A DNA stretch of 35,973 nucleotides from an uncultured Bacteroidota bacterium (GTDB lineage Bacteria; Bacteroidota; Bacteroidia; Bacteroidales; CG2-30-32-10): NCBI GenBank assembly GCA_903889915.1, contig CAISZK010000401.1, positions 1-35,973 on the forward strand, in the 5' to 3' direction. This document shows, in pieces, positions 1-35,973 of this stretch (position 1 is its first letter; each line of letters begins with the position of its first letter). Below the pieces are notes generated by a model. The model was given only the letters and a program-made list of their open reading frames with translations, searched no databases and was not told the origin of the DNA. The position numbers and the translations under genes are program-made.

Positions 1-3000
1 AATTTCAAAACCATCAACAACCACATTATTTGCAGCGATACTCACTGCACAGTTTCCATAACTTTGATAAGCTATTGTTATTTTAGGTTTGGAAGATAAA
101 CCTGCCTTTGCCTGCAAAACAAGAGTTTTATTGATGAGTATTTGACTGGTGCCAACATTGTAAGTCCCGGCATCAACTACAATAGTGTCACCGGCTAATG
201 AATTATTAATCGCATATTGAATTGTCAGCCATGGGTTCAATAATGTACCATTACAAATGATGTCAACACCGGAAGTGGTAACATAATGTTTTGTTTGATG
301 AGCAATAGCAGTCATGGTAATGGAGTTTGATGTTGCAGGACTACCGGTAGCACAGTTTGCATTTGAAGTTAGTGAACAAGTAACAATATCACCGTTAGCA
401 GGACTGTAGGAATATGTTGAACTATTTGTTCCAATATTTGATCCACCAACTTTCCATTGATAAGCAGGTGTTCCTCCATTAGTTGGAGTGGCAGTAAAAG
501 TAACTGATGACCCGGAACAAAAAGGATTTGCTGAAGCAACAATTGACACGCTCACAGGCTGACTGGGATTTACAATCATTATAACTTTATTAGAAGTTGC
601 AGGATTGCCCGAAGTACAAATACTTGATGTCATCACACAGGAGATAGTGTCATTGCTTGCAGGCGCGTAAGAATATGTTGAACTGTTTGTGCCAATATTT
701 ACACTGTTTTTCTTCCATTGATATGTTGGGCTTGAGCCTCCGTTTGTCGGTGTAGCAGTGAAAGTAATTGATGTCCCTGAGCAGACATTATTATTATTTG
801 CTGCAATAGAAACACCGGCTGCCAAAGGAGGTTGTCCCGGGTTAGCAGTATTTGCACCAATGTTTGTTCCGTCAGTAGCTGCATTTAATGCCGGAGAACA
901 TAAATTCAATGCATAATAACTGTCAGGAGTTGTACCTGTGGCTTTGTATAAAGGTTCCGCCTGCAAATCACCATTAAAAGATGGAGGAACATCAGTAGCA
1001 TACCACCATCCCACGGCACCTCTTTGTGCCGGCCATTCATAAGTATAAGCATTACCCGGATAATAAACGTCAACCATATACCATTGATAAAACAGATTAT
1101 TTCTGAGGTTGAGGCTTGCATTAAATAACCCGTCGGGACTGCTTGTATTGACAATTGCATACCATTTCTGACGCGAAAAAATATTGTCGCGGATGTCTAT
1201 TTTAGAAGCATTCCACGATGCGGGGCTATTTCCTGTATAAAAAGCAATTGACATCTGCTCAGCAATTGTACCGCTTGGAATTGGTACTGCCGGCAAAGCT
1301 GTCAGGTTCCAATCTACGGTATTATGCATAACTACTATCTGGTTTCCCGGTGCAATACCTCCGTTATGTTGGAAATCAATAAAAGTACGGCACGAATTGC
1401 AGTAGTTATAAGATATTTCAACCGGAGAAGTGGCTGTAGCATCACAATTAAAAGTAATACCGGCAGGTTTTGTTCCGCTATTCGTATGTTCTGAATGTAA
1501 CCAATTGTGGGATACTTTAAGCCCATCGCAAAGACCGTATTCGCAATCTATGCAGTCGTTCCAGGTTTCATGAATTTCATTCCCCTGTATTGTGACATTG
1601 TTTCCATTTGCAAAAACACCTACATAACACTGGTGGATATTACAGTTTTGAATTGTCCAGTTATTGCTTGTTGAATAATAATCACCTACCAGATAATTCG
1701 GATTGGTGTTTATTGCCGAAGAACTTGTTATTTCAAAGCCATCAATCATCACATTATTTGCCGCAATTTGCACAGCACAACTCGTCCAGCTTGAATAGCT
1801 GGTTGTTATTATTGGTTTGGACGAAAGTCCTGCTTTTGCTCTTAGTGTGATTTGCTTATTAATGTTAAGCTGGGCGCCTGCAGCAATGGTATAAGTTCCT
1901 GCATCCACTTCAATAACATCACCATTTACCGAAGCATCAATAGCGGGCTGGATTGCATAAAAATATGTTGACTGGGTCACATTATGCACCGGTGGCAGTG
2001 ACTCACCATACATTCCCAAAAAGCAATAACCTGTTGTTTTCCGGTAGGTAAAATAAAGTGCATTATTATAAACTATGGGGTTATTATAAAATCCGCCACC
2101 ACCTGTATTTGTAGCCAGGGCAACTGAAATGCCATTGTATCTTGCCAATTGATTCACACCTGAAGCATCAGCATATTGAAAAAACAAACTGTAGTTATAA
2201 AGAACAGGATAGCCTGTAAACCCTGTTCCGGCATCTGGATTAGCGATCAGTGTGAACGAAGTACCATCAAATTTTAATAATTGATACTTGCTTGAGGCAT
2301 TACGATATTGTAAACACAAATAGTTGTTGTAAACTATCGAATTATTTTGAATACCATTGCCACCATCAGGGTTGGTGAGCAACGAAACTGATGTGCCGTT
2401 GTATTTTGCCAACTGGTAAATGTTCGAAGCATTGCAGTATTTAAAGTACAAATTATTGTTGTAAACTACCGGTGATCCCGATGCTCCCTGATTAGCATCG
2501 GGATTGGCGATCAAAGTTATTGAGGTGCCATCGTACTTTGCCAATTGGTATTTGTTGGAAGCGTTGCAATAAATAAAATACATGCTATTGTTGAAGACAA
2601 CTGGTGTATAACTAAAGAAACCGGAACCAGCATCGGGGTTTGTAACCAGAGTAATTGAGGTACCGTCGTATTTTGCCAACTGGTAAATGGCTGCTGCGTT
2701 TTTATATTGAAAGTAAAGATTGTTGTTATAGATTATCGGATAACCATTGTTCCCGTCACCGGCATCAGGGTTTGCAATCAATGATAGTGAAGTGCCATCA
2801 TATTTTGCAAGCTGAAACTTATGAGGCGATGCATTATTATAATAAAGAAACAGGTACAAATAGTTGTTGTAAACTATCGAAGTAGATTGAGCGCCTGCAC
2901 CAGCATCAGGATTTGCAATTAGCGAAAGCGACGAACCATCATATTTTGCAAGTTGGTATTTGTAAGAACTGTTATAATACTGAAAGTACAGATTATTGTT

Positions 3001-3279
3001 ATAAATTGTGGGTGCGGCATAATAGCCTGAACCTGCATCAGGATTGGTTGCCATAGTAATTGATGTACCATCGTATTTTGACAAACGCCATTTTCCGGAT
3101 GCATCAATGTATCGGTAATAAAGGTTATTATTATAAACTATAGGATATAAATTGATTCCGACACCTGCATCGGGATTTGTCAAAACGGTAATGCTTCCCT
3201 GGGCTGATAGGTTTTCAGTATTCAAAAACATTCCTAAAAAAGCAGGTAAAACTACTAAGAAGGTAATGATTTTTTTCAT
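1..3279 (-). CDS. Large secreted beta-propeller-like / parallel beta-helix / Ig-like surface protein, 3' end beyond the window
   Basis: The reading frame is open from the ATG at 3279 to the first base of the window: 1093 codons with no stop, so the C-terminus is missing. Residues 1 to about 25 are a signal peptide (MKKIITFLVVLPAFLG start). Residues about 31-420 are nine repeats of about 43 residues, each built on NPDAG-x-G, then a YNN-x-LYF strand, then YQLAKYDGTS. This resembles a beta-propeller of the kind that displays values. Residues about 435-800 look like a right-handed parallel beta-helix (DVIEVDAGTY start, repeated N-x-V-x-IxxN strands). Two Ig/PKD-like repeats follow at about 820-990 (CSGxSxTFTATPTNGG and YQWK motifs). 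A second copy of the beta-helix entry module begins at about 1000. GGAGG lies 7 bases before the ATG, which is unusual in this phylum. A T9SS sorting domain would be expected beyond the edge. It was missed as a closed ORF only because it has no stop in the window. Function is unknown; adhesion or glycan binding is a guess. Confidence 0.88.
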   Translation of the reverse strand, partial: MKKIITFLVVLPAFLGMFLNTENLSAQGSITVLTNPDAGVGINLYPIVYNNNLYYRYIDASGKWRLSKYDGTSITMATNPDAGSGYYAAPTIYNNNLYFQYYNSSYKYQLAKYDGSSLSLIANPDAGAGAQSTSIVYNNYLYLFLYYNNASPHKFQLAKYDGTSLSLIANPDAGDGNNGYPIIYNNNLYFQYKNAAAIYQLAKYDGTSITLVTNPDAGSGFFSYTPVVFNNSMYFIYCNASNKYQLAKYDGTSITLIANPDANQGASGSPVVYNNNLYFKYCNASNIYQLAKYNGTSVSLLTNPDGGNGIQNNSIVYNNYLCLQYRNASSKYQLLKFDGTSFTLIANPDAGTGFTGYPVLYNYSLFFQYADASGVNQLARYNGISVALATNTGGGGFYNNPIVYNNALYFTYRKTTGYCFLGMYGESLPPVHNVTQSTYFYAIQPAIDASVNGDVIEVDAGTYTIAAGAQLNINKQITLRAKAGLSSKPIITTSYSSWTSCAVQIAANNVMIDGFEITSSSAINTNPNYLVGDYYSTSNNWTIQNCNIHQCYVGVFANGNNVTIQGNEIHETWNDCIDCEYGLCDGLKVSHNWLHSEHTNSGTKPAGITFNCDATATSPVEISYNYCNSCRTFIDFQHNGGIAPGNQIVVMHNTVDWNLTALPAVPIPSGTIAEQMSIAFYTGNSPASWNASKIDIRDNIFSRQKWYAIVNTSSPDGLFNASLNLRNNLFYQWYMVDVYYPGNAYTYEWPAQRGAVGWWYATDVPPSFNGDLQAEPLYKATGTTPDSYYALNLCSPALNAATDGTNIGANTANPGQPPLAAGVSIAANNNNVCSGTSITFTATPTNGGSSPTYQWKKNSVNIGTNSSTYSYAPASNDTISCVMTSSICTSGNPATSNKVIMIVNPSQPVSVSIVASANPFCSGSSVTFTATPTNGGTPAYQWKVGGSNIGTNSSTYSYSPANGDIVTCSLTSNANCATGSPATSNSITMTAIAHQTKHYVTTSGVDIICNGTLLNPWLTIQYAINNSLAGDTIVVDAGTYNVGTSQILINKTLVLQAKAGLSSKPKITIAYQSYGNCAVSIAANNVVVDGFEI

Positions 3280-3321
3280 ATTAAATCCTCCACAAATTAA
3301 TTAATAAAAATCAGTAACAAC

Positions 3322-3342
3322 ATTATTTCATTCTGAAATAAT
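3322..3342. promoter_or_regulatory. Perfect inverted repeat in the leader of the 1-3279 gene
   Basis: ATTATTTCA and TGAAATAAT flank a 3-base centre (TTC), about 43 bases upstream of the ATG at 3279. It could be an operator or an mRNA hairpin in the 5' leader. The symmetry is read directly from the sequence; the role is inference. Confidence 0.45.
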
Positions 3343-3654
3343 AATCAAGTTTTACAAGGCAGTAAGATGATATCTTGTTTTAATAACCTGCACTTAAACA
3401 ATTTTATTCTAACAAATATTCTGGTTCAAGGTTGGACTAATAATGAAGTATAGTAGCAAACTAAAGGTTTTTAGAAATTTTAAAATAGTTTGGGAATATA
3501 CCAACCTAATTTTTTACAAAAATAACAAATAATCAGTATTTCTACGGATATTAATAAAAAAAATCATTCCAATTATTAAGATATCAAAGAATCATTTGGT
3601 TTTATGCAGCATTCAGTAAATTTTTGAAGTTGGTAAAAATACTTGTTTGGAACT

Positions 3655-3709
3655 ATTTACGTAGAGAACTTCTATGAAAATGTAAATAATACGTAAGGGG
3701 AAACCCTTA
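3655..3709. other. Twin hairpin motifs in intergenic DNA
   Basis: ATTTAC (3655-3660) pairs with GTAAAT (3682-3687) around an inner TAGA/TCTA stem. It is followed at once by TAAGGG-GAAA-CCCTTA (3694-3709), a 6-bp stem with a GNRA-type tetraloop. Both units share the frame ACGTA, purine-rich, pyrimidine-rich, TATG. They look like a small RNA structure or a paired regulator site; which one cannot be told here. Confidence 0.35.
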
Positions 3710-4384
3710 TGGATGGTTGTCTTGAAGATTTTAAAATATTTCGCACGTCATTTTGCTGAATCAATAAAGGTTTGCAAAAAAACTGCTTTGTAAACCCTGC
3801 TGTTTATGTTGATTTCAATAAGCAGAAAATTGTATCTTAATTTTGCGAATTAATTATGTTCGCAACTTCATTGTCATTTAAAATTGTAAAAGTAGATTGT
3901 TAGAATTATTTATTCCTTATGTTAGATAATAATTGCAAAATTACATTCGATAACTCATTTCTCGTTTCTGTATTCCGCTGTGAAAATTGGGAGTTTTTTA
4001 TTGACAGGAAGGATAATATTATTTTTCAAAGAAATTTGTACCTACCTGAAAACAGAATGAACCATTTGGAGTAATACAATACTATCCTGAAAAATACTTT
4101 CAGATTTCAGTAAAGACAACATTCTCGTCAGCTAACATTGTAATAAGAACTTGAAAAATGAGTTAGAGTATCCTTCTTTAACTTATTTTGCAAATCAATA
4201 AATTATCACAACTTATAGTTTGCCTGTGCTTTGAACAAAACAAAACTACTATATTAAAATAAGTAAAAGTACTCTAGCGCTGCTATTGTAAATTTGTTAA
4301 TTTTGCCACAATTTATTAGGCTTAGTTTCTGACATGAACATTTAATTGCTCAACTTAAATTCATTTTAAAAGTAACTATTTTTT

Positions 4385-4392
4385 TATTTTTG
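4385..4392 (+). promoter_or_regulatory. Putative minus-7 box for the fibre-like gene
   Basis: TATTTTTG fits the Bacteroidota minus-7 consensus TAnnTTTG and would place transcription start about 17 bases before the ATG at 4416. No clean minus-33 TTTG lies at the usual spacing, so support is partial. Confidence 0.4.
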
Positions 4393-4415
4393 TACCCCCA
4401 TTTAAAAAAGAACTT

Positions 4416-6374
4416 ATGAAAAAGAACACACACAATCAGTATATGCAAAAGCCAAAAGCAACAATGCTTTCCATTTTTGTGCTAATGTTTTTCTTATTGC
4501 TAACAGGGAAGTCTTTTAAAACTTTTTCCCAGAACGTTGGCATCAATGAAACCGGGAGAGCTCCCGATACATCCGCCATGCTTGATGTTAATGCCGACAT
4601 TAACTTTAATAAAGGATTCCTGTTGCCGCGTTTAACTCTTTCACAACGGAATTCGATAGTGTTGCCGGCAACAAGTCTGCTTATTTATCAAACAAACAAT
4701 ACTCCCGGCTTTTATTTTAATTCAGGAACTACCGGCAATCCGGTGTGGTCCCAGCTACTTTCATCATCTTCTGCTGCAGGTTGGGGATTAACCGGCAATA
4801 CCGGCACAAACCCCTCCACTAATTACATTGGTACAAGTGATGCCCAGGATATGGTGTTTAAAACCAATAACACTGAATGGATTAGAATGACATCATCCGG
4901 GAAAATTGGTATTGGCACCACTACTCCTTCATCATTATTTGAAATAAGTGTGATCCCCCAATGGACAAATGCAATCAACATTACCGGTAATACACCCGGC
5001 GAAAGTATTGTCACCATCAGCCAGGCAAATAGCAGGGCAGGGAGTATATCAATTAAAAATACCAACTCAACAAAAATTTATTTGTGTGCCAATAATGCCT
5101 CCTATTTCGGACCACAGTTAAGAGCTGCAACGGGAATTGATAATTGCCTGCAGATTGTCCCCGTATATGGTCAATCGGGAACTGCTGGTGCAACTGACCT
5201 GTTGATAAACCGTACTGAAACTTCTATCGGAAGCGGTGCTCAGAATTTTATTGATGCCCAGGTAGGAGGTACCAGTAAATTTACCATTAATACTGCCGGC
5301 GATATAACTAAAATTAAAAGCGTAGCTTATACTTTTCCTTCATTACAGGGTGCCGCTAATACTGTTCTGCAGAATGATGGTTCCGGAAACTTAACATGGG
5401 TTGCCTCAAGCAGTGGAGGAAATGGTTGGGGATTGACCGGCAATTCCGGCACAAATCCTTCCACCAATTACATTGGCACAAGTGATGCCCAGCCACTCAT
5501 GTTCGGTTACAATGCCAATAAAATCGGAAAATTATATCAGGAATCAGGCAATTACAAAACGGATTTTATTCTTTATTCGCCCAATCTATCTAAGTTTACT
5601 CAGATTGGAACTGACCAGCTTTGGAATGTTAGCCAGATCTACACCACAGCCAATTCAATGGAATTTTGGTCAAACGCAAATAAGACTTTGACCTTGGATG
5701 CAAGCCAGAATGCAACATTTGTTGGAACAGCCACTATTGGTAGCAATGCAAATTCTGCCCAATTAGTAGTGAAGGCCAACTCTTCTCAAAGCATTTCAAA
5801 TCCTTTGATCCAGTTACAGAAATCCGATGGAACTGTTATCGGTGCTATAAACACCAATAGTTCTTCAAACATATTTATGGGCGTAGGTGCTGGCGGCAAT
5901 GCAACTTCAAGTACAGGTACCACTGTTGCCATAGGATTTAATGCCGGAAATCATTTAACCAGCTCGTCAAACAATGTTGCAATTGGTTACAATGCTCTTA
6001 ATACTGATGCCACAGCCGATAATAATATTGCAATAGGCCGTGATGCATTGTGGAAAACTACCGGCGCTAACAATACAGTTATAGGTTACCAGGGAGGTTA
6101 CAATAACGCATCAGGAAGCAACAATGTTTTTATAGGCGCCAATGCCGGTTACAATGAAACAGGTTCAAACAAACTCTACATTTCCAACAGCAATACTTCA
6201 ACCCCATTGATCGGTGGCGATTTCAGCACAGGAATCGTAACTATCAAAGATGTCATAACTTTAACACCTCGGGCTTCTGCTCCGACAAATCCATCACAGG
6301 GCATGATGTATTTCGACAGCACAACCAACAAATTAATGGTTTATGATGGGACTGCATGGCAAGCTTGCTGGTAA
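4416..6374 (+). CDS. Secreted fibre-like protein with duplicated module and YadA-head-like repeats
   Basis: This 652-residue protein has an N-terminal signal (hydrophobic at about 17-32, ending near FSQ at 37-39). It is followed by a segment common in Bacteroidota surface proteins (VGINETGRAPDTSAMLDV and KGFLLPRL). A module WGLTGNxGTNPSTNYIGTSDAQ occurs twice, near residues 123-144 and 336-358. At about 495-600 there are YadA-head-like (Hep_Hag) repeats, 14-20 residues each, with the core VAIGxNA, VAIGYNAL, IAIGRDAL, TVIGYQGG and VFIGANAG. This pattern forms left-handed beta-rolls in trimeric adhesins. The C-terminus reads like the usual ending of this family (PTNPSQGMMYFDSTTNKL, then YDGTAWQ). 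No trimeric-autotransporter membrane anchor and no intramolecular chaperone domain is visible. It is probably an outer-surface or exported fibre protein; the ligand is unknown. Confidence 0.85.
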   Translation: MKKNTHNQYMQKPKATMLSIFVLMFFLLLTGKSFKTFSQNVGINETGRAPDTSAMLDVNADINFNKGFLLPRLTLSQRNSIVLPATSLLIYQTNNTPGFYFNSGTTGNPVWSQLLSSSSAAGWGLTGNTGTNPSTNYIGTSDAQDMVFKTNNTEWIRMTSSGKIGIGTTTPSSLFEISVIPQWTNAINITGNTPGESIVTISQANSRAGSISIKNTNSTKIYLCANNASYFGPQLRAATGIDNCLQIVPVYGQSGTAGATDLLINRTETSIGSGAQNFIDAQVGGTSKFTINTAGDITKIKSVAYTFPSLQGAANTVLQNDGSGNLTWVASSSGGNGWGLTGNSGTNPSTNYIGTSDAQPLMFGYNANKIGKLYQESGNYKTDFILYSPNLSKFTQIGTDQLWNVSQIYTTANSMEFWSNANKTLTLDASQNATFVGTATIGSNANSAQLVVKANSSQSISNPLIQLQKSDGTVIGAINTNSSSNIFMGVGAGGNATSSTGTTVAIGFNAGNHLTSSSNNVAIGYNALNTDATADNNIAIGRDALWKTTGANNTVIGYQGGYNNASGSNNVFIGANAGYNETGSNKLYISNSNTSTPLIGGDFSTGIVTIKDVITLTPRASAPTNPSQGMMYFDSTTNKLMVYDGTAWQACW

Positions 6375-6401
6375 ATAAATGTTAACCGAATCTGATAAGG
6401 C

Positions 6402-6428
6402 GGGGATGGAGTTTGAAACTTCAACCCC
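6402..6428 (+). terminator. Hairpin after the fibre-like gene
   Basis: GGGG-A-TGGAGTTT pairs with AAACTTCA-A-CCCC across a 1-base centre, 28 bases after the stop at 6374. The stem is long and G+C-rich for this DNA, but no T-run follows, so it is only a possible terminator or 3' end stabiliser. Confidence 0.45.
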
Positions 6429-6487
6429 ACTTCAATGACTCATTGCCCATTCATCGTTTATTTTGAATGCCCGTTCCCCTATAACTA

Positions 6488-6612
6488 AAATCATTCCTTG
6501 CGACGATTTAGCATGACCATTTGAATCGTTAGCATAAGGACATGACGCACTAGCAAATCAGTTTGGATTCTTAGCATTTCGAGTTGACACGCTAACATTT
6601 CATTGAAGATAC
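6488..6612. repeat. Degenerate 21-bp tandem array with TTAGCAT cores
   Basis: TTAGCAT-like heptamers start at 6508, 6529, 6550, 6571 and 6592, exactly 21 bases apart. The pattern is yTAGCAT-N7-TGA-N4, with TGA conserved in three units and TGG in a fourth. A slipped sixth unit (20 bases) may precede them at 6488. The bases between cores have diverged strongly while the spacing has not. Read as protein, 21 bases is seven codons, but stops occur, so it is not coding. Confidence 0.7.
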
Positions 6613-6887
6613 AAAATTCACATTACGAACGCTTTTACAATATTATATGATAAACACATTCTTCTTTTGTAATCCTTTAAAATCCTCAATAAAAACGAAA
6701 AATAAAATTTAAAAACGTATTTTAACAGCTAAAAAATGTTTATTCTTAAATAAAATAAAAACAAAACAAATAACAACCAAGAATATTTATATTAGCAAAA
6801 AACAGAATCTCACAATTCCACCATATATACTTTTCTTAACCTATGATGAGCAATGCCGGAAGTGAATTGCGACTGCAAAAGCGAAAG

Positions 6888-6920
6888 AGACTACAAAAGT
6901 TTTTAAAACTTTTGTAGTCT
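6888..6920. terminator. 33-base perfect palindrome at the 3' end of the 6903 gene
   Basis: AGACTACAAAAGTTTT (6888-6903), a single T, then its exact reverse complement (6905-6920). The right arm encodes the last residues and stop codon of the minus-strand gene ending at 6903. The stem can form on either transcript of the converging pair, so it may be a bidirectional terminator, but no long U-run follows. A related GACTGCAAAAG lies just upstream at about 6871. Confidence 0.5.
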
Positions 6921-7568
6921 TGAATTATGGCAAATATCCTTAATGATAGTACTGACTTTATTAATATTTGCATCCCAGATTTTTTTATCATCGCTAACTA
7001 ATAAAATAATCGCATTTTTATATTGAATTCCTATCCAAATCTGGGGTTCAAAGAGATAATGGGAACTGAATTTAATATTACTATTGAGGAGATCACATAT
7101 TTTTTTTGGTATTAATGAATCTTCAAAGATCCATTGTTTTATACAAATAAGGCTTAAAAACCCATGATATTTAATGCAATAATAAAATTCTTTGGAACAT
7201 TTAATAGTATTAAAGAAAGTTGTTTTGTAGCCTTCATTAAATGTTTTCATTAAACATGAATCAAAAGATAAACATGGTTCAAGTATTGAATCAGTAAGTA
7301 CAATTCTATGATTTTTTAATGAATCAAAAACCTTGAGATAAAGATTTTTGTACTCAATTTTATTGCAAAGAGATGTGTCAAAACAGGTGCTAAATTTTGA
7401 GTTAATTATCGCAATGGAATCATACTTTATTAATTCAGCAGGAGCATTATTTGATATTTGGCTACTGCATGTTTTCCCCAAAATCATTAAGATTATTATC
7501 AGACAATTTTTTTCATGATTTAATAATAGGGTTCCTCTGCTAGTTCGCGCTTTGTCTGACGAGTGCAT
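6903..7568 (-). CDS. Hypothetical small secreted protein, probable frameshift at its start
   Basis: The open frame encodes 221 residues, but the first about 18 do not look like protein. Near residue 18 the frame reads NHEKNCLIIILMILGKTCSSQ, a hydrophobic export-type segment. In the neighbouring frame an ATG at 7516 is followed by seven A residues (7507-7513), giving MKKIV and then a stop. One extra A would join that ATG to the long frame as MKKNCLIIILMILG, a normal signal start. The mature part is Cys-rich (about ten Cys) and repeats the pair D-S-C or C-L. No family is recognised. It ends inside a 33-base palindrome. It lies 48 bases downstream of the histidine kinase gene on the same strand, so it could be cotranscribed with it. 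Confidence 0.6.
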   Translation of the reverse strand: MHSSDKARTSRGTLLLNHEKNCLIIILMILGKTCSSQISNNAPAELIKYDSIAIINSKFSTCFDTSLCNKIEYKNLYLKVFDSLKNHRIVLTDSILEPCLSFDSCLMKTFNEGYKTTFFNTIKCSKEFYYCIKYHGFLSLICIKQWIFEDSLIPKKICDLLNSNIKFSSHYLFEPQIWIGIQYKNAIILLVSDDKKIWDANINKVSTIIKDICHNSRLQKF

Positions 7569-7616
7569 ATAAAGTATCCTTACTGCCTATTTAATTTTTT
7601 ATTTCTTCAACCAATA

Positions 7617-10600
7617 TCAACCAAGTTCATCACCTTTTTCCACCCCCGGTAATTCAACAAAAAAAGTTGTCCCCTTATTTTTTTCCGACTCAAATCTGAT
7701 GCTTCCATCATAACTTTCAACAATGCTTTTCACCATTGCCAATCCCAGTCCCATACCTCCTGTTTTTGTTGTGAAGTTTGGTGAGAAAATCTTTTCACTT
7801 TCTTCTTTCGAAATGCCTGTTCCGTTGTCGGTCACTTTAATGGTGATCCGTTTCCCTTCGCAAACGATCTCAACATCCACCCTTCCGTTTGGCACATCAT
7901 TTATGGCCTGAATAGAATTTTTCAAAAGATTATTAATCACCCGCAGCATTTGTGTTTTATCAGCAAAGATAAAGCAAGGCGTGGTCGCTGGTCTGATCAG
8001 GTTTATCAACTGTTTATTGTCCTGGTAAAGGGCAATAGCATTTTCAATAAGGTTTACAATGTTGATGTTCTCATTATGCGCCCTCGGCATCTTTGCAAAA
8101 TCTGAAAACTCCGAAGCTATCCTGCTCAGCGATTCAATCTGCTCTATCATGGTGCCGGTGAATTTTTCAAATTTAATTCCCCAGTCAGGAGTCTTTTCTT
8201 CCCACGATTTTTTGAGATATTGCAAACTCAGTTTCATTGGTGTCAGCGGGTTTTTAATTTCATGCGCCACCTGCTTGGCCATTTCCCTCCATGCGCTTTC
8301 TCTTTCCGATTTGGCAAGCAGATCGGCGCTCTCGGTAAGTTCGTCAATCATGCGATTGTAATCACTGATCAGCCCGCCTATCTCATCATTCCGCTGCCAT
8401 GCAATTTTTTCATTCTTTCTTCCCAGTTTGATTTGGCCGATTTTATCTTTGATCAGTTTCATTGGCCTCGTAATATAATTCGAAACCAGCAGTGCAATGA
8501 TAATGGCAAGTGCAACGAGAATGATATTGATATTGATAAATGCGATCAGGAAAGTTGAGATCTCTTTTTTCAGTTCGCTTTGCTTGGCGAAATACGGAAG
8601 GTTGATATACCCGATCAGTTCGTTGTTGTCATTTCTGAAAGGTACATAAGCCGATTCGTAAAACAGCTTTCCGATATTTTCCTGGTGAATGAACAGTGTG
8701 TTTTTATTTGTCGTTAGTTCGCTAAACGCTTTGGCATCCATTTTTCGTGACACCATACCTTCATCAAATACCTGCGGACGTGATGACGCAACAAGTATTC
8801 CTCCGGGTGTGTAGAGATTTATATCTGTAAAGAAAACATTCGAAAACCTCGTCAGCAAAGTTGCCACCTCTTCTTTCATATCAGGCGTGACCTGCGAAAC
8901 ACCACCAAGTTTATTTTCCACTTCGATCAAAACAGAGTGGGCTTTTTCACTGATGTTGTCAACATTTTTTTTATCGTAAAGCCCGATAATATAATACAGC
9001 GTTGACACCCCGATAATGACAAATGATGCGATCAGCACTGACACCATTGATATTTGTATCCGGGTCTTGAAGTTAAAATTGATCTCATTTATCTTCATCG
9101 GAAAATGAAGCACAAAAAATATGATTGCAATGAAAAGACAATAGAAAATGAAGAGATAGGAAAATGGCGCTACGATGTCCATAGCTGTTTCTTTTCTTTT
9201 GCTGATGATGATACTTGTTGTTGAATTTATTTTGTAAAACAAATGATCGAAATCATCTTTTTCGAAAAACGAATATTCACCGTTTAAGTGCGGTTGATAG
9301 GTATCAGCATTCAGGCTGTAATAATACTTTCCGTACTGCATAAGCAGCTTTCCGTTCTTATATTTGGCGTAAGAATAATTATTGAGGTCTCTGTTTATTT
9401 TAATGGCTTTGTCAATGAGCAATTCCGGATATCCCTGTTCAGTGTCCAGAAATTTCGAATTCATTTCCAGGTAAACATTGGTAGGATGTGAGCTGTCCGC
9501 TTTATTGAAATAAAAAGGTATTCTCGCAATGTAGCTGTTACCGCCCAATCCGTTGTTGAGGAAGAACAAATCGGAATCCATAGTTGTAATGCCTGAACTG
9601 TCAACCATGCGTTTGAAAAATGTGTCGCAGTCACAATTGATCTCCTTTGGCTGAATGGTCAGTATTTGCCCGGGAGGACACAGCGTAACCTGGAAATTAT
9701 ATCTAGACCAGTATCCGTTCAGATAATTCTTTTCAAGCAGATCGGAAATCTGCGATTCTTTATTTTCATTTCCTGATTGAATAACTTTTCGAATGTTGGT
9801 ATCATCCTGAATTTTGTCTTCTGTTTCGTCAAACAAATATTCCGCGATGGGATCCTGTTCAATCGAAAGCTGTGATGCAAGCAATTTCCTTTTTTCTCTT
9901 TCTTTATACGTGTTGTACTCATAAAAACAATACGTGGAAAGCAGTGAAAACAAAATGATGTAAACTGCCACAGCCTGCATCGAAATGCGAAGATTGTCTC
10001 TTTTCAGATAGAACCCTATGCAAGCATAGAGAATGAAAATAGCAAGCAGGTAAGTCCATGCGATGCTGTCAGAATATAGGTTGAGCAACCCAAAGCAGAC
10101 CCATGCTCCGGTCAGAATAAACAAGAAATCACGTAACCTGGAATTATTCAGATTGAAGACTTTTTCAGCAAGCAGATAAGTGAAAAGAAAGAATGAAAAC
10201 AAAAGAAAAGAAGCTGTCAGTAACCCAATGAAACTGTAGAAATCCAGATTGAAAATATTGTTCAGATCAAATATCAGACTCGAGTTAATGATCAGTCCTT
10301 TTATAATGTTGAACGTAAACGAAAATAGCAATGGAATGATGAACAGCAATGCAACAGACAGAACAATGCGAATGATTGCCGGCATTTTTGTCTTGCTGAA
10401 AAGATCTCTTCTGAATGACCTGAACAGAAAAAGGCAAATCACGAAAATGCTGATAACATTTAACAGAAGGTCTCCCAGCGATGGCACAATGTCGGAATTG
10501 GCATAGTATTTTGGCCCGAAAGCATTGAAAGAATAAGCAAAATCAGGCAACCTGAATCTGAAACAGACATAGCGAAAACCCGCTATCAACAGGCAAATCA

Positions 10601-11336
10601 GCAAAACCCAGACAGCTTCAAATTTATATTTTTTTGTGATCTTTCTGAGAAGAAGAACCAGGAATGAAATAAAGAAAATATAGGCCAGAATGAAACTTGC
10701 AAAAGCAATGTGTTCGCTGATCTCCGAAAATGTTTTGACATTTTTAAACAATAATGAACAGAGCAAATAACCTTCGGAAGAAAACACATTATAGCCTCCT
10801 TCCATCAACTGAATTTCGCAGTTATCAGGAAGGGTAAAATCTTTTTGAAAAGCATTTGTCAGGTATTCGTTTTGATAGCGGTATTCTCTCTTGATAAGGA
10901 TGGCGCCACGGATCAGATAATCTTTAAATCTCTTTTCTCTTATTTCATACCAGCCATTATTCAGGTGAAAAATTTCTGAAATGTAGAGCGTATCAACAAT
11001 AATATCTTCCACAGGGATGGAGTTGGTTGACCAGTAAACAACCGAATCATTTTTTGAAACGATGACTGCAATTTTCTTCTCTGAAAAAATATTTTCAAAG
11101 TATTCCGCATCCTTTGCCAGTGTGGGTTTGGGAGCTTTCAGATCGTTCAGGGTTTTTTCAAGTACATTGTCTAAAATTGCTTCTTTCTCATGAAGGGTTT
11201 TAGAGAAATTATTCACTTCGGTCTGATAGTCCGGTTCCTTCAGTGCATTTAGCCTTATGAGCCATGAAGAGACAAGAAAGATCACGCTGGCAGCGATACA
11301 CAGGTAAACAGATTGTATTTTAATTCTCTTGTTCAT
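7617..11336 (-). CDS. Very large NtrY-like membrane sensor histidine kinase
   Basis: At 1239 residues this is about twice the size of ordinary sensor kinases. An N-terminal membrane helix (about 13-33) is followed by an extracytoplasmic segment. A block of several helices (about 205-475) and a second large extracytoplasmic region come next. Helices follow near 735-757 and 775-800, then a sensor domain (about 800-925), a helix (about 930-950) ending in NYITRPMKL, and HAMP. The kinase core is HisKA with the H-box QVAHEIKNPLTPMKLSLQYL (His near 1024), N-box NNLLKNSIQAI (about 1142), G1 VTDNGTGIS, and F/G2 boxes FSPNFTTKTGGMGLGLAMVK. All residues needed for autophosphorylation and ATP binding are present. 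The H-box wording is typical of NtrY-type kinases. No response regulator is adjacent, so the partner is unknown. A TATTTTTG box at 11443-11450 (reverse strand) could be its promoter. Confidence 0.93.
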   Translation of the reverse strand: MNKRIKIQSVYLCIAASVIFLVSSWLIRLNALKEPDYQTEVNNFSKTLHEKEAILDNVLEKTLNDLKAPKPTLAKDAEYFENIFSEKKIAVIVSKNDSVVYWSTNSIPVEDIIVDTLYISEIFHLNNGWYEIREKRFKDYLIRGAILIKREYRYQNEYLTNAFQKDFTLPDNCEIQLMEGGYNVFSSEGYLLCSLLFKNVKTFSEISEHIAFASFILAYIFFISFLVLLLRKITKKYKFEAVWVLLICLLIAGFRYVCFRFRLPDFAYSFNAFGPKYYANSDIVPSLGDLLLNVISIFVICLFLFRSFRRDLFSKTKMPAIIRIVLSVALLFIIPLLFSFTFNIIKGLIINSSLIFDLNNIFNLDFYSFIGLLTASFLLFSFFLFTYLLAEKVFNLNNSRLRDFLFILTGAWVCFGLLNLYSDSIAWTYLLAIFILYACIGFYLKRDNLRISMQAVAVYIILFSLLSTYCFYEYNTYKEREKRKLLASQLSIEQDPIAEYLFDETEDKIQDDTNIRKVIQSGNENKESQISDLLEKNYLNGYWSRYNFQVTLCPPGQILTIQPKEINCDCDTFFKRMVDSSGITTMDSDLFFLNNGLGGNSYIARIPFYFNKADSSHPTNVYLEMNSKFLDTEQGYPELLIDKAIKINRDLNNYSYAKYKNGKLLMQYGKYYYSLNADTYQPHLNGEYSFFEKDDFDHLFYKINSTTSIIISKRKETAMDIVAPFSYLFIFYCLFIAIIFFVLHFPMKINEINFNFKTRIQISMVSVLIASFVIIGVSTLYYIIGLYDKKNVDNISEKAHSVLIEVENKLGGVSQVTPDMKEEVATLLTRFSNVFFTDINLYTPGGILVASSRPQVFDEGMVSRKMDAKAFSELTTNKNTLFIHQENIGKLFYESAYVPFRNDNNELIGYINLPYFAKQSELKKEISTFLIAFININIILVALAIIIALLVSNYITRPMKLIKDKIGQIKLGRKNEKIAWQRNDEIGGLISDYNRMIDELTESADLLAKSERESAWREMAKQVAHEIKNPLTPMKLSLQYLKKSWEEKTPDWGIKFEKFTGTMIEQIESLSRIASEFSDFAKMPRAHNENINIVNLIENAIALYQDNKQLINLIRPATTPCFIFADKTQMLRVINNLLKNSIQAINDVPNGRVDVEIVCEGKRITIKVTDNGTGISKEESEKIFSPNFTTKTGGMGLGLAMVKSIVESYDGSIRFESEKNKGTTFFVELPGVEKGDELG

Positions 11337-11692
11337 GCAGCAATGATCAATAATACTGGAGTTTTTTATTCTAAATTATCGTTCTGATTGGCTCAGTTTC
11401 TTTATGAATTCATCAGAGGCAAATCAGTTTATGAATGCATTGCAAAAATAAGCTAAATTTTTCTTTATGAAATGCAAAGGTAAAGTATGAAATCAAAAGA
11501 CGATCGTTGAATTGAAGCTCCATGAAAAAAGATTTTTGCTTATTAAGAATACACTGATTGCAGGTGTTTGTATAATCCACACATTAACAACAACAATTGT
11601 ACCAGCGCATCAATTATCCTGCTATACTTTAATTCTTCATCAAGGTTGTTTATTACATGATTTTCTTTATAACTTTGCAAACCCGGAATTGA
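11337..11692. other. Intergenic region between the kinase gene and the tRNA
   Basis: The stretch separates the minus-strand kinase from the plus-strand tRNA and would carry both promoters. A 72-codon ORF across it runs into the tRNA and is not considered real. Nothing else is recognised. Confidence 0.55.
11646..11677 (+). promoter_or_regulatory. Putative promoter of tRNA-Arg
   Basis: TTG at 11646-11648 and TAACTTTG at 11670-11677 are 21 bases apart, matching the Bacteroidota minus-33 TTTG / minus-7 TAnnTTTG layout. Start would fall about 9 bases before the mature tRNA. Confidence 0.6.
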
Positions 11693-11764
11693 GGCCCTAT
11701 AGTTCAACGGATAGAACGGAAGTTTCCTAAACTTTAAATCCAGGTTCGATTCCTGGTGGGGCTA
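11693..11764 (+). tRNA. tRNA-Arg (anticodon CCU)
   Basis: The 72 bases fold as a full cloverleaf. The acceptor is GGCCCTA with TGGGGCT (a G-U at 1-72 and a wobble at position 6). The D-stem is GTTC/GAAC with loop AACGGATA. The anticodon stem is GAAGT/ACTTT with loop TTCCTAA, giving anticodon CCT at 34-36. The variable loop is AAAT. The T-arm is CCAGG-TTCGATT-CCTGG. The discriminator is A and no CCA is encoded. It reads AGG codons. A promoter lies just upstream and a strong terminator just downstream, so it is a single-gene transcript. Confidence 0.93.
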
Positions 11765-11774
11765 CATAAAAAAT

Positions 11775-11813
11775 AAAACCATCTGTAAACTGAGTATTTG
11801 CAGATGGTTTTTT
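11775..11813 (+). terminator. Rho-independent terminator of tRNA-Arg
   Basis: AAAACCATCTG-t-AAA (11775-11789) pairs with TTT-g-CAGATGGTTTT (11797-11811), loop of 7 bases, running into a T-run. It starts 11 bases after the tRNA. Confidence 0.85.
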
Positions 11814-11821
11814 ATTTTCAA

Positions 11822-11907
11822 AAGTCATTGGTCTTTCCCTAAACCACTATTGACTATTGACTATTGACCATTGACTAATGACCAATGACCAATGACCAAT
11901 GACTATT
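11822..11907. repeat. Heptamer repeat array, locus 1
   Basis: From 11847 the sequence is a row of 7-base units of the CTATTGA / CCATTGA / CCAATGA type, about eight in all, ending at the stop codon of the gene at 11903. An opposite-orientation AAAGTCATTGGTC at 11821-11832 could pair with the array to form a hairpin. The same unit family recurs at three other intergenic places in this window. Confidence 0.8.
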
Positions 11908-14479
11908 TATCAAAAATAGTTATCGTCCCTGACATAGGTTGAATATAATCAATGAAAGTGATAATGTAATAGTAAACCCCGTCATGATGATTATCGCCAT
12001 TCCAGTCATTTTTGTAGTCTGTACTTTCATAGACTTTTTTACCCCAGCGATTATAGATCTGAACATGTGTATTCGGATATTCTTCCAGACCTTTAATGAC
12101 AAAGTAATCATTGTAGCCATCACCATTGGGAGTAATGACATTGGGAATAGTTACATCGCAAAGAATTCCGGTCACGATCACAGAGTCCGTCACTGTAGTG
12201 CAGCCTGTCTTTTTCACACTGACGATATAAATTCCGGGTACACCATTCGGACTGAAATTAAGTGAAGACCCGGTTGTAGCTCCGGGATTCCAGAGATAAG
12301 TATATTGTGGTGAATCGCCGGACTGCGCAGCATCAAGAGCAACGGAACGCTGAATGCAGATGGTTGTATCAGGACCGAGATTAATGTAAGGATGAGGGAT
12401 CACTTTAACATTTATGGTATCATAGCCATAACAGGTAGATCCGGGGCCTGACTGAACCTGCACCGAAAATGTTTGCGTAGTAGATGCAGTAATGGTTTCA
12501 GTGGTCGCACCGGTATTCCATGTGTAAAGATAATTGGCGCCCGCTCCTGCATCCAGCACAAAGGGCGTTTCGGAACAGGTGTCGGGACCGAGATTGACAG
12601 CCGGCAGAGGGAATGTGGTGATATTGATTGTATCCTTGTCAATACATTGCAGTAAGGCTCCGTCAGTGTTGGTAACAGTAACGATAAACGTACCGCCGGG
12701 AGCGCCTTCGGTAATCGTTTGTGTTGTTTCGCCTGTGCTCCACAGATATGTTGCACCCGGATTTCCTGCATCAAGCAGAACGGTATTACTTCCGCATAAA
12801 GAAGTATCGGAACCAAGGTTCACATGAGGAGTGTTCACCACTGTGATTGAAAGAGTAGTGTCGTAGGAACATCCATAAGCATCATAGATGGTCATGGTGT
12901 AGGTATAAACACCTCCAACAGATGGGTGCACATAAATTGATGAATCGTTTGTACCGATGATATAACTGCCACTCCATCCTATTGAATCAATGGGAACATT
13001 GTATGACCAGCCAGTGGTTGTCAATAGACTTGGGTCAAGGTTAAGTGTCCAGTTGAAAATATATCCGTTGTCCTGTCCCCAGTCATCACAGATCTGTATG
13101 TTCCATGTTCCGTTGAGTGGACATCCAATCAATCCGGAGAAAGAATTATTGAGTGCGAAATAACCCGTATGTGCGGCCTGGTTGACAGAATCAATAGTGC
13201 CAGCCAAATTACACTGGGAATTGTACGTTCCGACATTAGAATAAATCTCTGACCAGCAATAAGGCCATCCGGTTCCAACAGTGTTTTGCGAAGGATCACA
13301 GGGTGCGGTATCGCTGTCCCATGGAGAACCATCATAAGGAACCCCCAGGTAAGCTGAACCTGAGTGGAGGTTCGGAGCCATAGCTACACTTTGTCCGTTA
13401 GGACAGAAAATGGTAAAACCAAGGTCACCTCCAAATGAATGTTCCATCGTAACACAAACAGATAAAATGTCTGAAGCAGCAGTAATGGTCTGTCCGGGAC
13501 TGAAACAAGTGAAGGTAACATCTGTATTGTAACATTGAGTACCACAAACAGGACCATCAGGAACAAACATCGTGCTGTCGAAGCTTTGCGAAGTTGACTG
13601 GTTAGAAACTACAGGCACAACCTGGATGATATCGCTCACATTGTAACCGACTGTAATTTGAATGGTATCCTGTTGAGAACAAATATTTGGCAGGGGATGA
13701 ATAACACCGATAGGGTTTCCGGAAATCCTCACTCTTAATGGCAGGAAATTGGTATTGGTACAACCGTGTGCGTCAATAACTGTCAACGAAACATCATAGC
13801 CATGAACATTGGGATAATAATGATGGATCACCTGACCTGTGTCAATCGTTCCGTCTCCAAAATTCCAGATGAATAAAGATGTTGCGGCGTCCTGATTATA
13901 AACAGAGCCATTCTGCGGAAACACACCGGGGCCTGAACCAAGAGCCGCGAAGGTAACAGTGTCGCCATGACAGATATCAACATATCCGCTATCATCGGGC
14001 ATGGGATGGAAAACAGCCGGATCCAAAGTAGCAAGCACCTGCTGACAAACGGGAACACATACGAGTGATGCAAACCAACCTGCATTTTCAGTCACTCCAT
14101 TTGATTTGAATTTAAAAGTCATGTCTCCTGTAGGATTTGTAATAGAAGCTTCAAGAGCGAGGCCTGCAAGTGGGTTGGCATTATTGTAAGCCCCGAACAA
14201 AGGAGCTGCGGTTGAGGAACCATCATAAACATAAAGAGTATCCGAAGGGTCAACATCAAACTGGTGAAAATCCATTCTGATGTGGGTCAGTGTACCACTG
14301 TTGGAATGAAATGTCATGGTGTAGTTTTCATTGGCACTATAATTACCACCACCACCACCACTGTCGTAGAAATCTCCTACGCATGTGTTTTGCGTACCAC
14401 CGGAACTGATAAGGATATCCTGTGAGTAAATGAACCCAGAAATGAACATGCATATCAGGGCTATAATATATTTTTTCAT
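11903..14479 (-). CDS. Secreted CUB / PKD / P-domain protein with T9SS type-B C-terminal sorting domain
   Basis: The protein has 858 residues. A signal peptide (MKKYIIALICMFISGFIYSQ) is followed by a CUB-like domain (about 22-142: FHQFDVDPSDTLYVYDG). Next come a PKD domain (about 150-250: FIWNFGDGTIDTG, then YDVSLTVIDAHGC), and a proprotein-convertase P-like beta-sandwich (about 300-480, ending NGTWNIQICDDWGQDNGY). Three Ig/PKD-like repeats then share VNLGxDT, LDAG and YxWxTG motifs (about 550-770). The last about 85 residues (IPNVITPNGDGYNDYF, QIYNRWGKKVYES, WNGDNHHDGVYYY) match the gliding-motility-type, type-B sorting domain, so the protein is exported by T9SS and held on or released from the surface. 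No protease domain is present despite the P-domain. It follows the 14501-14980 gene by 21 bases and is probably cotranscribed with it. Confidence 0.92.
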   Translation of the reverse strand: MKKYIIALICMFISGFIYSQDILISSGGTQNTCVGDFYDSGGGGGNYSANENYTMTFHSNSGTLTHIRMDFHQFDVDPSDTLYVYDGSSTAAPLFGAYNNANPLAGLALEASITNPTGDMTFKFKSNGVTENAGWFASLVCVPVCQQVLATLDPAVFHPMPDDSGYVDICHGDTVTFAALGSGPGVFPQNGSVYNQDAATSLFIWNFGDGTIDTGQVIHHYYPNVHGYDVSLTVIDAHGCTNTNFLPLRVRISGNPIGVIHPLPNICSQQDTIQITVGYNVSDIIQVVPVVSNQSTSQSFDSTMFVPDGPVCGTQCYNTDVTFTCFSPGQTITAASDILSVCVTMEHSFGGDLGFTIFCPNGQSVAMAPNLHSGSAYLGVPYDGSPWDSDTAPCDPSQNTVGTGWPYCWSEIYSNVGTYNSQCNLAGTIDSVNQAAHTGYFALNNSFSGLIGCPLNGTWNIQICDDWGQDNGYIFNWTLNLDPSLLTTTGWSYNVPIDSIGWSGSYIIGTNDSSIYVHPSVGGVYTYTMTIYDAYGCSYDTTLSITVVNTPHVNLGSDTSLCGSNTVLLDAGNPGATYLWSTGETTQTITEGAPGGTFIVTVTNTDGALLQCIDKDTINITTFPLPAVNLGPDTCSETPFVLDAGAGANYLYTWNTGATTETITASTTQTFSVQVQSGPGSTCYGYDTINVKVIPHPYINLGPDTTICIQRSVALDAAQSGDSPQYTYLWNPGATTGSSLNFSPNGVPGIYIVSVKKTGCTTVTDSVIVTGILCDVTIPNVITPNGDGYNDYFVIKGLEEYPNTHVQIYNRWGKKVYESTDYKNDWNGDNHHDGVYYYIITFIDYIQPMSGTITIFDK

Positions 14480-14500
14480 AGGGATAGGTTTTTTGATTCT

Positions 14501-14980
14501 TTAATTATTTTTAATGTTATTTTTCGTGCAATACTGCTTGAAAGCCGCAGCTATTTTGTCTCTTGGAAGAAAGACAATGGCAATATTGGCATCTTTCCAT
14601 AGGTAGGTCGTGAAATTTTTATCCTGGGTTTTGAACGAATATTTCAAAACATTAAAAGTCTTGGCATCGTATTTCGTTTCGCTGAAATAAATGACCTGTT
14701 TTTTCGAAATATCTTCATTGACCTTCACAGTTTTGATGTCCTCGCCCGTTACAGGTTTTGATTGTGTGAGGCTGGTGGTGTAATAGGAATTGTCAAGATA
14801 AAAATTATAATACGCCAACAGGGAGGGATTATTTTGCTGCATCTGATGAATGTAGCTGCTGTCGAAACACTGATAAAGTCTGGCATCAGGGTTGATAGAG
14901 GAAGTGATTTGTGCATAAGAATTGCCTGAAAATAATGAAGGCAAAAACACTATAAACAATAAAAAAAATCTTGATCTCAT
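14501..14980 (-). CDS. Small secreted protein of unknown function upstream of the CUB protein
   Basis: The frame is open to an ATG at 15127, but the first 49 residues of that version look non-coding. The ATG at 14980 starts a clear signal peptide (MRSRFFLLFIVFLPSLFSG, then NSYAQ), giving 159 residues. A TAATTTTG box on the reverse strand at 15001-15008 would start transcription just before this ATG and exclude the longer start. The mature part is about 135 residues with no repeats and two Cys, and it contains KKQVIYFSETKYDAKTFNVL and a basic end. No family is recognised. The 21-base gap to the CUB-protein gene suggests a two-gene operon, so it may be exported with, or interact with, that protein. 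Confidence 0.75.
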   Translation of the reverse strand: MRSRFFLLFIVFLPSLFSGNSYAQITSSINPDARLYQCFDSSYIHQMQQNNPSLLAYYNFYLDNSYYTTSLTQSKPVTGEDIKTVKVNEDISKKQVIYFSETKYDAKTFNVLKYSFKTQDKNFTTYLWKDANIAIVFLPRDKIAAAFKQYCTKNNIKNN

Positions 14981-15000
14981 GTGGTTTGGATTTGACGCAT

Positions 15001-15008
15001 CAAAATTA
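15001..15008 (-). promoter_or_regulatory. Putative minus-7 box for the 14501-14980 operon
   Basis: The reverse strand reads TAATTTTG (consensus TAnnTTTG), about 20 bases before the ATG at 14980. No clear minus-33 TTTG at the proper distance. Confidence 0.4.
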
Positions 15009-15173
15009 GTAAACTTTTTTAAAATCTTAAATTTCTGATTTTTTTTAACATAGTATTTTTTCAAACAATAAGGTCGTACAAAACCTATTAACAAGGGCTG
15101 GTGAATATTCTTTTTAAATGAAAGCATAATTTATGCAGGAATTATCTACTTTGGCTTTTCAAATCTGAACCAC

Positions 15174-15725
15174 ATGAATTACATAGATCTGATACTGGCT
15201 GTCCCTTTGATATGGGCTTTATACAAAGGTTTCACCAAGGGGTTTATTATTGAAATAGCTTCACTTATTGCTATAGTTCTCGGCATTTATGGCGCTGTGC
15301 ATTTCTCCTATTTCATTTCTGACTTTCTGAAATTAAAATCTGCCTATTCTTCACTGATATCTTTTGCTATCACTTTTTTGATCATCGTAATCCTGATTTA
15401 TATACTTGCTAAAACGCTCGAAAAATCCATCAACCTTCTTGCTCTTGGTATTGCCAACAAATTAGCAGGCGCTTTTTTTGGTATGCTTAAAGTGGCTTTT
15501 ATTTTGAGTGTACTTCTCATCATTATTAATAAAATAGATTCGAAAACAGGCATCATCCCTGAAAAAACCAAACAGGGTTCATTGCTTTATTCTCCAATAT
15601 CCTCAATTGCTCCCTTTATTATTCCCAAATTAAATTTTGAAGATCTTCAAAAAAAACTGGACGCTGCTTCTGCAAAAAGCGGAGTTGACAGTGTGGGGGT
15701 GAAGAAGAAAAATAAAAGTCATTAA
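15174..15725 (+). CDS. cvpA: CvpA family membrane protein
   Basis: The 183 residues fit the CvpA (colicin V production) family, an inner-membrane protein with four helices (about 7-22, 28-50, 62-84, 99-121). The start MNYIDLILAVPLIWALYKGFTKGFI and the central glycine-rich helix LANKLAGAFFGMLKVAFILS are typical. The C-terminal tail after about residue 125 is soluble and variable, as usual. Known homologues affect envelope homeostasis and colicin V export; the precise activity is unknown. The gene is divergent from the 14501-14980 gene and ends inside a heptamer repeat array: its stop codon TAA is part of the first GTCATTAATCATT unit. Confidence 0.88.
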   Translation: MNYIDLILAVPLIWALYKGFTKGFIIEIASLIAIVLGIYGAVHFSYFISDFLKLKSAYSSLISFAITFLIIVILIYILAKTLEKSINLLALGIANKLAGAFFGMLKVAFILSVLLIIINKIDSKTGIIPEKTKQGSLLYSPISSIAPFIIPKLNFEDLQKKLDAASAKSGVDSVGVKKKNKSH

Positions 15726-15779
15726 TCATTAGTCATTAGTCAATGGTCAATGGTCAATGGTCAATGGTCAATAATCATC
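15718..15779. repeat. Heptamer repeat array, locus 2
   Basis: About eight tandem 7-base units of CATTAGT, then CAATGGT type, starting in the last codons of cvpA and ending about 10 bases before the stop of the convergent FN3-like gene. Same family as loci at 11847, 21048 and 30840. Confidence 0.8.
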
Positions 15780-15788
15780 GGACAAAAG

Positions 15789-16403
15789 TCAAATGATCAT
15801 GATCTGAATAGGATCACACCAAGGTGTTAAATCATCATATTTTACTGCACAGAACCGGAACCATACACGCTTTCCGCTTTCAAGATTTGTTATGGTAGCT
15901 TTTACTTTCCTTGAATATCCAACCACTTTCCAGCTTTCTTCATCAAGGATATCATTGCCGGTATTCATTGACCAGATATAAGAGCCGGCGCCTTTAACAG
16001 ACCTGCAACGCAGAACTGCTTCACCAGGGAAATTGCCGTGCTTTGCCATGAATTCTGGTATTGAAATCAAAGAGTTATCTTTTGTGCAATTAAATCCACT
16101 GCTTAAAATCAAAGCCATATTGCCTCTGGCAATTCTGTCCACATACAATCCTTCGGTGAACAGCAAATCGTTTACTTCATTTTTTGCTCTTAATAATTCC
16201 GCTGTTTTTTGTTTACCGCCTTCAAAAGCGGCTACAATTTTTACCCGGAGATTTTCGAGCGCAGTGTCAAGTTCAGTAAGTGGAATGTCGGGATTAGGAA
16301 ATGAATCATTGTCTGTCATTTTTTCTCTTACATTTTTTCCGAAATCATGTAGTTTTGATGCAGAATACCTCTTGTATTTGTGCACCACTTTTTTTTTCTT
16401 CAT
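15789..16403 (-). CDS. Hypothetical protein with fibronectin-type-III-like C-terminal domain
   Basis: The protein has 204 residues, no signal peptide, and a very basic N-terminus (MKKKKVVHKYKRYSASKLHDFG). Residues about 30-105 are helical, with a low-complexity start (DNDSFPNPDIPLTELDTALENL) and a segment ending near DRIARGNMALILSSGF. Residues about 120-204 have the spacing of an FN3 fold: AVLRCRSVKGAGSYIWSM, a middle strand WKVVGYSRKVKATITNL, then GKRVWFRFCAVKYDDLTPWCDPIQIMI. Proteins of this size and pattern are common and uncharacterised in Bacteroidota, often in repeat-rich regions. It is convergent with cvpA. Its role is unknown. Confidence 0.72.
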   Translation of the reverse strand: MKKKKVVHKYKRYSASKLHDFGKNVREKMTDNDSFPNPDIPLTELDTALENLRVKIVAAFEGGKQKTAELLRAKNEVNDLLFTEGLYVDRIARGNMALILSSGFNCTKDNSLISIPEFMAKHGNFPGEAVLRCRSVKGAGSYIWSMNTGNDILDEESWKVVGYSRKVKATITNLESGKRVWFRFCAVKYDDLTPWCDPIQIMII

Positions 16404-17199
16404 TGTTTTAAAAATTTAATTATTAGTTATTCCGTTTATTATTCAATTACTTTTCTTATTCCACACCCTGTACAATTGATGAATTTAGGGTGTTTCATCT
16501 CACTTATTTTAAATTATTTTCTTTAATCTCTTTTCAATTTTTCTTTCTGCTTTTTTTCTTCTTCGGGTTTTATGTCCTTCTTCACTACATCCCCGTATTA
16601 ACTTTTAAAAAATCACAAAAACTGAAATAATTTTTTTAAAAAACAATCAATAATAAATTGCCTTTTACTCTTACCACGAAGAAGGGTTGTCAGAATCACA
16701 TGAAAAGTCCAAAAAAAACAGCTTGCTTTTTTTTGAAAAAATTGCAGTGAAAAAAATCTACGAAAGTCTTTTTGCGTGCTTCAGGAGAATAATAAATTCA
16801 TGTTAGCCTTTACATTTACAAATCCTATCAAAACATGCGTGCATAGAACCAAAGTATCACTGCTTGGATGGCAAGTTTTTTTACATGGAAGTTAGGCTAG
16901 AAAACAATTAATTTAAACATAGCTGAATAACGTTTAAGTTCAAACGTAAAGAATGCAATATTTTAACCTTTAAAGCTAAGTTCCCAAATTCTGATATTAT
17001 GCATCCTTATGGCAGTTATAAGGGTTCGTTCTTTGATCTTATGGACGCAAATGCTGATTGTAAGAAAGGGTAATGTGATTGTATGAACCGGTGTTTGGGA
17101 ACACACCTTAATTTTATGATTAGGAAGAAAAAAAGTTATTCAGTAAATGCTTGTTCCTTCATCATTTTATTAAATAAATAAAGGACTGTTCTCACCGAG
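16404..17199. other. Intergenic region with no gene seen
   Basis: These 796 bases hold no credible ORF. Small inverted repeats are visible: CACCCT/AGGGTG at about 16463-16491, CCTTAT-N7-ATAAGG at 17005-17023, and GGTGT/ACACC at about 17091-17108. The last two lie downstream of the operon ending at 17200 but lack T-runs. The T-rich stretch 16500-16570 flanks the start of the FN3-like gene and may include its promoter. Confidence 0.55.
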
Positions 17200-17952
17200 T
17201 TACCTTATCAGTTTCAAAACTCCGTTAATGAATGTCAATGGATGTGGAGGACATCCGGGAATATAGAGATCGGGTTTCAAAACATTCAGTAAATGCCTGT
17301 CAACTGCAGGGCTTTCGGCAAACGCGCCACCGCTTACGGCACATGCACCAGCTAGGATTAGTATCTTTGGTTGGGGTATCGCTTCCATTGTAATCCTTAG
17401 CGATTCAGAACTATTTGCAACAATGGGTCCTGTAACAACAACACCATCGCAATGTCTGGGTGAAGCGAGAAATTCAATTCCATAACGACCCATATCGAAG
17501 TTTACATTGCCACAGGCATTCAGTTCAAGTTCGCAACCATTGCAACTACCTGCTGAAACCAATCGCAATTTTAATGATCTTCCGAAACATTCTTTAATCT
17601 CTTTCCTGATCTTATCCGCATCAAATTTTATCTCTTCATTAATACCTTCTTTTACGATCAAGGCATTTGAATCATTGGAGGCAATATTATGATCCGGGGT
17701 GAATTTAATTTTACCAGAAGGACAAATATTTTCGCATTCTCCACAGAACACACACTTACCCAAATCCAAACTTACGGGTGCAATGTCAATAGCATGTACA
17801 GGGCAAATTTCTTTGCAGGAATTGCATTGTTGCTGACATTGTTTTCCATCAATAGCCGGTCGTCCAGGATGCTGAGGAGGAAGAACAACCGTTGTTGGAT
17901 CAGGAATAAATTGCCTGCCCTGGTGTTTTATTATTTTTAGAATGTCAAACAT
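17200..17952 (-). CDS. Ehr/hydrogenase-4-like small subunit: ferredoxin fused to NuoB/HyfI-type domain
   Basis: The 250 residues join two parts that are separate proteins (HyfH and HyfI) in hydrogenase-4. Residues 1 to about 80 hold two 4Fe-4S sites: C39-x3-C43-x2-C46-x3-C50-P and C67-x2-C70-x2-C73-x3-C77-P. Residues about 125-250 are the NuoB/HyfI-type domain with C137-x2-C140 (GSCNGCELE), C204 (AGACAVSGG) and C234 (IPGCPPHP), the four ligands of a 4Fe-4S cluster of the type next to the active site. The electron path therefore looks complete. It is the last gene of the operon and lies 141 bases after the large-subunit gene, a gap filled by an inverted repeat. It should form the soluble arm of the complex, facing the cytoplasm. 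Confidence 0.9.
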   Translation of the reverse strand: MFDILKIIKHQGRQFIPDPTTVVLPPQHPGRPAIDGKQCQQQCNSCKEICPVHAIDIAPVSLDLGKCVFCGECENICPSGKIKFTPDHNIASNDSNALIVKEGINEEIKFDADKIRKEIKECFGRSLKLRLVSAGSCNGCELELNACGNVNFDMGRYGIEFLASPRHCDGVVVTGPIVANSSESLRITMEAIPQPKILILAGACAVSGGAFAESPAVDRHLLNVLKPDLYIPGCPPHPLTFINGVLKLIR

Positions 17953-17969
17953 TTTAGTTTCGTTTTTTT

Positions 17970-18069
17970 ACCACATAGTCACAGTAGGAACATAGGTTTC
18001 ACATAGAACCCTCCCACAGATTTTGAATTACTATGTGCTATTCTATGTATCTATTGTGCCTATGTGGTT
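17970..18069. repeat. ACATAG-type imperfect inverted repeat inside the Ehr operon
   Basis: ACCACATAG-T-CACA-G-TAG... (17970-18006) and its near reverse complement (18031-18068) form arms of about 37 bases, around a 24-base centre. Each arm contains CACATAG, ACATAG and CACATAG steps. In RNA it would fold as a long hairpin between the last two genes of the operon. It looks like a dispersed intergenic repeat, though only one copy is in this window. Confidence 0.75.
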
Positions 18070-18093
18070 CCATTTAAAGTGAATTTTCATTTC

Positions 18094-19602
18094 CTACAAA
18101 TCATACCCGCAATAAGAAAGATCAAAGCTTTTATTGCAAACCGGAAAATCGGAAATATCATTGTTCCTTACTGCAAGTGCAAGCGCCATCCAGTTATGCA
18201 TTGACGGGTCCTTGATCTTATAATGTTTCAAATTTCCCTTTGCATCTGTGACCGCACAATGACAATGCTCACCTCTCCATCCTTCAACAAGTGAAATTCC
18301 GAAAGTATCCGATTCAAGATTTATTTCAGATTTTCCAGATGTCTTTTCTTCATCAGATTGTTCCAGCAAAGTTCGTATGGTTTTTAACGATTGAGTAACC
18401 TCCAATCTTCTGATCATCGCTCTTGCCTGCACATCTCCGGTGTCAAGACAAACGGGTTCATGGGTCAATTTATTAAAGGACAAATAAGGATGCGAACTCC
18501 TGATATCCCTTGTCATTCCACATGTCCGCGCCGACATTCCGACAGGCTGAATAAGATTTGCCTGTTCAGTTGTTACAATTCCTGTTCCTTCAAAACGTGC
18601 AAGAACGCCAGGAGTGTTGAACATGTAGTCTGCCATTTCATCAAAGCGTGGTTCAAATTTATCAAGGTTCTTCAGTATAATATTTTTTAATTCCGAAGTC
18701 AATGGATAAGGATTCGCTCCCGCTCTGATGAGTCTCCTTCCAAAACGATTTCCACACCATACAAGAAAAGTATTGATAAGTGTTGTCCGCAATCCCTGTA
18801 ACACCGCACTACCTAACTGATAAGCAATATCTGTGCACAATGCACTCAGATCACCTGTGTGAATGGCTGCTCTTTCAAGTTCTGTTGCTATGGTTCTTGA
18901 ACCAGTAGTTGCATCATTGACAGCAATATTTCCCAGTGATTCCTCAAGCATTGCAAAGGCAGTAGTATTTGCAGCCACACTGTCGCCAACAATACTTTCG
19001 ACAAGAACATGCCGTTCGATAAGACTTTTTTTCTTTAGAAATAATTGTTCAATTCCGCGATGCTGATAACCCAGATGAATTTCAAGATGCAGCACTTTTT
19101 CTCCATTGCAGATAAAGCGAAAATGTCCGGGTTCAATAATACCTGCATGAATAGGACCTACTCCCACTTCATGCAGTTCATGACTTTCCACCTCGTAAAA
19201 CGGATAATTATTCAGAATTTTTGTTTTGTCTTCACGGTCGAATGCATATCTGACAGGCTTACACCACGGATGCCCGCTGAATTCTATTCCAAAATTTTCG
19301 CTGATCTCCCTTTCAAAAATATGCATGCCCGGATAGTCCCTGGTGATTGAATCCAGCGCTTGTTTACTGTTCAGTTCATAAAGGAAAGAAGAAACAAAAA
19401 TTTCGGAAGTTGTGTCATTGCCAATGCAACAAAGCAGCCGCAGTTGTTTTTCATTTTCATGATAACCGTAATAATTCATGCAATGACAAGCAGGATCAGC
19501 AAGCAGGGATAATACATGCTCCCTGAACGAAGGATATTCCAGCAAAGGAATATTCCTTAATGGTGAAGTCTGTCCGTTTTTTAGAATTATGTGGTTCATC
19601 AT
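18094..19602 (-). CDS. Ehr/hydrogenase-4-like large subunit (NuoC-NuoD type), NiFe-ligand cysteines absent
   Basis: The protein has 502 residues, similar to HyfG/HycE. Residues about 35-140 are NuoC-like (HIFEREISENFGIEFSGHP). The rest is NuoD/large-subunit-like (GPIHAGIIEPGHFRF near 151, then LHLEIHLGYQHRGIEQLF). In true NiFe hydrogenases the L1 motif is CxxC; here that place reads ESIVGDSVA (about 202-210) with no cysteine. The C-terminal DPCxxC motif is reduced to FDLSYCGYDL, with a single Cys498 (and Cys489 earlier). So it cannot hold a standard NiFe site. This is the mark of Ehr complexes, described as relatives of complex I and group-4 hydrogenases lacking NiFe. Its ATG directly follows the stop of the gene before it. 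Its substrate is unknown. Confidence 0.9.
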   Translation of the reverse strand: MMNHIILKNGQTSPLRNIPLLEYPSFREHVLSLLADPACHCMNYYGYHENEKQLRLLCCIGNDTTSEIFVSSFLYELNSKQALDSITRDYPGMHIFEREISENFGIEFSGHPWCKPVRYAFDREDKTKILNNYPFYEVESHELHEVGVGPIHAGIIEPGHFRFICNGEKVLHLEIHLGYQHRGIEQLFLKKKSLIERHVLVESIVGDSVAANTTAFAMLEESLGNIAVNDATTGSRTIATELERAAIHTGDLSALCTDIAYQLGSAVLQGLRTTLINTFLVWCGNRFGRRLIRAGANPYPLTSELKNIILKNLDKFEPRFDEMADYMFNTPGVLARFEGTGIVTTEQANLIQPVGMSARTCGMTRDIRSSHPYLSFNKLTHEPVCLDTGDVQARAMIRRLEVTQSLKTIRTLLEQSDEEKTSGKSEINLESDTFGISLVEGWRGEHCHCAVTDAKGNLKHYKIKDPSMHNWMALALAVRNNDISDFPVCNKSFDLSYCGYDL

Positions 19603-21036
19603 CTATTTAATCAAATATTGAATGGCTTCATTGATCAATCCTGTCACTGCATCGGGTGGATTCAGTCCGATGTACAAAGCTGTGATCAAAAGAAAATACT
19701 GGGGAACATTTTCCCAGTTGTTAATCCTTGGTTTGTTTTCAAGCAATGCCTGTGGGGCTTTCAAAAACAGAATATGAAAAATTGATTTGCCGAAAGCCCA
19801 TAAAATAAATGCAAGCAAAACGAGCATGAAAATGATCAGCCACAAATAACCTCCTGCAATGAGAGCCTGGAAGATCATCAGCTTGGTGAAAAATAATCCT
19901 GAAGGAGGGATTCCCATGATCACCAGGAATAGAAATAAAATGAGCACGCCGCCTGATGGTGTTATTCCGAAATATCCTCCCGTATCACCTATGTGTTTTG
20001 TCTTGAAAACCCTTACCAGTTGTGATGTCTGATAGAATAGTCCTGCCTTGGTGAAAGAGTGAATAATGAGGTGCAATATCACAGCAAAATATGCAATGCC
20101 TCCAATAGCAATTCCAATAGTGATCAACCCCATGTGCTCTATACTTGAATAGGCAATAAGTCTTTTGTAATTGTCCACTTTCAGCATATAGACTGTCGCC
20201 ACAAGCAGTGTGAGAACTCCGATAATAAGCATCACATGACTCATCCAGTCGCAGAGTGAAGTGTGTGCAAAAAGCTGGTAGAACCTGAACACCGAAACAA
20301 AGCCCATGTTCATCAGTGATGTGGAAATGATGGCGCTTACAGGTCCCGGAGCCACACTGTGCGCATCAATACACACTGTGTGCAACGGGAACACACCCAT
20401 TTTTACACTAAAGCCAATCACAATTAGTAAGAATGATACCTGGAATAAAAACTGGTTGGTGATCAAAATCTTTTCCGAGATCAGTGATGAAAATGTGAGG
20501 GATGAAAAACCGGAAACATTGGTGGCTGCATTCAACAGGAGTATGCCGATAAATGAAAATGATAAACCTATTGTGGAAACAAAGAAATATTTCCAAGTAG
20601 CCTCAAGCGCTTCTTCTGTCCGCTCATGATAGATCAATAGAGAAATGCACAAAGTAGTTGCTTCGGCAAGTATCCAGAGGATATTGATATTGTCGGATAA
20701 GAAGGCTCCGGTCATGCAGCCGAACAGCAAAAACAATGATGTGAGATAAACAGATCTTCGTTGTGCCCGTTCCTGTCTGTGATGAAAGTAAACAAAACTG
20801 TTGATGATGGTGGTGATACCTGTAATTGACAGTACGCTGATAAAAATTAATGACAGTGCATCGGGTCTGAAAAATAAACCTGACACCAAATCTTTATCAG
20901 TGAATAATAAATAATTTAAAGCAAGTAGAACTATGCAAAATAAAGATGCAGAAAGGTACTGCAGCATTGGTTTTCTTATGAAAAACACGAATGTCGCAAG
21001 ACCAAATACTGCAATAAAATAGATCAACAATCCCAT
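19603..21036 (-). CDS. Ehr/HyfF-like antiporter-type membrane subunit (NuoN/NuoM family)
   Basis: The 477 residues hold about 13-14 predicted membrane helices of the proton_antipo_M type. The proton-channel residues are present: Glu125 in WILAEATTL, Lys212 in GFSVKMGVFPLHT, and a second-half lysine in LKVDNYKRLIAYSSIEHMG. The motif FPLHTVCIDAHSVAPGPVSAII matches HyfF/HycD-type relatives of NuoM and NuoN. It is one of two antiporter-like subunits in this operon (the other starts at 24710), so ion translocation is likely. It directly abuts the large-subunit gene (0 bases), but lies 155 bases after the HyfE-like gene; a heptamer array fills that gap. The role is known for the family; the ion pumped is inference. 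Confidence 0.92.
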   Translation of the reverse strand: MGLLIYFIAVFGLATFVFFIRKPMLQYLSASLFCIVLLALNYLLFTDKDLVSGLFFRPDALSLIFISVLSITGITTIINSFVYFHHRQERAQRRSVYLTSLFLLFGCMTGAFLSDNINILWILAEATTLCISLLIYHERTEEALEATWKYFFVSTIGLSFSFIGILLLNAATNVSGFSSLTFSSLISEKILITNQFLFQVSFLLIVIGFSVKMGVFPLHTVCIDAHSVAPGPVSAIISTSLMNMGFVSVFRFYQLFAHTSLCDWMSHVMLIIGVLTLLVATVYMLKVDNYKRLIAYSSIEHMGLITIGIAIGGIAYFAVILHLIIHSFTKAGLFYQTSQLVRVFKTKHIGDTGGYFGITPSGGVLILFLFLVIMGIPPSGLFFTKLMIFQALIAGGYLWLIIFMLVLLAFILWAFGKSIFHILFLKAPQALLENKPRINNWENVPQYFLLITALYIGLNPPDAVTGLINEAIQYLIK

Positions 21037-21045
21037 CTTTTCTAA

Positions 21046-21187
21046 ATGTCAATAGTCAATAGTCATTAGTCATTAGTCATTAGTCAATAGTCAATAGTCA
21101 TTGTGTCAATAGTTGATTGTCTTTCAGATAAAACCTCCCGGTTTAAATGAAAGCGTGTTGACGTATGACTATTGACCAATGACATTA
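21046..21187. repeat. Heptamer repeat hairpin inside the Ehr operon, locus 3
   Basis: About nine 7-base units of GTCAATA/GTCATTA type (21048-21113) are followed, across about 50 bases, by the opposite orientation TGACTATTGACCAATGACATT (21165-21185). The arms 21046-21069 and 21163-21187 are near reverse complements, so the whole element can form a hairpin in the operon RNA. It starts 4 bases after the HyfE-like stop and ends 10 bases before the HyfF-like ATG. The array has the same unit family as loci 1, 2 and 4. Confidence 0.8.
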
Positions 21188-21191
21188 TTTT

Positions 21192-21821
21192 TTAATCTGA
21201 TAGTTTATTCAACTGGTCAATATCAAGATCTTTGTAAGTCTTTGCAATGCGGCTCATGAACAAGCCAAACAACAAAATACTTATTAAAATATCAAGTAAA
21301 ATTCCTGCATTCACAGCCATCGGGGTTTCCTTGCCCAGAGAGAATGAAAGCAATACAATACCGTTTTCCAAAACAATATACCCAATGATATGCTGAATGA
21401 TTTCCTTGCGCGAAACTATCAGGAACAAACCTGTCATGATGCCTGAAAATGCAGCAGTGATATAGATCAGTTTCAACTGTTCGTTTTGCAGATAGATCCC
21501 CATGATAAAACTCAGTATGATCAGAATGGAAACCGTAAGCACTGAAGAAAAGCCCGACATAAAAGGCGACACCTGTCTTTTGATCTTGTTTTTCACAACC
21601 ATTTTCTTGATGTAATAAGGAAGAATAACGGCTTTGAATAAAAGAGTTTCTGTGAGAACCACTGCCAGGTTGATAATATTTATTTCCTGCAACGAAAGAA
21701 ATGCAACACCAAAAAGCATCAGCCCCTGAACGATCAGCAGGTTGATGCAAACAAACAACCTTCCCGACACTGCAATGTAGAACAGGGAAATCAGAAATAT
21801 GATGATCAGCAGGTTGTTCAT
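21192..21821 (-). CDS. Ehr/HyfE-like membrane subunit (NuoK-related)
   Basis: This 209-residue hydrophobic protein matches hydrogenase-4 component E in length (about 216) and layout, with about seven helices. The NuoK-like core is near residues 118-165 (IYITAAFSGIMTGLFLIVSRKEIIQHIIGYIVLENGIVLLSF). It contains the conserved Glu in VLENGIV and a Glu in VVLTETLLFKAVILPYYI, both positioned in membrane segments as in NuoK. The protein would link the NuoH-like subunit to the antiporter subunits. It lies 4 bases after the HyfC-like gene and precedes the HyfF-like one. Confidence 0.88.
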   Translation of the reverse strand: MNNLLIIIFLISLFYIAVSGRLFVCINLLIVQGLMLFGVAFLSLQEINIINLAVVLTETLLFKAVILPYYIKKMVVKNKIKRQVSPFMSGFSSVLTVSILIILSFIMGIYLQNEQLKLIYITAAFSGIMTGLFLIVSRKEIIQHIIGYIVLENGIVLLSFSLGKETPMAVNAGILLDILISILLFGLFMSRIAKTYKDLDIDQLNKLSD

Positions 21822-21825
21822 GTTT

Positions 21826-22740
21826 TTAACTTTGATGCATTATGACCATTAAAATACTCAGAAAAATCAGTATGGATATTGGTGTAAACAGCACTATTGC
21901 CTTGTTGTTGTTTCGTAATTTATACCTTGCCCTGAACGATTCCACCATTCCAACCATCACCGCCATCAGAACCTGAATGCCAAGGAAGATCAATATTCCA
22001 AGATAAACCGGCAGATCGGGTGTGAAAAAGAAATTACTGATAAGCGCGCCAAAGACAACGAATTTTAATGAAGAAGCAAAATTGATAAGCGCCAGATCAA
22101 AGCCGCTGTTGTCAAGCACCATTACTTCGTGTATCATCGTCAGTTCAAGATGGGTTTTGGGATCGTCATAAGGCAGGCGGCTGTTCTCAACCATGATGAT
22201 CTGAAATAAATTATAAGCAGCAAGAACGCCTGCAAATACTGCTATGTAAGAACCAAAGTAGATGGAATTATAAATTTCATAAAAAGAAGTGTGCCCTGTG
22301 AACATTGCAAAGGAAGCCATCAGCACAAAGAAAGCAGGTTCAACAAGCATGGAATACAAAGCTTCCCTGCTGGCGCCCATTCCTTCAAAAGCGCTTCCGG
22401 TATCGAGCGCTGCAATGATCATGAAAAACTTCCCAAGTGCAAGAATATAACTGAATGCAATGAAGTCGCCGTTGAAAGAAAGTAACCCGGGTTGATTGTC
22501 GAAAGGGATAAGAAATGCTGCTGAGAGTATGGTTGAAAAATAAACCACAGGTGCAATTTTGAAAATAAAAGAAGTGGTGGAACTATACACATTTCCTTTT
22601 TTCAGCAGCCTTAAAATATCAAGCATCGGCTGAAACAAACCGGGTCCTTTTCTACCGCTGGCAATGCTTTTCACACGGGTGATAATACCCGGAAAAACAA
22701 GGCTGGTCAAAAGGATCATGATAATGCCTGTTGCTTTCAT
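21826..22740 (-). CDS. Ehr/HyfC-like membrane subunit (NuoH family)
   Basis: The 304 residues and about eight helices fit NuoH/HyfC. Conserved loop segments are present: SIASGRKGPGLFQPMLDILRLLKKG (about 25-49), and the charged NSRLPYDDPKTHLELTMIHE (about 186-205) that faces the redox domain in complex I. It also has ALDTGSAFEGMGASREALYSM (about 111-131), typical of HyfC-type proteins. The subunit anchors the soluble arm and should couple redox chemistry to ion movement. Its ATG overlaps the stop of the upstream antiporter gene by 4 bases (ATGA), so the two are translationally coupled. Confidence 0.92.
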   Translation of the reverse strand: MKATGIIMILLTSLVFPGIITRVKSIASGRKGPGLFQPMLDILRLLKKGNVYSSTTSFIFKIAPVVYFSTILSAAFLIPFDNQPGLLSFNGDFIAFSYILALGKFFMIIAALDTGSAFEGMGASREALYSMLVEPAFFVLMASFAMFTGHTSFYEIYNSIYFGSYIAVFAGVLAAYNLFQIIMVENSRLPYDDPKTHLELTMIHEVMVLDNSGFDLALINFASSLKFVVFGALISNFFFTPDLPVYLGILIFLGIQVLMAVMVGMVESFRARYKLRNNNKAIVLFTPISILIFLSILMVIMHQS

Positions 22741-24710
22741 ATCACTTTAAAAATAGTCAATAATATCAGCGCTATCAGCAGTACGAACATGTACATGATG
22801 TAGTGCTGGGTTTTTCCCGTTTGCACAAAGGCAAGCCGGTTCAATAGTCTTTGCATGGACCCTATCACCCTCAGAAATAGTTTTTCTTCAGCCAGGCTTT
22901 CCGAATGGGTTTTATAAGTGCGTTGCTGTGGAAAGATCTCTTCGGTTGCGATGGGTTTATATTCTGTTTTTTGATTCAGAAGATTGTCCATGTCATGATA
23001 ATAATTTTCCGCATAAGATGAAGCGGTGTATTGCAGTTTATCTGCGTTACCCGTATATCCGCATCCCCATGTAGGTCCCTGTTCAACAATTTTATTGCGT
23101 GTGAAAAGTGTTTTGATAAGGTACATCAGTAGTGTAATTCCAATGAAAAGCAAGGCAAACCAACTGATGGATGTTACATTCACAACCACCGCTTGTGGAG
23201 CAGGTATAATCGTGTGAGTAAACAATCCTGCAAGGTTGAAAAACAAACCTGAGAACAGTCCGGGCACAACACCTATTGCAACGATGGCAATTAAAATGAG
23301 GTATTGAGGTAATAAGGAATGCCATTTCATTTCGGTGACAGTTTCAGTTTTGATATGCCTTGGAGTTCCGAGAAAAACAATACCAAAAGCCTTGGTAAAA
23401 CAGAACACAGCCAGCCCTCCGATAACAACGAGTGAAAGCATCGAGAACATCATTAATATTTTCAGTCCAATGGAAGAAGAGATCACACCCTGTGCAAAGC
23501 CATTGTAAATGATGAATTCCGAAACAAAGCCATTGAAAGGAGGTAGTCCGCAAATGGCAATTGAGGCAACGAGAAACAAAATGGCAGTATGTGGCATTTT
23601 CTTTATCAGCCCTCCCAGACTGTCAATATTCCTTGTGTGTGTTCTCAGGTAAACCGAGCCGGCGCTGTAAAACAATAGTGATTTAAAAAGCGAGTGATTC
23701 AAAACATGTAAAATCCCACCTCCAAAACCAAGCACCGCTATCAGTTCGTTTTTTGTGGCAATGCCAATCATGCCTGTTCCTATGCCGATACCGATGATCC
23801 CTATGTTTTCAATGCTATGATAAGCTAACAATTTTTTAAGATCGTGTTGTATAATGGCTGTCCCCACTCCTGCAATACCGGAGACAATGGAAATTACAAG
23901 AATGATGATGCCGATGGTTAACAAGTCCGACTGAACATGCAATAGTACCCTGAGTATTCCATAGATCCCCATCTTGATCATTACTCCCGACATGATACCC
24001 GAAACATGTGTGGGCGCTGCAGGATGTGCATGAGGAAGCCATGTGTGGAAAGGAACAAATCCCGCTTTTATGCCGAAACCTGCAAAGAACAATAGAAACA
24101 AACCGATGTTTTTATTTCCTGCAAAGTAAGTTGTAAGTCCGCTCCAGTTGAGAGAACCTGTTTCATTATACACCAGTATCACGCCAATGATAAGCAACAA
24201 AGCGCCGATATGCATTTGCACCAGATAATTGATGCCCGCTTTGAGCACTTCGGGTTTTTCATTTTCAAAAATCACAAGGATGAACGATGACACCGACATG
24301 ATCTCCCAGGCAACAAGAAAAGCCACCATGTTATGGATCATGCAAACCATCAGCATGGAATAGAGAAGCCAGAAAAATGAAAAAAAGTGAAGCGAAAAAT
24401 CCGATTTCCTGCGCTCTTTGTACATGCCTATATATTCAATGGCAAACAGCGAACCCGTTATCACAGTAAAATCTATCACAAGTATGAAAAAGGCAGATAA
24501 AAGATCAATGGTAATTTCAATTTGATTTCCCCACAAACTGAATGGCAGACTTTCAGTGAAAGTCACCCCCGTGGCTATAACTTCAATGGCATAGTAACTG
24601 CTCAAAGCCGCTACCGAAACAGTAAGAAGTGCATTGAAATACGACTGGAACTTCTTTGGTAGCAGAAAGAATATGAGAGATAATAATGGTAAAAGAATAA
24701 AAACTGTCAT
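22737..24710 (-). CDS. Ehr/HyfB-like antiporter-type membrane subunit (NuoL family), first gene of the operon
   Basis: The 657 residues and about 16 helices match HyfB (about 670). Ion-path residues are intact: Glu136 in FLVAWEIMS, Lys215 in GFGIKAGFVPFHTWLPHAHP, Lys246 in GVMIKMGIYG, and a second-half KKLLAYHSIENIGI. The cytoplasmic loop GPTWGCGYTGNADKLQYTASSYAENYY near residue 540-575 is the usual HyfB signature. It is the first gene of six (HyfB, C, E, F, G and H-I-like; no HyfD and no maturation genes). A reverse-strand CACCTTTG box at 24733-24740, one base from the TAnnTTTG consensus, may be its promoter. Confidence 0.93.
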   Translation of the reverse strand: MTVFILLPLLSLIFFLLPKKFQSYFNALLTVSVAALSSYYAIEVIATGVTFTESLPFSLWGNQIEITIDLLSAFFILVIDFTVITGSLFAIEYIGMYKERRKSDFSLHFFSFFWLLYSMLMVCMIHNMVAFLVAWEIMSVSSFILVIFENEKPEVLKAGINYLVQMHIGALLLIIGVILVYNETGSLNWSGLTTYFAGNKNIGLFLLFFAGFGIKAGFVPFHTWLPHAHPAAPTHVSGIMSGVMIKMGIYGILRVLLHVQSDLLTIGIIILVISIVSGIAGVGTAIIQHDLKKLLAYHSIENIGIIGIGIGTGMIGIATKNELIAVLGFGGGILHVLNHSLFKSLLFYSAGSVYLRTHTRNIDSLGGLIKKMPHTAILFLVASIAICGLPPFNGFVSEFIIYNGFAQGVISSSIGLKILMMFSMLSLVVIGGLAVFCFTKAFGIVFLGTPRHIKTETVTEMKWHSLLPQYLILIAIVAIGVVPGLFSGLFFNLAGLFTHTIIPAPQAVVVNVTSISWFALLFIGITLLMYLIKTLFTRNKIVEQGPTWGCGYTGNADKLQYTASSYAENYYHDMDNLLNQKTEYKPIATEEIFPQQRTYKTHSESLAEEKLFLRVIGSMQRLLNRLAFVQTGKTQHYIMYMFVLLIALILLTIFKVI

Positions 24711-24843
24711 TACACAGCGTTCAATTTTTTTGCAAAGGTGCAGGTAATAATTGAAGGTTTGAAAAATTTAATGAGGAAATGTTAACAGGGGAGGGTTAAT
24801 AGCGGAGGGACTTGATCATTCAGAAAGGTCAAAAAAGTTCAAA

Positions 24844-25329
24844 TTATTTTCGCATCATTTTCTTTTTGAGTTTCTGAATTTTTTGAAGTTCTTCAATATC
24901 CGCTTTGTCTTTTGCCCTTCCGCTTAAAAGTTTATTAATTATAAGGTCGTTTAATTGCAGTACTGGAATATTAAAACCCTTTAATTTTAATGTTTCGGAA
25001 TGTGAATGTGATTCTTCAAAATTTATACCTGCCAGTTTTGTAAGAAAATCAATTTTTTCAGGAGGATAACCAAAATGAAATGCAACCATTTCTTTAAAGT
25101 CCAGCTTTCTCACCTGTTTTATTGATTCTTTCGAAAAACCATGTTTTTCAAGCACACTAAGCAATTTCTCCTTGTTTTCGTTATCAGGTTTGAGCCAAAT
25201 ATCCATATCACCTGTGGCGCGCACATAACCATGATAGATTACAGCATAGCCTCCCACAAGTATAAAAGAAACTTCGTCGTTTATCAGATCTATTAAAAAT
25301 GCCTGATGCTTGTCAAGAAAAATATTCAT
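24844..25329 (-). CDS. Nucleotidyltransferase-fold protein (DUF6036/AbiEii-like)
   Basis: The 161 residues have a nucleotidyltransferase signature. The start has ILVGGYAVIYHGYVRATGDMDIWLKP (GG at 26-27, Asp41-x-Asp43), and a possible third acidic residue lies in PEKIDFLTKLAGI. The C-terminal helix NDLIINKLLSGRAKDKADIEELQKIQ carries the K-x-x-GRxKDxxD pattern usual in this group. The ATG overlaps the stop of the 79-residue gene upstream by 4 bases. Such pairs are common in Bacteroidota and other phyla and resemble toxin-antitoxin or abortive-infection modules (AbiEii or MenT-like), but the activity of this group has not been shown. It is in the islet next to the TcmP pair. Confidence 0.82.
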   Translation of the reverse strand: MNIFLDKHQAFLIDLINDEVSFILVGGYAVIYHGYVRATGDMDIWLKPDNENKEKLLSVLEKHGFSKESIKQVRKLDFKEMVAFHFGYPPEKIDFLTKLAGINFEESHSHSETLKLKGFNIPVLQLNDLIINKLLSGRAKDKADIEELQKIQKLKKKMMRK

Positions 25330-25565
25330 TCTGAAAAGGAGATTTTATCCTTATTTCTTTTCTTTTTTAATTCATCTGCAAAAAAATGCGTGACCATTTT
25401 GTAATGTAATTCCAATCTTTTTTCAGGCGTAAGGCTTAGCCAGTAAAGGTAGTTGGCTTCTTCCTGACCTTGAAGAGTTGAGATAGTAATGGTATTATAA
25501 CTGGTATTCGGTTCCTCAACATTGTTGTTATCTGATTTGAAATCGAAATGTTTGAGGTTTTTCAT
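25326..25565 (-). CDS. Small partner protein of the nucleotidyltransferase
   Basis: The 79 residues are acidic-polar with a basic tail (ELKKKRNKDKISFSE). The core YLYWLSLTPEKRLELHYKMVTHFF contains the W-x-S-x-TPExRL pattern seen in small proteins encoded just before nucleotidyltransferases of this kind. It is the first gene of the pair and its stop overlaps the next ATG, so it is likely made in a fixed ratio with the enzyme and may be its antitoxin or cofactor. The family pairing is known; the role is inference. Confidence 0.75.
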   Translation of the reverse strand: MKNLKHFDFKSDNNNVEEPNTSYNTITISTLQGQEEANYLYWLSLTPEKRLELHYKMVTHFFADELKKKRNKDKISFSE

Positions 25566-25627
25566 GTTGAATAATTTGAATGCAAAATTACTGATAATTC
25601 TTTTGCAGAAAATAAATTATTGCTGCT

Positions 25628-25708
25628 ATTATCAATTGCATTTGCTTTCAAGCAACTGATAAAATAAGATTTCAATGCCTTTTTGCTTTAGCATCATTTT
25701 TTTTCAAA
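25628..25708. repeat. Direct repeat flanking the TcmP-DUF5131 cassette, left copy
   Basis: Same-orientation match to 27725-27803: only about five substitutions plus a 2-base T-tract length difference over about 80 bases. Core text shared: GCAACTGATAAAATAA and CTTTTTGCTTTAGCATCATT. The pair brackets a 2-kb segment with the DUF5131 and TcmP genes. Confidence 0.8.
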
Positions 25709-25763
25709 ATTGCCATCTTTCTTCTTTTTCAAAAACCACTACCAATATAATATTCCTTTACGG
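25704..25763 (-). pseudogene. Fossil copy A of the RhuM-family N-terminus
   Basis: Read on the minus strand it gives P*RNIILVVVFEKEERWQF*. It aligns with copies B and C (PQGNIKVEVVFE and P*GNVKVEVVIENEEIW), and at DNA level with B in about 21 of 27 bases over the NI...VVFE part. Stops and no start are visible, so it is a remnant. Confidence 0.6.
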
Positions 25764-25819
25764 AATGCATCAGCAGACGCACCTGAACAGGATGATGAGT
25801 ACCATCAAAGCTATTACGT

Positions 25820-26545
25820 TCAAAATGCCAATTCAACTTGTGGAACTTCTTTATACAACTTGCCGTTAAGCGTACTTCCTGCTTTCTTTTTGTTGGTGCC
25901 TCCCCATTGTTTAAAGTAAAAGGACACATCAGCTTTTTCGCATTGCTCTTTAATATCAACTACCCATTCTTCCTTTATCGGACGGGGAGTACGGCCGCTT
26001 TCACCACCCACAATAACCCAATCAATGCCACTTAAATTCATTTCCGGTACTGCGCTTAACAATGGTTCGCAACTGAGGAATTTCACCCTTGCTTTGGTTT
26101 CTCTTAACTGATCTATTCTTTTTAAAACACCAGTGTTTTCAACCGTTACACCCATCCAAATATTATGTGACCAATCGAGCCATCCTTCACTATCGTAATA
26201 ATTAAGAACATCTGCCCGTTTTGTCAGCACCTGGAAAACGTGCTGTGGATTTTCTTTCATCACACGAAAGACTTTTTGAATGTAATCAATAGGAACATCT
26301 TTATGAAACAGATCACCCATTGAGTTCACAAAAATCACTTTCGATTTTTTCCATTTGTAAGGTTCGTTTAAAGCCTCCGGATGCAATGCCAGATTAAACC
26401 CGTTTTCATATTTTGCTTGCCCCATCGCTTGCAAGCGTAATGCCATAACTTCAGCATAACAGTTTTTGCAGCCTGATGAGATTTTATCGCAACCAGTAAC
26501 AGGGTTCCAGGTCATCTCGGTCCATTCTATTTTTGTGCTTGCCAT
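25820..26545 (-). CDS. DUF5131 / phage Gp37-Gp68-like protein with three-Cys motif
   Basis: The 241 residues begin MASTKIEWTEMTWNPVTGCDKISSGCKNC, with Cys19-x6-Cys26-x2-Cys29, the three-Cys motif that suggests a radical-SAM-type 4Fe-4S site. Other conserved parts are VIFVNSMGDLFHKDVP, FQVLTKRAD, WMGVTVEN, VKFLSCEPLL, WVIVGGESG, and the C-terminal FYFKQWGGTNKKKAG. These match the DUF5131 family, widespread in phages and mobile DNA. It starts 1 base after the TcmP stop, and the two families are usual partners, so the product probably acts with TcmP. The chemistry and target are unknown; a role in defence or phage biology is inference. Confidence 0.88.
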   Translation of the reverse strand: MASTKIEWTEMTWNPVTGCDKISSGCKNCYAEVMALRLQAMGQAKYENGFNLALHPEALNEPYKWKKSKVIFVNSMGDLFHKDVPIDYIQKVFRVMKENPQHVFQVLTKRADVLNYYDSEGWLDWSHNIWMGVTVENTGVLKRIDQLRETKARVKFLSCEPLLSAVPEMNLSGIDWVIVGGESGRTPRPIKEEWVVDIKEQCEKADVSFYFKQWGGTNKKKAGSTLNGKLYKEVPQVELAF

Positions 26546-26546
26546 T

Positions 26547-27434
26547 TTAAATACTTTTTATAATGTCTTTTGCAATTTTAACAGCAAAAGTATTATTTGA
26601 AGCAAAAACAAAATGAAAAATAGGAACGTTATGTGTGTTATACAAGATTAACGGCTCCTCTGTAACATGCTCCCAAATTGTTTTTAGTTGCTTAATATAA
26701 ACTTTTGATATTTGCTGAATAGGTTTGCTGATCTTTTTGATTATTTCATCATCTTCACCAAACAATGTTGGCTGAGTATGTTTTCGATAAAATACCTTTT
26801 TGATTTCATCTTCGTTTAAACCAAAAAATGTTTGAAGCAATGTAGAAGATTTCAGTTCACACTTATTATCCAACAGCCTATTCACGATAACACCTGTCGG
26901 TATCAGTATCCAAACATCGCTTCTTGTACCTTTAAGAGAAGCAATAGAATTCCAATTTATCTGCATTCCAAAAGGGTCAAGAAGAACCAATGCAGCAAGG
27001 TCGCTGTTTTTTTCTTTTAAAGCGGCAGATAGTTCAAATAATTTTTGATTACAATCACCAGGTCTGAATTGAAATTGCTTTTTCCCTTTTTGTAATTTTC
27101 CCAATTTATCTTCGAGTTTGTTCAATGATTCCTGATTTGAATCAATGAAGTAATGAAAATCAAATGATAGATTGTTGGATAGGGATAAAACTCTTTCTGC
27201 TGCCCCTTTATAGACTTTCTCTTCTTCGATAGATAATGATAATTGTTTGTAAAGTTCTGTTTCAATATTCTCACTTCGGTGCCCGCTACCTGCAAAACCA
27301 TCAAAATAAATAGTTTTCCAGTAAGGATACTTTTTCATTATTGTCAAATAGGCAGAAACATATTTGGCAAAAGCATCAAGTTTCTTTTCTGTCCAACTGC
27401 CGCCCCATTCTGCATTTGGCTCATTCAATATCAT
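26547..27434 (-). CDS. tcmP: Three-Cys-motif partner protein TcmP
   Basis: An ATG at 27464 is in frame, but the ATG at 27434 is preferred: a TACTTTTG minus-7 box (reverse strand, 27454-27461) lies inside the longer version, so the transcript would start after the first ATG. The product then has 295 residues and begins MILNEPNAEWGGSWTEKKLDAF, which fits the family. The Rossmann-type motif TIYFDGFAGSG (41-51) and DPFG (153-156, in LVLLDPFGMQINW) resemble an S-adenosylmethionine-dependent methyltransferase, with DPFG at the place of the DPPY/NPPY motif. This is a family observation by motif, not a proven activity. The DUF5131 gene follows 1 base after its stop. Flanked by repeats with RhuM fossils, the pair may be a mobile cassette. 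Confidence 0.85.
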   Translation of the reverse strand: MILNEPNAEWGGSWTEKKLDAFAKYVSAYLTIMKKYPYWKTIYFDGFAGSGHRSENIETELYKQLSLSIEEEKVYKGAAERVLSLSNNLSFDFHYFIDSNQESLNKLEDKLGKLQKGKKQFQFRPGDCNQKLFELSAALKEKNSDLAALVLLDPFGMQINWNSIASLKGTRSDVWILIPTGVIVNRLLDNKCELKSSTLLQTFFGLNEDEIKKVFYRKHTQPTLFGEDDEIIKKISKPIQQISKVYIKQLKTIWEHVTEEPLILYNTHNVPIFHFVFASNNTFAVKIAKDIIKSI

Positions 27435-27453
27435 TGGTGTAAATTTATTGTTA

Positions 27454-27461
27454 CAAAAGTA
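27454..27461 (-). promoter_or_regulatory. Putative minus-7 box of the tcmP operon
   Basis: The reverse strand reads TACTTTTG (consensus TAnnTTTG). It overlaps the codons that would follow the first in-frame ATG (27464), and so decides for the ATG at 27434, about 20 bases downstream. Confidence 0.5.
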
Positions 27462-27518
27462 CAAAATTATTTAGCTTGAATGCCACTAGAACGTTGCTGC
27501 ATTTCTTTTTTGACTTAG

Positions 27519-27608
27519 CTAAAAACTAAAAAGTTTCATTTCAAAAACCACTTCCACTTTTATATTGCCCTGCGGTGTGGAGTAAAATATAAATTGATTG
27601 TTGTTCAT
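27519..27608 (-). pseudogene. Fossil copy B of the RhuM-family N-terminus, start codon intact
   Basis: The ATG at 27608 opens a 29-residue ORF, MNNNQ followed by FIFYSTPQGNIKVEVVFE, then MKLFSF and a stop. The first 23 residues look like the start of RhuM-type (virulence_RhuM) proteins, which run 300 residues or more. The rest is lost. Copy C (27804-27890) and copy A (25704-25763) show the same region with more damage. Confidence 0.65.
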
Positions 27609-27634
27609 GATTGTTGTTTTTGTTAATAATATGA

Positions 27635-27683
27635 GGCTAAAGCCAATTGCATTTTTACTTTTTATAGTCAGTTAAAACTGACT
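27635..27683. repeat. REP-like palindromes
   Basis: GGCTAAAGCC at 27635-27644 and AGTCAGTT-AA-AACTGACT at 27666-27683 are perfect palindromes 21 bases apart, sitting between RhuM fossils B and C. They may be tips of a REP-type element; no associated transposase is in this window. Confidence 0.5.
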
Positions 27684-27724
27684 GCAATAGATATCATTAG
27701 CACTGATAAAGATGCTTGGCTATA

Positions 27725-27803
27725 ATTATCTATTGCTGTTGCTTTCAAGCAACTGATAAAATAAAATTTCAAGGCCTTTTTGCTTTAGCATCATTTTTTC
27801 AAA
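27725..27803. repeat. Direct repeat flanking the TcmP-DUF5131 cassette, right copy
   Basis: Matches 25628-25708 in the same orientation (see that entry). It adjoins RhuM fossil C as the left copy adjoins fossil A, so the repeated unit is tail plus fossil, about 135-165 bases. Confidence 0.8.
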
Positions 27804-27890
27804 TCACCAAATCTCTTCATTTTCAATAACGACTTCCACTTTAACATTGCCTCATGGGGTGGAGTAGAATATGAGTTGATAGTTATTCTT
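27804..27890 (-). pseudogene. Fossil copy C of the RhuM-family N-terminus
   Basis: Minus-strand reading from 27890 gives KNNYQ, then LIFYSTP*GNVKVEVVIE, then NEEIW*. The expected start ATG is AAG, and two in-frame TGA stops are present, so it is a decayed copy. It retains the diagnostic ENExxW that follows VEV in this family. Confidence 0.65.
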
Positions 27891-28021
27891 AATAATCTCT
27901 CGCGATAAGATGTTGATATGCAAAAATATCAGAAGATACCCCCGAACTTGTTGACGAGCACAATCAAAGATAACCTGACAGCGTTTTGGAAATTAAATCT
28001 AAAATGTAAAAGTGAAGGGAA

Positions 28022-29497
28022 TCAATAAATGCAGATCCCCGTCATATCCTTATCAAAAGTAAATGAAGTAAGTTTTTCTTCATTATCGTAACTGATCTTC
28101 ATCGAATACTCTGCGCCTGCCTTGAAAAGTTTTTGAAATACCGCTCTGCCATAACGGTCGGAGCCTTTTTTGAAGATCAGTTTTTTATTTGAATCATAAA
28201 TAAGGATCTTGGCATCGCAAATAGGAAGCGAAGTGAGATTTTCAAAAACCACAACCTGAATGTCATTGTTGGTGCCGAACAATACCACGTCAAAATTTTT
28301 ATTTTGTTTGTTTTCCCGGCTATATTTCACCGGTATCACATCAAGATGAACGTTGGCTCCTGAATACCTGTTCAGCGTTTCAGCATTCCCTTCACCCGAC
28401 GATTTTCTGAACCATGCCTGTGTTTCATCAGTTTCAATGAGGCGCATAAAAGCGGAAACATCATCATGCGAAAACACTTTATCATAATCCATGAGCGCTA
28501 TCACATCTTTTGCTTCATTGTCGAGCATGTAATTGATCAGTATCTGTGAAGTGTCATATTCCTTGAAAACACTAAGGCTTACATGGTAATCATTGGCATC
28601 AAAATAAGGGATGTTTAAAATGCTTTCTTTATCCTGATCAGGAAAAAGTTCATTTGTCAGCGGTTTATACTTGTCACCAGCAGACATCAGCGTAACATTG
28701 ATATCTCTTGCATGGAGTTGCTCAGGAGGCTTGCTGATCAACCTTGCTTTTGAATGATCACAGAGAAGTACATTGCCATTTCCGATCACTTCAAGGGTCA
28801 TGTCAGGATGTATGATCACAGCGGTTTTCTCACTGATGCCAACGCCAAATTTATTACCTGTGAGCACCACTGCGTCCGAAAGCCTTACAAGCCTTCCGCG
28901 CATCTCGAGATGTGTGTCGAATGTAAAAGAATCTATTAAACCAAGACCTTCCAGTATCTCAACTTTGCTTTCATCATCTTCTTTCATCATTACCCTGCTC
29001 AGTAAAATTTCTTCTGAGTCATCAGCGGCAATGGATCTGCCTGCAAGAATATTGACTCCTTCACTTGTAGCAGCAATGATACCACCATCATGATAAACCT
29101 TACCGATGGCATCCAGCAATGGTGATTGAATTTTATTCTTTTTTAAAAAATCCACATACTCTCTCTGATCACCACCGGTAAACTGAATGATGTTATGCCG
29201 ACCAAGTTTTTCTGCCAGGGCAACCTGGCTGGCTATCGCTTCTTTTTCTGTTGCACCTTCATCAGTAGCTTCATCAAAAGCGGTGACCGGCAGTGTCCAG
29301 ACATTCTCTTTCGGAAGCCCGAGTTCATTAATGAAAAATGATTCGAAATCTGTGGCAGCATTTCTGCCGTACTGATCTGTTGAGGGAATAATGGCAATGC
29401 GGCTTTTATCATTACCGCCTGCAATTTCAATCATCCTTTTATAAATGACTGAACTGTCCGCTTTGTTTCCAATCAGGAATAAATATCCTTTTGACAT
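28022..29497 (-). CDS. Cyanophycinase-like S51 peptidase with a long C-terminal extension
   Basis: The 491 residues start with a cyanophycinase-like domain (about 1-270). It has IPST (37-40), FTGGDQREY (107-114), and the nucleophile elbow IAATSEGVNILAG (Ser145) that replaces the usual GTSAGA. Next comes DTHLEMRGRLVRL (His196), which matches the catalytic-His region D-x-H-F-x-x-RGR-x-x-RL, and GVGISEKTAV. So the serine-peptidase core looks intact, without a signal peptide. Known cyanophycinases split beta-Asp-Arg dipeptides from cyanophycin or act as isoaspartyl-type peptidases. Residues about 270-491 are an extra half with no recognised motif, about as long as the catalytic half. No cyanophycin synthetase is in the window. 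The gene is downstream of pgk on the same strand, 99 bases on. Confidence 0.85.
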   Translation of the reverse strand: MSKGYLFLIGNKADSSVIYKRMIEIAGGNDKSRIAIIPSTDQYGRNAATDFESFFINELGLPKENVWTLPVTAFDEATDEGATEKEAIASQVALAEKLGRHNIIQFTGGDQREYVDFLKKNKIQSPLLDAIGKVYHDGGIIAATSEGVNILAGRSIAADDSEEILLSRVMMKEDDESKVEILEGLGLIDSFTFDTHLEMRGRLVRLSDAVVLTGNKFGVGISEKTAVIIHPDMTLEVIGNGNVLLCDHSKARLISKPPEQLHARDINVTLMSAGDKYKPLTNELFPDQDKESILNIPYFDANDYHVSLSVFKEYDTSQILINYMLDNEAKDVIALMDYDKVFSHDDVSAFMRLIETDETQAWFRKSSGEGNAETLNRYSGANVHLDVIPVKYSRENKQNKNFDVVLFGTNNDIQVVVFENLTSLPICDAKILIYDSNKKLIFKKGSDRYGRAVFQKLFKAGAEYSMKISYDNEEKLTSFTFDKDMTGICIY

Positions 29498-29553
29498 GGC
29501 AAGGGAGTTTGTGGTTTGTATTTAGTTGTTTGTCGTTTACTGTTGTTCGAAAT

Positions 29554-29577
29554 GTTTAAAGTTTAAAGTTCAAAGTT
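29554..29577. repeat. Short heptamer tandem GTTTAAA
   Basis: Three 7-base units (GTTTAAA, GTTTAAA, GTTCAAA) plus a partial fourth, in the spacer between pgk and the cyanophycinase-like gene. Different sequence but same period as the GTCAATR arrays. Confidence 0.6.
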
Positions 29578-29596
29578 GAGTGTGCTCTTCTATTTT

Positions 29597-30811
29597 CTAT
29601 TTATCAAAAATTGCTTTAACCCCGGGAAGTTCGCTACCTTCAATGTATTCAAGCATGGCGCCACCGCCTGTTGAAACATAGCTTATCTGGTCGGCGAGGT
29701 TATAGGTGTTGATAGCTGCAACAGAGTCTCCTCCTCCGACAAGTGAGAAAGAACCGCTGATGGTAGCTCCGGCAACGGCTATTGCAATAGCTTTTGTCCC
29801 CTGCTGAAAATGGGGTAATTCAAAAACACCCATAGGACCGTTCCATAAAATTGTGTTCGAATTATTGATGATCTCTGCATAACGTCTGCACGTTTTTTTA
29901 CCAATGTCAAGGCCCATCCATTTATCATCAATGTTGTCGGCTGAGCAGGTTGTGAAATTGGCTTCGTTTGAAAAATTATCAGCCACCACAACGTCTGTCG
30001 GCAGGTAAAGATTCACACCTTTAAGCATCATCTCCTGCACCATTTCTTTGGCAGCAATGATCCAGTCTTCCTCGATCAGTGAATTGCCAATTTTGCCACC
30101 AAGCGCTTTGATAAATGTGAAGGCCATACCACCTCCAATGATCATGTTGTCCACTTTACTGATGAGATTTTTTATGATCCCTATTTTATTCGAAACCTTG
30201 GCGCCGCCGATGATTGCAGTGAATGGAGCCTGTGCTTCAAAAAGAATTTTATCAAGGTTCACAAGTTCATTGGCAAGGAGAAGACCAAAATATTTTTCTT
30301 TAGGAAAGTATTTCGGAAGAACACTCACCGACATGTGCGCCCTGTGGGAAGTGGCAAAAGCATCATTCACATAAGCATCACCAAGCGATGCCAACTGTTT
30401 TGCAAACTCACCATCTTTTCCTGCTTCTTCTTCAGGATAAAAACGGATGTTCTCCAGAAGAACAATATCCCCCGGTTTGAGATTCTGACAAACTTCAATG
30501 GTTTTCTTACCGAAAAGGTCACGGGTAAAAATAATATTCCTGCCGAGAAGTTTGGTAAGCACCGGAACAATCGGTGTCAGGGAATAGTCATTTTCAAATC
30601 CACCTTTAGGTCTCCCGAGGTGTGATATTAAAATGACTGAAGCGCCATCATTCAAAATTTTCTTGATAGTGAGTAATGATTCCCTGATACGGGTGTCGTC
30701 TGTCACTTGTCTGTTGTGGTTCAGAGGAACATTAAAGTCAACGCGGATTAAAACTTTTTTCCCTTTAAAGTTGGTGTCCTGAACGGTTCTCATGTTTGTG
30801 TGATTTGCCAT
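29597..30811 (-). CDS. pgk: Phosphoglycerate kinase
   Basis: The 404 residues carry the full glycolytic enzyme: RVDFNVPLN near 22-30, ISHLGRPKGGF (about 59-69), LLENIRFYPEEE, AFATSHRAHMS, GGAKVSNKIGIIKNL, LWNGPMGVFELPHF, and GGGDSVAAINTY near the end. This covers both 3-phosphoglycerate and ADP/ATP sites. It transfers phosphate from 1,3-bisphosphoglycerate to ADP in the cytoplasm. The usual length is about 395-415, so it is complete. A TAGTTTTG box on the reverse strand at 30907-30914 would place a heptamer array (30840-30900) in its 5' leader. The cyanophycinase-like gene follows 99 bases downstream. Confidence 0.98.
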   Translation of the reverse strand: MANHTNMRTVQDTNFKGKKVLIRVDFNVPLNHNRQVTDDTRIRESLLTIKKILNDGASVILISHLGRPKGGFENDYSLTPIVPVLTKLLGRNIIFTRDLFGKKTIEVCQNLKPGDIVLLENIRFYPEEEAGKDGEFAKQLASLGDAYVNDAFATSHRAHMSVSVLPKYFPKEKYFGLLLANELVNLDKILFEAQAPFTAIIGGAKVSNKIGIIKNLISKVDNMIIGGGMAFTFIKALGGKIGNSLIEEDWIIAAKEMVQEMMLKGVNLYLPTDVVVADNFSNEANFTTCSADNIDDKWMGLDIGKKTCRRYAEIINNSNTILWNGPMGVFELPHFQQGTKAIAIAVAGATISGSFSLVGGGDSVAAINTYNLADQISYVSTGGGAMLEYIEGSELPGVKAIFDK

Positions 30812-30839
30812 ATTCTTTACGTTTTAAATTAATATTAAA

Positions 30840-30901
30840 GTCATTGTTCAATAGTCAATAGTCAATGACGATAATGACTAATGACTTCTGACGAATGACC
30901 A
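30840..30901. repeat. Heptamer repeat hairpin upstream of pgk, locus 4
   Basis: GTCATT-gTTCAATAGTCAATAGTCA is followed by its approximate reverse complement (TGACTAATGACTTCTGACGAATGACC). The unit is the same as in the arrays at 11847, 15718 and 21048. It lies in the probable pgk leader, 29 bases or more before the ATG. Confidence 0.75.
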
Positions 30902-30935
30902 TTTTACAAAACTAATCATTTTTACAAAATTTGAT

Positions 30936-31005
30936 ATGAAACAGGAAGAAATTTTAAGTTAAAACAAATTTGAATTTTAATTGCATTTGGTTTCTCCTGT
31001 TTCAT
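30936..31005. terminator. Long-range inverted repeat between pgk and the TPR/DUF3857 gene
   Basis: ATGAAACAGGAAGAAA (30936-30951) and TTTCTCCTGTTTCAT (30991-31005) are near-perfect reverse complements, separated by about 39 A+T-rich bases, about 33 bases after the stop at 31038. On the minus strand the stem is followed by an A+T-rich stretch, so it may be the terminator of the large gene; the loop is unusually long. Confidence 0.45.
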
Positions 31006-31037
31006 CATCCTTTAATTTGAAAATTGGCTTTCCTTAA

Positions 31038-34000
31038 TTATTTATAGCCAATGTAAATATCCTCTGCCTTCAATACTTTCTGTCTTGTTTCCTTGAATTC
31101 TTTGTATGATGTTGCAGGAAGAGTTTTGTTATTTATTTTGACGACCCTTGTAATGCTAATTTTATTATCACTCAATTTTACGAGAGTAAGTTTATAATCA
31201 ATGAATGCATTGACAATAGAAGTGTTTTTAGGCAGCTCTTCCAGCTTTGCATTTTTGGGGAGTTCAAGAATGATCGTGTTTTCGTAATAATTATTTGGTT
31301 CATATTGCCAGTATGAAATGGGATAGATCCTTTCGTCCTTTGTAAAAGCATCCACCGTAAAAATTTTCTCGAAGAAAGGAAGTTTCACTGCTGACAAACC
31401 TCCGATGGTTTTCACTTCTCCTTTAATTTTAAAAATGCATGACTGAACGAAAGCGGTGTCGCGGTTCTGGACATTGCTTATTTTAAAAGTATCCAGTTGC
31501 AGATTGTTTTCGAAGTTCTTGCTGACCGAAGTCTTCACAGCTTCTTTTGTTTCCTCGTCTGTCAGGCCGGTATAATCATCCTTATACCAGGCGGCAGCGC
31601 TTCCTACCACATTGATGTTGGTAGTTACAGTCAGATCGTTGTCGTCAACCTTCATGTAAGTATTGCGTTTGATCTCAGTATTGATAAGTGATTTTACAGG
31701 AAGGTGGATAAGTTTTGTTCCAACAGTATCGGTTACTGAGTTGGGAATAATCAGCGCCTGTGCATTTCTGATGTTGCTTGGAATTGTTCCAAAACCCAGC
31801 TTTTTATTGGTCAGTTCCTGGAAGAGGGTGGTGTCGCCAAGATCAATTTTAATGATCACATGATTGAAATTAATGGAAGGCTTTTTAATTTTATCTTCCC
31901 CGTTATTCCTTGTACTTACAAGAACAAGATGAGTTTTAAGTCCGGCTTTTTTTGCAAGGGTGTAATACAATGTTGCGAGGTCCTTACAATCGCCGAGTTT
32001 ATTGCTCAGTGTTACCATAGGTTTTTGAGGTGTGTAATTACTCTGGAGAAAAGAAACCGAACTGTAGCTGATGTTGTCACAGATGTAATCATAAATGGCC
32101 TTTGCTCTTGCATAAGTTGATTTATATACCTTGTCTTTGAAGATATCATCGTAAGCCTGCAGTACATTGTAGTCTTCCTTTGCCTGCGGCATTGCGATAT
32201 CACGATACCATTCGGCAATAGTTTTCCAGTCCGGAACAGTAGAAATATTCAGCACCATTCCAACCTCATCAATGGTGGGCATGTAATCTTCTTCTTTACA
32301 TTTTTTGGGATCATCAAAACTCCATTTGTACATGTCAAAATCATCCATTTTAGTCACCTCAGGAGCATGACCCAGATTGACAGAATCAATGTTGAATGTA
32401 TATCCCTTCGGTGTGAGCAGCCTGAATGTGCTTACCTGCATCGGAACAAAACTATTGAAGACATGATCTTCCCAGAATTCCTTGCACAGCTTGCCTCCCG
32501 TGTAGTTTTCTATTCTGTAGGCGACATACACTACATCATTTTCTTCAAGTGAGGGGAACACCAATTCATTGTCATTTTCTTCGGCTTCTACTTTCTGTCC
32601 GTTCTTTTTAATAACCTCTGCCTTTTCAATGATCAGACTTTGCTGATAACTGTTATAAGGAACATACACATCTTTCCAGTGCTTCACTCCAGATTCGTTC
32701 TGCATTTTGATAGCAAAATCCGTATATTCCACTGATGCGCCTTCGGGGAAGACTGCAAAGTTGCGATCATAAAAAAGGTATTGATAATTGTCATCGGTTT
32801 TTTTGATCTTCTCCAGATCGTTGTTGATGGTTTCATAAACCAGCGTATCCCTGAAGTAAGATAAGATCGGTGCTTTGTTCTGCATTTCGCGTATCTTTTC
32901 TCTTGCCTCAAAAAGATTAGGGTTATATTTCAATGCTGTTTGAAAATCTGTGATGGCAGCGTCAGTGCTGTTCAAAGCTGCGTCAATATAGCCTTTATCT
33001 TCCCAGTACAAATGATAGTTGGGTGCGTTTTCAAGTCCCTGGTTTACCACTTCAAGTGCTTTGCTGTATTTCTTTGCTCCATAATAAAAGTTGATCAACT
33101 TGGTGTAATAGTCGTTTTCTTCAGGAAACATCAGGTGATATTTCAATAAGCTTTTCTCAACTTTAGCATTATTGTTCATACCGGTATATTCATCCACCAG
33201 CGCATCTGCTATGGTCTGGCTGTAATTTGAATTAAGATATTTATCCAGCAGACTGATCGTTTTCACTGAAGAGGAACTCGTGTTTTTAAGAATTTTGGAA
33301 TAGCTGTTCAGGTAGTAAGTGTTCTCCGGATATTTCTTGAATGCATTTTCAATTGTTTCGTAAAGGCCTTTGTAATCCTGCTTGGCAATCTGATAACGGA
33401 TCAGGTAATCAATATAGGTTTCCGATTCTTCGCCGACTTCTTTTTTAATTTTCTTCATGTCCTTTTCAACACCCGTATAATTTTCATTCTTGAAATCAAT
33501 CTCGCAATCGTATTGAGCAAGGAAAAGCAGGTCCGGATCAATAGAACGCATATACTCTATCTGTTTCAGTATCTCTGTTCTGTCTTTCATGCTATTGTAA
33601 TTAAGAAGAAGTTCATAGTTTACGAGTATGTTGTTTGGGTAGATCTTCTGGGCTTTTTTAAGAATTTCAATGGCTTTATTGTGATCCTGCCTTCTGAAAT
33701 ATGTTTTTGAAAGCAGCAGATAATACAGGGCATTCGAGGGTTCATCAAGAATTTTCTTTTCGAAATAAGCTTCTGCAAAATGTTGTTGTATTGCGGTGCT
33801 ATCCTTAGTAATATCTTTTGTGTACTCTTTATATTCACTCGAAGAAGTAAGATTTGTTATTGGCAAACCATCAGGTCCAAGCAGGCGCACAATGCAATTG
33901 GGATAACTTGTTTTATCAGTAAAACCAACCTGCGCCAATATTCTGTTTTCACCTTTTACCAGTTTTATGGAACGTTTATAAATGTCCATATCCGTTTGCC

Positions 34001-34808
34001 TTTCTTCTTCCTGTTGCAAGATCAATTTATCATTGACCCACAATTTAAGACTGCCAAACCCTCCGAAAGCAATTGTTACAGTCTGGTCAACCGGGCTGTT
34101 TACGAATGTCTGTGCATAAGTCAAACCCTGGGTTTCCGGGATGAAATAGAAAGCAGATGTCCATGGGTCAGCTTCAACATATTTTGGTGTGAACCACGAA
34201 ATGTCAGCATTTGTTTTCGATTTGAAATTAGTCCCGGGTTCAGGGTGAATGATGGGGTCGTACACTTTGTCAAATCCGCTTCCGGAAGTATTATCAAAAG
34301 GTCCCACAAATTGCCAGTTTGCCAAAGAACCAACGCTGGCCCATTCTTTTGCTGCATCCTTCACGTCATTCGACAGTGTATAGTGCATGCCAAGGACATA
34401 ATGCAGGGAGCCTTTAATGCTTCCATTGACTTTATCGCTGGCAAATATTGTTTTGAAAAACTTCAGTTGTGCATCATTCTTTTTTTGATAACCATCGGTC
34501 ACAGCATCCGAAAACCATAGTGAAAACAGGTAAGGTGAAGGATCGGGAAGTGATGGAAAAACATTTTCCATGATACCTAAATTTTCTTTTTTTTGTTCAA
34601 GATTATTCAGGAGAACGAGGATCATTGAAGCCTGAACTTTATACTGCGGATCGCTGATAGCCTTGCTGAGCAGTTCATGTGCCAGTTTTCTGTCATTTTT
34701 TTCGAATGCACTCCATATATCATCAATGGGGTTTGCATTAAGTTTGATGCCGCAGAAAAGAACGGCCAGCATGATCATGCATCTTACAAAGAGTAATTGT
34801 TTTTTCAT
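31038..34808 (-). CDS. Large exported TPR / DUF3857 / transglutaminase-like protein
   Basis: The 1256 residues start with a signal peptide (MKKQLLFVRCMIMLAVLFCGIKLNA). Residues about 160-325 are a beta-sandwich segment (WQFVGPFDNTSGSGFD, then GGFGSLKLWVNDKLI). TPR-like helical repeats run from about 345 to 645 (for example NALYYLLLSKTYFRRQDHNKAIEILKKAQKIYP). The DUF3857 domain is at about 680-800, and a transglutaminase-like core at about 900-1010 carries the catalytic-type Cys in KLGDCKDLATLYYTLAKK (about residue 939) and His in INFNHVIIKIDL (about 982). A beta-rich tail closes the protein. DUF3857-transglutaminase proteins are common in Bacteroidota, but their substrate is unknown; they probably act in the periplasm or at the surface. 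The catalytic Cys and His are present, so it could be an enzyme. Confidence 0.9.
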   Translation of the reverse strand: MKKQLLFVRCMIMLAVLFCGIKLNANPIDDIWSAFEKNDRKLAHELLSKAISDPQYKVQASMILVLLNNLEQKKENLGIMENVFPSLPDPSPYLFSLWFSDAVTDGYQKKNDAQLKFFKTIFASDKVNGSIKGSLHYVLGMHYTLSNDVKDAAKEWASVGSLANWQFVGPFDNTSGSGFDKVYDPIIHPEPGTNFKSKTNADISWFTPKYVEADPWTSAFYFIPETQGLTYAQTFVNSPVDQTVTIAFGGFGSLKLWVNDKLILQQEEERQTDMDIYKRSIKLVKGENRILAQVGFTDKTSYPNCIVRLLGPDGLPITNLTSSSEYKEYTKDITKDSTAIQQHFAEAYFEKKILDEPSNALYYLLLSKTYFRRQDHNKAIEILKKAQKIYPNNILVNYELLLNYNSMKDRTEILKQIEYMRSIDPDLLFLAQYDCEIDFKNENYTGVEKDMKKIKKEVGEESETYIDYLIRYQIAKQDYKGLYETIENAFKKYPENTYYLNSYSKILKNTSSSSVKTISLLDKYLNSNYSQTIADALVDEYTGMNNNAKVEKSLLKYHLMFPEENDYYTKLINFYYGAKKYSKALEVVNQGLENAPNYHLYWEDKGYIDAALNSTDAAITDFQTALKYNPNLFEAREKIREMQNKAPILSYFRDTLVYETINNDLEKIKKTDDNYQYLFYDRNFAVFPEGASVEYTDFAIKMQNESGVKHWKDVYVPYNSYQQSLIIEKAEVIKKNGQKVEAEENDNELVFPSLEENDVVYVAYRIENYTGGKLCKEFWEDHVFNSFVPMQVSTFRLLTPKGYTFNIDSVNLGHAPEVTKMDDFDMYKWSFDDPKKCKEEDYMPTIDEVGMVLNISTVPDWKTIAEWYRDIAMPQAKEDYNVLQAYDDIFKDKVYKSTYARAKAIYDYICDNISYSSVSFLQSNYTPQKPMVTLSNKLGDCKDLATLYYTLAKKAGLKTHLVLVSTRNNGEDKIKKPSINFNHVIIKIDLGDTTLFQELTNKKLGFGTIPSNIRNAQALIIPNSVTDTVGTKLIHLPVKSLINTEIKRNTYMKVDDNDLTVTTNINVVGSAAAWYKDDYTGLTDEETKEAVKTSVSKNFENNLQLDTFKISNVQNRDTAFVQSCIFKIKGEVKTIGGLSAVKLPFFEKIFTVDAFTKDERIYPISYWQYEPNNYYENTIILELPKNAKLEELPKNTSIVNAFIDYKLTLVKLSDNKISITRVVKINNKTLPATSYKEFKETRQKVLKAEDIYIGYK

Positions 34809-35592
34809 TTGAATTGGTTTTAGTTGTTTGTAATTATTAGGTTTTTTATTTGCTTTTCTCGTATCCTAAAGTAATAGCAGATATGAAGAAATACCTGAGT
34901 AAAGCGACCACCTTACCCTGTTATTTCTAATACCAGTTCACATTTCACAATAAATTTCATAGCCTATTGAAATCAAAAATTTCCGAAAATTAATAATTAT
35001 TTATTTTATGTAAAACAATTTCCGAAAAAATATTTTTTGAAATAGACTTTTCATGAGATTTTTTTTAGAACAAATCAAGGCCTTGCCTGTTGAAAATGTA
35101 TATGCACACAAAAAAATAATTGAGATCCTGTAATGCAGAGACGATTTCATGTAACGAATTCACCAGGCAAAAAAAAAGAACCAAAAGAAACATCAGGGTC
35201 GCTTGTAGAAACGAGCCAGAAATCATTCAGGATTTTATGTGGTAATAGAAATAAAGAAAGCACTACCTGTCGTCTGTTAAAGCAGAAGCCTACAGTCATC
35301 ATTCCTGATTTCTATTTTCTTTTCTTTTCTTCTCTATTCCCTTTCTCTAAGGGTAAATTTGTATTCCAATTCTTCCGTACCTCTTATACACTATCTCCCA
35401 TTCATTATCCCCGCATTCTCTCATTTGTCCCTGTCAGAAAATTTCGGTCCCATTTTGACAAATTTTTGAGGATATTGTATTTTGGCACGACAACACATCC
35501 TGCTGATTTACTGTTTTTGGCATGGTTATTCTTTCCTTTGGCACAACTCTTGGCTATCCATTGTCAATATAAACCATAAAAAAAACAAAACA
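34809..35592. other. Intergenic region between divergent genes
   Basis: These 784 bases hold the start regions of the minus-strand DUF3857 gene and of the plus-strand DUF4402 gene. A 148-codon ORF at 35133-35579 has odd composition (Phe-, Arg- and Ser-rich, no signature) and is rejected. No other feature is recognised apart from the promoter at 35454-35484. Confidence 0.55.
35454..35484 (+). promoter_or_regulatory. Putative promoter of the DUF4402 gene
   Basis: TTTG (35454-35457), a spacer of 20 bases, then TATTTTG (35478-35484), one base short of TAnnTTTG. This matches the Bacteroidota minus-33/minus-7 pattern. The 5' leader would be about 100 bases. Confidence 0.45.
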
Positions 35593-35973
35593 ATGAAAAA
35601 ATCAATTATCCTCTTAGCAGGAATGTTCGTGATGGCGCTCAGCATCAACACAAACGCACAGACAGCAAGTTCAACTGCAACCGCTTCAGCAAGCGCCCGC
35701 ATAGTAACACCGCTGGAAATTACAAAAAATGTAGATCTCGCTTTCGGTAACATAGCTGCAGGTCCTAGCGCAGGTGTAGTAACAATCGCAACTGATGGAA
35801 CAAGAAGCGGAGTAGGTGGAGTTACCCTTATCGCTGCCGGAAATGTTAGCAACGCTGCTCAGTTTTCAATCGTTGGTTATCCTTCTGCAACTTTTGCAAT
35901 TTCATTACCTTCTTCAATCACTATTGCAAATGGTGGTTATTCAATGACAGTAGATAACTTTGTATCGAGTTTA
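35593..35973 (+). CDS. DUF4402 secreted protein, 3' end beyond the window
   Basis: The first 127 codons are open to the right edge. A signal peptide (MKKSIILLAGMFVMALSI, then NTNAQ) is followed by a mature part that begins TASSTATASASARIVTPLEI and continues LAFGNIAAGPSAGVVTI. This wording is typical of DUF4402: an Ala/Ser/Thr-rich start, then PLxIxxxxxLxFGxIxxG, and a GGV segment. DUF4402 proteins are small secreted beta-rich proteins of unknown function, often found in several copies. The end is not visible, so length and C-terminal features are unknown. Confidence 0.85.
   Translation, partial: MKKSIILLAGMFVMALSINTNAQTASSTATASASARIVTPLEITKNVDLAFGNIAAGPSAGVVTIATDGTRSGVGGVTLIAAGNVSNAAQFSIVGYPSATFAISLPSSITIANGGYSMTVDNFVSSL

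Follow-up and report, generated by a model that had tools for sequence, protein, structure and literature searches.

An Ehr-type complex with complete Fe-S wiring in a Bacteroidota genome and its relatives lacking the proximal cluster

The window analysed here, a whole stretch of 35,973 nucleotides from the genome of an uncultured Bacteroidota bacterium, harbours a six-gene operon that almost certainly encodes an energy-converting-hydrogenase-related (Ehr) complex. Judged from its sequence, the complex is a maintained member of this known type and not a decayed hydrogenase, since the pocket of the large subunit EhrL is rebuilt in all 136 EhrL proteins compared and the Ehr branch of the tree is supported at 100/100. 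By the same kind of comparison it is a member of a small "wired" lineage, with the proximal Fe-S cluster ligands in the small subunit EhrS, which is sister to a large "de-wired" Bacteroidota clade without this cluster. As this key cluster was lost in about 100 Bacteroidota relatives, it may be that Ehr complexes are not redox pumps. In published descriptions, Ehr lacks the NiFe cysteines and has an unknown function (PMC6349859, PMC10284858, PMC12342949). A coupling of a cytoplasmic redox reaction to ion translocation is proposed for the family, for which experiments have so far established no function (PMC10284858, PMC12342949). Our search of the open-access literature found no description of de-wired Ehr, and an earlier notice is possible.

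Operon, source genome and distribution of Ehr

Six intact open reading frames on the minus strand (24710->17200), whose coordinates and strand were confirmed, form the operon (Table 1). This agrees with the preliminary description, which had placed an Ehr-type complex at 17200-24710; the large and small subunits belong to a conserved family. The order by Pfam corresponds to the HyfB-C-E-F-G-(HI) type, with HyfB-, HyfC-, HyfE-, HyfF-, HycE/NuoCD-like and fused HyfH-HyfI-like proteins. The domains found are Proton_antipo_M in two proteins (E 3e-58 and 8e-47), NADHdh (2.5e-32), Oxidored_q2, Complex1_30kDa with 49kDa, and Oxidored_q6 with 4Fe-4S. Curated NCBIfam models also match the operon proteins, with scores under the cut-offs of the models. 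The best solved relatives of the HyfB-like subunit are HycC (7z0s_C) and MbhH (6cfw_H). The source assembly comprises 5.55 Mb in 476 contigs (96% complete, 4.3% contaminated), and this metagenome-assembled genome (MAG) was placed in Bacteroidia from its relatives and named matches.

Table 1. Genes of the Ehr operon and motifs of its large and small subunits, in window coordinates
Feature	Position	Strand	Evidence
HyfB/NuoL-like antiporter-type subunit, 657 aa, one copy	22737..24710	-	PF00361 3.2e-58
HyfC/HycD/NuoH-like subunit, 304 aa	21826..22740	-	PF00146 2.5e-32; HycD 7z0s_D 5.8e-24; Ehr-specific loop RLPYDDPKTHLELTMIHEVMVLDNSG
HyfE/NuoK-like membrane subunit, 209 aa	21192..21821	-	PF00420 4e-07; NCBIfam hydrogenase 4 membrane subunit 1e-16
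HyfF/NuoN-like antiporter-type subunit, 477 aa	19603..21036	-	PF00361 8e-47
EhrL, fused NuoC-like and HycE/NuoD-like large subunit, 502 aa	18094..19602	-	Pfam, structure-database HMMER, AlphaFold model
L1 motif codons VGDS (residues 205-208), replacing CGIC	18979..18990	-	alignment
L2 motif SFDLSYCGYDL (residues 492-502), replacing SLDPCYSCTDR; protein end, no cleavable tail	18097..18129	-	
EhrS, HyfH-like 2x[4Fe-4S] domain fused to HyfI/MbhJ/NuoB-like domain, 250 aa	17200..17952	-	
First ferredoxin motif CQQQCNSCKEIC (C39, C43, C46, C50)	17803..17838	-	
Second ferredoxin motif CVFCGECENIC (C67, C70, C73, C77)	17722..17754	-	
Proximal-cluster ligands C137 and C140 (CNGC)	17533..17544	-	
Proximal-cluster ligand C204	17341..17343	-	
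Proximal-cluster ligand C234	17251..17253	-	

Ehr is widespread, with at least 571 relatives in one genome scan; the best 80 of them include Bacteroidota, Melainabacteria, Desulfobacterota, Planctomycetota, Spirochaetota and others. The exact B-C-E-F-L-S order was present, as a stand-alone operon and in several phyla, in 45 of the 60 loci in which both ends of the operon could be seen, and the remaining 15 include ORF-calling artefacts at high GC. Ehr proteins form one branch of the tree (100/100) apart from HycE/HyfG/MbhL and from NuoD, and Geomonas edaphica (Geobacteraceae, L119) lies inside it. The placement in a tree that the preliminary description had suggested puts the window in this branch, outside the hydrogenases and complex I.

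A large subunit without the NiFe site

Among solved structures, the top HMMER match of EhrL is HycE (E 1.5e-27), followed by MbhL. The CGIC of HycE aligns with VGDS and its SLDPCYSC with SFDLSYCG, both NiFe Cys pairs being absent, and the motif columns agree with those of a MAFFT alignment that combined 91 EhrL, later extended to 136, with HyfG, HycE and NuoCD of E. coli. The preliminary description had read VGDS in place of CxxC, a single Cys in place of DPCxxC, and therefore no NiFe site; the HycE alignment (DPCYSC to DLSYCG) bears out each of these points. Group 4 NiFe hydrogenases possess CxxC at both L1 and L2, whereas the window has VGDS and DLSYCG, and CxxC at either motif is absent from all 136 EhrL aligned. 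A mere shift of the cysteines is excluded by the position of C498, in between the columns of the two ligands, and L1 contains no Cys. The second L1 ligand column is Cys in none of the 136 proteins, L2 reads S-Y-[CSA]-G, and Asp207, Ser496, Tyr497 and Gly499 are invariant in 136/136, Geobacteraceae Ehr included; a pocket rebuilt so uniformly argues against decay. The C-terminal maturation-protease tail of HycE and HyfG was not found either, as the window protein ends in GYDL and DL or DI are the last residues in 137/137 EhrL rows.

A decaying or cryptic hydrogenase, or one active on H2 with unusual ligands, would fit the leftover Cys at the first L1 position of 12 of the 136 EhrL and the maturation genes in the genome. 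However, the complete lack of CxxC at L1/L2 in the relatives, the invariant replacements and the missing protease tail leave it next to no probability, and we consider it refuted on sequence. No hyp gene or second large subunit is located beside the operon, which removes nearby genes of this kind as an objection to the loss of the NiFe site. As had been claimed, maturation genes are not adjacent: HypD and two intact NiFe large subunits (Mvh-Hdr, in a cluster on contig C12, and Hox) are encoded only on other contigs of the same genome. A NuoCD-type complex I cluster is present on a separate contig (C72).

The AlphaFold model of EhrL (pLDDT 89, pTM 0.91) has HycE as its best fold match (Z 42.1, rmsd 2.6, 478 residues). 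Confidence is low at loop 149-162 and in the last five residues, so the pocket itself is not reliably modelled. According to the alignment, Ile156 and Gly206 of the window EhrL occupy the positions of the complex I quinone-site His and Tyr, which we take to be His38 and Tyr87 of T. thermophilus NuoD/Nqo4.

Fe-S wiring and membrane arm in wired and de-wired relatives

EhrS of the window possesses all 12 cluster cysteines (four proximal and eight ferredoxin); C137/140/204/234 and the two ferredoxin motifs were all found, as expected from the preliminary description of intact 4Fe-4S cysteines. The 135 distinct classifiable EhrS comprise 39 wired and 96 de-wired proteins, the latter with Asp/Asp/Asn as proximal ligands and nearly all from Bacteroidota; the relatives were sampled by similarity to the window, and these proportions are not unbiased frequencies. 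All 12 cysteines occur in 13 of the 39 wired EhrS (window, Geomonas and 11 others); in roughly two of every three wired relatives, one or more ligands of ferredoxin cluster I are missing. Among the de-wired EhrS, position 137 is Asp in 93/96, 204 is Asp in 90/96 and 234 is Asn in 89/96, and ferredoxin cluster I retains zero cysteines in 88/96. Ferredoxin cluster II is intact in 133 of the 135 proteins. Alternative proximal-cluster ligands were rejected: only C140 is kept (72/96), with no substitute for the other three. The EhrS of L070, which lost the proximal cluster and kept both ferredoxin clusters, is a plausible intermediate towards the de-wired type. De-wired EhrS is also encoded in an isolate genome (Ancylomarina, L072) and is therefore not a MAG artefact. 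The predicted fold of the de-wired EhrS of L039 is normal (pLDDT 94.7; HycG Z 15.4 over 135 residues).

EhrL residues I156, E157, D207, D366, R368, E440, R443, S496, Y497, G499 and D501 are invariant in wired and de-wired complexes. The HyfC loop is near-invariant across both types, and the antiporter residues of the membrane arm are invariant or nearly so. A second HyfB-like gene was found in 34 of 82 de-wired loci versus 1 of 33 wired loci (L119). Both antiporter-like subunits had been reported to keep their Glu and Lys residues. This is true of the full set in the HyfB-like subunit of the window (E136, K215, K292, K343, E398) and of four residues in the HyfF-like subunit (E125, K149, K212, K330); however, the HyfF-like position of the NuoM TM8 Lys is Asn in the window and most Ehr, and residue 385 is Lys versus Glu in 122/126. 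Similarly, the NuoH-like loop is intact by the Ehr pattern (Ehr-invariant D193, H197, H204 and D210) but differs from NuoH, HyfC and HycD.

In a tree of EhrL, HyfC, HyfE and HyfF, the window groups with L151 and L152 (SH-aLRT 100), all three wired, within an otherwise de-wired Bacteroidota branch. When EhrL was combined with EhrS after removal of the ligand columns, the three came out as the sister group of the others (82). The test of strict de-wired monophyly gave p-AU 0.33 without L153 and 0.11 with it, neither of which rejects the view that wiring was lost once. L153 is an exception, with a wired EhrS placed among de-wired rows.

Candidate functions and electron donors

The best single reading, held with about even confidence, is that the complex of the window would act as a ferredoxin-fed, redox-driven ion pump with an unnamed acceptor. 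Low-potential electrons, most likely from soluble ferredoxin because no dedicated dehydrogenase gene is attached, would be taken up by the two-cluster domain of EhrS and handed on to its proximal cluster. They would then reach an acceptor in a remodelled pocket at the EhrL/HyfC-like interface, probably neither a hydrogenase site nor a quinone site of the complex I type, and the redox step would drive ion translocation via the HyfC/E/F/B arm. The Mvh-Hdr family produces reduced ferredoxin in other organisms, and the Mvh-Hdr of this genome could supply it. Counted for the pump are the conserved operon, the uniform EhrL motif swap and the Ehr branch, as well as all the Fe-S ligands of the window, the kept channel residues, the HycE-like fold, Mvh-Hdr in the genome and the lack of a conserved partner neighbour. 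Counted against it are Ile156 and Gly206 at the complex I quinone-ligand positions, the cluster I ligands missing in most wired relatives, and a pocket equally invariant in relatives without the proximal cluster, which is odd for an electron-receiving pocket.

The wiring cysteines described earlier are thus upheld. The earlier claim that the complex can carry electrons and probably pump ions is less secure: the sister clade lost the proximal cluster with pocket and channels unchanged, so conserved channels alone do not imply redox-driven pumping. Without the proximal cluster the electron path would be interrupted, and the pocket of the de-wired complexes would have no part in redox catalysis. 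We tentatively suggest, at somewhat less than even confidence, that the large de-wired Bacteroidota clade is a non-redox machine and that the wired complex of the window is a close surviving link to the redox pump.

A broader proposal, to which we give a minor though real share of probability, is that Ehr as a whole translocates ions or is gated essentially without a redox reaction, in the manner of Mrp and DAB. In this case, the hydrogenase-like arm would be a module for regulation or ligand binding, and the window would have kept its wiring as an ancestral leftover or sensor. The 96 distinct relatives with D/D/N at the proximal cysteines, 88 of them without cluster I, fit this proposal, as they keep the pocket, loop and antiporter residues and a well-predicted EhrS fold; a precedent is DAB2, in which a complex-I-like subunit is coupled to CO2 hydration (PMC13144422). 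Nonetheless, every ligand is kept in the window, Geomonas and 11 other wired relatives, and the near-universal cluster II suggests that some electron-transfer or sensing role remains. We keep the proposal mainly because pocket and arm are invariant even in those complexes that cannot supply them with electrons. No DabA-like beta-carbonic-anhydrase subunit was detected in the operon with Pfam.

The donor of a redox pump could also differ from ferredoxin. A formate dehydrogenase with its gene at another locus could feed EhrS, as proposed for Margulisbacteria (PMC6349859), and this would agree with the upregulation of Ehr subunits on formate in Geobacter sulfurreducens (PMC7894505). We consider this unlikely, as neither a formate dehydrogenase nor a HyfA-like gene was found in or beside the operon or among the recurrent neighbours of the relatives. 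Supply of EhrS from NAD(P)H by a ferredoxin-NAD(P) reductase-like flavoprotein is highly improbable. A protein with FAD/NAD-binding and 2Fe-2S domains (Pfam from L039 and L045) is encoded about 50 bp or less after ehrS in L039, L044 and L045, judged by positions and homology, but all three are de-wired members of a single genus-level group, and no such gene lies next to the window operon. The NADH module NuoEFG was likewise not found in the operon or beside it.

No redox-partner neighbour is conserved among Ehr operons, in line with the preliminary view that the partner is unknown for the group. The linkages are lineage-specific and include the ferredoxin-reductase-like gene of that genus-level group, an HTH-EIIA regulator and an LCIB-like gene. 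The latter occurs only beside some Desulfobacterota-type relatives, and a search without positive control gave no match to it in the genome of the window and five others. The 757-aa gene before ehrL in L213, considered as a dehydrogenase, encodes a DUF349 protein.

Comparison with known systems

The wired complex of the window and its de-wired sisters represent a natural experiment, with the same pocket and arm and with or without the last cluster. Through this pair it becomes directly testable whether Ehr is redox-driven, and the question bears on how the redox arm of complex I is coupled to its pumps.

The complex of the window shares its subunit set, order and tree branch with the Ehr of Geobacter sulfurreducens (GSU0739-0745), represented by Geomonas edaphica, whose complex is equated with it through family membership. 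Both have lost the NiFe ligands and possess GD[ST] and SYCG motifs and a wired EhrS. However, the window has one HyfB-like subunit and Geomonas two, and their EhrL are 40% identical; the window also has Asn at the L1-distal His212 of most Ehr.

Similar to E. coli hydrogenase-4 and formate hydrogenlyase (HyfBCEFGHI, HycCDEFG) are the gene order, the fold (HycE Z 42.1), the fused NuoC-like domain and the proximal and ferredoxin cysteines. Unlike them, the complex of the window lacks NiFe ligands, the C-terminal tail, HyfD and HyfA, its HyfH and HyfI are fused, and its NuoH-type loop is different.

Respiratory complex I (Nqo4/NuoCD, NuoB, NuoH, NuoL/M/N) is alike in fold and membrane-arm residues and also lacks NiFe, but the window has no NuoEFG, carries Ile/Gly in place of His38/Tyr87 and belongs to a separate branch. 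The large and small subunits of Pyrococcus Mbh/Mbs can be aligned with those of the window at lower similarity (E 1.4e-23 and 1.2e-9), and the window lacks the Mrp-type subunits MbhA-G. In Mbs, too, the NiFe site has been lost naturally.

Genes adjoining the Ehr operon

A homologous gene recurs upstream of the Ehr operon, immediately before its first gene (hyfB-like) or a short distance away, at seven of the compared loci (L086, L095, L114, L117, L126, L129, and L131), and the hosts belong to Spirochaetota, Planctomycetota, Bacteroidota, and Desulfobulbus. The copies at L086, L117, and L126 possess HTH_17 and PTS_EIIA_2 domains (Pfam). Judging from this domain composition, the encoded protein is likely a PTS-type regulator of Ehr.

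In Desulfobacterota-type genomes, a conserved protein of about 390 aa adjoins Ehr. The L116 copy matched the LCIB carbonic-anhydrase domain weakly (E 5e-5, just below the cut-off). This neighbour may possibly link Ehr to CO2.

Features located in the compared loci and in the genome of the window (G000)
Feature	Location	Remarks
~390-aa Ehr neighbour	L104:3-899
~390-aa Ehr neighbour	L116:12657-13838
~390-aa Ehr neighbour	L118:3518-4699
~390-aa Ehr neighbour	L125:3706-4878
TGACTAT-type heptamer repeat	window 21051-21110	intergenic, hyfE-like / hyfF-like genes
Partial diverged copy of window 15789-17580	G000:C128:1-1889	L169, L214

HyfF-like residue 385 and other genes

Residue 385 of the HyfF-like subunit (window 19882-19884) is Glu in 122 of the 126 Ehr complexes; the window has Lys here, as do three other complexes whose EhrS has the proximal-cluster cysteines.

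Besides the NuoCD-type cluster on contig C72, G000 harbours a second complex-I-like cluster (C132:276-10602, L049). At window 25820-27464, a gene pair encodes a DUF5131 protein and the adjoining three-Cys-motif partner protein TcmP.

Repeats and the ehrS copy on contig C128

The TGACTAT-type heptamer is a genome-wide repeat of G000, since the search with a 20-mer of it revealed 832 matches (with up to 2 mismatches) on many contigs, against none for the reversed control.

Another element, at window ~17963-18007, was found again on contig C128. In the partial copy on that contig, ehrS is reduced to its C-terminal half. Because the remaining ORF has 133 aa and the third proximal cysteine codon is replaced by Trp, the copy looks like a decayed duplicate, or a rearranged copy from another strain.
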